From an uncultured Bacteroidia bacterium (GTDB lineage: Bacteria > Bacteroidota > Bacteroidia > Bacteroidales > Prolixibacteraceae), in NCBI GenBank assembly GCA_903905505.1, contig CAIVGL010000022.1, positions 83,322 to 147,321 on the forward strand: a stretch of DNA of 64,000 nucleotides. The letters are read 5' to 3'. Both the position numbers and the translations under genes were made by a program. Each line of letters opens with the position of its first letter. Position 1 is the first letter of the stretch. This document shows, in pieces, positions 1-64,000 of this stretch. The notes beneath the pieces were generated by a model. That model had not been told where the DNA came from. It made no database searches and worked only from the letters and a program-made list of their open reading frames with translations.

Positions 1-1
1 A

Positions 2-109
2 GGATTAGGCAAGTTAAACCGTCCGGTTGAACACAATGCTGTTCCAGAAGTGTTAGGTATGGTAAGAAAACTTCAGCACCTTTTGAAGGTCGAAGAAATA
101 AACGAATAA
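2..109 (+). CDS. rpmD: 50S ribosomal protein L30 (3' part, truncated by window edge)
   Basis: Frame 2 reads GLGKLNRPVEHNAVPEVLGMVRKLQHLLKVEEINE*, immediately upstream of rplO. Confidence 0.85.
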   Translation, partial: GLGKLNRPVEHNAVPEVLGMVRKLQHLLKVEEINE

Positions 110-121
110 TATTCTTTAGAT

Positions 122-568
122 ATGGAATTGCATAATTTAAAACCTGCTGAAGGCTCGATTAAGAAAGAGAAACGTATTGGCCGTGGACAAGGTTCTGGTC
201 ATGGTGGTACTTCAACTCGTGGTCATAAAGGGGCTAAATCAAGATCAGGTTACAAATCAAAACGTAGCTTTCAAGGTGGACAGATGCCACTTCAGCGTAC
301 CGTACCAAAATTCGGTTTCAGAAATGTGAACAGAGTAGAATACAAAGGTGTCAACCTTAGCTCTTTACAACTTCTTGCTGAAGGTAGTAGTCTTACTGTT
401 ATTGACTTCCAAGCTTTACAAGATGCTGGCTTTGCGGGTAAAAACGACAGAGTTAAAATTCTTGGAAACGGTGAGTTGAAATTAAAAATCAATGTTACTG
501 CTCATGCATTTTCGAAAAGTGCTAAGGAAGCCATTGAAAAACTTGCAGGTACTGCAGAAACACTATAG
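122..568 (+). CDS. rplO: 50S ribosomal protein L15
   Basis: MELHNLKPAEGSIKKEKRIGRGQGSGHGGTSTRGHKGAKSRSG; precedes secY. Confidence 0.97.
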   Translation: MELHNLKPAEGSIKKEKRIGRGQGSGHGGTSTRGHKGAKSRSGYKSKRSFQGGQMPLQRTVPKFGFRNVNRVEYKGVNLSSLQLLAEGSSLTVIDFQALQDAGFAGKNDRVKILGNGELKLKINVTAHAFSKSAKEAIEKLAGTAETL

Positions 569-573
569 ACCGG

Positions 574-1905
574 ATGAAAAAACTAATCGAGACACTTAAG
601 AACATCTATAAGATCGAGGATTTAAGATCGCGTCTTGGATTGACACTTTTGCTTATTGCCGTTTATCGCTTTGGCTCATTTGTCGTTCTTCCAGGTATCG
701 ATCCGAATCCAGCGAACTTCGAGTCGTTGAAAAGTCAGACTTCAGACGGGATTCTTGGTTTGTTAAACATGTTCTCAGGAGGTGCTTTTTCTAATGCGTC
801 AATCTTTGCGCTTGGAATCATGCCTTATATTAGTGCTTCGATCGTTATTCAGTTGTTGGGTTTTGCGGTTCCCTTTATTCAGCGTCTTCAAAAAGAGGGT
901 GAATCAGGTCGCCGTAAGATTAACCAGATGACCCGTTATCTAACGGTTATTATCTTAGTATTCCAAGGGTGGGCTTACCTAGCAAACCTTCGGTTCCAAC
1001 TACCTGAATCAGCTTTTGTGATGAGTGCATTCTCCTTTAATGTGAGCTCTACCATTGTTCTAGCTGCAGGTTCGATGTTTATTATGTGGCTTGGAGAACG
1101 TATTACAGACAAAGGGATTGGGAATGGAATCTCCATGATCATCATGATCGGAATCATTGCTCGTCTGCCTCACTCTGTAGTTCAAGAATTTGCAAGTCGC
1201 TTAGCAGAACAAGGAAAAGGATTCATTATGATCATTCTGGAAATGGTTATCTTCCTTTTCGTTATTGCCGCTACAATACTACTTGTTCAGGGAACACGTA
1301 AAGTGCCTGTTCAATATGCAAAACGAATTGTTGGCAACCGTCAATATGGTGGTGTTCGTCAATATATTCCATTGAAAGTTAATGCAGCTGGTGTAATGCC
1401 AATCATTTTTGCTCAAGCAATTATGTTTGTCCCAATCAGTTTGGCTGGCTTATTTGGTTCTGAAACAATGGGCCAATTAATGTCGTCATTCTCGGACTAT
1501 ACTGGCTTTGTTTATAATATTACGATGTTCCTTATGGTTATTATCTTCACCTATTTCTACACAGCCATTACGGTTAATCCGAATCAAATGGCTGATGACA
1601 TGAAAAAGAACGGAGGTTTTATTCCAGGTATTAAACCAGGTAAGCGGACATCTGAATACCTCGATGATGTGATGTCTAGGATTACTTTGCCAGGATCAAT
1701 TTTCTTGGGATTGATAACGATCCTTCCTGCATTTGCAATGGCACTCGGAGTTAACTCTGAGTTTGCTCACTTCTTTGGAGGAACTTCATTGTTAATCTTA
1801 GTAGGTGTTATCTTAGATACGTTACAACAGGTTGAGAGTCATTTGTTGATGCGCCATTACGATGGACTGTTAAAGTCAGGTCGTATTAAAGGTCGCACGG
1901 CATAA
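574..1905 (+). CDS. secY: Preprotein translocase subunit SecY
   Basis: 443 aa multi-TM protein with FGSFVVLPGIDP and GIGNGISMIIMIGI motifs; spc operon position. Confidence 0.97.
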   Translation: MKKLIETLKNIYKIEDLRSRLGLTLLLIAVYRFGSFVVLPGIDPNPANFESLKSQTSDGILGLLNMFSGGAFSNASIFALGIMPYISASIVIQLLGFAVPFIQRLQKEGESGRRKINQMTRYLTVIILVFQGWAYLANLRFQLPESAFVMSAFSFNVSSTIVLAAGSMFIMWLGERITDKGIGNGISMIIMIGIIARLPHSVVQEFASRLAEQGKGFIMIILEMVIFLFVIAATILLVQGTRKVPVQYAKRIVGNRQYGGVRQYIPLKVNAAGVMPIIFAQAIMFVPISLAGLFGSETMGQLMSSFSDYTGFVYNITMFLMVIIFTYFYTAITVNPNQMADDMKKNGGFIPGIKPGKRTSEYLDDVMSRITLPGSIFLGLITILPAFAMALGVNSEFAHFFGGTSLLILVGVILDTLQQVESHLLMRHYDGLLKSGRIKGRTA

Positions 1906-2288
1906 TTAAATTAGAGTATTAGCTGCAAAGCATACTATATATCAGCGAAAATTCAATAGATAGAATTGACCTGATGCGTTCTGTGAATATTTTTGAGGAT
2001 CGAAGTTTTAAGTATACTGTGTTTCTGGGATGAATAAAGGACTTTCTTTAAGTCTGAATTCGAACAGCTACTGTTTCATAATGATTGATTGCCATTTATC
2101 TGCTGGCAAACAAGCGCGGCAATATGAAACCTAAGGTTTTTCACTTTAGAGAATATATATTTAGTTCTGACTTTATAGTCTGGTCTCTCGCTAATTTCGC
2201 AAACGCAAACAACGCTTTTAAGCGTAAAGTAAAAGTTTTAAGAACAGTTCAACGCAGTACAAAAATTTTGGAGAAGTAATAAGTTTCT

Positions 2289-2510
2289 ATGTCAAAACAA
2301 GCATTTATAGAACAAGACGGAACCATTATTGAAGCATTGTCGAATGCAATGTTCAGAGTGGAATTACAAAATGGTCATGTGATCACAGCCCATATTTCGG
2401 GAAAGATGCGCATGCACTATATAAAGATTTTACCTGGTGACAAAGTTAAAGTTGAAATGTCACCTTATGACTTGAGTAAAGGAAGAATATCTTTCAGATA
2501 CAAAAATTAA
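2289..2510 (+). CDS. infA: Translation initiation factor IF-1
   Basis: [67 protein letters not shown]. Confidence 0.97.
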
Positions 2511-2521
2511 ATCGTAGGATT

Positions 2522-2638
2522 ATGAAAGTAAGGGCATCTATTAAAAAACGTAGTGCAGATTGTAAAATTGTCAGCCGTAAAGGCCGTCTCTACGTGATCA
2601 ACAAAAAAAACCCGAAGTACAAACAACGTCAGGGATAA
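2522..2638 (+). CDS. rpmJ: 50S ribosomal protein L36
   Basis: Manual translation [38 protein letters not shown]; below the ORF-track length cutoff. Confidence 0.95.
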
Positions 2639-2676
2639 TATGTTAATTTTGTAAGATTTTTAATTCGTATAAGAAT

Positions 2677-3054
2677 ATGGCTCGTATAGTTGGCGTAGAT
2701 ATACCAAATAATAAGAGAGGTGAGATCGCCTTGACTTATATTTATGGGGTAGGCCGTAGCCGCTCGCAAATGATTTTCGACAAAGCTGGCGTTGATAAAA
2801 ATATCAAAGTTAGTGATTGGAATGATGAGCAGCTAGGTGCAATTCGTAAGGTAATTACGGAAAGTTACAAGGTAGAAGGTGAATTGCGTTCTGAATACCA
2901 AATGTCGATCAAGCGATTGATGGATATTGGTTGTTATCGCGGAATTCGTCATCGTATCGGCTTGCCGGTTCGTGGACAGAGTACTAAGAACAATGCTCGA
3001 ACACGTAAGGGAAGAAAGAAAACAGTTGCAAATAAGAAAAAAGCCACTAAATAA
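2677..3054 (+). CDS. rpsM: 30S ribosomal protein S13
   Basis: [28 protein letters not shown]...[14 protein letters not shown]. Confidence 0.97.
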
Positions 3055-3066
3055 TCGGAAGTAACA

Positions 3067-3456
3067 ATGGCAAAAAAGACTGGAGTATCTAAGAAAAGAG
3101 TTGTGAACATCGAGGCTGTTGGACAGGCTCATGTATCATCCTCTTTTAATAATATCATCATCTCGATGACCAACAACAATGGAGAAGTTATCTCCTGGTC
3201 GTCAGCTGGTAAAAAAGGGTTTAGAGGGTCAAAAAAGAATACCCCTTATGCGGCACAAACTGCATCTGAGGAGTGTTCCAAGACCGCTTTTGACCTTGGA
3301 CTGCGTAAGGTGAAGGTTTTTGTTAAAGGACCGGGAAACGGACGTGAATCTGCTATTCGTGCAATGGCTAATGTTGGAATCCAGGTGACTGAGATTGTGG
3401 ACGTTACTCCATTACCACATAATGGATGTCGCCCTCCTAAACGTCGTCGTGTCTAA
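3067..3456 (+). CDS. rpsK: 30S ribosomal protein S11
   Basis: [44 protein letters not shown]...[17 protein letters not shown]. Confidence 0.97.
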
Positions 3457-3480
3457 TTAATCGTTTAAAAGTAAAATCAC

Positions 3481-4089
3481 ATGGCAAGATATATTGGACC
3501 TAAGTCCAAAATTTCAAGAAAATTCGGCGAAGCCATTTATGGTCCCGATAAAGCTTTTGAGCATAAGAACTTCCCTCCGGGAATGCATGGAAACAGCAAA
3601 CGCCGGAAAAAGGTTTCTGAGTACGGAACTCAGCTAAAAGAAAAACAAAAAGCGAAATTCATGTACGGTGTACTTGAACGTCAATTCCGTAACCTATTTG
3701 AAAAAGCGCATTCGCACAAAGGGGTTACTGGTACCGTTCTTTTACAGCTTCTTGAAAGTAGATTGGATAACGTGGTGTATCGTCTTGGTATTGCTCCAAC
3801 TCGCGCCGCTGCTCGTCAGTTGGTGTCACACAAACACATTGTTATCAATGGTTCTGTTGTAAATATTCCTTCCTATACCTTACGCCCAGGCGAAGTGGTT
3901 AGCGTACGTGAAAAATCGAAATCGCTTGTTGCGATTACTGATGCCTTAGCAACTCAAAGACACAATAAGTATCCTTGGTTGGAATGGGATGGCGATGCCA
4001 AATCTGGCACTTTTATGAGTGTTCCTAGCCGTGACGAAATTCCGGAAAATATCAAGGAGCAATTAATCGTCGAATTATATTCGAAATAA
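3481..4089 (+). CDS. rpsD: 30S ribosomal protein S4
   Basis: [26 protein letters not shown]...[34 protein letters not shown]. Confidence 0.97.
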
Positions 4090-4107
4090 ATAATAATATT
4101 TAGGTTT

Positions 4108-5100
4108 ATGGCAATTCTAGCTTTCCAGAAGCCGGATAAGGTGATAATGATCGAGTCGGATAATCGAATTGGAAAATTCGAATTTCGTCCACTTGAGCCT
4201 GGTTACGGTATTACCATTGGTAATGCTCTCCGGAGAATTTTGTTATCGTCTTTAGAAGGGTACGCAATAACAACAATCAAAATAGAAGGGGTAGAACATG
4301 AATTCTCTACAATCCCTGGGGTAATTGAGGATGTAACCGAGATGATCCTTAACTTGAAACAAATCCGTTTCAAAAAGGTGGTCGATGATTTCGATAGCGA
4401 GAAAGTTTCTGTTTCAATCTTTGGACAGGATACTTTTAAAGCTGGCGATATCAACAACTTTATCACTGGGTTTAGAGTTCTTAATCCTGAGTTATTAATC
4501 TGCAACATGGAATCAGGCGTTAAACTTCAGATTGAACTTTCAATCGAAAAGGGTCGCGGCTATGTTCCTGGAGTGGAAAATAAACCAGCAGAAGAGGAAT
4601 TCGGTGTGATCCCTATCGATTCGATCTTTACACCAATCAAAAATGTAAAGTACGATATCGAGAACTATCGCGTAGAACAGAAAACAGACTACGAGAAATT
4701 GCTTCTTGAAATCACCACTGATGGTTCTATCTACCCGAAAGATGCGTTGAAGGAAGCAGCTAAGATTTTGATTTATCACTTCATGCTATTCTCCGACGAG
4801 AAAATCACCCTTGATTCTGACGAGAAATTTGCCAATGAAGAGTTCGATGAAGAGATTCTACATATGCGCCAACTTCTTAAAAATCGCTTGGTAGATCTTG
4901 ACCTTTCTGTTAGAGCCCTCAACTGCCTTAAAGCAGCTGATGTGGATACCCTAGGAGAATTAGTAACTTATAATCGTAACGACTTATTGAAATTCCGGAA
5001 TTTTGGAAAGAAATCATTAACCGAACTTGACGATTTATTGGTTAACCTCGGTTTGAGTTTTGGGATGGATATCAGTAAGTATAAATTAGACAAGGAATAA
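4108..5100 (+). CDS. rpoA: DNA-directed RNA polymerase subunit alpha
   Basis: [32 protein letters not shown] plus C-terminal alpha-CTD. Confidence 0.97.
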
Positions 5101-5105
5101 TAGAA

Positions 5106-5741
5106 ATGAGACATAGAAAAAGTTTCAATCATTTAGGGAGAACTAGTTCTCATCGTCATGCGATGTTGGCTAATATGGCAAACTCACTAATTCTTCATAA
5201 AAGGATTAGCACAACGTTAGCCAAAGCTAAAGCACTGCGTGTATATGTAGAACCTATACTTACCCGTTCGAAAAGTGATACAACTCACAATCGTAGAGAG
5301 GTGTTTAGCCTTCTGCAAAGTAAGACTGTCGTTACTGAACTTTTCAGAGACATTGCTATAAAAATCGGTGATCGTCCAGGTGGCTATACCCGAATTTTGA
5401 AAGTTGGAAACAGATTAGGCGACAACGCTGAAATGTGTATCATCGAACTTGTAGATTACAATGAAAATATGCTCTCTGCAGGCAAGACAGAAACAACTAA
5501 AAAACGTAGGTCACGTAAGAAATCTGATGGCAGCGACAACGAAGCCCCTAAAGCTGAAGTGGTAGCTCCAAAAGCTGAAGTGATTGCTCCTGTAGTAGAA
5601 GCTGTAGTTGCAGCCGTTGTAGCTGAAGAAATCATTGAGGAGGTTATTGAAGAGACGACTGTTGACTCAGTTGAAGAATCAGAAGAAGTAGCTGAAGAAT
5701 CAGCTCCAGAAGCTCCAGAAGAAGAGAAAGCAGCTGAGTAA
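5106..5741 (+). CDS. rplQ: 50S ribosomal protein L17 with long acidic/Ala-rich C-terminal extension
   Basis: [45 protein letters not shown] core; low-complexity tail [16 protein letters not shown]...EEEKAAE. Confidence 0.95.
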
Positions 5742-5760
5742 GTTCAGTTCAATATAGAAA

Positions 5761-5788
5761 AAAGGGCAACGGAAGTTGCCCTTTTTTT
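5761..5788 (+). terminator. Rho-independent terminator after rplQ
   Basis: AAAGGGCAAC-GGAA-GTTGCCCTTTTTTT hairpin plus T-run. Confidence 0.85.
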
Positions 5789-5911
5789 ATTGTTTTTTTT
5801 TAGCGCAAAACCTTTTTAAAGTTCCAGTTGTTAAAATATGAACATTAGTCTATTTTAGACTAATTCTTTATAAAATATTATATATATTTGAACGAATAAT
5901 CTAAGAATTAA

Positions 5912-7225
5912 ATGGACCACATTAAGAAGAAGCTTTTAGAAAAAGGGGAGAAGGAGCGCGCAGTAGTTAAGCGGTTGATCAGCGAGTTTGGAAACGTTGT
6001 CGTGGAATCTGTCAATATTGACCAGATTCTAACAGGGATGAAGGGGATGACCAGTTTATTGACTGTTACCTCCAAATTAGACCCTGAAAATGGCATCCGA
6101 TATCGAGGATATTCAATCCAAGAACTTCAAGAAAAACTGCCTAAGATAAGTCCTGATGGCGAACCTTTACCTGAAGGTCTCTTCTTGTTAATGCTTTTAG
6201 GTGAACTTCCTACCTTGGAGCAAACTCAGTCTTTAAGTAAAGATTGGTTTGAACGGAGCCATGTTCCAGATCACGTTAAAAAGGTGATCGATGCTATGCC
6301 ACTTGAGGCGAAGCCAATGACCCAGTTTAGTACCGCTATTATTTCAATGGCAACCGATTCATTATTCCAAAAAGCACATCGTTCAGGAATAAACAAAAAC
6401 GACTATTGGGATACGACTTACGAAGATGTCATGAACCTAATCGCTCGTCTTCCTGTAATCGCTGCCTATATCTATCGACGTACATTCAAAGACGGAACCT
6501 TTATTGAGCCAGATCCAAAGCTGGACTGGGCTGCTAACTTCGCACATATGATGGGCTATGACGATGAGGAGATTTATCGTTTGTTCAGAATGTATATGTG
6601 TATCCACGCCGACCACGAGGGTGGTAACGTGTCAGCACATGCTACTCACTTAGTCGGTACCGCACTTAGTAACCCATACTATTCATATGCTGCTGGAATG
6701 CTTGGATTGGCCGGACCTTTACATGGGTACGCGAATCAGGAAGTTATGTTCTGGATCTATGAAATGATTAAAGTGATCGGCGATGACGATGACAACGATG
6801 TTATCCGTGTCAAGATTGAAGCTTATGTTCGCAAAACAATCTCTGAAGGAAAAGTAATCCCAGGTTATGGTCATGCCGTGTTGCGTGTTACCGATCCTCG
6901 ATTTACGGCACAACAACAATTTGCTGAGAAATACGTAGAAGACGATAAGTTAATTAATATCGTCAATATGCTTTACGATATCGTCCCTCCAATCTTAAAG
7001 TCATTGGGCAAAGTGAAAAATCCTTGGCCTAATGTCGATGCATTCTCTGGCGCACTTCTTCAACACTATGGTATCTCTGAATACTTCTTCTATACCGTTA
7101 TGTTTGGTGTAAGTCGTGCACTTGGAGTATTAGCACAGTTGATCTGGGATAGAATGTATAACCTCCCTCTTGAAAGACCATCGTCAGAGACTCTCGAGTG
7201 GTTCAAAGAAAAAGCAGGAATTTAA
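5912..7225 (+). CDS. gltA: Citrate synthase, mitochondrial-like type
   Basis: HADHEGGNVSAHATHLVGTALSNPYYSYAAGMLGLAGPLHGYANQEV; PGYGHAVLRVTDPRF. Confidence 0.93.
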   Translation: MDHIKKKLLEKGEKERAVVKRLISEFGNVVVESVNIDQILTGMKGMTSLLTVTSKLDPENGIRYRGYSIQELQEKLPKISPDGEPLPEGLFLLMLLGELPTLEQTQSLSKDWFERSHVPDHVKKVIDAMPLEAKPMTQFSTAIISMATDSLFQKAHRSGINKNDYWDTTYEDVMNLIARLPVIAAYIYRRTFKDGTFIEPDPKLDWAANFAHMMGYDDEEIYRLFRMYMCIHADHEGGNVSAHATHLVGTALSNPYYSYAAGMLGLAGPLHGYANQEVMFWIYEMIKVIGDDDDNDVIRVKIEAYVRKTISEGKVIPGYGHAVLRVTDPRFTAQQQFAEKYVEDDKLINIVNMLYDIVPPILKSLGKVKNPWPNVDAFSGALLQHYGISEYFFYTVMFGVSRALGVLAQLIWDRMYNLPLERPSSETLEWFKEKAGI

Positions 7226-7245
7226 TTCCAATTTTATCGGATATT

Positions 7246-7279
7246 AAATAGGGGATTTCTAATCCCCTATTTTTTTTGC
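7246..7279 (+). terminator. Rho-independent terminator after citrate synthase
   Basis: AAATAGGGGATT-TCT-AATCCCCTATTT followed by T-run. Confidence 0.85.
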
Positions 7280-7407
7280 CTGTTTTACCCTCCTCTGATT
7301 TTGAGGTCTGGAATCCTCCGTTTTTTTGCCTTTTTTTTGTTAACTTTAATACGAAGTGATTGAAATTAAAAGATGACCTTAGGGTTTAATAAATTTTAAT
7401 AATTTGT

Positions 7408-7986
7408 ATGATGAAAAGTCTTAAAGGATCCCGTACCGAGCAAAATCTTCTGAAAGCATTTGCTGGAGAATCGCAGGCTGCAATGAGATACGATTATTTT
7501 GCGAAGCAAGCCAGGAAGGAGGGGTTGGAGCAAATTGCGGCAATCTTCGAAGAGAGTGGCGCAAATGAACGTGAACATGCCAAACGGTTTTTTAAGTTTC
7601 TCGAAGGGGGTTATGTCGAGATTAAGGCAACTTATCAAGCAGGTATTATCGGATCAACACTCGAGAATCTTAAAGCCGCAGCAGATGGTGAAAACGAAGA
7701 GTGGACTCATCTCTATATTGATTTCTCGAAAATAGCCGAAGAGGAGGGTTTTGCGGAGATCACTACCGTATTTAAGTTAATCTTAAAGGTTGAGAAAGGT
7801 CATGAAGAACGCTACCGCATACTCTATTCAAATCTTAATGATGGGAAAGTATTTGAAAGATCGGATAAGGTTGTATGGAAATGCAGAAACTGCGGATATT
7901 TGCATGAGGACAATAAAGCCCCTTTGATTTGCCCTGCCTGCTTGCATCCTCAGTCTTACTTCGAGATTAAGGATTCAAATTATTAA
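7408..7986 (+). CDS. Rubrerythrin
   Basis: Ferritin-like EN(L)..AFAGESQA and [12 protein letters not shown] helices; C-terminal rubredoxin-like [30 protein letters not shown]. Confidence 0.93.
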
Positions 7987-8062
7987 TCTATTTAACAGGG
8001 GAATTATTGAGTAAATCCCCTGCCTATTTGATGAATATTTATTATCTGCGATATCAAAATCC

Positions 8063-8491
8063 CTATTCTGCAGTCGTATCGTGAACGATAAATGAAGTTG
8101 TCACTGGCATAATCTTGCTGTAAACTGCTGAAACACCACAATATCGTTCGTGAGATAAGTTTATCGCTTTCTGAAGCTTATCCTCCGGCAGGTCTTTGCC
8201 CCAAAACTCATAAATGATATGCATGTTGATGTAATGCACAGGCTGCTCCTCCGATTGGTCTGCTTCAACTTTGATGTCAAAATTAACAACTTCAACCCTC
8301 ATCTTTTTCAATATCGAGAGGACATCAATTCCAGTGCAGCCAGCTAGTGCCACTAACATAAGCGGCTTAGGCCTAGGACCTAAATTTTGACCTCCAAACT
8401 GCTCGCTAGCATCCAATAGAATCTTATGTCCATTCACATCGGCCTCAAATGCCATCCCTTGCTTCCACGAAATACTAATGTCTTGTTTCAT
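8063..8491 (-). CDS. OsmC/Ohr family protein
   Basis: LMLVALAGCTGIDVLSILKKM and LSHERYCGVSAVYSKIMPVTTSF carry the two OsmC-type cysteines. Confidence 0.88.
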   Translation of the reverse strand: MKQDISISWKQGMAFEADVNGHKILLDASEQFGGQNLGPRPKPLMLVALAGCTGIDVLSILKKMRVEVVNFDIKVEADQSEEQPVHYINMHIIYEFWGKDLPEDKLQKAINLSHERYCGVSAVYSKIMPVTTSFIVHDTTAE

Positions 8492-8523
8492 CTCTCCTGT
8501 TATTATTTTTGTAAAGTTAATGG

Positions 8524-8889
8524 TTATTCTGCTTCCACCTTTAAAACATCGCTAATTGCCGTTCTAAACGACTCTTTAGGCAAAGCCCCTTGAGCCATCT
8601 GTGGCTGTGCATTCAGTGGTATAAACAAAAGTGAAGGGATGCTCTGAATCCCAAATATCGCGGCTAGCTCTTGCTCCTGTTCCGTGTTGACCTTGTAAAT
8701 GACGAGCCTATTACCATATTCAGCCTGTAGTTGTTCCAGGATTGGCGCAACGGTTTTGCAGGGGCCACACCAATCGGCATAAAAATCTATGATGGCCGGA
8801 ACTGCACCTTCAAACTGCCAATCTTTATGGATTTCGTAATCGAATACTTTCGATTTAAAACTCTCTTTAGTCAAGTTTTCAAGTGCCAT
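8524..8889 (-). CDS. Thioredoxin family protein
   Basis: IDFYADWCGPCKTVAPILEQLQAEY (WCGPCK active site), SIPSLLFIP. Confidence 0.95.
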   Translation of the reverse strand: MALENLTKESFKSKVFDYEIHKDWQFEGAVPAIIDFYADWCGPCKTVAPILEQLQAEYGNRLVIYKVNTEQEQELAAIFGIQSIPSLLFIPLNAQPQMAQGALPKESFRTAISDVLKVEAE

Positions 8890-8911
8890 CTCTTCTAGAA
8901 TTAAATTAATT

Positions 8912-8922
8912 TGCTAATAGCA
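8912..8922. promoter_or_regulatory. Candidate MarR operator site 1
   Basis: TGCTA-A-TAGCA palindrome (TTGCTAATAGCAA in context) just upstream of the thioredoxin start. Confidence 0.5.
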
Positions 8923-8985
8923 ATTATTGTGGAACAAATATATTAATTTTAATCGGAATTAAAAAATAAGCTATAAAAATAAATG

Positions 8986-8996
8986 TGCTACTAGCA
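8986..8996. promoter_or_regulatory. Candidate MarR operator site 2
   Basis: TGCTA-C-TAGCA palindrome, 11 bp upstream of the putative -33 element of the MarR gene. Confidence 0.5.
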
Positions 8997-9006
8997 AAAA
9001 ATGTGC

Positions 9007-9036
9007 TTGGAAATAGAATTCATCTTTCTAGCTTTG
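9007..9036 (+). promoter_or_regulatory. Bacteroidota-type promoter of the MarR gene
   Basis: TTG (9007-9009), 19-nt spacer, TAGCTTTG (9029-9036), matching the TTTG/TAnnTTTG pattern. Confidence 0.6.
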
Positions 9037-9054
9037 TAGAAAGATAATATTCCC

Positions 9055-9471
9055 ATGGCAACTTCTCCTCGATTAACCGATCTCATTTATGAATTAAAGA
9101 GACGGTGTGTGCAAATTGACCAACAACTCATGTTCGATTTAAAAATTTCACAATCTGAATTGCTATTTTTCTCCTCTGTTGCACATTGCAAGACAATGAG
9201 CAGTCCTGAGCTTGCCAAGCAGATGGATCTGTCGTTATCAAGGGTAAGCCGGGTTGTTGAAACCTTAGTTGTGAATGGATATTTGGATCGGCAAACTGAT
9301 TCTGACGATCGAAGAGCTATTCGGTTGTGTCTTACTCCTAGTGGAAAATTGATCAAAAATAAGATAGACGAAGCACGGCAATTGTGCGAGAATCGGTTGT
9401 TAAAGAGCATTCCGCCTAACGATGCAGAGCGTTTTGAGCAGATTTTCTCGAAGCTTCTAGGTCAATTGTAG
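9055..9471 (+). CDS. MarR family transcriptional regulator
   Basis: wHTH: SSPELAKQMDLSLSRVSRVVETLVVNGYLDRQTDSDDRRAIRLCLTPSGK. Confidence 0.93.
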   Translation: MATSPRLTDLIYELKRRCVQIDQQLMFDLKISQSELLFFSSVAHCKTMSSPELAKQMDLSLSRVSRVVETLVVNGYLDRQTDSDDRRAIRLCLTPSGKLIKNKIDEARQLCENRLLKSIPPNDAERFEQIFSKLLGQL

Positions 9472-9603
9472 TCTTAGCATAAATTCAACGGTTTATTTGT
9501 GGTGTAAAAGAATTTTAATTCGGTGTGATTTACCGTTTAATTTTCCCCTGTTTTTCAGGGAATATAACTAAATTGCGTCGAAATTCATTAACGGTCATTC
9601 AGG

Positions 9604-10440
9604 GTGAAAAAAGTTTCAATTCAAGGTATCAAAGGTTCATTTCACGAAGATGCTGCTCGTCGTTATTTTGACGATGAGGTAGAGATTGTGGAGTGCAAAT
9701 CGTTTCGCAGTGTTTGCGAGCAGATTGATGAAGACAAAGTAGATTATGCGGTATTGGCCATTGAAAATTCTATAGCTGGGAGCATTCTTCAGAACTATAC
9801 CTTGATCCGGGATTTTCATCTTCGTGTTATCGGGGAGATTTATATTCATATTCAGATGAATCTAATGGTTCTTCCAGGTGTACGGAAGAAAGATATTAAA
9901 GAGATTTATTCGCATCCGATGTCATTTTTGCAATGTGCTGAATATCTTGAAAAATATTTTCCAAATGTTGAAACCAAAGAGCTTGGCGACAATGCTGCCG
10001 TAGCTCGACTTATTGCGAAGGATAAGATTCCCTATGCCGCTGCGATCAGCAATGTTCGATCGGCTCAACTATATGGCTTGGAGATTATCGATAAGGGAAT
10101 TGAGAGTAATAAGAAAAACTATACTCGTTTTCTGATCTTAGCCAAACACAATACAACCCCTGATAATTCAAATAAAGCCTCTATATGCTTCGAAGTTGGT
10201 CATCTTCATGGAGCCTTAGCAAAGGTGCTAAACATATTTGCTGAGCATGAGATTAACCTAACTAAAATTCAATCGCTACCGATCATTGGAAAACCAAACG
10301 AGTACTCTTTTCATGTGGATATCGAATGGGATTTAATGGAAAACTATGAGAAAGCAATTCACATGGTTCTTAAAAATGTATCGAGCATGGCGATTCTTGG
10401 CGAGTATGTAAGAGGAGAAGTTGCTATTCACAACGAATAA
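9604..10440 (+). CDS. pheA: Prephenate dehydratase (GTG start), with ACT domain
   Basis: KKVSIQGIKGSFHEDAARRYF; YAVLAIENSIAGSI; NYTRFLIL; C-terminal ACT KVLNIFAEHEINLTKIQSLPI. Confidence 0.92.
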   Translation: MKKVSIQGIKGSFHEDAARRYFDDEVEIVECKSFRSVCEQIDEDKVDYAVLAIENSIAGSILQNYTLIRDFHLRVIGEIYIHIQMNLMVLPGVRKKDIKEIYSHPMSFLQCAEYLEKYFPNVETKELGDNAAVARLIAKDKIPYAAAISNVRSAQLYGLEIIDKGIESNKKNYTRFLILAKHNTTPDNSNKASICFEVGHLHGALAKVLNIFAEHEINLTKIQSLPIIGKPNEYSFHVDIEWDLMENYEKAIHMVLKNVSSMAILGEYVRGEVAIHNE

Positions 10441-10450
10441 ATTTTCAGTT

Positions 10451-10969
10451 ATGGGAAATCTAGCTATTTTTTTCGGTCCGGAAGGGGGAGCTGTTAACCG
10501 TGTTGCTAATTTACTGGCTTCTAAATTGGAGCCGGGATCATTCGATTTGATCTCAATAAATGGGGCTTCAGCTTCCGACATTGGTCGATATGAGACCATT
10601 ATTTTTGGATTATCAACCATTGGTAGGGATACCTGGGATCAGAAATTTGGGAATATCGACTGGTCTAAGTTTATGCCCGTGGTCTCTCAGGTTGATTTTA
10701 CAGGTAAAAAGGTTGCTATCTTTGGATTGGGCGATCATATCACCTATGCATTTCATTTTGTTAATTCAATGGGCATACTGGCTCGAATAGTCCAAAACAA
10801 TGGCGGAACGCTACTCGGGAAAGTCAGTGCTGAAAATTATGAATTTAGTGATTCAGAGGCTGTCGAAGAGGGGATGTTCCTTGGATTGCCTCTCGATGAA
10901 GACTTTCAGCCAGAACTAACTGAAGGTCGTCTGAGTGGTTGGGTTACTCAATTAAAAGCTGAATTTTGA
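10451..10969 (+). CDS. Flavodoxin
   Basis: MGNLAIFFGPEGGAVNRVANLLASKL; FGLSTIGRDTWDQKFGNIDW; KKVAIFGLGDHITYAFHFVNSMGIL. The track start 10421 lies inside pheA; the 10451 ATG is preferred. Confidence 0.88.
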   Translation: MGNLAIFFGPEGGAVNRVANLLASKLEPGSFDLISINGASASDIGRYETIIFGLSTIGRDTWDQKFGNIDWSKFMPVVSQVDFTGKKVAIFGLGDHITYAFHFVNSMGILARIVQNNGGTLLGKVSAENYEFSDSEAVEEGMFLGLPLDEDFQPELTEGRLSGWVTQLKAEF

Positions 10970-12297
10970 AGCAGAGCTTACCCCTAAATACGCCCATAAA
11001 CTCGGCTATCGTTGAGTTGAAAATCAAAGAGCTGAAAGTTCCAACGATAGGAGAGGCATCGATACGTGAGATTGTTCAGCTAGTTACTAGTATAGAGGCT
11101 GCTACAGGTGAGCAGTATATTCGAATGGAGATGGGCATTCCTGGTCTCCCTCCCACGCAAATTGGTGTCGATGCTGAGATCGCTGCACTGAAGAAAAATG
11201 TGGCCTCCGCCTATCCACGTATAGATGGTATTCAATCCTTGAAAGAGGAGACCTCTCGTTTCCTTAAGTTGTTTATGAATATCGATGTGCTTCCCGAAGG
11301 TTGTGTCCCTACCGTGGGTTCAATGGAGGGGAGCTATGCCTCATTCTTGGTCGCTGGAAGCTGCACAAAGGAACGTGATACGGCTTTATTTGTTGATCCT
11401 GGCTTTCCAGTTCAAAAGCAACAAATGCTCGTCATGGGTCAGAAATACGAGTCGTTTGACGTCTTTGATTTTCGGGGTGAAAAATTACGTGAAAAAATAG
11501 AGTCCTATCTAGCCAAAGGAAATATCAATTGTATCATCTACTCGAATCCGAATAATCCAGCTTGGATCTGTTTTGATGAAAATGAATTGCAGATCATTGG
11601 CGAGCTAGCCAATAAATATGATGTGATCATCATTGAAGATTTAGCCTATTTTGGGATGGACTTCAGACTTGATCTTTCAACCCCTGGAGTGCCTCCTTAT
11701 CAGGCTACCGTGGCTCGTTATACCGATAAATATGTCTTGCTAGTCTCTAGTTCAAAGGTGTTTTCCTATGCTGGACAACGAATAGGGATGATGGCTATTT
11801 CAGACGCCTTATATAATCGTCATTACCCTTATTTAGAAGAGCGACTTAAAGTTATTGGATTTGGGAATGCTGTTGTTCATCGTGTTTTGTACTCCATGAC
11901 TTCCGGAACTTCTCACTCTGCCCAGTATGCGTTAGCCGCGATGTTCAAGGCGGCCAATGATGGTCAGTTTAATTTTATTGCCGACGTAAAAGAATATGGA
12001 GAGAAAGCCAAGATTATGAAACAGCTATTTCTGAAAAATGGTTTTCAAATCGTTTATCATACGGATCTTCATCAGCCTGTTGGTGATGGGTTCTATTTTA
12101 CAATTGGTTACCCAGGTATGAAAGGTTCGGAATTGCTGCATCGCTTGTTGTATTATGGCATTAGTGCCATTTCACTTGGGAATACAGGGAGTTCAAAAGA
12201 GGGACTAAGAGCTTGTGTGTCAAGCGTTAGCAGATCACAATTTGATACTTTAGCGCAACGCCTAGAGCAGTTTCATCACGATTTCCCTATCTCCTAA
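10966..12297 (+). CDS. PLP-dependent class I/II aminotransferase (TTG start overlapping the flavodoxin stop)
   Basis: IYSNPNNPAWICFDENELQIIGELANKYDVIIIEDLAYFGM; SSSKVFSYAGQRIGMMAIS (Schiff-base Lys). Confidence 0.85.
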   Translation: MKQSLPLNTPINSAIVELKIKELKVPTIGEASIREIVQLVTSIEAATGEQYIRMEMGIPGLPPTQIGVDAEIAALKKNVASAYPRIDGIQSLKEETSRFLKLFMNIDVLPEGCVPTVGSMEGSYASFLVAGSCTKERDTALFVDPGFPVQKQQMLVMGQKYESFDVFDFRGEKLREKIESYLAKGNINCIIYSNPNNPAWICFDENELQIIGELANKYDVIIIEDLAYFGMDFRLDLSTPGVPPYQATVARYTDKYVLLVSSSKVFSYAGQRIGMMAISDALYNRHYPYLEERLKVIGFGNAVVHRVLYSMTSGTSHSAQYALAAMFKAANDGQFNFIADVKEYGEKAKIMKQLFLKNGFQIVYHTDLHQPVGDGFYFTIGYPGMKGSELLHRLLYYGISAISLGNTGSSKEGLRACVSSVSRSQFDTLAQRLEQFHHDFPIS

Positions 12298-12313
12298 TCG
12301 CACTTTTTGAGCA

Positions 12314-12934
12314 TCAAAGAAGTCCATTGTCTATCTGCCAGACGATATAATTAATCAGTTGATCTTCGCGCTCACCATCGAACTCTGATTTCAGATTATG
12401 CCCAAAGATTCGAGCCACTCCTTGCCAGAAGAAAGCACTAAATCCACCTTTGAACTCTTTGATAATCTCAAAAGATGATTTACCCGTTTGGCGATCAATT
12501 AATTTGATCAGTATCCTTCCTGAGCTAATAGACATGCTTCTCATCTCAGGCTCAAACTCTGCAAAAAGTTCTTTTTCTATTTTCTTAATGTAATTTTTGC
12601 GCTCACGCTCTGTTTTAAAACCTACATAAGCTTCATTGTATTCTTTTAATTTGATTGCTGCCATCTTGGCGATGGGATAAACTTTTAAGACTCTTAGCTC
12701 AAGAATAGTATACTGATGCAATGCTTTTGGCGACCAGTTTTTGTGTTCTGGGTAGACTATTATCTCAGGCAAGACTAAGTGCATGATTGAATCGGTCTCT
12801 GCAACAATACTTTTGCTATCATATTGGTAGGCTGGAAGATCCTTCACCTGGCCATGGCTAGTGATGGGAAACCAGACGCACAAAACTATCGAAAGCCATT
12901 TAAACATATTGAGTCGATGAATGATCATGCTCAA
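12314..12934 (-). CDS. DUF4294 domain-containing protein, putative secreted
   Basis: N-terminal hydrophobic signal-like segment; LPEIIVYPEHKNW...YTILELRVLKVYPIAKMA...LIDRQTGKSSFEIIKEFKGGFSAFFWQ. Confidence 0.75.
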   Translation of the reverse strand: MSMIIHRLNMFKWLSIVLCVWFPITSHGQVKDLPAYQYDSKSIVAETDSIMHLVLPEIIVYPEHKNWSPKALHQYTILELRVLKVYPIAKMAAIKLKEYNEAYVGFKTERERKNYIKKIEKELFAEFEPEMRSMSISSGRILIKLIDRQTGKSSFEIIKEFKGGFSAFFWQGVARIFGHNLKSEFDGEREDQLINYIVWQIDNGLL

Positions 12935-13062
12935 AATTACGAAATCGTTAGAGTATGTGGCTAGGTTTAGGACTATTTAATTGAAAGATTTATGAAAGGC
13001 TGATTCTTAATTCGGTATCTTTGTTCATCCAATTACTACAACCCTTTAAAACCTATGGTGCA

Positions 13063-14334
13063 ATGGAGAAATTACTTGTTGGTGTCTCATCTGAAATAGG
13101 CCCTTTACAGACTGTTCTTGTTCATTCACCTGGTCCTGAGGTCGAGCGGATGACTCCAGAGCATGTCGAGCGCGCCTTATATAGTGACATTTTGAGTCTT
13201 TCTTCCGCTGCCGAGGAACATATTGTCCTGAAACAATTATTAGCCAAGTCTGCCACTGTTTTGGAAGTTAAGGATTTGCTCACAGAGGTATTGAAGCTCG
13301 ATAAGGTTAAGGAAGATCTCGTGCGGCGCATAGCGGCAAAAGAGAAGGTTAATGCCGAGGTTGACTTTTTGCTTCAGATGTCTCCTGTGATATTGGCCAC
13401 TCAACTGATTGAAGGGGTAGCTCTAAAGCGAGATAACCTATCTCGATACCTTAGCGATGAACGCTATTCGGTACGTCCATTGCACAATATCCTTTTCACC
13501 CGTGATCCCTCTATGGTCCTTTGGGACGAAGTGTTGATCGGACGAATGGCTAAGAGTGTTCGGGAACGAGAATCGCTACTCATGGAGGCGATATTTACCC
13601 ATCATCCTGCCTTAGGCATAAATCAGATTAATCCAAATTCGTTAACCCCTGATCCTTCTTTCGTATCCCGCTCAACGATTGAAGGTGGAGATGTTTTGGT
13701 GGCTCGTGAAGATGTCTTAGTTATCGGTAAAGGATCTCGCACCTCTTCTGAAGGGATTGATTTCTTGATCGAGATTCTGAAAGCAAAGAAGAGCGGCTTA
13801 AAGCATCTAATTGTTCAGGAACTCCCAGATAGTCCGGAGTCATTTATTCACCTTGATATGATTTTTACGTTTCTGAGCCAAGAGTTTTGCTTAATCTATG
13901 AGCCTTTATTGCTTCACAACACGAAATTTCAAACCATTCATATCTCCATTGACAATGGCATTGTGACGGGGATTCATCAACGTAAAAATTTGCTGCTGGC
14001 TCTTCAGCAAATCGGCATTGATCTTAAGCCGCTTTTTTGTGGAGGCAAAATTGATCCTTGGGTTATGGAAAGAGAGCAGTGGCATAGTGGGGCAAACTGT
14101 TTCGCATTTGAACCCGGGAAGGTCATTGGGTACGAGCGGAATGGTTATACCTTAGATGAGATGGATAAGAATGGGTTTGAGATTCATAAAGCAGATGACT
14201 TTCTGCGAAATGGGATGAACTATTCCGATTTTAAAAAGTTGACAATTACAATGCCTGGCTCTGAACTTGCTCGCGGTGGAGGTGGGGCTCGCTGCATGAC
14301 TATGCCTATTGGTCGAGAGAAAATAAGTTGGTAG
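13063..14334 (+). CDS. arcA: Arginine deiminase
   Basis: LQTVLVHSPGPEVERMTP; NILFTRDPS; STIEGGDVL; ELARGGGGARCMTMPI. Track start 13021 overlaps a TATCTTTG -7 box (13016-13023), so ATG 13063 is preferred. Confidence 0.88.
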   Translation: MEKLLVGVSSEIGPLQTVLVHSPGPEVERMTPEHVERALYSDILSLSSAAEEHIVLKQLLAKSATVLEVKDLLTEVLKLDKVKEDLVRRIAAKEKVNAEVDFLLQMSPVILATQLIEGVALKRDNLSRYLSDERYSVRPLHNILFTRDPSMVLWDEVLIGRMAKSVRERESLLMEAIFTHHPALGINQINPNSLTPDPSFVSRSTIEGGDVLVAREDVLVIGKGSRTSSEGIDFLIEILKAKKSGLKHLIVQELPDSPESFIHLDMIFTFLSQEFCLIYEPLLLHNTKFQTIHISIDNGIVTGIHQRKNLLLALQQIGIDLKPLFCGGKIDPWVMEREQWHSGANCFAFEPGKVIGYERNGYTLDEMDKNGFEIHKADDFLRNGMNYSDFKKLTITMPGSELARGGGGARCMTMPIGREKISW

Positions 14335-14369
14335 GTTTTATTAATTTTGGAGCTGAGCGAAGTTAAACT

Positions 14370-14903
14370 ATGAGAAAAAAAGAGAATGAAGATTTAGAGC
14401 GTTTGACAGTTGATGATTTTAAAGTTGTCGATAAGATCCCTATCGTAGTGATCCTAGACCAGGTTAGAAGCTCTAATAATGTTGGTTCTATTTTTAGAAC
14501 TTCTGATGCCCTGCTGATTACGAAAATTTGTTTGTGTGGCATAACAGCTAGGCCACCCGATAAAGAGATTCACAAGACGGCTTTAGGTGCTGAAAACACG
14601 GTGGCTTGGGAATATTATCTCAATACCGAAGAGGCGATTCTCCAATTGAGGAATCAAGGTTATTCAATTCTTGCTATTGAGCAAGTTGAAGGAAGTATTA
14701 GTCTGAACGATTACTTCCCACATCCTAACCAGAAGCTAGCATTAATCTTTGGGAATGAAGTCAAAGGGGTTCAGCAAGAGGTGGTGAATATTTGTGATCA
14801 AACGATTGAAATCCCACAGTTTGGGACCAAGCACTCCTTAAATATTGCCGTTACTGCGGGAATCGTCTTATGGGACTTATTTAATAAACTGAAAAGAACC
14901 TAA
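14370..14903 (+). CDS. TrmH/SpoU-family RNA methyltransferase
   Basis: VILDQVRSSNNVGSIFRTSDAL; ALIFGNEVKGVQQEV; IPQFGTKHSLNIAVTAGIVLWDL. Confidence 0.9.
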   Translation: MRKKENEDLERLTVDDFKVVDKIPIVVILDQVRSSNNVGSIFRTSDALLITKICLCGITARPPDKEIHKTALGAENTVAWEYYLNTEEAILQLRNQGYSILAIEQVEGSISLNDYFPHPNQKLALIFGNEVKGVQQEVVNICDQTIEIPQFGTKHSLNIAVTAGIVLWDLFNKLKRT

Positions 14904-15129
14904 TTGCATCTGCACCGTTGAAGATTTGTTCTCTTTATGATCTGTATTTGTCCGTTAAATGCATATTTTAGCACCGGGAATGTTTTGATCTGTTAAACAT
15001 TAAAAATAAACCAGTTTAAGATTTTATCTTCAGCTGGAATGTTCTATTTTTACCAATTAAGTAATAAAAAGGATTTAATGTCGTTTTCCCATAGTGGACG
15101 GGTTTGACAATGAGCTGAAATAAAATAGA

Positions 15130-15231
15130 TGCCACCAAGTCACCAATCCGTCAGCTGACGGAGAAATCCCACCAAGAGACAATTAATGAACACCTTTGGT
15201 GCCAATTTGGCGTCTTGGTGTTTTGGTGGCA
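15130..15231. repeat. Intergenic element with imperfect terminal inverted repeats and an internal 14-bp palindrome
   Basis: TGCCACCAAGTCACCA ... TGGTGTTTTGGTGGCA ends (2 mismatches in 16); CCGTCAGCTGACGG at 15148-15161, also found at 36842-36855. Confidence 0.55.
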
Positions 15232-15343
15232 AAAAGAATTTCTATCAACTTAAGGGTTTAATGCTAAATACGATATCTTTTTATTCTTATTACATAATAC
15301 TGCACTTTACGAATTAATTAATTAACAATAAAAATCAGACAAA

Positions 15344-17134
15344 ATGATTAATCGACTTATTGGAGAGATGCCCAAAATTGGAATTCGTCCTGTTATTGAC
15401 GGTCGTCTGCAAGGAGTAAGAGAATCTTTAGAGGTTCAAACTATGAATATGGCAAAGGCTGCAGCCAAACTTATTTCAGATAATCTGCGGTTTCCAAATG
15501 GTGAAAAAGTAGAATGTGTGATTGCCGAACATACCATTGGGGGTGTTGCTGAAGCGGCTAAGTGTGCCGATCAGTTTTCCCGTGCCGGAGTGGGTGTTTC
15601 ATTAACGGTAACACCTTGTTGGTGCTATGGAACTGAAGTGATGGATACCGATCCTTTAATCCCGAAAGCCGTTTGGGGATTTAATGGTACAGAGCGACCA
15701 GGTGCAGTCTATTTAGCTGCTGCCCTAGCTGGATATGCACAAAAGGGATTGCCTGCATTTGGCATCTATGGTCATGAAGTGCAAGATTCAACCGATACCT
15801 CGATACCTGAGGATGTAAAAGAAAAAGTACTTCAATTTGCTAAAGCGGGTCTTGCTGTAGCCCAAATGCGCGATAAATCATATTTATCTATCGGCGGTAT
15901 GTCAATGGGTATTATGGGATCATTTGTTGATCAAGAATTTTTCCTTGACTACTTAGGTATGCGTACTGAAGTGGTTGATATGACTGAACTTATTCGTCGT
16001 GCCGAGCGTGGGATCTACGATCCAATTGAATATGAAAAGGCCCTAGCTTGGGTTAAGAAGAACTGTAAAGAGGGAAAAGATTTAAATAGTCCAGACAAAC
16101 AGCTTTCTGCCGAACGGAAAGAGTGGGAGTGGGAGATGGTCGTTAAGATGACTCTTATCTGTCGTGATTTGATGATTGGCAATCCTCGTCTGGCTGAACT
16201 TGGCTTTGGGGAAGAGGCTTTAGGTCATAATGCTATTGCTGGTGGTTTCCAGGGACAACGTCAATGGACCGATCATTTGCCAAACGGCGATTTCATGGAA
16301 GCAATTCTTAATTCATCATTTGATTGGAACGGCGTTCGCCAAGCGTTTATTATGGCGACAGAGAACGACTCTTTAAACGGAGTGGTTATGTTGTTTGGTC
16401 ATCTGCTAACCAATACCGCTCAGATTTTCTCTGATGTTCGAACTTATTGGAGTCCTGAAGCTGTGCAACGAGTAACCGGAAAGAAATTAACGGGTAAAGC
16501 GTCTGAAGGGATCATTCACTTGATCAATTCAGGTTCCACCACATTGGATGCTACTGCTAAACAAAAGTTGGATGGTAAGCCTGCAATGAAACCATTCTGG
16601 GAAATTTCAGAAGCTGAAGCTAAGGCTTGTCTTGATGCTACCGATTGGCCAGCTGCTGATCTTGGATATTTCAGAGGTGGAGGTTTCTCTTCTCACTTCA
16701 AAACTGATGGAGAGATGCCAGTAACGATGTCTAGGGTAAATCTGGTGAAAGGTATTGGGCCAGTGATACAGATTGCAGAAGGATGGACTGTTGTTCTGCC
16801 TGATGATGTTCACAATACACTCGATTCACGTACGAATCCAACTTGGCCTACCACGTGGTTTGCTCCTCGTCTGACTGGCAAGGGTGCATTTGCTGATGTA
16901 TATACCGTAATGGCGAATTGGGGTGCGAACCATGGTGCAATAAGCTATGGCCATATTGGAAGTGAATTAATCTCTTTAGCAGCAATGCTTCGTATACCAG
17001 TCTCAATGCATAACATCGCTGACGAGAAGGTATTCCGACCAGCTGTTTGGAGTGCATATGGGATGGACAAAGAGGGAGCCGACTACCGTGCTTGCGAGAC
17101 TTACGGACCTGTCTACGGAAAAACAAAAAGATAA
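15344..17134 (+). CDS. fucI: L-fucose isomerase
   Basis: [89 protein letters not shown]. Confidence 0.95.
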
Positions 17135-17154
17135 TAGCTTCTTGTACTGAACTG

Positions 17155-17194
17155 AAAAAGGGTTGATAAACAAATTTGTTTATCAACCCTTTTT
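17155..17194. terminator. 40-bp perfect palindrome, bidirectional terminator
   Basis: AAAAAGGGTTGATAAACAAA|TTTGTTTATCAACCCTTTTT between convergent fucI (+) and pirin (-). Confidence 0.85.
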
Positions 17195-17229
17195 TCTATC
17201 TGGATATCGAAAATTTCAGGAAACTGCTT

Positions 17230-17997
17230 TTATACGTTCATCGGAACCTCCATCAAAAGGAGCTCGGATTCGGAATCAGCTGTGATCGATAATTCCGTAA
17301 TATCCCAAATCCCAAAACCATCGCGCGCCTCTAAAGATTGGTTGTTGATCGTTATCTCTCCTTTTAGAACAAAAGCATAGACTCCGTTTCCTTCAGCCTT
17401 GATTTTATAAGAAGTTGAATGGCCTTTATCGAATGTCCCTAAATGAAACCAGGCATTCTGATGAATCCAAACCCCTTCATCTTCTGCATTTGGAGAGAGT
17501 ATTTGTTGTAGTTTATTGTGCCGATCATCAAGGTTCAAGGTTAACTGGTCGTAACGCGGGGTTACATTTTTCTTGTTTGGAAATACCCAGATCTGCAGAA
17601 ATTTAACCTTCCGGTCTGGATTTCTATTGTATTCACTGTGGTAAATTCCAGTTCCTGCACTTAAGACTTGAATCTCTCCATGCTTTATTACAGCGAGATT
17701 GCCCATGCTGTCTTTGTGCTCCAAGTCTCCTTCCAAGGGAATAGAGATGATCTCCATGTTTTCATGAGGATGCGTTCCAAAACCCATCCCTTCATCTACA
17801 GTATCATCATTTAGTACACGCAAGGCGCCAAAATTCATCCGCTCTGCATTATAGTAGTTCGCAAAACTGAAAGTATGAAAACTGTTTAACCAGCCGTGAT
17901 TGGCATGGCCTCTGGAGTTGCTCTTATGGACTATGGTATTACTCATTGGAATTCTTTTTCCAAATTTAGTGTATTCATAGGCTAATAGCAACTTCAT
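17230..17997 (-). CDS. Pirin family protein (YhhW-like bicupin)
   Basis: RGHANHGWLNSFHTFSFANYYNAERMNFGALRVLNDDTVDEGMGFGTHPHENMEIISIPLEGDLEHKDSMGN. Confidence 0.92.
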   Translation of the reverse strand: MKLLLAYEYTKFGKRIPMSNTIVHKSNSRGHANHGWLNSFHTFSFANYYNAERMNFGALRVLNDDTVDEGMGFGTHPHENMEIISIPLEGDLEHKDSMGNLAVIKHGEIQVLSAGTGIYHSEYNRNPDRKVKFLQIWVFPNKKNVTPRYDQLTLNLDDRHNKLQQILSPNAEDEGVWIHQNAWFHLGTFDKGHSTSYKIKAEGNGVYAFVLKGEITINNQSLEARDGFGIWDITELSITADSESELLLMEVPMNV

Positions 17998-18151
17998 AGA
18001 AGAGGAATTAAAAGAACTTAATTATCTCCTTTTCTGTATTCAACTATGGACATATTTACGTTTATTTGTATTGAAATAGATCTAAGTAGATCACCACGAT
18101 TAATGGGAAAATTAAATATCGTTTTTTTGTAGAAACAATAAATAAATAGTC

Positions 18152-19492
18152 ATGAAAAATTTAAACCTTACAGATCAAATTCTAAGACGGATTTCTCCTT
18201 TTAGAGTTGGTCGTCTTCCCGTTTTAATTTTTATGTGCTTGTCTCTTTTCTTGTTCACTAAGGAATCGAAGGCTTTGCCTAGTTTTGCTAGGCAAACAGG
18301 CCTATCATGTAAGGCTTGTCATTACTCATTTCCAGAACTAAACTCTTTTGGTCGGCAGTTTAAAATGAATGGTTACGTGCTTACAAGTATGAACACCATT
18401 GACTCGAAAGAAGATAGTAGTAAGATGCCAAGGCTCAAACTTTTATCTACTTTGCCAATATCTGCAATGGTGCAATCATCTTTCACCCATCTTGAAAAGG
18501 ATATGCCCGGAATCCAGAACAACTCCGTTACCTTACCTCAGCAATTAAGCGTTTTTTATGCAGGACAGGTGACCCCTCATATCGGTACGTTTATTCAGAT
18601 GGCGTATGATGGGCACTCTTTTGGAATGGGCAATATTGATATTCGTTATGCGAATCAAGCTAAAATTGGGAAGCGAAATTTTACCTATGGACTTACACTA
18701 AATAATAATCCAACAGTACAAGATGTTTGGAATTCTTCTCCTGTCTGGCGATTCCCATTTGCAGGATCTGATGCTGCGAAAAATCCCACGAAATCTGCAA
18801 TAATTGAGAACCTGGGCACTAAAGTTGCCGGCCTAGGAGCCTATACACTCTTCAATAATTTCCTTTTTGCTGAAGCTACTGTTTACCGGTCAGCTCAGCA
18901 AGGCGCAACTAATCCTGCCGACGTATTTAGTTCTGATGTCATAAGCGGCGTGGCCCCTTATTGGCGTTTGGCATTGCAACATCAATGGGGGAAGAATTAT
19001 CTAGAATTAGGCACTTTTGGGTTTGCCCCAAAGCTTTATGTTACGGGAATCCAGGGGGCTTTAGATAAATATACCGATTTGGGCATAGATGCACAATTTG
19101 AACACAATCTGTCTTTTGGAGCGTTCACGGCGCACTCCTCTTTGATAAAAGAGTCAGAGACGAAAGAACGAATTATTCTCCCAAATCAGAAATTCGATTT
19201 TACCTCCTTGAGAGTGGATGGCAATCTATACCTTAAAAATGGAATTGGAGGCACCTTGGGTTATTTCTATACGATCGGTTCAGTAGATCCTCGGATTGGA
19301 AGCTGGACGAATAAACCGGACAGTAAAGGTTACATTGCTCAGATTGAATATCTGCCTTGGTATAATACGAAGTTTGCCTTGCAATATGTGGCCTATAAAC
19401 AATTTGATGGTACAGTTACCAATTATAATATGCATGAGCGAAGTGCTGCCAATAATAGCACAATCTACCTTTTTGTTTGGCTTAATTTTTAG
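18152..19492 (+). CDS. Secreted mono-heme c-type cytochrome-like protein with a probable outer-membrane beta-barrel region
   Basis: Signal-like N-terminus; FARQTGLSCKACHYSFPELNSFGRQFKMNGY (CxxCH); alternating hydrophobic strands and terminal Phe (..FVWLNF). Confidence 0.7.
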   Translation: MKNLNLTDQILRRISPFRVGRLPVLIFMCLSLFLFTKESKALPSFARQTGLSCKACHYSFPELNSFGRQFKMNGYVLTSMNTIDSKEDSSKMPRLKLLSTLPISAMVQSSFTHLEKDMPGIQNNSVTLPQQLSVFYAGQVTPHIGTFIQMAYDGHSFGMGNIDIRYANQAKIGKRNFTYGLTLNNNPTVQDVWNSSPVWRFPFAGSDAAKNPTKSAIIENLGTKVAGLGAYTLFNNFLFAEATVYRSAQQGATNPADVFSSDVISGVAPYWRLALQHQWGKNYLELGTFGFAPKLYVTGIQGALDKYTDLGIDAQFEHNLSFGAFTAHSSLIKESETKERIILPNQKFDFTSLRVDGNLYLKNGIGGTLGYFYTIGSVDPRIGSWTNKPDSKGYIAQIEYLPWYNTKFALQYVAYKQFDGTVTNYNMHERSAANNSTIYLFVWLNF

Positions 19493-19513
19493 TTGTTAAT
19501 TTAATTTTTGTTT

Positions 19514-19960
19514 ATGAAAAAGTTTTTAGTTGTATGTTCTATTAGTGTTTTTAGCTTAGTCAATACAGGAGTCCTAAAAGCCGAAGAATTATCATTGGGA
19601 AGTTCTTCACCTGTTGTCCCTCAAGATAAAAACTTAGGAATTGGACCTGTTAAAAAGTTAGTGCTAGGTCCTATTGATAAAAAAATGGTTGAAGAGGGGA
19701 AAACCCTTTACAATGCGCAATGTATTGTTTGTCATGATATGGATCAAAGGAAGATTGGTCCAGCCATGAAGAATATTACCAAACAGCGGACGCCCGAGTA
19801 TCTTATGAACCTATTGTTAAATTCGGCTCAGATGCTGAAGGAAGATCCAACAATGAAGGCATTGCTAAAAGAGTATAACAATATGCCAATGCCTGATCCT
19901 GGCTTTAATCAAGCAAAAGCTCGTGCAGTAGTGGAATATTTAAGGTCTATGGCAAAATAA
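19514..19960 (+). CDS. c-type cytochrome, periplasmic
   Basis: Signal peptide MKKFLVVCSISVFSLVNTGVLKA; LYNAQCIVCHDMDQRKIGPAM (CxxCH); VVEYLRSM C-terminal helix. Confidence 0.87.
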   Translation: MKKFLVVCSISVFSLVNTGVLKAEELSLGSSSPVVPQDKNLGIGPVKKLVLGPIDKKMVEEGKTLYNAQCIVCHDMDQRKIGPAMKNITKQRTPEYLMNLLLNSAQMLKEDPTMKALLKEYNNMPMPDPGFNQAKARAVVEYLRSMAK

Positions 19961-19978
19961 GTTTGCAAGTCCTATCCA

Positions 19979-20018
19979 AAATAAAAAGGGGATGTCAGCT
20001 GACATCCCCTTTTTATTT
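19979..20018. terminator. 40-bp perfect palindrome, bidirectional terminator
   Basis: AAATAAAAAGGGGATGTCAG... symmetric about 19998/19999, between convergent cytochrome c (+) and MFS (-). Confidence 0.8.
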
Positions 20019-20049
20019 GCACTTATTTCAGTTGTTTTGAAAGCAAAGA

Positions 20050-21369
20050 TTATCCTTTTTGATGATGCTTCTTCACTAGAATAGAGAGACCGATAAAGGC
20101 GATGATTAAGATGATCGGTAACACCGACATATTGCGCAGTGTGATCTGAGGTCCGGCTGTTTCAATAGATTTTCCCATAATTGGTAAGACCATCGACGTT
20201 GCTACAAACCCAGCTCCTCCAAGGATAGACATCCCTAAAGCACCACTTTTAGGAACATATTCCGAAGCAAATCCAATCATTGTAGGCCAGAAGTAACATA
20301 CCCCTACAGCAAATACAGCTGCCGATGCAACGGTCATCACTGGTCCACTAGAAATGCTAAGTAACCATAATCCAAGGGTTGAGGTAATCGCTGAACCTAA
20401 TAATACTCCAGTTGGGTTTAATCGGTGAATTAATCCACCTGCAAAGAATCGACCAATTGCCATGATACCTGTCACTACGACTAATATAAGCATTGGATTA
20501 ATTCCGTTGGTGCTTAGTAAGGCATTGATCCATTGGCTGGTTCCAAGTTCAGTTGAGGATGTAAGTAGCATGCAAAATAATACCAATGGGAATAATAAAC
20601 TTATTTTGTTGATAAAACGACCCTCAACAACAACTAAGATTACAATTGCAGAGATAAGAACATAGGGTACTGCACTATCGAAATTCAAGCTAAACGCAGG
20701 GATGAAAGCTGAAAGAATCATCAGGAATACAGCAACAATAATTGTATATGGTGCTCCTACATTGCGCATCATATCTTTATAGGTGGCTCCACTAGCTACG
20801 CGTTCTGTTTCAGGAATAGGCTCATTAAAGAAAAAGTATCCGTAAATGGCCAATGGAATAAATAAAACACTCACTAATACTTGCCAAGGAAGATTAAGAG
20901 TATCCATTAGTAACCAAGCTAAGAATCCTCCAATCACAATTCCTCCAGGAAACCAGACATGAAAACGGTTTAACATTTTGGTTTTCTCTTTCGGGAATAG
21001 AACTGTTACAATTGGATTACAGGCCGCTTCTACACTGCCGTTAGCAAGTCCAATAAATATATTGGCAATAAACAAGGAGGTAAAATCTTTCGCCATTAGT
21101 AGTAGTATGATTCCGACTAAATGTAGCCCAAACGCTAAACGAACAATGGTTTTTGTTTTGACGATATCAATGATAAAACCGCCAGCAAACATTGCAATCG
21201 CAAATCCGAAGAATGCTGGTGCAAAGGCACGGCCAATATCTTCCTTGCTTAATAAATAAGTTGTTGAAAATACTCCTTCTATCTTTGCTCTAATTGCAAA
21301 AGTTAGACCGGTAACCAATAGGGCTAGACAGCTGGCAATAAATAATTTTTTTTGATTGACTTGTTCCAT
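20050..21369 (-). CDS. MFS transporter, sugar-type
   Basis: 12-TM pattern; FIANIFIGLANGSVEAACNPIVTVLFPKEKTKMLNRFHVWFPGGIVIGG. Confidence 0.8.
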   Translation of the reverse strand: MEQVNQKKLFIASCLALLVTGLTFAIRAKIEGVFSTTYLLSKEDIGRAFAPAFFGFAIAMFAGGFIIDIVKTKTIVRLAFGLHLVGIILLLMAKDFTSLFIANIFIGLANGSVEAACNPIVTVLFPKEKTKMLNRFHVWFPGGIVIGGFLAWLLMDTLNLPWQVLVSVLFIPLAIYGYFFFNEPIPETERVASGATYKDMMRNVGAPYTIIVAVFLMILSAFIPAFSLNFDSAVPYVLISAIVILVVVEGRFINKISLLFPLVLFCMLLTSSTELGTSQWINALLSTNGINPMLILVVVTGIMAIGRFFAGGLIHRLNPTGVLLGSAITSTLGLWLLSISSGPVMTVASAAVFAVGVCYFWPTMIGFASEYVPKSGALGMSILGGAGFVATSMVLPIMGKSIETAGPQITLRNMSVLPIILIIAFIGLSILVKKHHQKG

Positions 21370-21688
21370 AATTAAAGGATTTAGGTTAGATGATAATTAA
21401 ATTAGTTTTTTGGATTGGCAATTAATTTAGATTGCACGTTAATTTCAAAGTAAAGAGAGATTTGTGCATTGATACTAGGTCATTGGTTACTCTTCCGGTC
21501 TTTACAATAGACACAAATATAGAAATAATCAGTAAACAATAAGTTTTTAGCTGAGAATTTTTAGAGTCGGGGATAAAGTTCTAGTCGTACTATCCCTTTT
21601 CGTTGTTAGGTATGGGTTTCCAGACCTAATGGAGATTAAGTCTTCAAGTTTATTTGTGAAGAAATATTGATTTTACTGTCATGCAGAC

Positions 21689-22507
21689 CTACCAAGACCC
21701 GCCGGCACCGCCACCACCAAAGCTACCACCGCCAAAGCCGCCAAAGCTATCGCCTCCTGATGATCCGCCGCCTGAGAAATCATTCCAAGATCCACCGCCA
21801 CGGTTGCCCCCAAGTAAATCCATCAGTAGTAAGGTGCCTAAAAACCCTTGTCCACTGCCAATGCCGTGAGCAGTACTTCGACGTTGGGCTAAGAAGATTA
21901 CAGCTAATACAATTAGTATAATCAAAAAACCGCCTGGTTTAGATTTCCTTTTGTGAACAGCATTTACGTATTGGTCTGCCGTATATTCGCCCGCAGTTAA
22001 CGACATTAAAACATCGGTGCTTCGGTCTAGACCTTTATAATAATCATTTTGTTTGAAGGCAGGGAGCAACTCTGCTCCAACAATGGCTTGCCTAGCTACT
22101 GCGTCTGGAACAACGGCCTCAAGACCATATCCAACAGCTACAAAGACTTCTCCACGCTCTTGGCCTACTTTGGGCTTAACCAGGATTAATATCCCATTGC
22201 TCTTCCCTTTTTGACCAATGCCCCATTTCTCAGAAAGTTTAACGGCAAAATCGGCTTTGTCATAACCCGAAAGACTTTTAACGATTACAATAGCAATCTG
22301 GGTTGAGGTTTTCTGATTAAAACCAACAAGTTTATTTTCTAATCCTGCTTGCTGCTCCCCAGATAGAACACCAGCAAAATCATTTACTAGACGTTGTGGT
22401 TCAGGTCTGGCAGGAAATTCTCCTTGTGCTTTAGCTGCGGGGTGTAGAAATAGGATTAGAGCAGCTAAGAATATGACAGCTCGAAGCGTTGATTTGTAGT
22501 TTTTCAT
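21689..22507 (-). CDS. TPM domain protein with Gly-rich C-terminus
   Basis: PARPEPQRLVNDFAGVLSGEQQAGLENKLVGFNQKTSTQIAIVIVKSL; GGGSFGGGGAGGSW tail. Confidence 0.9.
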   Translation of the reverse strand: MKNYKSTLRAVIFLAALILFLHPAAKAQGEFPARPEPQRLVNDFAGVLSGEQQAGLENKLVGFNQKTSTQIAIVIVKSLSGYDKADFAVKLSEKWGIGQKGKSNGILILVKPKVGQERGEVFVAVGYGLEAVVPDAVARQAIVGAELLPAFKQNDYYKGLDRSTDVLMSLTAGEYTADQYVNAVHKRKSKPGGFLIILIVLAVIFLAQRRSTAHGIGSGQGFLGTLLLMDLLGGNRGGGSWNDFSGGGSSGGDSFGGFGGGSFGGGGAGGSW

Positions 22508-22944
22508 TATTTACCAAATGAGATTTCGTCAGATAGCTCATTGATATCGTCTGTCTGATAGGGAAAAAATTGCTTGAGCTGTTCTCCGGTTAGCTTGATT
22601 CCATTTATAATACCTTCGGCAAACTCACCTTTGGTAAAATGTGCGATCATATTCTCTTTATTCGTATTCCAGAATCCTTCAGGAACAACTTTATTAATGC
22701 CGACATCTCCGATAATCGCAAATTTGTGATCATTGGTAGAGAGGTAAATTAGTACCCCATTTCGGTCTTTTGTCTTGTGCATGTCTAGCTTCTTAAAAAG
22801 CCAAGCAGCGCGATCTAATACATCATTTTTGCAGCTTTCCTCCAAATGAACACGAATTTCTCCGCTCGTCTGGTGTTCTGCAACTCCAATTGCCTCTTTA
22901 ATTAATCGCTCGTTCTCTTTCCCAAGAAAATCTTTAGGATTCAT
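22507..22944 (-). CDS. TPM domain protein (second copy)
   Basis: AIGVAEHQTSGEIRVHLE...RNGVLIYLSTNDHKFAIIGDVGINKVVPEGFWN. Confidence 0.87.
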   Translation of the reverse strand: MNPKDFLGKENERLIKEAIGVAEHQTSGEIRVHLEESCKNDVLDRAAWLFKKLDMHKTKDRNGVLIYLSTNDHKFAIIGDVGINKVVPEGFWNTNKENMIAHFTKGEFAEGIINGIKLTGEQLKQFFPYQTDDINELSDEISFGK

Positions 22945-22955
22945 ACTTAGGCTAA

Positions 22956-23549
22956 TTAAAATTGAACTTTGGGAGCTTTATCCGCACCTTTTTCAGCTTC
23001 GAAATAGGCTTTTTTCTCAAAGTTACGCATTGATGCAATAAACATTTGTGGGAATTGACGGATATACGTGTTGTACGTCCGTGCCGTCTCATTAAATTTT
23101 TGACGTTCTACGGTAATCCTGTTCTCGGTTCCTTCAAGTTGAGCTTGAAGATTTAGAAATCCCTCGTTGGCTTTTAGTTCTGGGTATTTCTCAGCAACAA
23201 CCATCAATCGACCAAGAGCCGAAGATAATCCTCCTTGCGCTTGCTGAAACTGCTGCATAGCCGCAGGCGTTAGTTTTGTCGGATCTACAGTGATCTGAGT
23301 TGCTTTGGCACGAGCCTCAATTACTGCAGTTAAAGTTGATTTTTCAAAATCAGCATACCCTTTAACGGTGTTGACTAGATTTGGTATAAGATCTGATCGT
23401 CGTTGGTACACGTTTTCTACTTGTGACCATGATGCACTTACACCTTCATCCATAGTTACCATCTTGTTTCCTGTAGAGACGCCCCAAGAAACCCCCCAAA
23501 ATATTAAAACCGCAATAACGATTAATACAATTAAACCTGTCCTTTTCAT
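22956..23549 (-). CDS. lemA: LemA family protein
   Basis: VSASWSQVENVYQRRSDLIPNLVNTVKGYADFEKSTLTAVIEARAKA...LEGTENRITVERQKFNETARTYNTYIRQFP. Confidence 0.95.
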   Translation of the reverse strand: MKRTGLIVLIVIAVLIFWGVSWGVSTGNKMVTMDEGVSASWSQVENVYQRRSDLIPNLVNTVKGYADFEKSTLTAVIEARAKATQITVDPTKLTPAAMQQFQQAQGGLSSALGRLMVVAEKYPELKANEGFLNLQAQLEGTENRITVERQKFNETARTYNTYIRQFPQMFIASMRNFEKKAYFEAEKGADKAPKVQF

Positions 23550-23966
23550 TGTCTTGTTCTTTATAATTTTTACTAAATAAATTTGAATCTAAACACGATG
23601 TGAAATTAAGCAACAAAATTTAGAAATTGATAGTTTGTAGGATTAATTTTTTGAGATTCATCTGATGTTGCTTTGATCTGACTAAATCGAAATTAGAGGT
23701 GTTAAAAAATGGAGTGGATCAACCCAGTTGTCCTTATTCTTTTCCTAAAACGAACCAAGCTTAACCAAAAGTTTTGATAAAAAACGTCTGTCAAACTTAG
23801 CTTGATTTAGACTGATATTTCGTTTGAGGAGGTTATTAAAAGGTAAAGGTAAGGTTATCAATTTTGATTATCAGCTTAACTTTTGTAGGTTTGTCTAGAA
23901 TCCTTTTGCGACTAACCAAAGGATACTAATCCGGCTATTTTTTTCTAAACCATAACTATTGTTTCC

Positions 23967-26900
23967 ATGAATTTTACCTTACGCAACAAAATCGCATCTT
24001 TTTCATTGGCATTTAGATGTTTTTCAATTCTTCCATTGATTGCGCTTTTTAGTTTTTTAATCCTAAAGTCCGCGAATGTCACTGGTCAAACTGATCAAGC
24101 AATTACTGCTCGAGATGGAAAATTATTGCGTAGTGAACTTTGGCAACCTTTTGATGCCAAGAAAGTCAAAGGTGATTTTTTTGTTTCTCCCAAAGGGAAT
24201 GATGGTTGGTCTGGAACCCTTGAGACTCCGAATGCAACCCATACCGATGGACCTTTTGCAACCATTGCACGAGCTAAACTTGCGGTCCAAGCATTAAAAT
24301 TAAAAGTTTATACCCCTAAGGGCAAAGCTATTGACGCTCGATACTCTGGAACAACTTATCCATATGGAAAAGGAAAAGATATTGTGGTATTTATCCGAGA
24401 GGGTTTTTATCCGCTTGCCGAATCACTGGTGTTTAAACCTGAAGATGGTGGAGAACGCGTGGAGACAAACCTCCCTTCTGGTGCCTTCGAATGGCATCAT
24501 TTAAGAGATAATTACGTTACTTATTCCGCTTATCCTGGCGAAAAACCTGTTGTTTCAGGTGCCGTTCCTGTGAAAAATTGGAAAAAAGCTGGAAATATTT
24601 GGGTTGCACCATTTAATGGGACTGAAGTGCCTACTTTGAATGCGAATGGGAAGAAGCAGATCTTGGCACGATATCCGAACAATGAGTATCTGACTTTACG
24701 CAAAACCCCTGCAAACACCTCTGAAATGCCGTTTAAAGCGGGTGATTTAAAAAGCTGGAAAGAGATGCAAGATAATCGTATTGTGATCTTGCTGCGCTGG
24801 AGAACGGCCTATAACTCAATAGACAGAATCGATTTTAAAAAACAAATCGCTTATTTGAAAGAGCCGGAGGATGGTCCAAATAAGAATAATGGGCTTTTAG
24901 TCGTTCCTCCTCGTTATTATATCGAGAATGTTAAAGAGCTTTTAGATGCTCCAGGTGAATGGTTTTTTGATAAGAAGAAACAGGAGATTAGCTATATTCC
25001 AGAGGCAGGAATAAATGATCCTAATCTCGCTGATATTTCTGTCCCTCAAATTAATAAGCTTGTTCTAGTTGCAGGAAATGAGGAGAAACCCGTTCGCAAT
25101 CTTCGGTTTTATGGTCTAGCTTTTGAAGGGGCAAAAGAGAATTTTAGAAATTTCCCCCATCACTATGACGCTACAGAAGGTTGCACAGCTATTACCTTTG
25201 AATATGCTACTGATTGTGAGTTTGCTTATTCTCAATTGAGAGCTTGCGGCGGAGTGGGGATGTCGGTTGGTGGCGGTTGTTATGGGGTGCGAATTTCCAA
25301 CTCTATTTTTGATGGTCTGGAGCAAGGTGCGCTAAGCATTAGTAGTAACGGCGACCTAAAAAGTGGCAAACTTATTCAGATCAACCACCAGACCCTAGTC
25401 GATCATAACGTATTCTCTTCCTGCGGTCTAGGTGGAGGAATAACACTAGGTGTCGGGGGTACTATTCATACGACTATTTCTCACAATTATTTCACTAAAT
25501 CAGGCCGACCATATACCATGGATATTGGTGCCGGAGGTTTAGAAGGGACAATAACGGGTGATGTGGTTGTCGAATACAATCATTTCGAAGATGTTCAGAC
25601 AGATGCTGACGATGCTGGGGTTATTGTAGTTACTGGGATGACATTCAACTCATCAATACGGAATAATATCATCCATCGCGTGCATCGTGGTTTCTTTAGT
25701 GATAATGTGGCTTTCTGGTTCGATAATCTGTCGAGTAACTGGACGGTAAAAAATAATATCTACTTTGATCTTGAACAGGGCGATATGAAAACCTGTGGAA
25801 CTTATCTGATCAATAATGATTATTCTGATAATTTTTTGATCGAGATTCCTAAAATTTTGCCTGAGCAATTTATTGAAGGGGTGCCTGACTTTGCATGCTC
25901 CAATCTTCAGATCACCCAAAACGGGAAGCCCATTACTAGTTCTTTGCCTACTGGAAGTTTAGTTAAAGTTAAAGCCGACATCTTTAATTCAGGCAGTTCT
26001 GGAGTCGCTCAAGTATCCTTGCTAATCGATAGACGACCAGTCGAGACAAAGCCTTTCCCCGTCATTAAAGGCAACTCACGAACTATTGAGTTTGAGATTC
26101 GGTTAAATAATCCAGGGGTTCAGGAGCTGGCCATTGGAGAAACAATTCCTCAAAAAATTACGGTCGAAGGGGAGAAACCTAAGGTCTCTTTCGATCAACT
26201 TCATCTTTCAGAGGAACGCATTTTAGCTGGTGAGACGGTTCGTGTTACGGCCAAGGCTACAAACCTGCAGCAATCAGATACTGAAACGGAGGTTCATCTA
26301 TTTGCATCAGGCAAAATCATAAAGGCTGAAAAGGTGCTTCTCAAAGGGAAAGAGATTAGAGAAATTTCATTTGATCTAGTCCCTGAGGCTGGATTATATC
26401 CACTTCGCATTGGGAATAGTGGAGAACAGACCTTGACCGTATTGAAATGCAAAGAGCTAGATCTGACCAAGCAAAAACTTTTGACTTATCTCTCATCGAA
26501 ATCAAAGCCTGCCTCTGTGGAGGTATTCCAAAAGGAGAACAGATATGTTCTGAAAGCTAGCGGATGGGATTTTTACCATGCAGAGGATGCTTATGCCACG
26601 GTGTATATTAAAAAGTTAAAAGGCGATTTTGTGTCGACGGCTAAAATCTCGTCTTTTGGAAATCGCACCAGCGAATGGTATCGTACTGGATTATTTGTCC
26701 GAAATGATATTGCCAAAAGTTTTGATGTTGATCGAGGAAGCCTTGGTTCGGTGTTGATGTTTAGCACACCTGGTCGGGCGGGCATTGAATACGACGAGTT
26801 TGGCAATGGCTGTATGCATAAGGCGGCAAGCGAGAATCTGCCTGAAAATTCACCGACTCCAATCTGGATAAAACTGGAACGTCATGGCGATCAGTTTACC

Positions 26901-27062
26901 GGTTATGTTAGCTTGGATGGGAAGAACTGGATCATCAAGCGTCAGACTAAAAATATTCCAGGTATCGAAGAAGCTGTTGACTTAGGTCTTGCCGCTGGGT
27001 CACCAGATCAGAAACAATATACGGTTGAATTTATCGAATGGAAAATTAAAATCCAAGAATAA
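23967..27062 (+). CDS. Secreted right-handed parallel beta-helix protein, possibly GH141-like, with C-terminal Ig-like and DUF1349/ConA-like regions
   Basis: GDFFVSPKGNDGWSGTLETPN...DGPFATIARAKLA; YVTYSAYPGEKPVVSGAVPVKNWKK; C-terminal ASGWDFYHAEDAYATVYIKKLKGDF...TGLFVRND. Confidence 0.6.
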   Translation: MNFTLRNKIASFSLAFRCFSILPLIALFSFLILKSANVTGQTDQAITARDGKLLRSELWQPFDAKKVKGDFFVSPKGNDGWSGTLETPNATHTDGPFATIARAKLAVQALKLKVYTPKGKAIDARYSGTTYPYGKGKDIVVFIREGFYPLAESLVFKPEDGGERVETNLPSGAFEWHHLRDNYVTYSAYPGEKPVVSGAVPVKNWKKAGNIWVAPFNGTEVPTLNANGKKQILARYPNNEYLTLRKTPANTSEMPFKAGDLKSWKEMQDNRIVILLRWRTAYNSIDRIDFKKQIAYLKEPEDGPNKNNGLLVVPPRYYIENVKELLDAPGEWFFDKKKQEISYIPEAGINDPNLADISVPQINKLVLVAGNEEKPVRNLRFYGLAFEGAKENFRNFPHHYDATEGCTAITFEYATDCEFAYSQLRACGGVGMSVGGGCYGVRISNSIFDGLEQGALSISSNGDLKSGKLIQINHQTLVDHNVFSSCGLGGGITLGVGGTIHTTISHNYFTKSGRPYTMDIGAGGLEGTITGDVVVEYNHFEDVQTDADDAGVIVVTGMTFNSSIRNNIIHRVHRGFFSDNVAFWFDNLSSNWTVKNNIYFDLEQGDMKTCGTYLINNDYSDNFLIEIPKILPEQFIEGVPDFACSNLQITQNGKPITSSLPTGSLVKVKADIFNSGSSGVAQVSLLIDRRPVETKPFPVIKGNSRTIEFEIRLNNPGVQELAIGETIPQKITVEGEKPKVSFDQLHLSEERILAGETVRVTAKATNLQQSDTETEVHLFASGKIIKAEKVLLKGKEIREISFDLVPEAGLYPLRIGNSGEQTLTVLKCKELDLTKQKLLTYLSSKSKPASVEVFQKENRYVLKASGWDFYHAEDAYATVYIKKLKGDFVSTAKISSFGNRTSEWYRTGLFVRNDIAKSFDVDRGSLGSVLMFSTPGRAGIEYDEFGNGCMHKAASENLPENSPTPIWIKLERHGDQFTGYVSLDGKNWIIKRQTKNIPGIEEAVDLGLAAGSPDQKQYTVEFIEWKIKIQE

Positions 27063-27127
27063 TCACTTGCCCAATAGATTTTTTAAGCGTAATATTTTAT
27101 TCTCTTTAGCATTCTAATTCATCGGTT

Positions 27128-27859
27128 ATGATTCGTAATCTACTTTTAATTATTTTATTTTTAGTTGTTTTGTCATCATGTGATTCAAAAAACTCCAAAA
27201 CATCTTCCAAGCTTACGATCAGTACTTTGCCTTTTCTTCTACTGATGAAGAAAAAGGTCAATCTAGATTCATCTAAAGTCCTTTTTAATAAGCCCGTCAC
27301 AAAAGAAAATTTCGCGCAAGAATGGGATGTTCATCATAGCGAATGGAAAGTTGAAGGGGAATGGCTAGTTGGTGAAAACAAGGGGAACTGGCCTGGCATG
27401 GCAGTCCTTAAACAAGATTTCCCCGGTAATGTATTAGTTGAATTTGAGGCACAAACTATCTTGCCTTCTTCGCATGATATCAATGTGATGTGGAATGGAG
27501 AATGGCTGAAAGATACCGATCAACGCGGTTTAGCTTATGTGGCAGGACTTCAGGGATGGTGGACTGGTAAAGTGGGTATCGAGAAGTCTGATCAATATAA
27601 ATTTATGGTTGGAACACCTCTCTTAGATTTTATTCCTGGAAAGATTTATAAGATTCAGGCTGGAAGTATTGATGGTCATTGTTTTATTTTTGCTGATGGC
27701 AAGCTTTTGCTCGAAGCCATGGATCCTGATCCCATCGATAATCAAAAATATCCGAAGATCGGCTTTGAGGCTTATTGCAGTAAGATTCAAGTACGCAATA
27801 TTGTGATCCGTCAAATCCATTGGGAGCCCGTGACGATGGAATATAAGCCTGATTTTTAG
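27128..27859 (+). CDS. Putative lipoprotein with concanavalin/LamG-like fold
   Basis: Lipobox-like LVVLSSCDSKN; EWKVEGEWLVGENKGNWPGMAVLKQDFPGNVLVEFEAQT. Confidence 0.6.
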   Translation: MIRNLLLIILFLVVLSSCDSKNSKTSSKLTISTLPFLLLMKKKVNLDSSKVLFNKPVTKENFAQEWDVHHSEWKVEGEWLVGENKGNWPGMAVLKQDFPGNVLVEFEAQTILPSSHDINVMWNGEWLKDTDQRGLAYVAGLQGWWTGKVGIEKSDQYKFMVGTPLLDFIPGKIYKIQAGSIDGHCFIFADGKLLLEAMDPDPIDNQKYPKIGFEAYCSKIQVRNIVIRQIHWEPVTMEYKPDF

Positions 27860-28065
27860 GCATTAGCATGCCTCATCTTCCTTTAAATCAAAGGTGGATT
27901 TAAACTTCGAATAGACTGATAGTTTTTTGGTATTGCAACGTTAATTGCCCACAAATTTAAGTCCGAAAGAGATAATTAACAGCATCAATCGTTTATTCTT
28001 TGTCATTATCTCTCGCCGAAAGATTGATTAGTCATCCTGCAGGTTGGGACGCAGGGTAAATTATG

Positions 28066-28138
28066 TTGTCCTGTTAGGTCTCGAACCTAAACTCTTCTGA
28101 TCCAGAAACAGACGTGTTGCCAATTACACCACAGGACA
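28066..28138 (-). tRNA. tRNA-Gln (CTG)
   Basis: Minus-strand cloverleaf TGTCCTG..CAGGACA acceptor; loop TTCTGGA gives anticodon CTG; T-arm TAGGTTCGAGACCTA. Confidence 0.85.
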
Positions 28139-28300
28139 ATGATAATTTTTTATTGGGATTTGTTGATTCTAGAAACTTGGAGAGCTTCTGTTTGATCAAG
28201 TATTTGGAGCCGAATCTTAAGTCTTGTTTGAGTCAGACTACCCCTTTAAGTGCATCTAAATCAATGGATTCTTAATCCTCAAAGGGCTTGTTTAAATTAG

Positions 28301-28373
28301 TTGACCCGCCAAGGCTCGAACTTGGACTCTTCTGGACCAAAACCAGACGTGTTGCCAATTACACCACGGGTCA
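28301..28373 (-). tRNA. tRNA-Gln (TTG)
   Basis: Minus-strand TGACCCG..CGGGTCA acceptor; TCTGG-TTTTGGT-CCAGA anticodon arm. Confidence 0.9.
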
Positions 28374-28636
28374 ATCAATAATGTCTTATTGTTTAAGACG
28401 GCGCAAAAGTACGAACTTTTTTTTTGTGGCAAACTGATCTTGGATAAAAATTGGAAACAAATCAATAATTTATTCATTTTTGTCTTACTTTACCTTATTT
28501 GGCTGCAGCAAAAAGTTAATTAATAATAATCTTAACCCCTTAGTTAGGTGACTCGATAAAGATTATTAATATCTTCGCATCAATTTTGAGATTACAGACA
28601 TAATCAATAGGCCTTAACGCTAATCCATATTTTGCT

Positions 28637-31600
28637 ATGAATACATTGAAGACGAAAGGATATAAATTTTACAACATTGTTGTAGGGTGGTTTATTTTTC
28701 TAGTGGCAGCAGTTGTTTACTTGACCACTATGGAGCCAACGACAAGTTTTTGGGATTGCCCTGAATTTATTGCAACCGCTTTTAGTCTTCAAGTTGGTCA
28801 CCCTCCTGGAGCCCCCCTGTTTATGATTTTGGGCCGTCTTTTCTCCATGTTTGCGAGTAGTCCGGCTCAGGTTCCGGTGATGGCCAATGTGTTATCTGGT
28901 CTTGCTAGTGCTTTTACCATCTTGTTTCTTTTCTGGACCATCACCCATATGGCTCGTAGGATTGTTTTGCTTGAGGGCAATGAACTTACACTACCTCAAA
29001 TGATTGCTGTCCTGGGTGCGGGAGCGGTAGGTGCTTTAGCCTATACCTTCTCAGACACTTTTTGGTTCTCAGCCGTTGAAGGGGAGGTTTACGGGATGTC
29101 CTCGTTTTTTACGGCACTCGTTTTCTGGTGTATTTTGAAATGGGAAAATGAAGCTGATGAGCGTCATGCTAACCGCTGGATTATTTTTATTTGCTATCTG
29201 ATTGGACTTTCTATTGGTGTTCACCTTTTGAATCTATTGGCTATTCCCGCAATCGTTTTGGTTTATTACTTTAGAAAATATGAACCAACAAGAATTGGGG
29301 TTGCTGCTGCGGTGGGATTATCGATGTTGCTTGTGGCCTTTGTCATGTTCTTCTTTATCCCTGGAGTCGTTATTGTCGCTCAATGGTTTGAACTCATCTT
29401 TGTAAATGGCATTGGCGCTCCTTATCATACTGGTGTTATCGTTTATTCAATTGCTTTATTTGCAGCAATTGTTTGGGGCGTAAAATATACGATTCGGAAG
29501 CAACTGGTGTTAGCTAACACGATAATTCTTTGCTTGACCGTGATGATTATCGGATATTCATCCTATGCCTTAATCGTTATTCGTTCTGCAGCTAATCCAC
29601 CAATGGATCAAAATAATCCAGACAATGCCTTCTCCTTATTGTCTTACCTGAATCGGGAGCAATATGGCAGTAAACCAGTGTTTTATGGTCAGTATTATAA
29701 CGCTCCTTTGGATTCAGAAAATCCGTATTCCAAAGGAAGTCCTAATTATATTCGGAAAAATGGGAAATATGAGATAGCCGATTATAAGCAATCACAGAAT
29801 TACGATAGTCGATTTACGACCTTGTTTCCTCGTATGTTTAGCTCAAATCCTGAGCATGTAAAGGAGTATCAGAATTGGGCAAATATTAAAGGTACCCCAA
29901 TATCGGTCACCGGTCGTGATGGGGAGACACAGCGCTTGATTAAGCCGACATTTATTGAAAATCTAAACTTCTTTTTCGCCTACCAAATCAATTGGATGTA
30001 TTGGCGTTATTTCATGTGGAATTTCTCTGGTCGCCAAAATGATATCCAAGGGAATGGGGATATTTTAAATGGCAACTGGATAACAGGAATTAATGCAATC
30101 GACTCTTTCCGCATTGGTGACCAAAGCCACCTTCCAGATTCATTGGCTAAAAATAGAGGGAAGAACAAATATTATATGCTCCCCTTAATCTTAGGCCTAT
30201 TTGGACTATTTCTCCAATTTAATGGAGGTGACAAAGGGAAAAAGGATTTCTGGGTGGTATTATCCTTATTTATTATGACCGGGTTGGCAATTCTTGTCTA
30301 CTTAAATCAAGAACCATTGCAGCCTCGAGAGCGAGACTATGCCTATGCCGGATCTTTTTATGCCTTTGCTATTTGGATTGGACTTGGGGTGTTATACGTC
30401 TACCAATTGTTAACCAAAATATCACCTGCAAAACAAAGTGCCATTGCAGCAACTGTGATCTCACTAATTGCTGTTCCGATGTTAATGGCAAACCAAAACT
30501 GGGATGATCATGATCGTTCAGGTCGATTCACCGCGCGTGACTTCGGACGTGACTATTTGGAGTCGTGTGCTCCTAATGCCATCATATTTACAAATGGGGA
30601 TAACGACACTTTCCCACTCTGGTATGCCCAGATGGTTGAAGGGGTGCGTCAGGATGTCCGTGTTTGTAACCTAAGCTATTTCCAGACCGATTGGTATGTC
30701 GATCAGATGCGACGTAAGGCGTATGACTCAGATCCACTTCCAATTAAATTTGAGCACAATCAATACGTACAAGGAACGCGAGATGTGGTTTATGTGTTAG
30801 ATCAAATCAAGCGTCCCGTGATCTTAAAGGAGGCCATGGATTTTGTCCGTTCAGACGATCCAGGAACCAAACTGCAGCAAGCAGAAAATGCTTCATTCCT
30901 CCCTTCTCGTCAGCTCGTTTATCCAGTCGACAAAGCGGCTGTCTTGGCTAATAATGTCGTTAGTCCTAAAGATGCCGATAAGATAGTTTCGCAGATAGAG
31001 ATCAATTTAACGGGTAATTACCTAACTAAAGATGAGTTGATGATCTTGGATATGATTTCAAATAATAATTGGAAACGACCAATCTATTTCGCAATTACTG
31101 TTGGTCGTGATAAATATCTAAACCTACAGGACTATTTTCAAACGGAAGGTTTTGCCTACCGTTTTGTGCCAATTAAAACTACTGCAGCCAATGGTCAAGT
31201 GGGCCGAGTGCGGACGGATGTGATGTATGACAACATCGTCAATAAGTTTAAGTGGGGCAACATGAACGATCCGAAAGTCTACCTTGATGAAAACAACGTG
31301 CGGATGTCTATGAATGTAAGAAATAGCTTTGTGCGACTAGCTGATGGGTTATTATCGGAAGGCAAGCGCGATTCTGCAATTGCTGTGCTAGATCGTTGCA
31401 ATGAACTTGTGCCCAACGAAAAAGTTCCCTATAACTACTTTAACTTGTTGATGGTTGAGGCGTATTATAAGGCTGCTCATAACCTGAAAACTATCGATAC
31501 CGATAGTCTAAGTCGAGAAGTGATTGTATTCCCTGCTGCAAGTAAAAAAGGAAATGACGTGGTGAAGGTCATGGCTAAAAATTGCGAAGATGAACTCAAA

Positions 31601-31798
31601 TACTATTTTACTCTTGAACCCCGTTTCCGAACCTCGGTGCAGGAAGAGTTGCAACGATCGTATTATATCATGCGTGAGCTAAGCAATATTGCAGAGCATT
31701 ATGGGGAGAAAGCGCTAAGTCAGGATGTGGCAAAACGGTTAAATGACCTGCTTTCAGTTTATCAGCCTGAATTGGTAGAACAAGGATTAAAAAAGTAA
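28637..31798 (+). CDS. DUF2723 domain membrane protein (O-mannosyltransferase-like)
   Basis: [75 protein letters not shown]. Confidence 0.9.
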   Translation: [1053 protein letters not shown]

Positions 31799-31877
31799 TA
31801 TACTTAGTTTATTCTGAATAGAAATATTTACCTTTGAGTCTAATTAACAAATCATTGCAGCTAATTAAATCTTCTCG

Positions 31878-32588
31878 ATGCGATTAAAACTGCAGGTTCA
31901 CCTGCCGCACTACATTACAAAATGGTTTCCATTAGCCATCTGGAGGATGCCCGAAACTTCAAAAACGGTCTACCTCACCTTTGACGACGGACCAATACCT
32001 GAAGTCACAACTTGGGTATTAGATGTTTTGCGCGAGCATAAAATCAAAGCTACTTTCTTTGCTGTTGGAGAAAATGTCTTTCGCTATCCTGAGATCTATG
32101 ACCAGATCGTGGAAGAAGGGCACGCTGTTGGAAATCATACCTACCACCATATCCAAGGGTTAAAAACAGATAGTCTTGCGTATTATAAGGATATTTTTCA
32201 AGCTGAAAAGTTGATAAATTCAAATCTTTTCCGACCACCTCATGGATGGCTTAAAAGAAATCAATACCGCTACCTGGCTAATAGATTTAAGATTGTGATG
32301 TGGGATGTGATCTCTTGCGACTACAATCAGAATATTACCAAAGAAGAGGTGCTAAAGAATGTCCTGGACTATGCTCGGGCAGGAAGTATCATTACATTCC
32401 ATGATTCTATCAAGGCAGCTGATCATCTATATTGGGCACTGCCACGCGCTATCAAGGCGCTAAAAGCAGAGGGCTACTCCTTTGACAAGATCGTTTTCCC
32501 TCAAGAACGACAACTGATCTACCCACCTGCTTCCCATTTCATACGTCGGTTTCGCAATAGTCTGCGTCAGTTAAGCCGATGGGCTTAA
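31878..32588 (+). CDS. Polysaccharide deacetylase family protein (NodB homology)
   Basis: VYLTFDDGPIPEVTTWVLDVLREHKIKATFFAVGENV...HAVGNHTYHH; FRPPHGW. Confidence 0.93.
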   Translation: MRLKLQVHLPHYITKWFPLAIWRMPETSKTVYLTFDDGPIPEVTTWVLDVLREHKIKATFFAVGENVFRYPEIYDQIVEEGHAVGNHTYHHIQGLKTDSLAYYKDIFQAEKLINSNLFRPPHGWLKRNQYRYLANRFKIVMWDVISCDYNQNITKEEVLKNVLDYARAGSIITFHDSIKAADHLYWALPRAIKALKAEGYSFDKIVFPQERQLIYPPASHFIRRFRNSLRQLSRWA

Positions 32589-32839
32589 GATGTTTCCCAC
32601 TGGGTTTCGTTCCAGTGCCTTAGATTTAAAGTTTGCATTAGTCTCATAAAGATTGGATTTCCTGTTTAGGTGCTATTTCTATCTTTCTCATCTTAAATAT
32701 TTGAATTAATTCGAATGGTCATTCTTTATAAAGATTCTTTATAGACTGATTATTAATTTTTTGTGGGATATTTTGATGTCTAATAAAAGTTATTCTGTAA
32801 TTTTAGCTTTGTAAAAGTCAACCTAGCCAGCTATTCACT

Positions 32840-35395
32840 ATGTCAGATACAAGTGGGAAAGTCGATAAAAAAGATGGATTGACATATTCACAAGTAGCCT
32901 ATCGCCTTCAACAACATGGCTATAACGAACTACCCTCAACTAAACCCAAAGGGCTTTTTTATATTGCATTTGGAGTGATCAAGGAGCCGATGTTTTTGTT
33001 GCTTGTGGCTTGTGGTACGCTTTATTTACTCCTCGGCGATATCCAGGAAGGTCTTATGCTTCTGGTCTTCGTCTTTGTGATCATGGGTATTGAGTTTTAT
33101 CAAGAGAAGAAAACGGAGCGAGCCTTAGAAGCCCTTCGAGACCTGTCGAGTCCAAGAGCCTTAGTTATTCGCAATGGTCTGGAGCATCGAATTGCAGGCC
33201 GAGAGGTTGTTGTGGATGATCTGTTAATCCTCCAAGAGGGGGATAGAGTACCTGCCGATGCGGTGGTGCTTTCGTCAGTTAACCTTACAGCAGATGAATC
33301 GTTATTGACAGGTGAGCCAGTGCCGGTGCGAAAGTCGGAATGGCTTAGTGGCGAATTTTCAGGTCGCCCAGGGGGTGACGACTTGCCATTTGTGTTCTCT
33401 GGCTCCATGATTGTCCAAGGGAATGGGTTCGCAAGGGTTACGGCCACGGGATTAAAAACTGAATTGGGTAAGATTGGTAAAGCCCTTAGCGAAGTAAAAG
33501 AGGAGCCAACACGACTCAAGCGTGAAATGGCTGCATTGGTAAAAAAGCTCACCATCATTGGTATTCTTCTCTGTTTAGTCGTAGTTGTGGTCTATACATT
33601 CTCTAGAGGCGATTTATTAAAAGGATTCCTAGCCGGCCTAACCTTGGCCATGGCCATGCTCCCCGAAGAGTTTCCTGTTGTCTTGACCATTTTTTTAGCA
33701 CTTGGCGCTTGGCGAATATCCAAAAAACACGTCCTTACTCGAAAGCCCTCTGCCGTTGAGACCTTAGGCTCCACAACCGTTTTGTGTACGGATAAGACCG
33801 GCACCTTAACACAAAATAAGATGACGGTGGTGAGTCTATTTAATGGCTCCGATTTTATGTCGGTTCATGCCCACCCAATCTTTCCAGATGAGTTTCATGA
33901 GATTATTGAGTATGGAATCTTATCCAGTCAGCTGAACCCGTTTGATCCCATGGAGAAAGCGATTACGTTGGTGGGCGATCAATATTTAAAAGATACCGAA
34001 CATCTGCATGCCGACTGGAAGATGATTAAAGAATATCCATTATCGAAGGAACTACTAGCGATGTCGCGTGTTTATCACAATGCCGATACGCATACAAGCA
34101 CTATTGCCGCAAAGGGTGCACCAGAAGCCATTTTTGATCTGTGTCATTTACCTGAATCACGACAAACGGAGCTCTCAATAGCTGTAGCAGAAATGGCGGC
34201 TAATGGATTGCGCGTATTAGGAGTGGCGAAGAATATGAATCATGCCGATGAGCTTCCATCGATCCAGCACGATTTTACTTTTGAATTTGTGGGTCTCATT
34301 GGCTTTTCTGATCCGGTGCGTAAAAATGTCCCCAATGCTGTAGCGGAGTGCTATAAGGCAGGTATCCGTGTGATTATGATTACTGGCGATTATCCCGTTA
34401 CTGCCATGCATATAGCCCGAGAGATCGGATTAAAAAATGCAGCTTCTTTTATTACAGGTGCTCAGCTCGAACAGCTTAGTGAAGTTGAATTAGCAGAGCT
34501 GATAAAAACTACCAATATTTTTGCGCGTGTAGTGCCAGAGCAGAAATTAAAAATCGTGAATGCCTTAAAATTGAACAATGAAGTGGTGGCCATGACTGGT
34601 GATGGGGTGAATGATGCTCCAGCGCTTAAAGCAGCCAATATTGGTATTGCGATGGGCGAGAAGGGGACTGACGTGGCTCGTGAAGCCTCCATGCTTGTGC
34701 TTATGGACGATAATTTTGCCTCCATCGTTACAGCGATCCGAATGGGGCGACGGATATTTGATAATCTACAGAAGGCACTTGGCTATATCTTTGCGATCCA
34801 TGTGCCAATTGCGGGATTAAGTTTGATCCCCGTGTTCTTTGCCAATATGCCCCTTATTCTTTGGCCAGTTCATATTGTATTTTTAGAACTTATTATTGAC
34901 CCTGCCTGTTCAATTATTTTTGAAGCGGAGAAAGAGGAGCGTAATGTGATGAGCCGTCCGCCAAAGAGATATGATGAACCATTTTTTGGCTCTAAACGTA
35001 TTTTGTTAAGCTGTCTGCAGGGGGTAGCCATTCTAGTTATCGTCTTTACTATTTATGGCATTGCCCTCAAACAAGGCTATGCTGAACGAGAAGTGCGAGC
35101 CTTGACCTTTACCGCTTTAATTGCAGCAAATATTGCAGTTATCCTAACCAATAGATCGTGGACATTAAATATCTTTCAGATTCTTCGAAGCCCAAACAAA
35201 AGTGTTAAATGGGTGGTTGGTGGTGCTGCATTTTTTCTTGCATTGGTCTTAAATATCCCATTTCTACTCGATTTATTTCAGTTTAATAGAATATCCCTTG
35301 CCGAGGCTTTCGTCTGCGTTGGCGCCGGATTTTTAGCTATTTTCTGGTTCGAACTCTATAAGCTATTTCAAATTGGCAGTGTAAAAACACAATGA
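32840..35395 (+). CDS. Cation-translocating P-type ATPase (PMCA/SERCA-like)
   Basis: TADESLLTGEPVPV; VLCTDKTGTLTQNKMTVV; MTGDGVNDAPALKAANIGIAMGEKGTDVAREAS; M4 motif PEEFPVVLT. Confidence 0.93.
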   Translation: MSDTSGKVDKKDGLTYSQVAYRLQQHGYNELPSTKPKGLFYIAFGVIKEPMFLLLVACGTLYLLLGDIQEGLMLLVFVFVIMGIEFYQEKKTERALEALRDLSSPRALVIRNGLEHRIAGREVVVDDLLILQEGDRVPADAVVLSSVNLTADESLLTGEPVPVRKSEWLSGEFSGRPGGDDLPFVFSGSMIVQGNGFARVTATGLKTELGKIGKALSEVKEEPTRLKREMAALVKKLTIIGILLCLVVVVVYTFSRGDLLKGFLAGLTLAMAMLPEEFPVVLTIFLALGAWRISKKHVLTRKPSAVETLGSTTVLCTDKTGTLTQNKMTVVSLFNGSDFMSVHAHPIFPDEFHEIIEYGILSSQLNPFDPMEKAITLVGDQYLKDTEHLHADWKMIKEYPLSKELLAMSRVYHNADTHTSTIAAKGAPEAIFDLCHLPESRQTELSIAVAEMAANGLRVLGVAKNMNHADELPSIQHDFTFEFVGLIGFSDPVRKNVPNAVAECYKAGIRVIMITGDYPVTAMHIAREIGLKNAASFITGAQLEQLSEVELAELIKTTNIFARVVPEQKLKIVNALKLNNEVVAMTGDGVNDAPALKAANIGIAMGEKGTDVAREASMLVLMDDNFASIVTAIRMGRRIFDNLQKALGYIFAIHVPIAGLSLIPVFFANMPLILWPVHIVFLELIIDPACSIIFEAEKEERNVMSRPPKRYDEPFFGSKRILLSCLQGVAILVIVFTIYGIALKQGYAEREVRALTFTALIAANIAVILTNRSWTLNIFQILRSPNKSVKWVVGGAAFFLALVLNIPFLLDLFQFNRISLAEAFVCVGAGFLAIFWFELYKLFQIGSVKTQ

Positions 35396-35433
35396 TCAAA
35401 TAAGTTTAGATGATCTTTTAGAGGCGAGTCGTC

Positions 35434-36720
35434 CTAATTCGTTGCTTTTAACTCGCTGAGCATCATGGGGCTCTCTTTCAAGAACAATACACAAAGAAAT
35501 GCAACAAATGAAAGTAGGGCAAAGGCTGTCATGAATGGAGCTAAATAGGCATTATTCTCGACGCTCATCCCTGCCACGAAAATCATTCCTGAAAGCTGAC
35601 CGATCCACAATAAGATCCCTTGTGAGGCCGATTCGGGTGCTGGATGTGTGACCTCCGCTGCATATTGAAACGCAACGGGACCTGCACTCATCATGAAAAA
35701 TCCAAAGACAAACGACGATAAGAGTAAAAGATTATAGGTGTCGGCATGACCTAAATTTAACTTCCCGGCAAAGGCAATTCCCGCAATCCCTGGGAGCATC
35801 CCCGCCACACAAACCACCAAAAAGAGTTTTCGTTTCTGGTACTTATCGGATAAGATCGGAATGATAATAGCTCCAATGATTCCCCCAATTAGCATTAATC
35901 CACCGATTAATCCATCAGAATCTTTCACCCCAGCACTCTCTGAAATACGATCGGTCATAGAGCTTATGGCATTAAAAATCCCTAGTCCAATAAAGAATAA
36001 TATTAGTGTTAATTGCATGTCTCGATTCGCAAGAATCTTCATCATCCCTTTGCCAAATCCGGCCTTGTTTATATCCGCCGTATGTATATTTCCTTCCGGA
36101 CTCTCTTTAATCAATATCATTAAAGCAACGGCACAAACGACAGAGATTATGCCATAGATCCAAAGCATCCGTTCGAAGCCAGTCCCATAATCCGATAATT
36201 CCGGATTTGAGCCAACTAATAAGGGCGTTACAAGCATCGCTATGATAATGCCAATATATTGGGCAAGCACTGCAAATCCAGCTGCAAGTCCTCGTTCAGT
36301 GAAGGGAAACCATCGGACTGATACAGCCGTAACTGCGTTTATGATAAATGGTTGAGCAATGGCAAGACCAATCTGAGAGATCATGACACCCGTGAAACTG
36401 GTTGCAAAAAATGCTTTGGTAAGACTAAAGATTCCAACTAATATAGCTCCGATGTTAAGTCCAACTTTTATGCCATACGTGTCGATGATATAGGATGCAG
36501 GGAGACTCATGATTAGAAATACAAGCATATACGACAATGCCAGAAAGTCGATGTTGAAGTAGGAGAGCGGATCGAATTGACCCTTGTAAAACAGTGCTGC
36601 CGGACGCACAACTGCGGCATGGGTCAACCATTGAATGGAGACCACCAAGGTTAGTAGCATAAACACGGTTAGGATAACCCATCGATAGGGAGAAGGTTTC
36701 ACTACTTGATTTTTTGACAT
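35434..36720 (-). CDS. MFS transporter
   Basis: 12-TM protein; LALSYMLVFLIMSLPASYIIDTYGIKVGLNIGAIL; QPFIINAVTAVSVRWFPFTERGLAAGFAVLAQY. Confidence 0.82.
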   Translation of the reverse strand: MSKNQVVKPSPYRWVILTVFMLLTLVVSIQWLTHAAVVRPAALFYKGQFDPLSYFNIDFLALSYMLVFLIMSLPASYIIDTYGIKVGLNIGAILVGIFSLTKAFFATSFTGVMISQIGLAIAQPFIINAVTAVSVRWFPFTERGLAAGFAVLAQYIGIIIAMLVTPLLVGSNPELSDYGTGFERMLWIYGIISVVCAVALMILIKESPEGNIHTADINKAGFGKGMMKILANRDMQLTLILFFIGLGIFNAISSMTDRISESAGVKDSDGLIGGLMLIGGIIGAIIIPILSDKYQKRKLFLVVCVAGMLPGIAGIAFAGKLNLGHADTYNLLLLSSFVFGFFMMSAGPVAFQYAAEVTHPAPESASQGILLWIGQLSGMIFVAGMSVENNAYLAPFMTAFALLSFVAFLCVLFLKESPMMLSELKATN

Positions 36721-36841
36721 TCAGTTCGAACTAGTTTTGATAAGTTTAGCAGCAAAAATAATCCTTTGAATGAATAATCCTCGAATGTTTAAAATACTTT
36801 ACTCAATTATCCCATTTTTGGTCTCTCTTTATTGCTTTTGT

Positions 36842-36882
36842 CCGTCAGCTGACGGTTGGTGTCTTTGTGCCTTCGTGGCAAA
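36842..36882. repeat. Second copy of the intergenic repeat family (palindrome plus TGGTGTCTTTGTGCCTTCGTGGCA half)
   Basis: CCGTCAGCTGACGG followed by TTGGTGTCTTTGTGCCTTCGTGGCAAA; compare 15130-15231. Confidence 0.5.
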
Positions 36883-36898
36883 TTTGGTTTTGGCACAT

Positions 36899-36934
36899 AA
36901 AAAAAGCCCCCTTGCATTTAAGCAAAGGGGCTGG
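36899..36934 (-). terminator. Rho-independent terminator for the ETF genes
   Basis: Minus strand AGCCCCTTTGC-TTAAAT-GCAAGGGGGCT followed by T-run. Confidence 0.75.
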
Positions 36935-36961
36935 AAACGAAAAGGATCTGAACCTTCCTAT

Positions 36962-38902
36962 TTATTTTTTAGCTTCAAGACCAAAGGTGTATCCTCCTTT
37001 GACTCGTTCAATGAGTTCTGGCAGTATATCTTGGTAGTTCCCAATGATGCCAAAGTCGGCATTATTAAAAATGCTAGCCTTAGGATTTTGATTAATCGCA
37101 ATTACTTTTCCTGACTCTTTCATCCCTGCGATGTGCTGAATGGCTCCGGAGATTCCCACTGCAATGTAGATCTTAGGTCGAACTGTTTTTCCAGTCTGCC
37201 CCACTTGTCTGGCATATTCGGTTATCCCTTCATCGACTACCGGACGACTGCAAGCCCATTCCGCATTTATTCCTTGAGTTTTTAATGCGTCAGCTAGCTG
37301 TTTAATCAGACCTAAACTATCGGTTGTTGTTCCTCTGCCTCCTGAGATGATCAGATCAGCATCGAAGAGGTTCTGCAATCCGCCTTCACCTCTGACTGTT
37401 TTGATCACTTCAACCACAAAATCTTTCTCATCTAATTTTGGTTTGAAGTGTGTAGTGATTCCTTTACGACCTACTACTCGCTCGGGCACCTCGAAAGTTC
37501 CTGCTCGTGCTGTTGAGACCTGTGGGCAAACAAAACCCAGAATGGTTGCTAATTTACTCTCCCCATAGGTTGGGCGGCGTGATTCTAGAATTGGTGAATA
37601 GATCACTTGCTCTTTTTTGCTGATATACTCACCGATTTCAAGACCTGTGCAGTCGGCTGTTACGCCACTGCTGGTTCGCATGCCTATTCTTGGCGCAAGT
37701 TCGCGTCCTGATGTGGTGGCTGCAAAGAGAGCAATCTCAGGATTTCGCTCTTTGATAAGTTGGGTAAAGAGGGAGGTAAACGGAAGAACAAGATATTCTT
37801 CAAGACGATCATTCTCCACGTAAATTACTTCATCAGAGCCATGCTCAATTAGGGTCTGAGCTAGCGATTCGACTTTCTTTCCAATGATCAAGGTCATCAC
37901 CTTGGTATTGTCTCCAAGTTGCGAAGCCAGGTGTCTGGCAGGCGTGAGAAGTTCGAGCGATGGGCGAGAGATTGTTCCATTGGTAACTTCAGCCCAGGTG
38001 ATGATTCCACTCGCTCCGTTTCTAAAATCTTTATTAGGGAAATCAGGCCGATCGACCTCTTTTTTCTCTACGGCCTCTTTCTTTTCGAGAACATTTCCGC
38101 CTTTGGCTAAGTTTGCGATTAAACTATCAACCAGTGCTACTTCATTATGACCTTCAGCAAGCGTTATTGGAGGTCGTTCGCTAACCATATTGACCACTTT
38201 GGCCACAATGGTTGGTGATCCACTGATTCCTATCTTCTCGGTACCCAACCCAATATCTTCAATGCCGAAAGTTGTTATTTGTAGGTTTCTTGCTTTTATG
38301 GCTCCGCTTAATGATGGTTTACGCGGAGGTATTCCTGTGGGAGTTAATGAAATTACGCACGGCATGGGTAAGTTCATGAGTTGATATCCACCCTCGATAA
38401 TTCGTTTTGCCACTACGTTGTTTGTTCCATCCGACTTCACACTTTCCACGAATGTGGCTTGAGGTATCCCTATCTTTTCAGCTACTTGGGAGGGAACATG
38501 GGCTGTGTCGCCATCACTAGTTTGGCGTCCAGCTAAGATGATAAATGGATCTTTAGAGTCTTTTGTAAATCCGAGATGTTTGAGCATCGTGGCAATGGCT
38601 AAGCCAGTAGCATAAGTATCGCTACCTCCCAGTTTGCGATCAGAAAGAAGATAGGCTTCGTCGTAACCCATGGCTACTGCGCCTCGTAGGGCTGTTTCAA
38701 ACGAGCCAGGACCCATTGAGCAGACGATTAATCGGGCATCGGGATGTTGTTTTTTAAGTTGCAAACCAGCTTCCAGACCAAACTGACAATCGATGTTGAT
38801 AATCGATTTCGCCTTGGTTCGGTCCATCAGGCCATCTTCACCCATTCGCATCTCGCTAGGAAGTGGAACTTGTTTTACTAAACTTATAATTGTTAAGGCC
38901 AT
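36962..38902 (-). CDS. Electron transfer flavoprotein, beta-alpha fusion
   Basis: N-terminal EtfB (SLVKQVPLPSEMRMGEDG..GPGSFETALRGAVAMGYDEAYLLSDR), C-terminal EtfA (GRELAPRIGMRTSSGVTADCTGLEI; CSRPVVDEGITEYARQVGQTGKTVRPKIYIAVGISGAIQHIAGM). Confidence 0.9.
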   Translation of the reverse strand: MALTIISLVKQVPLPSEMRMGEDGLMDRTKAKSIINIDCQFGLEAGLQLKKQHPDARLIVCSMGPGSFETALRGAVAMGYDEAYLLSDRKLGGSDTYATGLAIATMLKHLGFTKDSKDPFIILAGRQTSDGDTAHVPSQVAEKIGIPQATFVESVKSDGTNNVVAKRIIEGGYQLMNLPMPCVISLTPTGIPPRKPSLSGAIKARNLQITTFGIEDIGLGTEKIGISGSPTIVAKVVNMVSERPPITLAEGHNEVALVDSLIANLAKGGNVLEKKEAVEKKEVDRPDFPNKDFRNGASGIITWAEVTNGTISRPSLELLTPARHLASQLGDNTKVMTLIIGKKVESLAQTLIEHGSDEVIYVENDRLEEYLVLPFTSLFTQLIKERNPEIALFAATTSGRELAPRIGMRTSSGVTADCTGLEIGEYISKKEQVIYSPILESRRPTYGESKLATILGFVCPQVSTARAGTFEVPERVVGRKGITTHFKPKLDEKDFVVEVIKTVRGEGGLQNLFDADLIISGGRGTTTDSLGLIKQLADALKTQGINAEWACSRPVVDEGITEYARQVGQTGKTVRPKIYIAVGISGAIQHIAGMKESGKVIAINQNPKASIFNNADFGIIGNYQDILPELIERVKGGYTFGLEAKK

Positions 38903-38923
38903 TGTTGGTTATCTTTAATATTG

Positions 38924-40582
38924 CTACATATTTTGAAAATCTGGACCATTCCCACCATTTGGGATCACCCATGTTATGGCTTGTCCTGGAGCTTTGATAT
39001 CACAGGTTTTACAATGCATACAGTTTTCGGCATGTACCCGAATCTCTTTCTCCCCTGCTTTATTGGTGTGAAGTTCGTAGACTTCTGATGAGCAGTAGAA
39101 TTGCTCTGGAGCTCCATACTGATCGATGTTAACTGTTTTATATTTTGATGCGTCGTTAAATTGAATGTGGACCACTTGCTGTTCATCGTGGTAAACACCT
39201 GAATGGTAAACATCTGTCGATTTATCAAATGTCAATACTTTGTCAAAGTCTAACTTTCCTTTGAACCGCTCTTTGAAAGGCTTCTTTTTCAGTTCTTTAG
39301 TGGTAGAGGTTGATAAATAGTCAGGATGAGTTTTTAAGCGACCAAAGAACCCTGCACCACCAGTGATAAGCTGAGTTGCAAAATGTAAGGAGCCAATAAT
39401 TAGTCCTTTTGTAAATGCTTGTCTGAAATTACGAACAGCAAAAAGCTCGGAGTCGATGGTGCTATTTTGCATGAGCGTCTCATAGAACTTTAGGGATTCC
39501 TCTGAGGTGTCGTCTCTGGATAGGGCCCGAGCGACAGTCTTGGCAGCAAGGATGCCAGACTTAATGGCCAGATGGGTCCCTTTTAAGGAGGGCATTGCAA
39601 TCAGTCCGGCACTGTCACCTACGATTAGAGCATTGTCAACGTATAATTTTGGTACCGCATAATAGCCTCCCTCAGGAAGTGTTTTAGCTCCATATTCAAC
39701 CAGCTTACCTCCTTTAAGAATTCGGGAGACAAATTTCGAGGTTTTCCAAATTTGCATCGCATCGTGCACGTCGAATGAAGGATCTTTGTAGTCAAGTCCA
39801 ACAACGATTCCAAGTGCCACTCTATTGTCGTTTAACCCATAGATAAATCCACCACCAAACTCATCGCCATCTAGCGGATAGCCCATGGTGTGGTAAACTT
39901 CGCCTGGCTTGATATTTCCTTCCGGTACCGACCAAAGCTCTTTACATCCCAAGGAGTATATTTGTTCGTTTTTCCCTTTAGCTAGATCAAATTTCTGGAT
40001 TAACATTTTAGTCAGACTGCCTCGAGTCCCCTCAGCAAAGACGGTTATCCGGGCCTCTATTCGAGTGCCAGCCTGAAAATTCTCCAATTGATTGCCATGA
40101 TGATCAAGACCTGTGTCTTTCGTTTTCGCACCAATGACCTTCCCGTCTTGGTATAAGATCTCATCGACAGCAAACCCAGGATAAATTTCAACCCCTTTTT
40201 CTTGGGCTTTGACGGCGAGATAGCGGCAAATCTGGCCCAATGAGGCGGTGTAGCATCCTGCATTACTCATGTAGGGGATATGAAAAGGAAGGGTGATCGC
40301 ACTTTTCTCAGACAGCAAGATTGTTCGATCTTTGACCACCTTGGCGTTAAAGGGGATATCCGAAAATTCTACATCGGGTAGTAATTCTTTGAACACGTCG
40401 GGTTTAATGACTGCTCCAGAAAGGATATGACTTCCTATAGAACTCCCTTTATCGATTAGTATAATTCGATGGGTTACTTTGTTTTTTGCGAATGTATCTG
40501 CTAAGTGAATTGCAGTGGCAAGGCCAGATGGTCCACCACCGATAATCAACACATCTGTTGAAACGGTATCAACATTGTTCAT
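38924..40582 (-). CDS. Electron transfer flavoprotein-quinone oxidoreductase (ETF-QO)
   Basis: VLIIGGGPSGLATAIHLA; LVVGD-like LIVGDSAGLIAMPSLKGTHLAIKSG; ENCMHCKTCDIKAPGQAITWVIPNGGNGPDFQNM Fe-S domain. Confidence 0.9.
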   Translation of the reverse strand: MNNVDTVSTDVLIIGGGPSGLATAIHLADTFAKNKVTHRIILIDKGSSIGSHILSGAVIKPDVFKELLPDVEFSDIPFNAKVVKDRTILLSEKSAITLPFHIPYMSNAGCYTASLGQICRYLAVKAQEKGVEIYPGFAVDEILYQDGKVIGAKTKDTGLDHHGNQLENFQAGTRIEARITVFAEGTRGSLTKMLIQKFDLAKGKNEQIYSLGCKELWSVPEGNIKPGEVYHTMGYPLDGDEFGGGFIYGLNDNRVALGIVVGLDYKDPSFDVHDAMQIWKTSKFVSRILKGGKLVEYGAKTLPEGGYYAVPKLYVDNALIVGDSAGLIAMPSLKGTHLAIKSGILAAKTVARALSRDDTSEESLKFYETLMQNSTIDSELFAVRNFRQAFTKGLIIGSLHFATQLITGGAGFFGRLKTHPDYLSTSTTKELKKKPFKERFKGKLDFDKVLTFDKSTDVYHSGVYHDEQQVVHIQFNDASKYKTVNIDQYGAPEQFYCSSEVYELHTNKAGEKEIRVHAENCMHCKTCDIKAPGQAITWVIPNGGNGPDFQNM

Positions 40583-41024
40583 TTCAAGGCCTCCTTATAC
40601 GTTTGATGCGTGTGGTGTGATCGTCTTAAAATCAAGTGTTACAGTGAGAATATTACTTGATTTTCAAAGTATCATCAAACTTACAAAATAGTTAAGCTCA
40701 GCCACTAAGCAGACCGGAATTTAGATTTGTTCTTACTCTAAATAAGGAGGATAAATAGGCCGTTAATGAATCCGTTCAACTTTATGGTTTTCGAGCAAAC
40801 AGACTGGTATTTAAGTGTATGGCGAAAGATTTTTGTTGTTCTAAGAAATGATCTGACCCTTTATGAACGTAATCGAGTTGCGATAATTTAGAACCTTTTT
40901 AATTAGATGGAACAGGAAGTTAATCCAGGTGAAAATTTTGATTTCCAATTTTTCTGGCCCTTTCGAAATGGCAGTAATCATCTTTATCTAAGTGGTCAAT
41001 TGTGTAAATGCAGCAATGAAGATT

Positions 41025-41711
41025 TTATTTTTGACCATAATAGGCATTATTCCCATGTTTGCGATTGAAATGTTTTTCAGTAAGCAATGGATTCATCGTA
41101 AGGTTCGGGTTAACGCCGTATGCTATAAAGGCCATTTTAGCAATCTCTTCGAGTACCACGCTGTTGTGAACGGCCTCGTCGATTGTTTTACCCCAAGTAA
41201 AGGGCGCATGATTCTTAACCAAAACTCCGGGGATATGTGTCGGATTGAGATTTGCAAAGCGCTCCACGATGACCGCTCCGGTCTCTGATTCATATCTGTT
41301 TTTCACTTCGTTCTCAGTCATATCGCGGGTGCAAGGGATGGCGTCACTAAAATAATCGGCATGTGTAGTCCCAATGATTGGCAGATCGACACCAGCCTGA
41401 GCCCATGCTGTTGCATAGGTAGAATGGGTATGAACGATACCTCCCAGATTACTGAACGCCTTGTACAGTGCCAGATGAGTTGGTGTATCGGATGAAGGGC
41501 TCAGTTGACCTTCAACAATATTCCCCTCAAGGTCGACAACAACCATCTGATCGGCGCTCATCTCTGAATACTCTACCCCACTAGGCTTGATAACGATCAA
41601 CCCTAGCTCGCGGTCTATCGCACTGGCATTTCCCCAGGTAAAAAGGACTAGCTTGTACCTCACTAGGTCAAGATTAGCCTTGAAAACCAACTCTTTTAAT
41701 TCAGCTAACAT
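41025..41711 (-). CDS. araD: L-ribulose-5-phosphate 4-epimerase
   Basis: [55 protein letters not shown]. Confidence 0.93.
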
Positions 41712-41752
41712 AGTATGAATATAAATATTTGTCTTATTTCTAAACGTTTAAA

Positions 41753-43498
41753 TTACCAGAAATATATGTAGAATAAAGCACAGGCTAAGACTACCCCTAA
41801 AGAAGCAATGACATCCCACTTGTTCCAACTATTTCTTAAAAGGGTTTTGTAATCCCCTGTGAAGGTGATAAACTCAATCTGTTTTGCCGTGGGTTTTGGG
41901 GTGAAGAGCGAAACTAAAATCATCATCACCATAATAAAAGCGAGCAACCATACTTCAAAGATAAGCCAGTTCGTATGCCAAAACCAGTGGGTAGATTCCC
42001 AGTACCAACCTGACATTACATTTTTACCTGTATTTGTATAAATATTGGTCAGCAAGCGAGCCATACCAATAAGAAAACCCACGATCATTCCTGCCTCACC
42101 TGCTTTGGGCGTAATCCGTTTGGAAAATATACCCATTACGAATACTGCTACCATTGAAGGAGCAAGCAGCGATTGGATGCCTTGAATATAGTCATAAAGG
42201 CTCCCGAGACTCATCATGATAGGAATCCATATAATTCCAAGTATCACGACAACAACGGTAGCCATCTGGCCTACAAAAACATATCTAGCCTCGCTTTTAC
42301 CTTTGAAAATTGGCTTGTAAAAGTCTTCGGTATATAGCGTAGCGCAGGAATTAAAAAATGCTGCCAATGAGGCAACTAATGCCGATATAAAACCGATAGT
42401 TACTATTCCTTTCACCCCGGCGGGCAATACAAACTTAACCATTGAGCCAAATGCGGTGTCTGGATTTTCTAATGTAAATCCGCTCCCAGGCCTTGCCGCC
42501 AGTGCAGCAGCGACCATGCCTGGAATGAGAAACATAAATACTGGCAACAATTTAAAATAACCTGCAGCGATAGTGCCTCTGCGTGCACGCATCATCACGA
42601 TGTCGCTAGACTCCCCTTTTTGCTGTCCGAGCACACGTTGAACAATATGTTGGTCCGTTGCCCAATACCAGAGACCAATAATTGAGGCTCCTAAAAACAC
42701 CCAGATACCAGGATATTCATCGTATAACGGGTTGCCTGTTTCGAAGTGGAACAAGTGATTTGTTCCGTATGCAACACCATCTGCACCTACATTTAGTGAT
42801 TTGGTGTATGCTATCATGGCACTCCATCCATCACCAATGCTGCCGCTGCCTAGGGCTGACAAACCTAAGAACAGAACAAGGAATGAGCCAATGATAAGTA
42901 TGGGTGTTTGAATGGCAGACAAGGTCATCACACCTTTCATGCCGCCCAGAATTGTAAAGATTCCGGTTAAAACTATCAATCCGATGGCTCCATACCAGAA
43001 AGGCAAGCCAAGAAGACTCTCCATGAAAATCCCACCGGTAAACGCTGTTACACTCACTTTGGTAAGTACGTATGCGATCAGTGTAATGATAGATAGCCAC
43101 GAGCCTGTGCGAGGGGTGTAACGATTTTTGAGGAAGTCAGGCATTGTAATGATTTTCCCCAACTTATTGTTCATCAGCTGATAGAAGGGTACAAACAGCC
43201 ATCCTAAAATCAGGATTATCCAACCATGCATTTCCCAGTGAGCCATGGCGACGCCCGACTTTGCTCCAGTGCCAGCAAGCCCTACAAGATGCTCGGAACC
43301 AATATTTGCAGCAAAGATAGCCGCACCGATAATGTACCACGGTTCCCCTTTTCCAAACAGGTAATCTTCACTATCTGCTCCTTGTTGTAAGCGATTGTGT
43401 TTTTGTATCGAGCGCCATACCGCCCACGTAATTGCTAAAATTCCAACTGTAATAATTGTCCAGTCGAGCCAAATAAATTCATGTGAGTTCCAATTCAT
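41753..43498 (-). CDS. Sodium:sugar symporter (SSS family)
   Basis: GAAIFAANIGSEHLVGLAGTGAKSGVAMAHWEMHGW; TGGIFMESLLGLPFWYGAIGLIVLTGIFTILGGMKGVMTL. Confidence 0.92.
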   Translation of the reverse strand: MNWNSHEFIWLDWTIITVGILAITWAVWRSIQKHNRLQQGADSEDYLFGKGEPWYIIGAAIFAANIGSEHLVGLAGTGAKSGVAMAHWEMHGWIILILGWLFVPFYQLMNNKLGKIITMPDFLKNRYTPRTGSWLSIITLIAYVLTKVSVTAFTGGIFMESLLGLPFWYGAIGLIVLTGIFTILGGMKGVMTLSAIQTPILIIGSFLVLFLGLSALGSGSIGDGWSAMIAYTKSLNVGADGVAYGTNHLFHFETGNPLYDEYPGIWVFLGASIIGLWYWATDQHIVQRVLGQQKGESSDIVMMRARRGTIAAGYFKLLPVFMFLIPGMVAAALAARPGSGFTLENPDTAFGSMVKFVLPAGVKGIVTIGFISALVASLAAFFNSCATLYTEDFYKPIFKGKSEARYVFVGQMATVVVVILGIIWIPIMMSLGSLYDYIQGIQSLLAPSMVAVFVMGIFSKRITPKAGEAGMIVGFLIGMARLLTNIYTNTGKNVMSGWYWESTHWFWHTNWLIFEVWLLAFIMVMMILVSLFTPKPTAKQIEFITFTGDYKTLLRNSWNKWDVIASLGVVLACALFYIYFW

Positions 43499-43578
43499 AA
43501 TAGTTGTTAGGTTAATTTGATAAAAAATTGCTTGGTTAGTTCTTTAACTTATCGCAAACACAAGGAATAGATAGTGAA

Positions 43579-45090
43579 TTACCTTAGTGCTTTGTTTAAT
43601 AGGTAATATACTTCGTTATTACGCATGGTTTGTTTGAATTCTCTGATCGTGGTATCCTTATCAATGATCAACATTTCGATGTCTGCAATTTCAGCGTAAT
43701 CTTCCAACATTTCAGTTGTGATCGCGAATGAAAAGCTCGAGTGATGAGTTCCGCCTGCAGTAATCCAGGCACCTGCACCGATCTCAAGGTTAGGCATTGG
43801 TTTCCACAAAGCACAGGCTACAGGTAGCTTAGGCAGTGGTTCCGGTTTTATAACTGTGACTTCATTTACAATCATACGGAAGCGGTTGCCCATATCGACA
43901 ATAGTTGCGGCTATGCCTTCCCCTTCGTGAGCCTGAAATATTAAGCGGGCGCAAACACCTGCATCCCCAATTCCTAAGAAATGAACTTCGATACGTGGTT
44001 TATTTGCGGCAATTTCAGGGTTGATTTCCAGCATGTGTGACTGAAGAATAGCGCTGTTCGCCCCGTCGAAGTTTAATACATAATCTTCAATAAATGAAGA
44101 TCCACCTGGTAAACCCTGAGCCATAACCCCCATGGTACGTGTGAGAGCCGCTGTTTTCCAGTCCCCTTCAGCACCAAAGCCATAACCTTCAGCCATCAAG
44201 CGTTGCGAAGCAAAGCCCATCAATTGAGACATTCCTTCCAATTCGTTGAAACTGGTGGTGAAAGCAGTTGCTTTTTTATCTTGTAAGAAACGGCGTAGTC
44301 CAATTTCCTGAGCAGCAGCCTGACGCACAGACAGGTGTTTTTTTGCACCTTTCTTGCAGTCGTCGGCAAAGTCGTAAAGTTTCTCGTATTCAGCAATTAA
44401 AACGTCGATTTCAGCTTCGGTAACAGCTTCCACATAAGGAACCAACTTGGCGATAGGAGCATTGTCAACGTGGTATCCCAAACGGATTTCAGCCTCGACC
44501 TTGTCTCCGTCTGTTACAGCCACATTGTTCATATTATCGCCAAAACGGATGATTTGCATATTTTGAGAATCTGCCCATCCTGCACAAACACGCATCCAAG
44601 CAGAAATTTTATCGTGAGTTGATTTGTCCTTCCAGTAGCCAACTACCACTTTTCGTGGTTTGCGCAATCGGCTTGTAATAAACCCAAATTCACGGTCGCC
44701 ATGAGCCGATTGATTTAGATTCATGTAGTCCATATCGATTTCTGACCAGGGAATTTGCTCGTTAAACTGTGTGTGAAGATGCATTAATGGTTTTTTGTAA
44801 TCCATCAATCCATGAATCCACATTTTAGCAGGTGAGAACGTATGCATCCAGGTAATTAAACCCATACATTTAGTAGCTCCATTTGCAGCACGCATAATTT
44901 CTGCAATTTCAGACGACGAATTGGCAGTCCCCTTGTAAACAACTTTGACAGGCAAATTACCCGATTCGTTCAACCCCTTTACCATTGCATTGGAGTGTGC
45001 ATCGACTTTAACAACCGCATCGCCACCATACAACAGCTGTGCTCCTGTAACAAACCACACCTCAAACTGCTCGAAAATTGTATTGGTCAT
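43579..45090 (-). CDS. araA: L-arabinose isomerase
   Basis: FEVWFVTGAQLLYGGDAV; CMGLITWMHTFSPAKMWI; QSAHGDREFGFITSRLRKPRKVVVGYWKD. Confidence 0.96.
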   Translation of the reverse strand: MTNTIFEQFEVWFVTGAQLLYGGDAVVKVDAHSNAMVKGLNESGNLPVKVVYKGTANSSSEIAEIMRAANGATKCMGLITWMHTFSPAKMWIHGLMDYKKPLMHLHTQFNEQIPWSEIDMDYMNLNQSAHGDREFGFITSRLRKPRKVVVGYWKDKSTHDKISAWMRVCAGWADSQNMQIIRFGDNMNNVAVTDGDKVEAEIRLGYHVDNAPIAKLVPYVEAVTEAEIDVLIAEYEKLYDFADDCKKGAKKHLSVRQAAAQEIGLRRFLQDKKATAFTTSFNELEGMSQLMGFASQRLMAEGYGFGAEGDWKTAALTRTMGVMAQGLPGGSSFIEDYVLNFDGANSAILQSHMLEINPEIAANKPRIEVHFLGIGDAGVCARLIFQAHEGEGIAATIVDMGNRFRMIVNEVTVIKPEPLPKLPVACALWKPMPNLEIGAGAWITAGGTHHSSFSFAITTEMLEDYAEIADIEMLIIDKDTTIREFKQTMRNNEVYYLLNKALR

Positions 45091-45142
45091 AATTGTTTTG
45101 ATTAAAAAGTTTATCGAATTTAGTTTTTATTTTAACGATTTA

Positions 45143-45165
45143 ATAAAGGTGTGATTAACTTTTAT
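45143..45165. promoter_or_regulatory. Candidate NUDIX-regulator operator upstream of araA
   Basis: ATAAAGGTG-TGATT-AACTTTTAT; same 9-5-9 layout as 45915-45937, 53 bp upstream of the araA start. Confidence 0.5.
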
Positions 45166-45174
45166 TAGCGACGA

Positions 45175-45888
45175 TTAAGGGAACTTCACGATTCTTTCGC
45201 TGCGAATCGCTGTATCCTCTTTTTTAAATTGGTAGTAGAATGCCCCTTTCTTAGATTCATTCGTATTTTTCAGATTTAACCTCTCTAAGACATCTATAGA
45301 AAGGATTTTTTTTCTAAAATTACCTGGATCAAAGGTTTTTTGAAAGATCGCCTCATAGAGATTTCTTAGCTGCATCAATGTAAACATTTCAGGTAGCAAC
45401 TCTTTGCCAAATAGGTCGATGGTTGCTTTTTGTTGCAATAATTCCAGCCCATTAGCGACGATCTCCTGATGGTCAAAGATTAAAGCGGGTAATTTTGTAA
45501 TCGGCCACCAATGGGCTCCCCTCTCTCTGACAAGTTCTTTATCGTGAATATCAATGCGAACCAAGGCGACAAAGGTCATGCTAATTACGCGTGCTCCCGG
45601 ATCTCTGTCTGGCTTTGAAAAGGCCCCGGCCTGCTCTAAGAAGATATCCTTGAGCCCAGTGGTGTCAAGCAAAACTCTGCGCGCTGCCTCATTAACTGAC
45701 TCGCTTTCCTGCACGAATCCTCCCATTAAGGACCACTTGCCCAATGAAGGTTCAAATCCGCGTGGATAAAGCAGTAATTTTAATTCCCCATCCTCATATC
45801 CGAAGATCGAACAGTCAACTGCTACATGATGCTTTGGATGTTGCTCATAGATCTTACTAAGCATTAAAACGGCTTCCTCTCCTGGCAT
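45175..45888 (-). CDS. NUDIX-related transcriptional regulator (AraR/NrtR-like)
   Basis: VAVDCSIFGYEDGELKLLLYPRG..GKWSLMGGFVQESESVNEAARRVLLDTTGL NUDIX-like domain plus C-terminal wHTH FQKTFDPGNFRKKILSIDVL. Confidence 0.85.
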   Translation of the reverse strand: MPGEEAVLMLSKIYEQHPKHHVAVDCSIFGYEDGELKLLLYPRGFEPSLGKWSLMGGFVQESESVNEAARRVLLDTTGLKDIFLEQAGAFSKPDRDPGARVISMTFVALVRIDIHDKELVRERGAHWWPITKLPALIFDHQEIVANGLELLQQKATIDLFGKELLPEMFTLMQLRNLYEAIFQKTFDPGNFRKKILSIDVLERLNLKNTNESKKGAFYYQFKKEDTAIRSERIVKFP

Positions 45889-45914
45889 ATTTAAATCATT
45901 ACTGATGCAAATTT

Positions 45915-45937
45915 ATAAAAGTATTAATTACTTTTAT
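45915..45937. promoter_or_regulatory. Candidate NUDIX-regulator operator (autoregulatory)
   Basis: Perfect inverted repeat ATAAAAGTA-TTAAT-TACTTTTAT, 27 bp upstream of the regulator start. Confidence 0.55.
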
Positions 45938-46165
45938 TGTTACTTGAGATTATATGTTGTATAACATAGAGATATTTCTTCGACTCATCTGGAGCTCCGC
46001 AACCATAAATAAACTATTCCCTAATTTCAAAAAAAAGATTGTGCTGTTTGGAAAAAATATTCGACGATTGTAAGCACTTAAGTTTTTAGTGAATAATTGA
46101 AGTCATTATAATGATGATCAACTCTTAATTCGCTGCATATTTAGAAGCATTCTGTATGCAAATAA

Positions 46166-46199
46166 AAAGAGTTGCAAGTTAATGTACTTGCAACTCTTT
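46166..46199 (-). terminator. Terminator hairpin at the end of the tRNA-like array
   Basis: AAAGAGTTGCAAGT-TAATGT-ACTTGCAACTCTTT; 14-bp arms. Confidence 0.65.
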
Positions 46200-46209
46200 A
46201 TAATTTCAG

Positions 46210-46284
46210 TGGAGAATATCAGAATCGAACCGATGACCTTCCCGATAGCCATCGGGACGCTTTATCCTTAGTTTGTTACATCAC
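46210..46284 (-). pseudogene. tRNA-Ala-like remnant 1, anticodon arm replaced by palindrome
   Basis: T-arm and 3' acceptor match tRNA-Ala(GGC) with one difference; TCCCGAT-AGCC-ATCGGGA at 46240-46257. Confidence 0.7.
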
Positions 46285-46341
46285 GACTAGACAGAATAAA
46301 AAAGGAGTTGCAATGTTACTTACAACTCCTTGATTATTAAA

Positions 46342-46417
46342 GTGGAGAATATCGGAATCGAACCGATGACCTTCCCGATAGCCATCGGGACGCTTTATCC
46401 TTAGTTTGTTACATCAA
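46342..46417 (-). pseudogene. tRNA-Ala-like remnant 2
   Basis: Identical T-arm and 3' acceptor half; palindrome at 46372-46389. Confidence 0.7.
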
Positions 46418-46475
46418 GACTAGACAGAATAAAAAAGAAGCTGCAATATTACTTACAACTCCTTGATTTTAAATG

Positions 46476-46551
46476 TGGAGAATATCGGAATCGAACCGAT
46501 GACCTTCCCGATAGTCATCGGGACGCTTTATCCTTAGTTTGTTACATCACG
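46476..46551 (-). pseudogene. tRNA-Ala-like remnant 3
   Basis: Identical T-arm and 3' acceptor half; palindrome TCCCGAT-AGTC-ATCGGGA at 46506-46523. Confidence 0.7.
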
Positions 46552-46609
46552 ACTAGACAGAAATAAAAAAGGAGTTGCAATGTTACTTACAACTCCTTGA
46601 TTATTAAAG

Positions 46610-46683
46610 TGGAGAATATCGGAATCGAACCGATGACCTTTTGACTGCCAGTCAAACGCTCTAGCCAACTGAGCTAATCCCCC
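46610..46683 (-). tRNA. tRNA-Ala (GGC)
   Basis: Minus strand GGGGGATTAGCTCAGTTGGCTAGAGCGTTTGACTGGCAGTCAAAAGGTCATCGGTTCGATTCCGATATTCTCCA; TTTGA-CTGGCAG-TCAAA anticodon arm. Confidence 0.92.
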
Positions 46684-46691
46684 ATTTTGTG

Positions 46692-46769
46692 AATCGAACC
46701 AATGACCTTCCCGATCTGCTTCGCTGTCGGGACGCTCTAGTCCCGATTACTATCGGGAAGCAATCCCCC
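46692..46769 (-). pseudogene. tRNA-Ala-like remnant 4, palindromes at both anticodon-arm and D-arm positions
   Basis: AATCGAACCAATGACC, then TCCCGA..TCGGGA, CGCTCTAG, TCCCGAT-TACT-ATCGGGA, then CAATCCCCC; flanks match tRNA-Ala. Confidence 0.6.
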
Positions 46770-46856
46770 ATTATCAATCGAACCAATGACTTTTACGATT
46801 ACAACAGGAGGGTAAAAATACAATTATTTCTGTTTAAATTGTACTACTTTTGCACT

Positions 46857-48071
46857 ATGGTGAAAATGTATGATACCGCGGAACAGAAAGAAAGAGTAGT
46901 TATTGTTGGCTTAATAACAGGGCGACAAGATGATAGGCAGGCCAAAGAGTACCTCGACGAGTTGGAGTTTCTAGTGGATACTTCTGGCGCAGAGGTCTGG
47001 GAGCGATTTATCCAACGCCTCGATACCCCTCATCCTGCAACCTTTGTGGGAAGCGGAAAACTGAAAGAGATAGCCGACTATATTCATGTTCACAGTATCG
47101 AAACAGTAGTCTTCGACGATGAACTTTCACCTACTCAGATTCGAAATATTGAGCCTGTACTCCAATGTAAGATCCTCGATCGGACCAATCTTATCCTCGA
47201 TATCTTTGCTAATCGTGCTCAGACAGCCCACTCTAAAACACAGGTTGAGTTAGCTCAATGCAAATATATGTTGCCCCGACTAACGCGTTTATGGTCTCAC
47301 CTTGAGCGTCAGCAAGGAGGTATTGGCACACGTGGTCCTGGAGAGTCGCAGATAGAGACTGATAAACGAATTATTCTGGATCGGATTTCCTTTTTAAAAG
47401 CACAGCTCGAGAAGATCGATAGTCAGATGATGACCCAGCGCCGTAATCGCGGGAAGATAGTCCGCGTGGCTCTAGTGGGTTATACCAACGTTGGAAAATC
47501 AACGATCTTAAATCTGATTAGTAAATCTGAAGTTTTCGCCGAGAATAAACTCTTTGCAACCCTTGACACCACCGTGCGAAAAGTCGTTATAGGCAATTTG
47601 CCGTTTCTTTTAACCGATACGGTGGGATTTATTCGGAAGCTTCCCCATCATCTGGTAGAGTCGTTTAAATCGACCTTAGACGAGACACGCGAAGCAGACC
47701 TTCTGATTCATGTGGTTGACATCTCTCACCCCGGTTTTGAGTCGCAGGTTGAGGTTGTAAATAAGACCCTGGGAGAGATTGGAGCTTCAGATAAACCGAT
47801 GATCTACCTGTTTAATAAGATCGATGCCTTTAAATATATCGTTAAAGAGGAAGATGACCTTCTGCCTTCAACAAAAGATAATATGAGCCTAGAAGATTGG
47901 AAACAATCGTGGATGGGCCAACATGAGAATCTCTCTTTGTTTATCTCCGCGACTGAAAAAACGAATATCGAGGAGTTTAAAAAAGCCATCTACGAAGAGA
48001 TTAAAGCGATCCACATCAAACGCTTCCCTTTCAATGACTTTCTCTATCAAGTATTCGATGAAGAGGAATAG
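46857..48071 (+). CDS. hflX: GTPase HflX
   Basis: TRLWSHLERQQGGIGTRGPGESQIETDKR; VALVGYTNVGKSTILNLIS; TDTVGFIRKLPHHLVESFKSTL. Track start 46689 runs through tRNA remnants; MVKMYD at 46857 is preferred. Confidence 0.93.
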   Translation: MVKMYDTAEQKERVVIVGLITGRQDDRQAKEYLDELEFLVDTSGAEVWERFIQRLDTPHPATFVGSGKLKEIADYIHVHSIETVVFDDELSPTQIRNIEPVLQCKILDRTNLILDIFANRAQTAHSKTQVELAQCKYMLPRLTRLWSHLERQQGGIGTRGPGESQIETDKRIILDRISFLKAQLEKIDSQMMTQRRNRGKIVRVALVGYTNVGKSTILNLISKSEVFAENKLFATLDTTVRKVVIGNLPFLLTDTVGFIRKLPHHLVESFKSTLDETREADLLIHVVDISHPGFESQVEVVNKTLGEIGASDKPMIYLFNKIDAFKYIVKEEDDLLPSTKDNMSLEDWKQSWMGQHENLSLFISATEKTNIEEFKKAIYEEIKAIHIKRFPFNDFLYQVFDEEE

Positions 48072-48088
48072 GATTAACCATTAAAAGA

Positions 48089-48119
48089 AAAAGCCGTCAA
48101 TTACGACGGCTTTTTTTAT
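48089..48119. terminator. Bidirectional terminator between hflX and asd
   Basis: AAAAAGCCGTC-AATTAC-GACGGCTTTTTTT, convergent genes. Confidence 0.85.
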
Positions 48120-48142
48120 GATTGAAATTTTTTGAATCAGGG

Positions 48143-49153
48143 TTATTTTACCACACCTTCTTTAACCAAGTACTCCGCAATCTGCACTGCGTTTAAGGCA
48201 GCTCCCTTTTTGATCTGATCAGAAACGGTCCAAAATGCTAATCCATTTGGATTTGAGATGTCTTTACGTATGCGCCCCACAAAAACCTCATCGCGGCCAG
48301 CTAAATGAAGTGGCATTGGGTATTTCTTCTCTGCTGGTGTATCGATCACAATAACACCATCAGCGCTTTCAAAAGCTGCCTTTACTTTATCTAAGGGAAT
48401 TTCTTGTTCGGTCTCAACCCAGATCGCTTCAGAGTGGGCACGAAGAACTGGAACTCGAACGGCAGTCGCACTGACCTGAATGTCGGAATGCATAATCTTG
48501 CGCGTTTCGTGATACATCTTCATCTCCTCCTTGGTATAGTCGTTGTCGGTAAACACATCGATATGAGGGATCAGATTTTGAACCAACTGATAAGCAAATT
48601 TTGAAATTGTTGGTTCTTCGCCATTCGCCACTTGAATGGTTTGCGCTTCTAATTCGTCCATCCCTGATGCTCCAGCACCACTGGCACTCTGGTAAGTTGC
48701 AATGTGAACGCGACGAATATGTGAGATATTTTCAATTGGCTTTAACGCCACAACCAGCTGAATGGTGGTGCAGTTTGGATTTGCAATGATCTTACGAGGC
48801 ATATTCTTCGCATCGGCAGCATTCACCTCAGGGACAACGAGTGGAATGTCGTTCTCCATGCGAAATGCACTGCTGTTGTCAATCATGACAGTGCCAAACT
48901 TTGTGATGGTATCGGCAAAATCTTTGGAGATACTTGCACCAGCAGAAACTAAGGCAATGTCGATTCCCTTAAAGTCATCGTTGTGAAGCAATTCCTTTAC
49001 GGTTAATTCTGTCCCTTTATAGGTGAATTTTTTACCAGTACTGCGAGCTGATCCAAATAATACCAGTTCGTCAAGCGGGAAATTACGCTCATCTAGCACA
49101 CGCAGAAACTCTTGTCCAACAGCTCCACTAACACCAACAATCGCTACTTTCAT
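48143..49153 (-). CDS. asd: Aspartate-semialdehyde dehydrogenase
   Basis: [61 protein letters not shown]. Confidence 0.95.
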
Positions 49154-49340
49154 AGTTCTTAATTTTTATAAACGTTAATCGGGTACCTTTCTAAAGCATC
49201 ATGCAGTCAGAAATATAGGGCAAAAGTACGGAATATTCTTAATAATTTGTGAAATTAACTAGGATTAATTTACGATTTTATTTTTTACGGCCCTGTTTTT
49301 AACTTATTTGTAAGTTGAGCTTGTTATTATTTAAATTGTT

Positions 49341-50183
49341 TTAGATGGCTCTTTGGGCTTTGACCATCCGATCTTTCCCATTCAAATCTTTTTTCAGCAC
49401 CAGATTGACATATCCTTTTGAGCTTAAAAGTTCCAGGGTCTGCGATCCAAATTGCTCGTTGATCTCCAAATAAAGGTGTCCATTAGGCTTTAAGGATGTA
49501 AGTCCGAGTTCTGCAATTTTAGCATAGAAAAATAATGGATCATTATCTGGGACAAAGAGTGCGGTATGTGGTTCATGGTCTAGCACATTTTGGTGCATAA
49601 GATCCTTTTCAGAATCTGTAACATATGGGGGATTACTTACGATAACGTCGTAAATGGCTGGTTGTTGAGGTGCGTTAAATAAGTCGATGTGTTGGAAATT
49701 GATCTTGATTTGGTGCTTAAAGGCATTTTGGTTGGCAACCACCAAGGCCTGTTCCGAAATGTCCCAGGCCTCAGCCGAGGCTTCTGGAAGTTGAGTTAAG
49801 ATGGAGATGGGAATACATCCGCTGCCTGTGCCAATATCTAGTATTTTTGGCGCTAATTCAGCATAATCTTTAATGATCCAGTCGACCAATTCTTCGGTTT
49901 CTGATCGTGGAATTAGCACCGATTTATTAACCGCAAACGTTAATCCGAAGAAGTGAGCCTCCCCTAAAATATATTGGATGGGTTTAAATTGAACCAATTG
50001 GTTTACAATATCCTTTATTTCGGCTAAATTTGCAGCAGAAATAACATCATCTTTTTGAAGATGGTATTGTATTCCTGATAATTTTAGAACTTTCTCGAAA
50101 ATCAGCTTGGTAATGCCCGCTATCTCTTCTTTGGGATAGATTGGACTCAGCTGATCGGAGATAAATTTTTTTGCAGCCTGCAT
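49341..50183 (-). CDS. prmC: Release factor glutamine methyltransferase
   Basis: VLIPRSETEELVDWII; ILDIGTGSGCIPISI; DVIVSNPPYV. Confidence 0.93.
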   Translation of the reverse strand: MQAAKKFISDQLSPIYPKEEIAGITKLIFEKVLKLSGIQYHLQKDDVISAANLAEIKDIVNQLVQFKPIQYILGEAHFFGLTFAVNKSVLIPRSETEELVDWIIKDYAELAPKILDIGTGSGCIPISILTQLPEASAEAWDISEQALVVANQNAFKHQIKINFQHIDLFNAPQQPAIYDVIVSNPPYVTDSEKDLMHQNVLDHEPHTALFVPDNDPLFFYAKIAELGLTSLKPNGHLYLEINEQFGSQTLELLSSKGYVNLVLKKDLNGKDRMVKAQRAI

Positions 50184-50222
50184 TTTTAATTGAGATTTTT
50201 ACAAAGATAAACAAAGCGAACG

Positions 50223-51278
50223 ATGCAACAGCTTTTTGAGATGGATGAGATTTTTATGTCTCGGGCTATTGAATTAGCGCGATTGGGCATGGGTCTTGTC
50301 TCGCCAAATCCAATGGTAGGCTGCGTCATTGTTCGACAGGGAGTTATTATTGGGGAGGGTTATCACAGTGAATTTGGGGGAGCTCACGCCGAGGTGAATG
50401 CCATTCGTAGGGTGAAAGATAAATCACTGTTAGCCGACTCAACGATTTATGTTACCCTTGAACCTTGTGCACATCAGGGTAAAACACCCCCCTGTGCCGA
50501 CTTGATTTTAACGCATAAGATTCCAAATGTCGTTATTGGTACTGTAGATCCATTTCTTGAAGTCGCTGGTCGCGGTATTGAACGGTTACGTCAAGGAGGT
50601 TGTCAGGTTATCGAAGGTGTTTTAGAAGATAAATGTCTCGAGTTGAATCGTCGATTCTTCACTTTTCATCAAAAGAAACGACCTTTTGTGATCTTAAAAT
50701 GGGCTCAGACGGCCGATGGGTTTATTGATATTGATCGGTCACAAGAGAATTTTGGTCAACCTACTTGGATCACCAATGATCTTTCGAGAATTGCTGTACA
50801 TAAGATGCGTACCGATGAGGCAGCAATTTTGGTCGGCACAAATACGGCACGAAAGGATAATCCATCGTTGACGGTTCGCGAGTGGAGCGGCCGTTCACCA
50901 CTTCGATTGGTAATCGACAGGTTAGGCAATCTCGATAAGTCGCTCGCGCTTTTTGATCAGCGAGTTCCTACCGTGGTCTATACCGCCTTAGATGCTCCCA
51001 ATGCAATGAATCTTGAGTATAAAAAAATCGATTTTGACGGGACTGAGCTTCAGCAGATTCTTGCAGATTTGCATCAACGGGGTATTTTGTCTTTAATCGT
51101 AGAGGGGGGCCAGAAATTGATTCACTCTTTTGTTGAAGGTCGAATATGGGACGAGGCACGTGTCTTTATTGGAAAGAATATCTTTCATGAAGGGGTCAGA
51201 GCCCCAAAATTTGATGGGGAATTGATTAAATCAGAAGAGCTTGACGATAGCTGGATGTTTTTATTTCGACGGAGGTAA
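50223..51278 (+). CDS. ribD: Bifunctional riboflavin deaminase/reductase RibD
   Basis: MSRAIELARLGMGLVSPNPMVGCVIV; GGAHAEVNAI; YVTLEPCAHQGKTPPCADLI; LIVEGGQKLIHSF. Confidence 0.95.
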   Translation: MQQLFEMDEIFMSRAIELARLGMGLVSPNPMVGCVIVRQGVIIGEGYHSEFGGAHAEVNAIRRVKDKSLLADSTIYVTLEPCAHQGKTPPCADLILTHKIPNVVIGTVDPFLEVAGRGIERLRQGGCQVIEGVLEDKCLELNRRFFTFHQKKRPFVILKWAQTADGFIDIDRSQENFGQPTWITNDLSRIAVHKMRTDEAAILVGTNTARKDNPSLTVREWSGRSPLRLVIDRLGNLDKSLALFDQRVPTVVYTALDAPNAMNLEYKKIDFDGTELQQILADLHQRGILSLIVEGGQKLIHSFVEGRIWDEARVFIGKNIFHEGVRAPKFDGELIKSEELDDSWMFLFRRR

Positions 51279-51418
51279 CCAACCTTCAGGGTTTCTATCT
51301 GACAGAGTACTTGTCAGTCAATCAAACTAAATTTTATTTTCAAGATGCTGGTTTACGGGTCTTAAGTCCTATGAAATACGAGTCTTCTTGCGCCTAAATA
51401 GAGAGGCAAAAACGACTC

Positions 51419-51784
51419 TCAGTGCGGTGCGTTAGGTGAATGTTTTACCAAAGTTATTTTGTTGTTTTCTAGTTCTCTAAAACCTTGATCGTAGCAATAA
51501 AAGTTGATTTTATTGGTTCGGGTTGTATTGGTATAGGTGAAATAGTCGAACCGATACCCTTTTTGAGACAGTTCGTTTTTCGAGGTTGTTATTTTCCCCG
51601 TAGAATTCATGCTCGATAAAATGATATAGTTCTTTTTTAGTATCCGGTTAATGGAGTTGATCACCGTATGTGACTCAAGAAACTGTTTATTATTGAAGGC
51701 ACTTCGGCATTGGTCACTGCAAAATTTCTGATCTGATCGACCTCTGAGTTGCTCAAAGCATTCAAGACATTTTCGACTTTCCAT
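51419..51784 (-). CDS. Small protein with N-terminal zinc-ribbon-like motif
   Basis: KCLECFEQLRGRSDQKFCSDQCRSAFNNK (CxxC..CxxxC pattern). Confidence 0.6.
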   Translation of the reverse strand: MESRKCLECFEQLRGRSDQKFCSDQCRSAFNNKQFLESHTVINSINRILKKNYIILSSMNSTGKITTSKNELSQKGYRFDYFTYTNTTRTNKINFYCYDQGFRELENNKITLVKHSPNAPH

Positions 51785-51909
51785 AGACTTTAATTTAAAA
51801 TTAGGATAACAAAATAGTTCCCCAAAGAACCGTATCCCAATGATTTATAAAAGCATTGGACTACGAATATACAATATTATTTTTGAATAGATGGATAATT
51901 TACTCAAAT

Positions 51910-51953
51910 TATTTCCGTTTTTATCCGACTAACATCGGATAAAAACGGAAATA
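51910..51953. repeat. Perfect inverted repeat, 19-bp arms with 6-nt spacer
   Basis: TATTTCCGTTTTTATCCGA-CTAACA-TCGGATAAAAACGGAAATA. Confidence 0.9.
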
Positions 51954-52022
51954 CCCGATTATTATCCGAATCTAACAGTAAAGAGATCTAATTTGCAGGT
52001 ATATCCATTTATCATAAAAGGG

Positions 52023-52619
52023 ATGCCTGTAATTCGAACCGATACTGTAATCCGCGATCAGCACTTGCTTGATGGTATAGCCGCCGGAGATCCTGGAGCT
52101 TTTGAGCAACTTATGATGTGTTATGTGCAGTCAATTCATGGATTAATTCTTCCTATTGTTCGGACCAATGCAGATGCCGCTTTACTAACTCAGGAGACCT
52201 TTACTAAGGTTTTTGTAAATATTCGTCAATACAATCCGAACTATTCCTTTAGCTCGTGGCTTTATCGTATCGCGCATAACCACGCCATTGATTTTCTAAG
52301 ACGGAAAAAATTCGCTGATCAACTATTTGTCTCGTTTGAATCTGCCGCTCAGCTCGCTGATTTGGGAGCCCAAAATGATTCCCCCAATCCAGAGGAGGTC
52401 TATATTAAGCAAGAGAAGGCTTTCATTCTTCGTAAAATAATAGCTGGGCTCCATGCAAAATATCGAATACCTCTTGAGATGCGCTATTTTAAAGAATACA
52501 CCTATCCGGAGATGGCCTCCGAATTACAACTGCCTATTGGAACGATAAAAGTTCGCTTATGCCGATCGCGCAAATTGCTTCATGAGATGCTGCTCAAGAA
52601 TAATATTACTTGGTCTTAA
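52023..52619 (+). CDS. ECF-type RNA polymerase sigma factor
   Basis: Sigma-70 region 2 NYSFSSWLYRIAHNHAIDFLRRKK; region 4 YRIPLEMRYFKEYTYPEMASELQLPIGTIKVRLCRSRKLL. Track start is a TTG at 51993; ATG 52023 preferred. Confidence 0.9.
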   Translation: MPVIRTDTVIRDQHLLDGIAAGDPGAFEQLMMCYVQSIHGLILPIVRTNADAALLTQETFTKVFVNIRQYNPNYSFSSWLYRIAHNHAIDFLRRKKFADQLFVSFESAAQLADLGAQNDSPNPEEVYIKQEKAFILRKIIAGLHAKYRIPLEMRYFKEYTYPEMASELQLPIGTIKVRLCRSRKLLHEMLLKNNITWS

Positions 52620-52630
52620 CGAATAATATT

Positions 52631-53266
52631 ATGACACAAAGGTTAGAGATCGTACTGAAATATTTTCCTCTGTTAACGGAGGATCAAATCTTGAAATTTA
52701 CTCTCTTATCGCCTCAATATCGTTATTGGACAAGTCTTGTAAAGGTTTTTCCCGAAAAGGATTTTGAGACATTCCATGAGCATCAGGTCCTTCACTCCTT
52801 GGCTATAGCGAAGGTTGTCTCCTTCCCGCCAGGATCAACAATTCTGGATGTGGGAACGGGAGGTGGTTTCCCAGGAATTCCATTGGCTATCTTGTTTCCT
52901 GAATGCAACTTTACACTAATCGATTTTATGCATAAACGGATTAAAGTGGTGCAGTCTGTCATTGATTCCATCGGATTAAAAAATACCTGCGCTATTCATG
53001 GTAAAATTGAAGATTATTTTGAGCAATTTGATTTTGTGGTTTCTCGCGCGGTGAAAGAGTTTCCAATCTTTGTTGGATTAGTTCAAAAGAATTTTGATTT
53101 AAAATTGTTATCGAAGAATTTAAATGGCATCCTCTATTTAAAAGGGGGCAACTTCGAGGATGAATTGGCCAATTTCGATGGGCGGATTAGGGTCTACGAG
53201 ATTTCCGATTTTTTTATGGAGAGCTATTTTCAAGCCAAGAAAATCATCTATTTAACAATGGCTTAA
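52631..53266 (+). CDS. rsmG: 16S rRNA (guanine-N7)-methyltransferase RsmG
   Basis: ILDVGTGGGFPGIPLAILFPECNFTLIDFMHKRIKVVQ; VVSRAVKEFP. Confidence 0.92.
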   Translation: MTQRLEIVLKYFPLLTEDQILKFTLLSPQYRYWTSLVKVFPEKDFETFHEHQVLHSLAIAKVVSFPPGSTILDVGTGGGFPGIPLAILFPECNFTLIDFMHKRIKVVQSVIDSIGLKNTCAIHGKIEDYFEQFDFVVSRAVKEFPIFVGLVQKNFDLKLLSKNLNGILYLKGGNFEDELANFDGRIRVYEISDFFMESYFQAKKIIYLTMA

Positions 53267-53381
53267 ACTTTATAGACGTATAACATTACAATGTGGATTA
53301 TTATGCTTAACTTGAGTAACATTTATTTTAATGCTCTCAAGCATAGCTAGTACCCAGTAAGCGTAATATATTTTATGAAAA

Positions 53382-54848
53382 ATGGGGGGGGGTAAAATGA
53401 AAACTGAGGAGGAAATTCTGCCTACGGGTAAGGACTTATTGTCTATTGAAGATGCCGCTTTAACGAAACATCTCTTAGAACATGAAGTAGAGCGGTTGTC
53501 CGAACTGCTTCATGAAACGGAGCAGAAATTGCTTGTTTCACATAAAGAGATTCGTCATCAAGCAGCTGAACGGCTCAAACTATCAGCTGAACTTCTCCTG
53601 ATCAATAAAGAACGAACTGCTCAAGCTGAGATCGATCTTCAGCATTTGGCTGATCTTACAACTTCAAAGGAGACGGTGGAATTGCAGAGAGATAAGATCA
53701 TGTACATGACAGTCTTGGCAGCAAAAAATCTTGAAAGCAAGATGTTGGAATTGAAATACTATCATGTGTTGGATAATATTGGATTTGCTATATTAATTCA
53801 TCAGGATGGCTCTATTGTCTATTCGAATAGGATTGCAATTGAAGTCTTTAAAGGTAGTCAAGCGAACGATTTACAGGGAAATCCGATCTCCTCACGTTTT
53901 CACAAAGATTATCAGCAGGTTCTGCAGCAGAGGTTTACCGAATTAGTTGAGAAGGCCTTATTTTCAAGTGCCATTGATGTGAAGTGCATTAGGCTGAATG
54001 GTGAAATCTTTGAAGCAGAGGTTCAAAATAGTTTTACGATATACAAAGATAAGCCGGCAATTATTACACAACTGATCGAGACGACTGCTCGAAAATTAAG
54101 GAGGAAAGCCATCGCGGATAAAAGTGAGGATGTTCATAAGTTGATCGTCGCCCGGGATAAGTTCTTCGCAATCATTGCGCATGATCTAAGAGGGCCATTA
54201 GGGGGATTTATGGCTCTGGCAGAGGTTTTAGCCGATAGTACCTATGAATTACCTGAAGAAGAGAAGAGACAAATGATTGCAGAGATGGTCGTTTCGTCAC
54301 GAAATACCTTCAATCTATTGGAAAGTTTGCTCGAGTGGGCAAAAATGGATTTAAACCTGGTCGATTTTAATCCCTCAGTTCTAAATGTTCAATACCTATG
54401 CCTAAACACATATTCTATTTTAGAGGAGTCCGTGAAGGCTAAATCGCTTGAATTCAAGATCGATATACCAGAGGATATTATGGTTTATGCTGATCCGGAT
54501 ATGCTCCAATCCATATTTCGCAACCTGATTTCAAATGCCATTAAATTTACCCACGATAATGGATGTGTTTCCCTTTATTGCAAGCAAGTAAATTCCAATA
54601 AAATTGAAATTTTTGTTGAGGATACAGGCATTGGCATGTCAAATAAAATTTGCGAAAATCTTTTTGACTTGACTTCAAAGGTTAAACGACTAGGAACTAA
54701 TGGCGAGAAGAGTACTGGTTTGGGAATCCATTTGTGTAAACAATTTATTGAAAAGAATGGGGGGGAATTCAACGTTAAATCGATCGAAAACCAAGGATCT
54801 ATATTTTCATTTACACTTCCTAAAGCTCATTCTAAATTAAAGCAATAG
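53382..54848 (+). CDS. PAS-domain sensor histidine kinase
   Basis: FFAIIAHDLRGPLGGFMALAEVL (H-box), NLISNAIKFTHDNG (N-box), DTGIGM, GLGIHLCKQFIEKNGGEF. Start could be 53382 or 53397. Confidence 0.9.
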   Translation: MGGGKMKTEEEILPTGKDLLSIEDAALTKHLLEHEVERLSELLHETEQKLLVSHKEIRHQAAERLKLSAELLLINKERTAQAEIDLQHLADLTTSKETVELQRDKIMYMTVLAAKNLESKMLELKYYHVLDNIGFAILIHQDGSIVYSNRIAIEVFKGSQANDLQGNPISSRFHKDYQQVLQQRFTELVEKALFSSAIDVKCIRLNGEIFEAEVQNSFTIYKDKPAIITQLIETTARKLRRKAIADKSEDVHKLIVARDKFFAIIAHDLRGPLGGFMALAEVLADSTYELPEEEKRQMIAEMVVSSRNTFNLLESLLEWAKMDLNLVDFNPSVLNVQYLCLNTYSILEESVKAKSLEFKIDIPEDIMVYADPDMLQSIFRNLISNAIKFTHDNGCVSLYCKQVNSNKIEIFVEDTGIGMSNKICENLFDLTSKVKRLGTNGEKSTGLGIHLCKQFIEKNGGEFNVKSIENQGSIFSFTLPKAHSKLKQ

Positions 54849-54914
54849 ACTTTGGAGCAATCCCAGCTAAATGATCTGTAATTAATTGTTATTTTTACGT
54901 CTTAGAGATATTCG

Positions 54915-55838
54915 ATGGGGCGTAAGTGGATTGTTTATGGTGCATTATTTATGGCAATGGTTTTTTGGTCATTGTCGTTTGTTTGGATAAAAGAGGCTTA
55001 TCTTGCTTATGGTCCATTGACAACCGTCTTTTTTCGATTGACCATCGCTTCCGTAATTATGGTGACTTATGGCCTTGTCCGAGGAAATTTAGCCAAGATT
55101 AAACCGAAAGATTATCGCATTTTTTTCCTTCTCGCCTTTTTTGAGCCATTTCTCTATTTTTTAGGAGAGAGTTTTGGATTGAAATATGTCTCCAGTACCA
55201 TGGGAGCGATCATCATTGCAACAATCCCCTTGTTTTCGCCAATTGCAGCCTCCCGTTTTCATGGCGAGAAACTCTCTTTACGTATCTTTCTAGGAATTAT
55301 ACTTAGTTTTATTGGTGTAGGGATTGTTGTCTTTGATGATTCCGTTAATTTTATCGTCTCCCCTTTAGGGATTGCGCTAGAGTTTTTGGCTGTCTTCTCA
55401 GCGATCTCCTATACGGTAATCTTAAAGGATTTGGCACTTCAATACAATGTTACCACGATCATAACGGTCCAGAATCTGATCGGTATTGTTTTATTTCTCC
55501 CCTTGTGGCTTATCTTTGAGTTTAAACAGAGTGTGAACACCCCATTTAATCCAGAGGCATTTTTAGCCATTGCAGAACTGGCACTTTTTGCTTCATGCTT
55601 CTCGTTTATTCTTTATACCTATAGTTTAAAAAAGATTGGAATGAATAGGGCTAATCTTTTCATTAATCTTATTCCTGTATTGACAGCAATTTTCGCTTGG
55701 TATTTTCTTAGTGAACCTCTAGGAGTTCGAAAATTAATTGGCATCTCAGTAGTTATTGCCGGATTATTAATTGCTCAACTAAAAATGAAATCTTTTATTG
55801 CCAGATTGGTATCAATTCAACAAGATGGAGGCAGATAG
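54915..55838 (+). CDS. EamA/DMT family transporter
   Basis: 10-TM pattern, two EamA repeats (FWSLSFVWIKEAYLAYGPLTTVFFRL; NLFINLIPVLTAIFAWYFLSEPLGVRKLIGISVVIAGLL). Confidence 0.88.
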   Translation: MGRKWIVYGALFMAMVFWSLSFVWIKEAYLAYGPLTTVFFRLTIASVIMVTYGLVRGNLAKIKPKDYRIFFLLAFFEPFLYFLGESFGLKYVSSTMGAIIIATIPLFSPIAASRFHGEKLSLRIFLGIILSFIGVGIVVFDDSVNFIVSPLGIALEFLAVFSAISYTVILKDLALQYNVTTIITVQNLIGIVLFLPLWLIFEFKQSVNTPFNPEAFLAIAELALFASCFSFILYTYSLKKIGMNRANLFINLIPVLTAIFAWYFLSEPLGVRKLIGISVVIAGLLIAQLKMKSFIARLVSIQQDGGR

Positions 55839-56316
55839 TAAAAATGTAAAAGCCCTTGCAAGGCAGAATCAAGAAGAGACGACCACTTTCTTCAATAAGC
55901 TAAAGCGTAAAAAGCCGAAACAGCTAGACGATATTACACATCGGCTGCACGATCAGGTGTCTGAGAAGTTTAATTGCCTGTTGTGCGCCAATTGTTGCAA
56001 GACAATAAGTCCCATTGTTACCCTCAAGGACATTGAGCGCATTGCCCATAAGCAGAAGATGAAAGAGGTCGATTTTATTGCGAAATACCTTCACATGGAC
56101 GAAGATAATTTCTATGTATTTAATCAAACCCCTTGTCCATTTTTGGGTTCCGATAATTACTGCATGATCTACGAATATCGGCCTAAAGCCTGTCGTGAAT
56201 ATCCGCATACCGATCGTCGTCGATTTTATCAGCTTCTTGATCTAACCATGCATAATCGCGAATTATGCCCAATCGTTTATGAGGTGGTGGAACAATTAAA
56301 GAAAAAGGATCTTTAG
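55825..56316 (+). CDS. YkgJ family cysteine cluster protein
   Basis: FNCLLCANCCKTISPIVTLKDIERIA; CPFLGSDNYCMIYEYRPKACREYPHTDRR; ATG 55825 preferred over 55798. Confidence 0.85.
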   Translation: MEADSKNVKALARQNQEETTTFFNKLKRKKPKQLDDITHRLHDQVSEKFNCLLCANCCKTISPIVTLKDIERIAHKQKMKEVDFIAKYLHMDEDNFYVFNQTPCPFLGSDNYCMIYEYRPKACREYPHTDRRRFYQLLDLTMHNRELCPIVYEVVEQLKKKDL

Positions 56317-56341
56317 AGAAGAGTTCATTTTTCTTCTTTTT

Positions 56342-56427
56342 GAGCCCTCTAAATCTCCCCAAAGGGGAGACTTTTGGCCAGCAATTTAGGCCTTGCCCCC
56401 CCTCCTTGAGAGGGGTAGGGGGAGGTC
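56342..56427. repeat. Intergenic palindromic repeat-like element
   Basis: TCTCCCCAAAGGGGAGA hairpin then CCCCCCCTCCTTGAGAGGGGTAGGGGGAGG. Confidence 0.55.
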
Positions 56428-56518
56428 CAGAAAGAGAATAAATAATTACGACATTATATTGTTCTTTTTACTTAGTTAATGTCTAATCAGTATCTTTGTT
56501 TCTAATCAGTTCAGAACA

Positions 56519-57211
56519 ATGTCAGATAAAGTCAAAAAATTAATCATTGCAATCGATGGGCATTCGTCCTGCGGGAAGAGTACCGTAGCTCGGCAGATTG
56601 CACAGGAGCTGAATTATATCTTTATCGACAGTGGTGCGATGTATCGTGCCGTGACCCTTTATTGCTTGCGTAATCAAATTATTGTTGAGGGAGTTGTTGA
56701 TTTGCCTAAGCTATTGGCCGCTCTCGAAAATATAAAGGTTTATTTTAAGTCTAATCCGTTAACCGGTCAGAACGATATTTGGCTGAATGAGGAGAATGTG
56801 GAAGAGGAGATTCGTCTTCTTCAGGTATCGCAAAATGTTAGTCCGATTGCTGCTGTAGCAGAAGTCCGACGTTTGCTAGTCTCGCTGCAGCATGAGATGG
56901 GAAAGTCTAAAGGTATTGTGATGGATGGTCGTGATATTGGAACGGTCGTATTTCCGAATGCAGACTTAAAGATTTTTATGACTGCTGATCCAAAAGTTAG
57001 AGCCCAGCGACGCTACGATGAGCTTATGGCGAAGGGTGAACAGGTCTCTTTCGAAGAGATTATGACTAATATTGTTGAGCGCGATCGGTATGATGAGACC
57101 CGTGAAGTGAGTCCGCTACGAAAAGCAGACGACGCCATTGTGTTGGATAATAGCTTGATGACACGGGAAGAACAGCTGGTTTGGATTTTTGATAAGGTCA
57201 GTAAAATTTAA
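56519..57211 (+). CDS. cmk: Cytidylate kinase
   Basis: IAIDGHSSCGKSTVARQIAQELNYIFIDSGAMYRAVTLY; VMDGRDIGTVVFPNADLKIFMTA. Confidence 0.95.
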   Translation: MSDKVKKLIIAIDGHSSCGKSTVARQIAQELNYIFIDSGAMYRAVTLYCLRNQIIVEGVVDLPKLLAALENIKVYFKSNPLTGQNDIWLNEENVEEEIRLLQVSQNVSPIAAVAEVRRLLVSLQHEMGKSKGIVMDGRDIGTVVFPNADLKIFMTADPKVRAQRRYDELMAKGEQVSFEEIMTNIVERDRYDETREVSPLRKADDAIVLDNSLMTREEQLVWIFDKVSKI

Positions 57212-57222
57212 AACTCAAGTAC

Positions 57223-58083
57223 ATGATTGTCGCTATTGATAAAAATTCGGGATTTTGCTTTGGCGTAGAAAATGCGGTCAAGAAGGCAGAAGAGATGCTT
57301 CTTCAGTCAGGTGCGCTATTTTGTCTTGGCGATATTGTGCATAACGAGGTTGAAGTGGAACGTCTTGACAAATTAGGGCTTACCACGATTGATCACGATC
57401 GTTATTTTACTTTGCACGATGAGACTGTTTTGATCCGTGCACATGGTGAGCCACCTTCCACCTATGAATATGCAGAAAAGAATAATATTCAACTCATTGA
57501 TGCCACTTGTCCGATTGTGTTGAAGTTGCAACAGCGAATTCGCAAAGATTATTTATCGATTATTCCTGAGCCAATGCAAGTGGTTATCTATGGGAAACCT
57601 GGGCATGCCGAGGTGAATGGTCTTGTGGGGCAGACTGCTGGAGATGCGATTGTGGTAGAGCACCCAGCGGAATTAGAAAAGATTGATTTTTCTCATCCTA
57701 TCGCACTCTATGCTCAAACAACAAAAGATCTGGATGGGTTTCAGATTTTAGAGAAGGAGATTAAGAAGCGAGCTAATGGAAAGCTAGTGGAGGTTAACGA
57801 TACTATTTGCAGGCAAGTATCCAATCGGATTCCTGGCATACGTGATTTTGCAGGCAAGCATGAGCTTGTGCTTTTTGTAAGCGGGAAGAAAAGCTCAAAC
57901 GGTAAATTACTCTTTGAGACTTGTCAAGAGACAAATTCAAACAGTAAGTTTATAGCGAGCTTGGGTGAGATCGACCAAGCTTGGTTTAAGGGGGTTAATT
58001 CCGTAGGGATTTGTGGTGCGACCTCTACCCCGAAGAAACTTTTAGAAGATGTGGCCCATCATGTTGAGGGGCTAGTTTGCTGA
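57223..58083 (+). CDS. ispH: 4-hydroxy-3-methylbut-2-enyl diphosphate reductase
   Basis: SGFCFGVENAVKKAEE; LGDIVHNEVEVERL; IRAHGEPPSTYEYA; DATCPIVLKLQ. Confidence 0.95.
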   Translation: MIVAIDKNSGFCFGVENAVKKAEEMLLQSGALFCLGDIVHNEVEVERLDKLGLTTIDHDRYFTLHDETVLIRAHGEPPSTYEYAEKNNIQLIDATCPIVLKLQQRIRKDYLSIIPEPMQVVIYGKPGHAEVNGLVGQTAGDAIVVEHPAELEKIDFSHPIALYAQTTKDLDGFQILEKEIKKRANGKLVEVNDTICRQVSNRIPGIRDFAGKHELVLFVSGKKSSNGKLLFETCQETNSNSKFIASLGEIDQAWFKGVNSVGICGATSTPKKLLEDVAHHVEGLVC

Positions 58084-58161
58084 AATTTGAAGTAAATTTA
58101 ATGATAAGGTACCAATACTTCATGTTTCTCTGCTAATTTTGTGATTATTAAAATAGAACTT

Positions 58162-59184
58162 ATGAATACAAAAAATATTATCCACATGCCTCACGATTAC
58201 GACGACAGTCCGATAAAAAGGATTGGTGTCTTAACCTCTGGAGGCGATGCTCCCGGAATGAATGCAGCTGTTAGAGCCGTGACTCGGACGGCCATTTTTT
58301 ATGGCCGGGAGGTTGTTGGAATATTTCATGGCTATAAAGGACTGATAGAAAATAATTTAAGATCGCTGGAATCTGGCGATGTGAGTAATATCATTCAGTT
58401 AGGAGGCACGATACTAAAGACTGCTCGAAGCATTGAATTTCGCACATCTGAAGGTCGCCAAAAAGCCTATGAGAATCTTAAAAATGCACAGATAGATGCG
58501 TTAATTGTTATTGGTGGTGATGGTACTTTTACCGGTGCGAGTATTTTTGCCAAGGAATTTGGCATTCCAATAGTCGGTATTCCAGGCACGATAGATAATG
58601 ATCTTTTTGGAACCGATTACACGGTCGGTTATGATACTGCTTTAAATACAATTATCGAAGCTGTCGATAAAATTCGGGATACTGCAACGGCGCACGAGCG
58701 TCTATTCTTTATTGAGGTGATGGGCCGTGATGCTGGGTTTCTTGCTCTAAATGGTGGAATTGCATCTGGCGCTGAGGCGGTGCTTATTCCAGAGACCGAT
58801 ACTGATCTTACAACGTTGGAAAGCCTGATCAAATCGGGTTACCGTCGCAATAAAAATTCCTCTATTGTATTGGTTGCTGAAGGCGAAAAGGCGGGTGGTG
58901 CCTTTAGTATTGCTCGGCAAGTGGAGAAGGATTATCCCCAGTATGATGTGCGGGTAACTGTTCTTGGTCATATTCAGCGAGGAGGCTCTCCAACCGCCTC
59001 CGATCGTATTTTGGCTAGCCGATTAGGTCTTGCTGCTGTTGAAACATTACTTGATGATCAACAGAGCGTGATGGTAGGAATTGAGAATGACGAAATCTCA
59101 CTGGTTCCATTCAATAAGGCCATCAAACAAGACAAAGAGATGAATCGTAAATTGTATGATTCAATTCGGATTTTATCCTCTTAG
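58162..59184 (+). CDS. pfkA: ATP-dependent 6-phosphofructokinase
   Basis: [61 protein letters not shown]. Track start 58141 overlaps a TAATTTTG -7-like box; ATG 58162 preferred. Confidence 0.95.
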
Positions 59185-59391
59185 GTCATTCCACATCTTT
59201 CGTTTTAGTTGTGAACGTTAATTTACTATAATTCTCGTTTTTTGACCGGCAATTCTTTTGATAGTTCGGGGTATTCTTTTACATTTGAAGCATAGTAAAA
59301 CTTGATAATTTTCAAGAAAAGAGTTGTTTCATATTCTTGATTTTAAGCTTTTACTTACCGAACTTTAAATGTAACCATTCATAACCTAACG

Positions 59392-60195
59392 ATGAAAAGA
59401 TTACGCCTAAATGCCTTTTGTTTTGGTGCCATTTTATTGGCATTAGTCTCTTGTAATCAGTCGAATACAAAAAAAGAAAATTGGATTCAATTGTTTAATG
59501 GGAAAGATCTTAGCGATTGGAATATTAAAATTAAAGGTTCCCCTCTAAACGAGAATTTCAAGAATACCTTCCGTGTTGAAGATGGTTTATTGAAAGTTAG
59601 GTATGATCAGTATGAGAAATTTGATGGTCATTTTGGACATATCTTTTATAAAAAAGCCTATTCTCATTATAAAATTAGGGTAGAATATCGGTTTGTTGGA
59701 GATCAATTAACTGGTGGCCCAGGGTGGGCTTATCGCAATAGCGGTATTATGTTACATGGTCAGAGCCCCGAAAGTATTGAGCTAGATCAAGATTTTCCGG
59801 TTTCTATTGAGGTTCAACTTTTGGGTGGAAATGGGAAAGATGAACGGTCGACCCTTAATGTGTGTACCCCCGGAACAAACATTGTTTTAACTGGTTCATT
59901 ATGGACGACCCATTGCACCAATTCAATTTCCAAAACCTATCATGGCGATCAATGGGTAACCGCTGAGGTGGAGGTTCAAGGTGATTCGTTAATCCGTCAT
60001 ACCATGGAGGGTAAAACGGTATTGCAATATACCAAGCCTCAGCTTGATCCGACTGAGAAATATTATGCGAATCTTCTTCCTGCCAATGGCAACATATTGC
60101 TAAGTAAAGGGACGATCTCCTTGCAGTCGGAGAGCCATTCAATAGATTTTCGTAAAGTCGAACTATTAGACCTTGACACTCAGAATTTGAAGTAG
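59392..60195 (+). CDS. DUF1080 (3-keto-disaccharide hydrolase-like) lipoprotein
   Basis: Lipobox LALVSCNQ; WIQLFNGKDLSDWNIKIKGSPLNENFKNTFRVEDGLLKV; GGPGWAYRNSGIMLHGQ. Confidence 0.88.
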   Translation: MKRLRLNAFCFGAILLALVSCNQSNTKKENWIQLFNGKDLSDWNIKIKGSPLNENFKNTFRVEDGLLKVRYDQYEKFDGHFGHIFYKKAYSHYKIRVEYRFVGDQLTGGPGWAYRNSGIMLHGQSPESIELDQDFPVSIEVQLLGGNGKDERSTLNVCTPGTNIVLTGSLWTTHCTNSISKTYHGDQWVTAEVEVQGDSLIRHTMEGKTVLQYTKPQLDPTEKYYANLLPANGNILLSKGTISLQSESHSIDFRKVELLDLDTQNLK

Positions 60196-60230
60196 TGCTT
60201 GCCTAAGAATATAACCCTAACCTATATTTT

Positions 60231-61736
60231 ATGTTTTATTTATCTCGAATAGTTTTTCTATTTCTGCTTGGCGTACTCTGTATTGACGCTTCAGCAAAGG
60301 TCTCCCTTCCGAATTTTTTTACGAATAACATGGTCTTGCAACGAGGGATGAAAATCTCCGTTTGGGGACAAGCTAGTCCAAATGAAAAGGTTCATGTCTC
60401 TCTTGGCTCCAATAGCGGTGAAACATCAGCCGATGTTACTGGAATATGGGAGGTTAAATTAAAGTCGATGCCTGCTGGCGGCCCCTATACGCTCCAAGTC
60501 AATGGCGAGAATCAGATTAGTGTTACAAATGTCCTTATTGGTGATATCTGGGTTTGCGCTGGTCAATCGAACATGGAACTTCCTGTCAAAAGATCTAATA
60601 ATGCGAAAAAAGAGATTGAAAATGCTAATCATCCAAATCTACGCTTGTTTACCGTCGACCATCAGGCGAATGCCGATAGTACACGAACAAATGTTAAGGG
60701 AGAGTGGAGCGTCTGTGATCCAACAACGGTTGTTATGTTTTCTGGTGTTGGCTATTTCTTTGGCCGTGAATTAGAAAAACAGTTAAACGTTCCAATTGGT
60801 CTAATTGATATTGGCTGGAGCGCGACTCGCATTGAAGGTTGGATAAGCCAAAAGGCTCTTGGCAACTTGGCTTTTGGTCGCAAGGAGGTTGAAAGCTACC
60901 TCACTAACGCTCCTAAGGATGATGCGAATGGACTGATTGGTTACGCTAAATCACTTAAAGTGGCTCAAGAAGCCATTGCTAAGGGAACTCCAAACATTGA
61001 AATCCCTGAGCCACCAAGACCATCAAGAAAAGGTCCTTCTTCGCCGGGAGCTCTGTTTAATTACATGACATATCCCTTGACGCATCTAGGTATTAAAGGT
61101 GTGATCTGGTATCAAGGAGAGGCAAATAGCCGTTCACAACAAAGTGCCACAGATTATCGCACATACCTTCCAACCCTGATTCAAGATTGGAGATCTGCTT
61201 GGAACCAAGGGAACTTCCCTTTCCTATTTGTTCAATTGCCAAACTTCCAGTCTAGTGGTTTCTGGCCACTTATGCGAGAGGCGATGTTGAAGACCTATCT
61301 TGCCGATAAGAAAACAGGGATGGCCGTGACCATTGATGTTGGTCATAAGACTGATATTCATCCTTCTAACAAGCAGGATGTTGGTTACCGCTTGGCTTTG
61401 CAAGCATTAGATGTGGCCTATCACAAAAACATCGTTAGCCAAGGTCCACTTTTTAAGTCTATGAAAGTGAAAAATGGCAAGTCAGTGCTCTCTTTCTCTC
61501 ATGTCGGAACAGGATTAGTTGCCGCCAATGGGGACCTAAAAGGGTTTGAAATTGCTGGTGCAGATCATCTATTTCATCCCGCATCTGGAATTATCACAAA
61601 GAATAAAGTAGAGCTTTCATCCGATAAAGTTGCTGCTCCAGTAGCGGTTCGGTATGCTTGGACGGATTATCCAGAATGTAATCTATACAACAATGAACAC
61701 CTTCCGGCTAGTCCATTTCGGACTGATAGCTGGTAA
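60231..61736 (+). CDS. Sialate O-acetylesterase family protein
   Basis: LPNFFTNNMVLQRGMKISVWGQASPNEKV; WVCAGQSNMELPV; GVIWYQGEANS. Confidence 0.92.
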   Translation: MFYLSRIVFLFLLGVLCIDASAKVSLPNFFTNNMVLQRGMKISVWGQASPNEKVHVSLGSNSGETSADVTGIWEVKLKSMPAGGPYTLQVNGENQISVTNVLIGDIWVCAGQSNMELPVKRSNNAKKEIENANHPNLRLFTVDHQANADSTRTNVKGEWSVCDPTTVVMFSGVGYFFGRELEKQLNVPIGLIDIGWSATRIEGWISQKALGNLAFGRKEVESYLTNAPKDDANGLIGYAKSLKVAQEAIAKGTPNIEIPEPPRPSRKGPSSPGALFNYMTYPLTHLGIKGVIWYQGEANSRSQQSATDYRTYLPTLIQDWRSAWNQGNFPFLFVQLPNFQSSGFWPLMREAMLKTYLADKKTGMAVTIDVGHKTDIHPSNKQDVGYRLALQALDVAYHKNIVSQGPLFKSMKVKNGKSVLSFSHVGTGLVAANGDLKGFEIAGADHLFHPASGIITKNKVELSSDKVAAPVAVRYAWTDYPECNLYNNEHLPASPFRTDSW

Positions 61737-61776
61737 CTAATTTACATAATATACTTTCCTGAAAGCTTAATTTATC

Positions 61777-64000
61777 ATGAGATTAATTATTCGAGTCGTT
61801 GCGCTATTCACTATTTTTTGTTTCCTAATTTGTGCTAAATCGACTTTTGCACAAGCATTATTGCCCTATAAAAATTCAAAGCTTCCGATCGAAAAGAGGG
61901 TTGAAGATTTGCTTTCTCGAATGACTTTGAAAGAGAAGTTTTGGCAGATGTTCTTAATCCCTGGCGATTTATCGGATGGAAAAGAGCGCTACAAAGATGG
62001 AATATTTGGCTTTCAGGTAGCTGCTCATGCGCAGTCGGAAAATGCTGCTGGTCAGATGCTAAGTTATGATGCTGGCGCTAATGCTGCTGAGACCGCTAAG
62101 TTGATCAACCATATTCAGGAGTTCTTGGTTAAGGAGACGCGTCTCGGTATTCCAATGATTCCTGTTGATGAGGCATTGCATGGATTAGTTCGCGAAGGTG
62201 CTACGGCCTTTCCGCAATCGATTGCTTTAGCCGCAACTTTCGATACTTTATTGATGACCCAAATTGGAGAAGCTGTTGCAAAGGAGGTTAAGACACGAGG
62301 TTTACGAGATATTTTATCACCGGTAATTAATCTAGCCACTGATGTAAGGTGGGGTCGTACAGAAGAGACCTATGGCGAAGATCCCTATTTAAGTTCAGCC
62401 ATTGGAGTGGCTTATATGCGTCAGTTTGAAAAGAATGGGGTGATCACCACACCGAAACATTTTGTTGCGAATGTTGGTGATGGAGGTCGCGATAGCTATC
62501 CAATTCATTCCAGTGAGATGGCGCTTGAAGAGGGTGTTTTGGCCCCATTTAAAGCGGCATTTTTAAATGCAGGTTCACGATCGGTCATGACCTCCTACAA
62601 CTCCTTAAATGGTGCTCCTTGTACCTCTAATAATTGGTTGCTTAACAAAAAGCTCAAAGGCGAATGGGGCTTCAAAGGTTTTGTGATCTCAGATGCTGGA
62701 GCAACAGGTGGAGCGAATGTGCTTCATTTTACTTCTGCTGATTATGCCGAAGCGGCAAAGAATGCTGTTGAGGGTGGATTAGATGTATTCTTTCAAGGTT
62801 CGTTTGATCATTATCCATTATTTTGGAAACCTTTTGAAGAGGGTCGGATCTCACAAAAGGCCATCGACAATGCTGTTCGACGAGTTTTACGAGCTAAATT
62901 TGAACTTGGCCTATTTGAAAACCCATATGTCGATCCTGCTCAAGCAACCATTTGGAATAACCATCCCACTCATCGTGCCTTAGCTCTTAAGGCAGCGGAA
63001 GAGTCTCTGGTCTTGCTGAAAAACGAAAAAAGTATTTTGCCAATCAAAGGCGATATTAAATCAATTGCTGTGCTAGGTGCTGATGCTGTTGATGCACGAC
63101 TTGGTGGATATAGTGGTCCAGGGGTGAATAACGTTTCTATCCTAGATGGGTTAAAGAAGATTACTGATGGTTCTGTGAAAATTGCATATGAACCGGGGAG
63201 TGTTCGTAAGATGGATTCATTTTCCGTTGTCCCTGCCGAATGTTTCTATAACACAGCTGATGGAACGCAGACAAAAGGTCTGAAGGGGGAGTATTTTAGT
63301 AATCCCTATTTTGAGGGGCAGCCGGTTCTCTCACGCACAGATGCAGCAATAGCCTTTGGATGGACTTTATTCTCTCCAAATCCAAAGATTCCCTACGACT
63401 GGTTTTCTATTCGTTGGAATGGAAAATTTAAAGCTCCGTTTACGGGAAGTGTCAATATTGGATTAAGGGGGAACGATGGGTATCGACTTTATTTTGATAA
63501 CCAATTGGTGATTGATAATTGGACGAAAAAGTCTTTCGGAACGCACACGGTGAGTTATTCTTTTGTGAAAGATAAAGAGATCGATATTCGTCTTGAATAT
63601 CACGAGACCGCAGGTAATGCAAGGCTTCGATTAGTCTGGGATGCATTTAATAAGGAGTCTGTTTTAAAGGAAAATATCGCTAAAGCAGTTGAACTAGCTC
63701 GTCAGTCAGATATGGCTATAGTCGTAGCGGGTATCAACGAAGGTGAATTTTCAGATCGGGCAATGCTTTCATTACCAGGGAATCAAGAGGAGCTAATCAA
63801 GGAAGTGGCTAAGACTGGAAAACCGGTTGTTGTTCTTTTAGTTGGTGGAAGCGCGATTACTATGTCTAATTGGATGGATCAAGTAGATGGTATTGTATCG
63901 GTTTGGTATCCGGGTGAAGAGGGTGGAAATGCCGTCGCTAAGGTTTTGATGGGGACCTGTTCTCCATCGGGTCGTACCCCAATAACTTATCCAATCAGTG
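61777..64000 (+). CDS. Glycoside hydrolase family 3 (beta-glucosidase-like) with internal PA14-like insert; truncated by window end
   Basis: Manual translation MRLIIRVVALFTIFCFLICAKSTFAQALLPYKNSKLPIEKRVEDLLSRMTLKEKFWQM; GFKGFVISDAGATGG; KGLKGEYFSNPYFEGQPVL PA14-like; open to the window edge. Confidence 0.93.
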   Translation, partial: MRLIIRVVALFTIFCFLICAKSTFAQALLPYKNSKLPIEKRVEDLLSRMTLKEKFWQMFLIPGDLSDGKERYKDGIFGFQVAAHAQSENAAGQMLSYDAGANAAETAKLINHIQEFLVKETRLGIPMIPVDEALHGLVREGATAFPQSIALAATFDTLLMTQIGEAVAKEVKTRGLRDILSPVINLATDVRWGRTEETYGEDPYLSSAIGVAYMRQFEKNGVITTPKHFVANVGDGGRDSYPIHSSEMALEEGVLAPFKAAFLNAGSRSVMTSYNSLNGAPCTSNNWLLNKKLKGEWGFKGFVISDAGATGGANVLHFTSADYAEAAKNAVEGGLDVFFQGSFDHYPLFWKPFEEGRISQKAIDNAVRRVLRAKFELGLFENPYVDPAQATIWNNHPTHRALALKAAEESLVLLKNEKSILPIKGDIKSIAVLGADAVDARLGGYSGPGVNNVSILDGLKKITDGSVKIAYEPGSVRKMDSFSVVPAECFYNTADGTQTKGLKGEYFSNPYFEGQPVLSRTDAAIAFGWTLFSPNPKIPYDWFSIRWNGKFKAPFTGSVNIGLRGNDGYRLYFDNQLVIDNWTKKSFGTHTVSYSFVKDKEIDIRLEYHETAGNARLRLVWDAFNKESVLKENIAKAVELARQSDMAIVVAGINEGEFSDRAMLSLPGNQEELIKEVAKTGKPVVVLLVGGSAITMSNWMDQVDGIVSVWYPGEEGGNAVAKVLMGTCSPSGRTPITYPIS

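Follow-up and report, generated by a model that had tools for sequence, protein, structure and literature searches.

Half tRNA-Ala units with palindromes in place of the anticodon arm: probable relics of a small GIY-YIG element in a Prolixibacteraceae contig

Introduction

Mobile DNA is well known to settle in tRNA genes. The window analysed here is a stretch of 64,000 nucleotides from contig CAIVGL010000022.1 of an uncultured Bacteroidia bacterium (Prolixibacteraceae). It contains an intact tRNA-Ala(GGC) gene flanked by partial copies in which a palindrome occupies the place of the anticodon arm. These units are probably the gene-less relics of a small mobile element, a free-standing GIY-YIG gene that would invade a tRNA gene and supply a copy of one half of that tRNA, so that the gene is whole again. 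If this is true, chromosomes would harbour a new sort of parasite, consisting of a single gene, selective for tRNA isotype and able to rebuild the tRNA that it has broken. Such a parasite would account for the large numbers of tRNA fragments and of small GIY-YIG genes seen in Bacteroidota and in other phyla, and would provide a natural library of tRNA-isotype-specific nucleases. It also raises the question of why the broken copy so often gains a palindrome in place of an arm.

Organization of the tRNA-Ala locus

All features of the array are on the minus strand and are given in positions of the window. The intact tRNA-Ala(GGC) gene, which an earlier sequence-only reading had placed on this strand, was found at 46609/46610-46683 by ARAGORN and Rfam (tRNA, 67.8 bits) and is read here as the gene that would have been invaded and restored. 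A terminator hairpin follows immediately (46565-46608), of a type common to the next two units as judged from sequence, repeat family D2 and terminator comparison. Downstream in the order of transcription are three direct repeats with spacings of 133, 133 and 134, in agreement with the near-identical units of 132-134 bp described earlier. Unit 1 (46475-46523) is composed of a palindrome at 46506-46523 (loop TGACTA) and a tRNA-Ala 3' half at 46475-46505; unit 2 (46342-46390) of a palindrome at 46373-46390 (loop TGGCTA) and a 3' half at 46342-46372; and unit 3 (46209-46257) of a palindrome at 46240-46257 and a 3' half at 46209-46239. All three were delimited by sequence and repeats. The units read AGCG, TCCCGAT-N4-ATCGGGA, AGGTC, as against AGCG, TTTGACTGGCAGTCAAA, AGGTC in the intact tRNA, and the palindrome thus lies at the place of the anticodon arm, as claimed before, with tRNA positions 27-43 swapped exactly. 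An 18-nt palindrome stands where the tRNA has a 17-nt anticodon arm, and full T-arm, acceptor strand and terminator follow. The hairpin and T-run that were said to close each unit are borne out by the sequence, and one unit was folded.

The stretch in front of each palindrome had been taken for a degraded D-arm and 5' acceptor. Only its terminal AAAGCG is tRNA-like; the remainder is a spacer, homologous to that of the related genome G005. It extends from the terminator of the tRNA to the first downstream palindrome (46524-46561), and further copies with the same AAAGCG end lie at 46391-46427 and 46258-46294. The position of this spacer, between tRNA terminator and palindrome, is the site of the GIY-YIG gene in the ORF-bearing relatives (counterpart in locus L057, see below). 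The window array holds no ORF; lacking the nuclease gene by which a SegB-like element is recognized, it is filed as a relic.

Upstream of the tRNA, re-reading of the window revealed a 5'-half unit and a T-arm fragment beyond it, both absent from the earlier description. The upstream remnant (46689-46771) comprises, by sequence, the 5' acceptor strand, a D-loop palindrome, TAGAGCG, an anticodon-arm palindrome, AGGTC and the start of a T-arm. In the D loop, TCCCGATAGTAATCGGGA (46741-46758) replaces positions 13-19, and TCCCGACAGCGAAGCAGATCGGGA (46709-46732) replaces the anticodon arm; both are of the TCCCGA..TCGGGA type. An additional decayed T-arm fragment (repeat family D3) is located at 46773-46799.

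Distribution and forms of the palindrome

The non-random order attributed to the units is far above chance. The pattern CCCGATN2-8ATCGGG has 12 matches in the home genome, and the reversed control pattern has none. In 148 Bacteroidota genomes 962 palindromes were counted against 50 for the control, with 132 genomes exceeding their own control and 3 falling below it. By pattern searches of the genome-wide context, 11 of the 12 palindromes of the home genome lie in remnants of tRNA-Ala, tRNA-Met(CAT), tRNA-Asn and other tRNAs, and one is in coding sequence. Among 285 palindromes in tRNA context, 201 replace positions 27-43, a count biased by the search pattern. The D-loop positions 13-19 are replaced 11 times and the T-arm 10 times, the T-arm assignment being lenient, with a few matches, L016 among them, that are due to chance or lie in coding sequence.

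The commonest inverted repeat at the junction is TCCCGA..TCGGGA, and other sequences go with particular tRNA types and positions: CCTGCCTGCCGGCAGGCAGG in the D loop of the U-type elements (defined below) of tRNA-Arg, TCCGCC..GGCGGA in the tRNA-Met types, and forms such as TCCCGAAGGGATCCCTTCGGGA in the tRNA-Ser types. At the same remnant in related genomes the stems are constant, and the loops differ in length and sequence. A check for compensatory change, proposed with the sequence-only reading, gave a positive result, in that the pairs flanking the fixed stem core remain complementary where they vary. The loops of Ala(GGC) remnants contain GG in 31/69 cases, those of Met in 1/69, and the Ala loops are also richer in GG than those of tRNA-Ile remnants. 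This is suggestive of loops that retain part of the anticodon loop, but is not relied on, as the loops of Val(CAC) likewise hold GG. tRNA-Val remnants with a replaced anticodon arm were seen at L229 (G007:C18) and, in the home genome, at L015 (C59); the L229 array mixes ORF-less and ORF-bearing units.

Occurrence in relatives and in other phyla

A search of related genomes, also proposed earlier, found the units in relatives. The upstream tRNA-Ala remnant is present in G004, G005, G010 and G014, and is shorter or partly different in G006 and G019. Four relatives (G001, G012, G018 and G024) have an empty site, with no remnant and a clean junction of promoter and tRNA. The terminator of the last unit (46162-46208) is nearest to the form found in relatives without downstream units; its best scores were obtained with the terminators of G024, G001, G004 and G007, and a different form is common to the intact tRNA and to units 1 and 2. 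This pattern fits an original 3' half that was displaced by an incoming one. On this moderate signal, downstream unit 3 is read as the displaced original host half. The 3'-half conservation that had drawn attention to the downstream units would follow from their being this displaced half and its copies; in the units on the 5' flank it is the 5' half that is conserved.

A 23-base DNA pattern spanning the anticodon-arm substitution detected substituted remnants in at least 117 contigs, among them many Bacteroidota including named isolates. Other phylum labels among the listed contigs are Acidobacteria, Nitrospirae, Chloroflexi, Ignavibacteria, Marinimicrobia, Patescibacteria, Armatimonadetes, WOR-1 and others; many of these contigs are metagenome bins, and individual labels are less certain than the breadth as such. 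The named isolates and single-contig genomes among the matches argue against an assembly artefact.

The GIY-YIG nuclease gene

An ORF of about 80 amino acids encoding a GIY-YIG protein is present in 52 of the 117 listed pattern-matched contigs, and at all 52 loci the distance from the ORF to a palindrome is no more than about 350 bp, mostly 15-60 bp. The elements measure approximately 300-500 bp, carry one nuclease gene and occur in two arrangements. In the D type (L049, L054, L086) the order is intact tRNA, ORF, (T)AGAGCG, palindrome, AGGTC and the 3' half of the same tRNA. In the U type (L050, L065, L068) it is 5' half, GAGCG, palindrome, AGGTC, ORF and intact tRNA. The ORF has a frame of its own next to the tRNA and does not lie within an intron; introns were not detected, an Rfam scan of 16 representative loci yielding tRNAs only, and no integrase ORF was noticed in the units that were read.

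When loci were picked by the protein alone, with no use of the palindrome, 140 distinct strong ORFs were obtained. An intact tRNA lies within 500 bp of 113 of them, upstream in 84 and downstream in 29, on the same strand in every case. Roughly one strong ORF in five lacks an intact tRNA at this distance, in some cases because the contig ends. Weakly matching GIY-YIG proteins show the association in 9 of 30 cases. In 92/112 loci the flank of the ORF opposite the intact tRNA holds a remnant of that tRNA, at an alignment score of at least 40, compared with 4/112 control windows, and in 105/112 the remnant scores higher with its own tRNA than with 15 randomly drawn tRNAs of other isotypes. A GC-rich hairpin of at least 6 pairs is present on the remnant side in 85/111 loci and in 103 of 555 control windows. 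We infer from this arrangement that the adjoining tRNA is the target of the nuclease. The same genomes hold a second group of small GIY-YIG genes without tRNA association (weak HMM matches L153-L155, L158, L159 and L161).

The Pfam GIY-YIG family was matched by all 18 aligned proteins, in which Y7, Y18 and E64 are invariant, R28 is conserved in at least 90% and H32 in all or nearly all. The nearest solved structures by sequence are UPF0213 and SLX1, and the predicted model (mean pLDDT 86) matches the same two best. The UPF0213 entries in the PDB are titled hypothetical proteins and give no function; SLX1 is a structure-specific host repair nuclease. To our knowledge, neither has been linked to tRNA genes. 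A protein search of plasmid and phage records returned only distant GIY-YIG relatives (Listeria, Staphylococcus).

A tree was built from 103 nucleases and 81 columns; it has many open forks and limited internal support. On this tree the tRNA isotype (16 states) requires 31 changes, against a mean of 73 and a minimum of 67 when shuffled; the host family (15 states) requires 51 against 72.5, and the U/D arrangement 11 against 21.7. The nuclease thus holds to the tRNA isotype more tightly than to the host family, as would be expected of a nuclease adapted to a tRNA gene and moving between hosts.

ORF-bearing and ORF-less copies are adjacent in one array. In locus L057, the tRNA-Ala(GGC) locus of another bacterium, the intact tRNA is preceded by units without an ORF and followed by two units, one lacking the ORF and one carrying it, the latter with the same spacer as in the window. 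Its ORF-less unit looks like the ORF-bearing one minus the gene. L057 shares the upstream and downstream kinds of ORF-less unit with the window, which has ORF-less forms only, and it is by this anatomy that the window array would be a member of the element family. The only tRNA-associated GIY-YIG gene found in the home genome lies on the home contig outside the window, with tRNA-Asn remnants, at C22:30411-30805 (gene C22:30486-30728). A tandem row of seven near-identical GIY-YIG copies, mostly about 435 bp apart, was seen in a single-contig genome (L212, G059:C1:3370300-3375200), with palindromes between the copies and a tRNA-Asn nearby.

Proposed origin of the units

The course of events that probably produced the array would begin with the nuclease cutting the tRNA gene of its own isotype, at or near the arm that is later found replaced. 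Repair of the break would copy in the element together with its tRNA half, by which the tRNA would work again; the resulting structure is present at the loci described. The displaced host half would remain on the outer side of the element, and a short inverted repeat would take the place of whichever arm lies at the junction (anticodon arm, D loop or T-arm). The least secure step concerns what the palindrome does. It may mark the junction and deprive the displaced half of its target, protecting the element against renewed excision, and it may double as the element's own recognition hairpin. Tandem arrays could arise through repeated cutting and repair or through unequal crossing over, and the later loss of the ORF from such arrays would leave units like those of the window, provided that the change ran in this direction. 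Several points weigh against this account. The intact adjoining tRNA should remain a target, so self-cleavage must be limited in some way; the destruction of a site needs no inverted repeat; and the D-loop and anticodon-arm palindromes within one remnant require more than one event.

Comparison with known systems

The closest precedent is SegB of the T-even phages, described in PMC13096335 (citing Brok-Volchanskaya et al. 2008) as a free-standing GIY-YIG homing endonuclease of the tRNA gene region of T4/T6. According to the same source, SegB cleaves within tRNA genes, the recombination that amplifies the unit of tRNA and segB in tandem depends on it, and donor alleles are reportedly cut poorly by free-standing GIY-YIG enzymes. 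The SegB motif RAWTSGAAC appears, in our reading, to resemble the complement of the tRNA T-arm. Both systems have a GIY-YIG gene adjoining tRNA genes and tandem units of tRNA plus nuclease. However, SegB is a phage gene, whereas the present elements were found in bacterial genome contigs; unlike SegB, the present nuclease lineages each keep to one tRNA isotype, carry half a tRNA and leave palindrome-substituted remnants.

Group I introns occur in bacterial tRNA genes, some of them with homing endonucleases (PMC3984707), and likewise direct a nuclease gene at the anticodon region, but in the present case a duplicated half, and not splicing, makes the tRNA complete again. A group I intron at the locus itself was considered and rejected, since no intron core RNA interrupts the tRNA (Rfam, window and 16 loci). 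Integrative elements that target tRNA genes (prophages, islands) also insert in the gene and restore it with a part that they carry; the present elements differ in the junction palindrome, in the 5'-half versions and in having one nuclease gene only. REP/RAYT palindromes (PMC3733652) and the palindromic elements of Rickettsia are similarly short and mobile-looking, but the present palindromes are almost confined to tRNA remnants and have a different partner gene. In the open-access literature, a body from which subscription papers and preprints are largely absent, no account was found of GIY-YIG elements specific to a tRNA isotype in the chromosomes of bacteria. Searches of this literature also found no paper on the palindrome-for-arm substitution or the 16-base palindrome, and none on GIY-YIG or UPF0213 together with bacterial tRNA remnants, the matches being mostly to fungal mitochondria. 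The element is thus apparently undescribed, and the palindrome substitution appears to have no precedent in open-access papers.

Alternative explanations

The fixed stems, free loops and complementary outer pairs suggest that the dyad or hairpin itself matters, and this leads to the alternative that survives best. An SLX1-like nuclease would recognize hairpins or cruciforms, and the palindrome would be the end of the element, swapped for tRNA arms, which are hairpins as well; insertions into a working tRNA would be lethal and hence visible only in redundant copies. Such an exchange is possible, though rather doubtful. It accommodates the replacement of whole arms, the stems that stay fixed at one remnant across related genomes while the loops vary, the complementarity kept by the pairs flanking the core, and the structure-specific SLX1 as the nearest characterized relative. 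It is at odds with the several palindrome sequences, each tied to a tRNA type and position, with a palindrome that is not detected beside every ORF (27/113), and with its near absence outside tRNA remnants in the home genome, although other hairpins, such as terminators, abound there. The general form of the idea, to be regarded as tentative, is that of minimal elements spanning phyla, in which an isotype-specific SLX1-like GIY-YIG nuclease would exchange DNA hairpins, with the tRNA arms as target, the palindrome as the element's end and the tRNA regenerated at each insertion.

That the units form a family of tRNA-mimic small RNAs or decoys, selected for the T-arm, the palindrome hairpin and their own terminator, was one of three readings offered earlier, and it found no support. 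Each downstream unit has its terminator, T-arm and acceptor strand are intact and the palindrome stems are kept. However, the upstream units keep the 5' half, without T-arm and 3' acceptor strand; the predicted minimum-energy fold of a unit is not tRNA-like and pairs the 5' arm of the palindrome with the T-arm; Rfam does not call the units tRNA; they decay in relatives; and the tie to a nuclease gene is left unexplained. We consider this reading improbable.

A REP-like element that targets tRNA arms came nearest of the three readings to the present result, inasmuch as a mobile element does appear to target tRNA genes; its partner is a GIY-YIG gene, however, and the palindromes have no REP transposase gene nearby. 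In its stricter form, in which REP/RAYT-type palindromes inserted into tRNA remnants by chance, the proposal is likewise improbable. The palindromes are short and GC-rich, and the home genome has four Y1 transposase genes (C21, C97, C107, C127). None of the four is near a CCCGATN2-8ATCGGG palindrome, 11 of the 12 palindromes are in tRNA remnants instead of being scattered between genes, and by inspection no GTAG or CGTC tag was seen at the palindrome ends.

Tyrosine-integrase islands with the anticodon loop of a tRNA gene as their insertion site would leave attachment-site scars, but the units are very unlikely to be of this kind. Such islands seem to be present at the same tRNA in G014, where 3' halves are cut in the anticodon loop, but these halves are without palindrome and bound larger gene modules, and the 5'-half units, the palindromes of D-arm and T-arm and the GIY-YIG association would remain unexplained.

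It is hardly credible that a dead tRNA was simply duplicated in tandem, the copies being inert and no mobile element involved. The window units are near-identical and without ORF, and tandem duplication, the remaining earlier reading, did occur, but the duplicated things would be relics of the element and not a dead tRNA, and the same substitution arose independently at many tRNAs and in many phyla.

The G014 islands were seen at L020 (G014:C250), where tRNA-Ala(GGC) is followed by larger modules between palindrome-free 3' halves (about 1130-1160, 3240-3300 and 4980-5040). By eye, one of these modules resembles an AbiEi/AbiEii pair and a second one an AAA-ATPase, and they are probably ordinary tRNA attachment sites.
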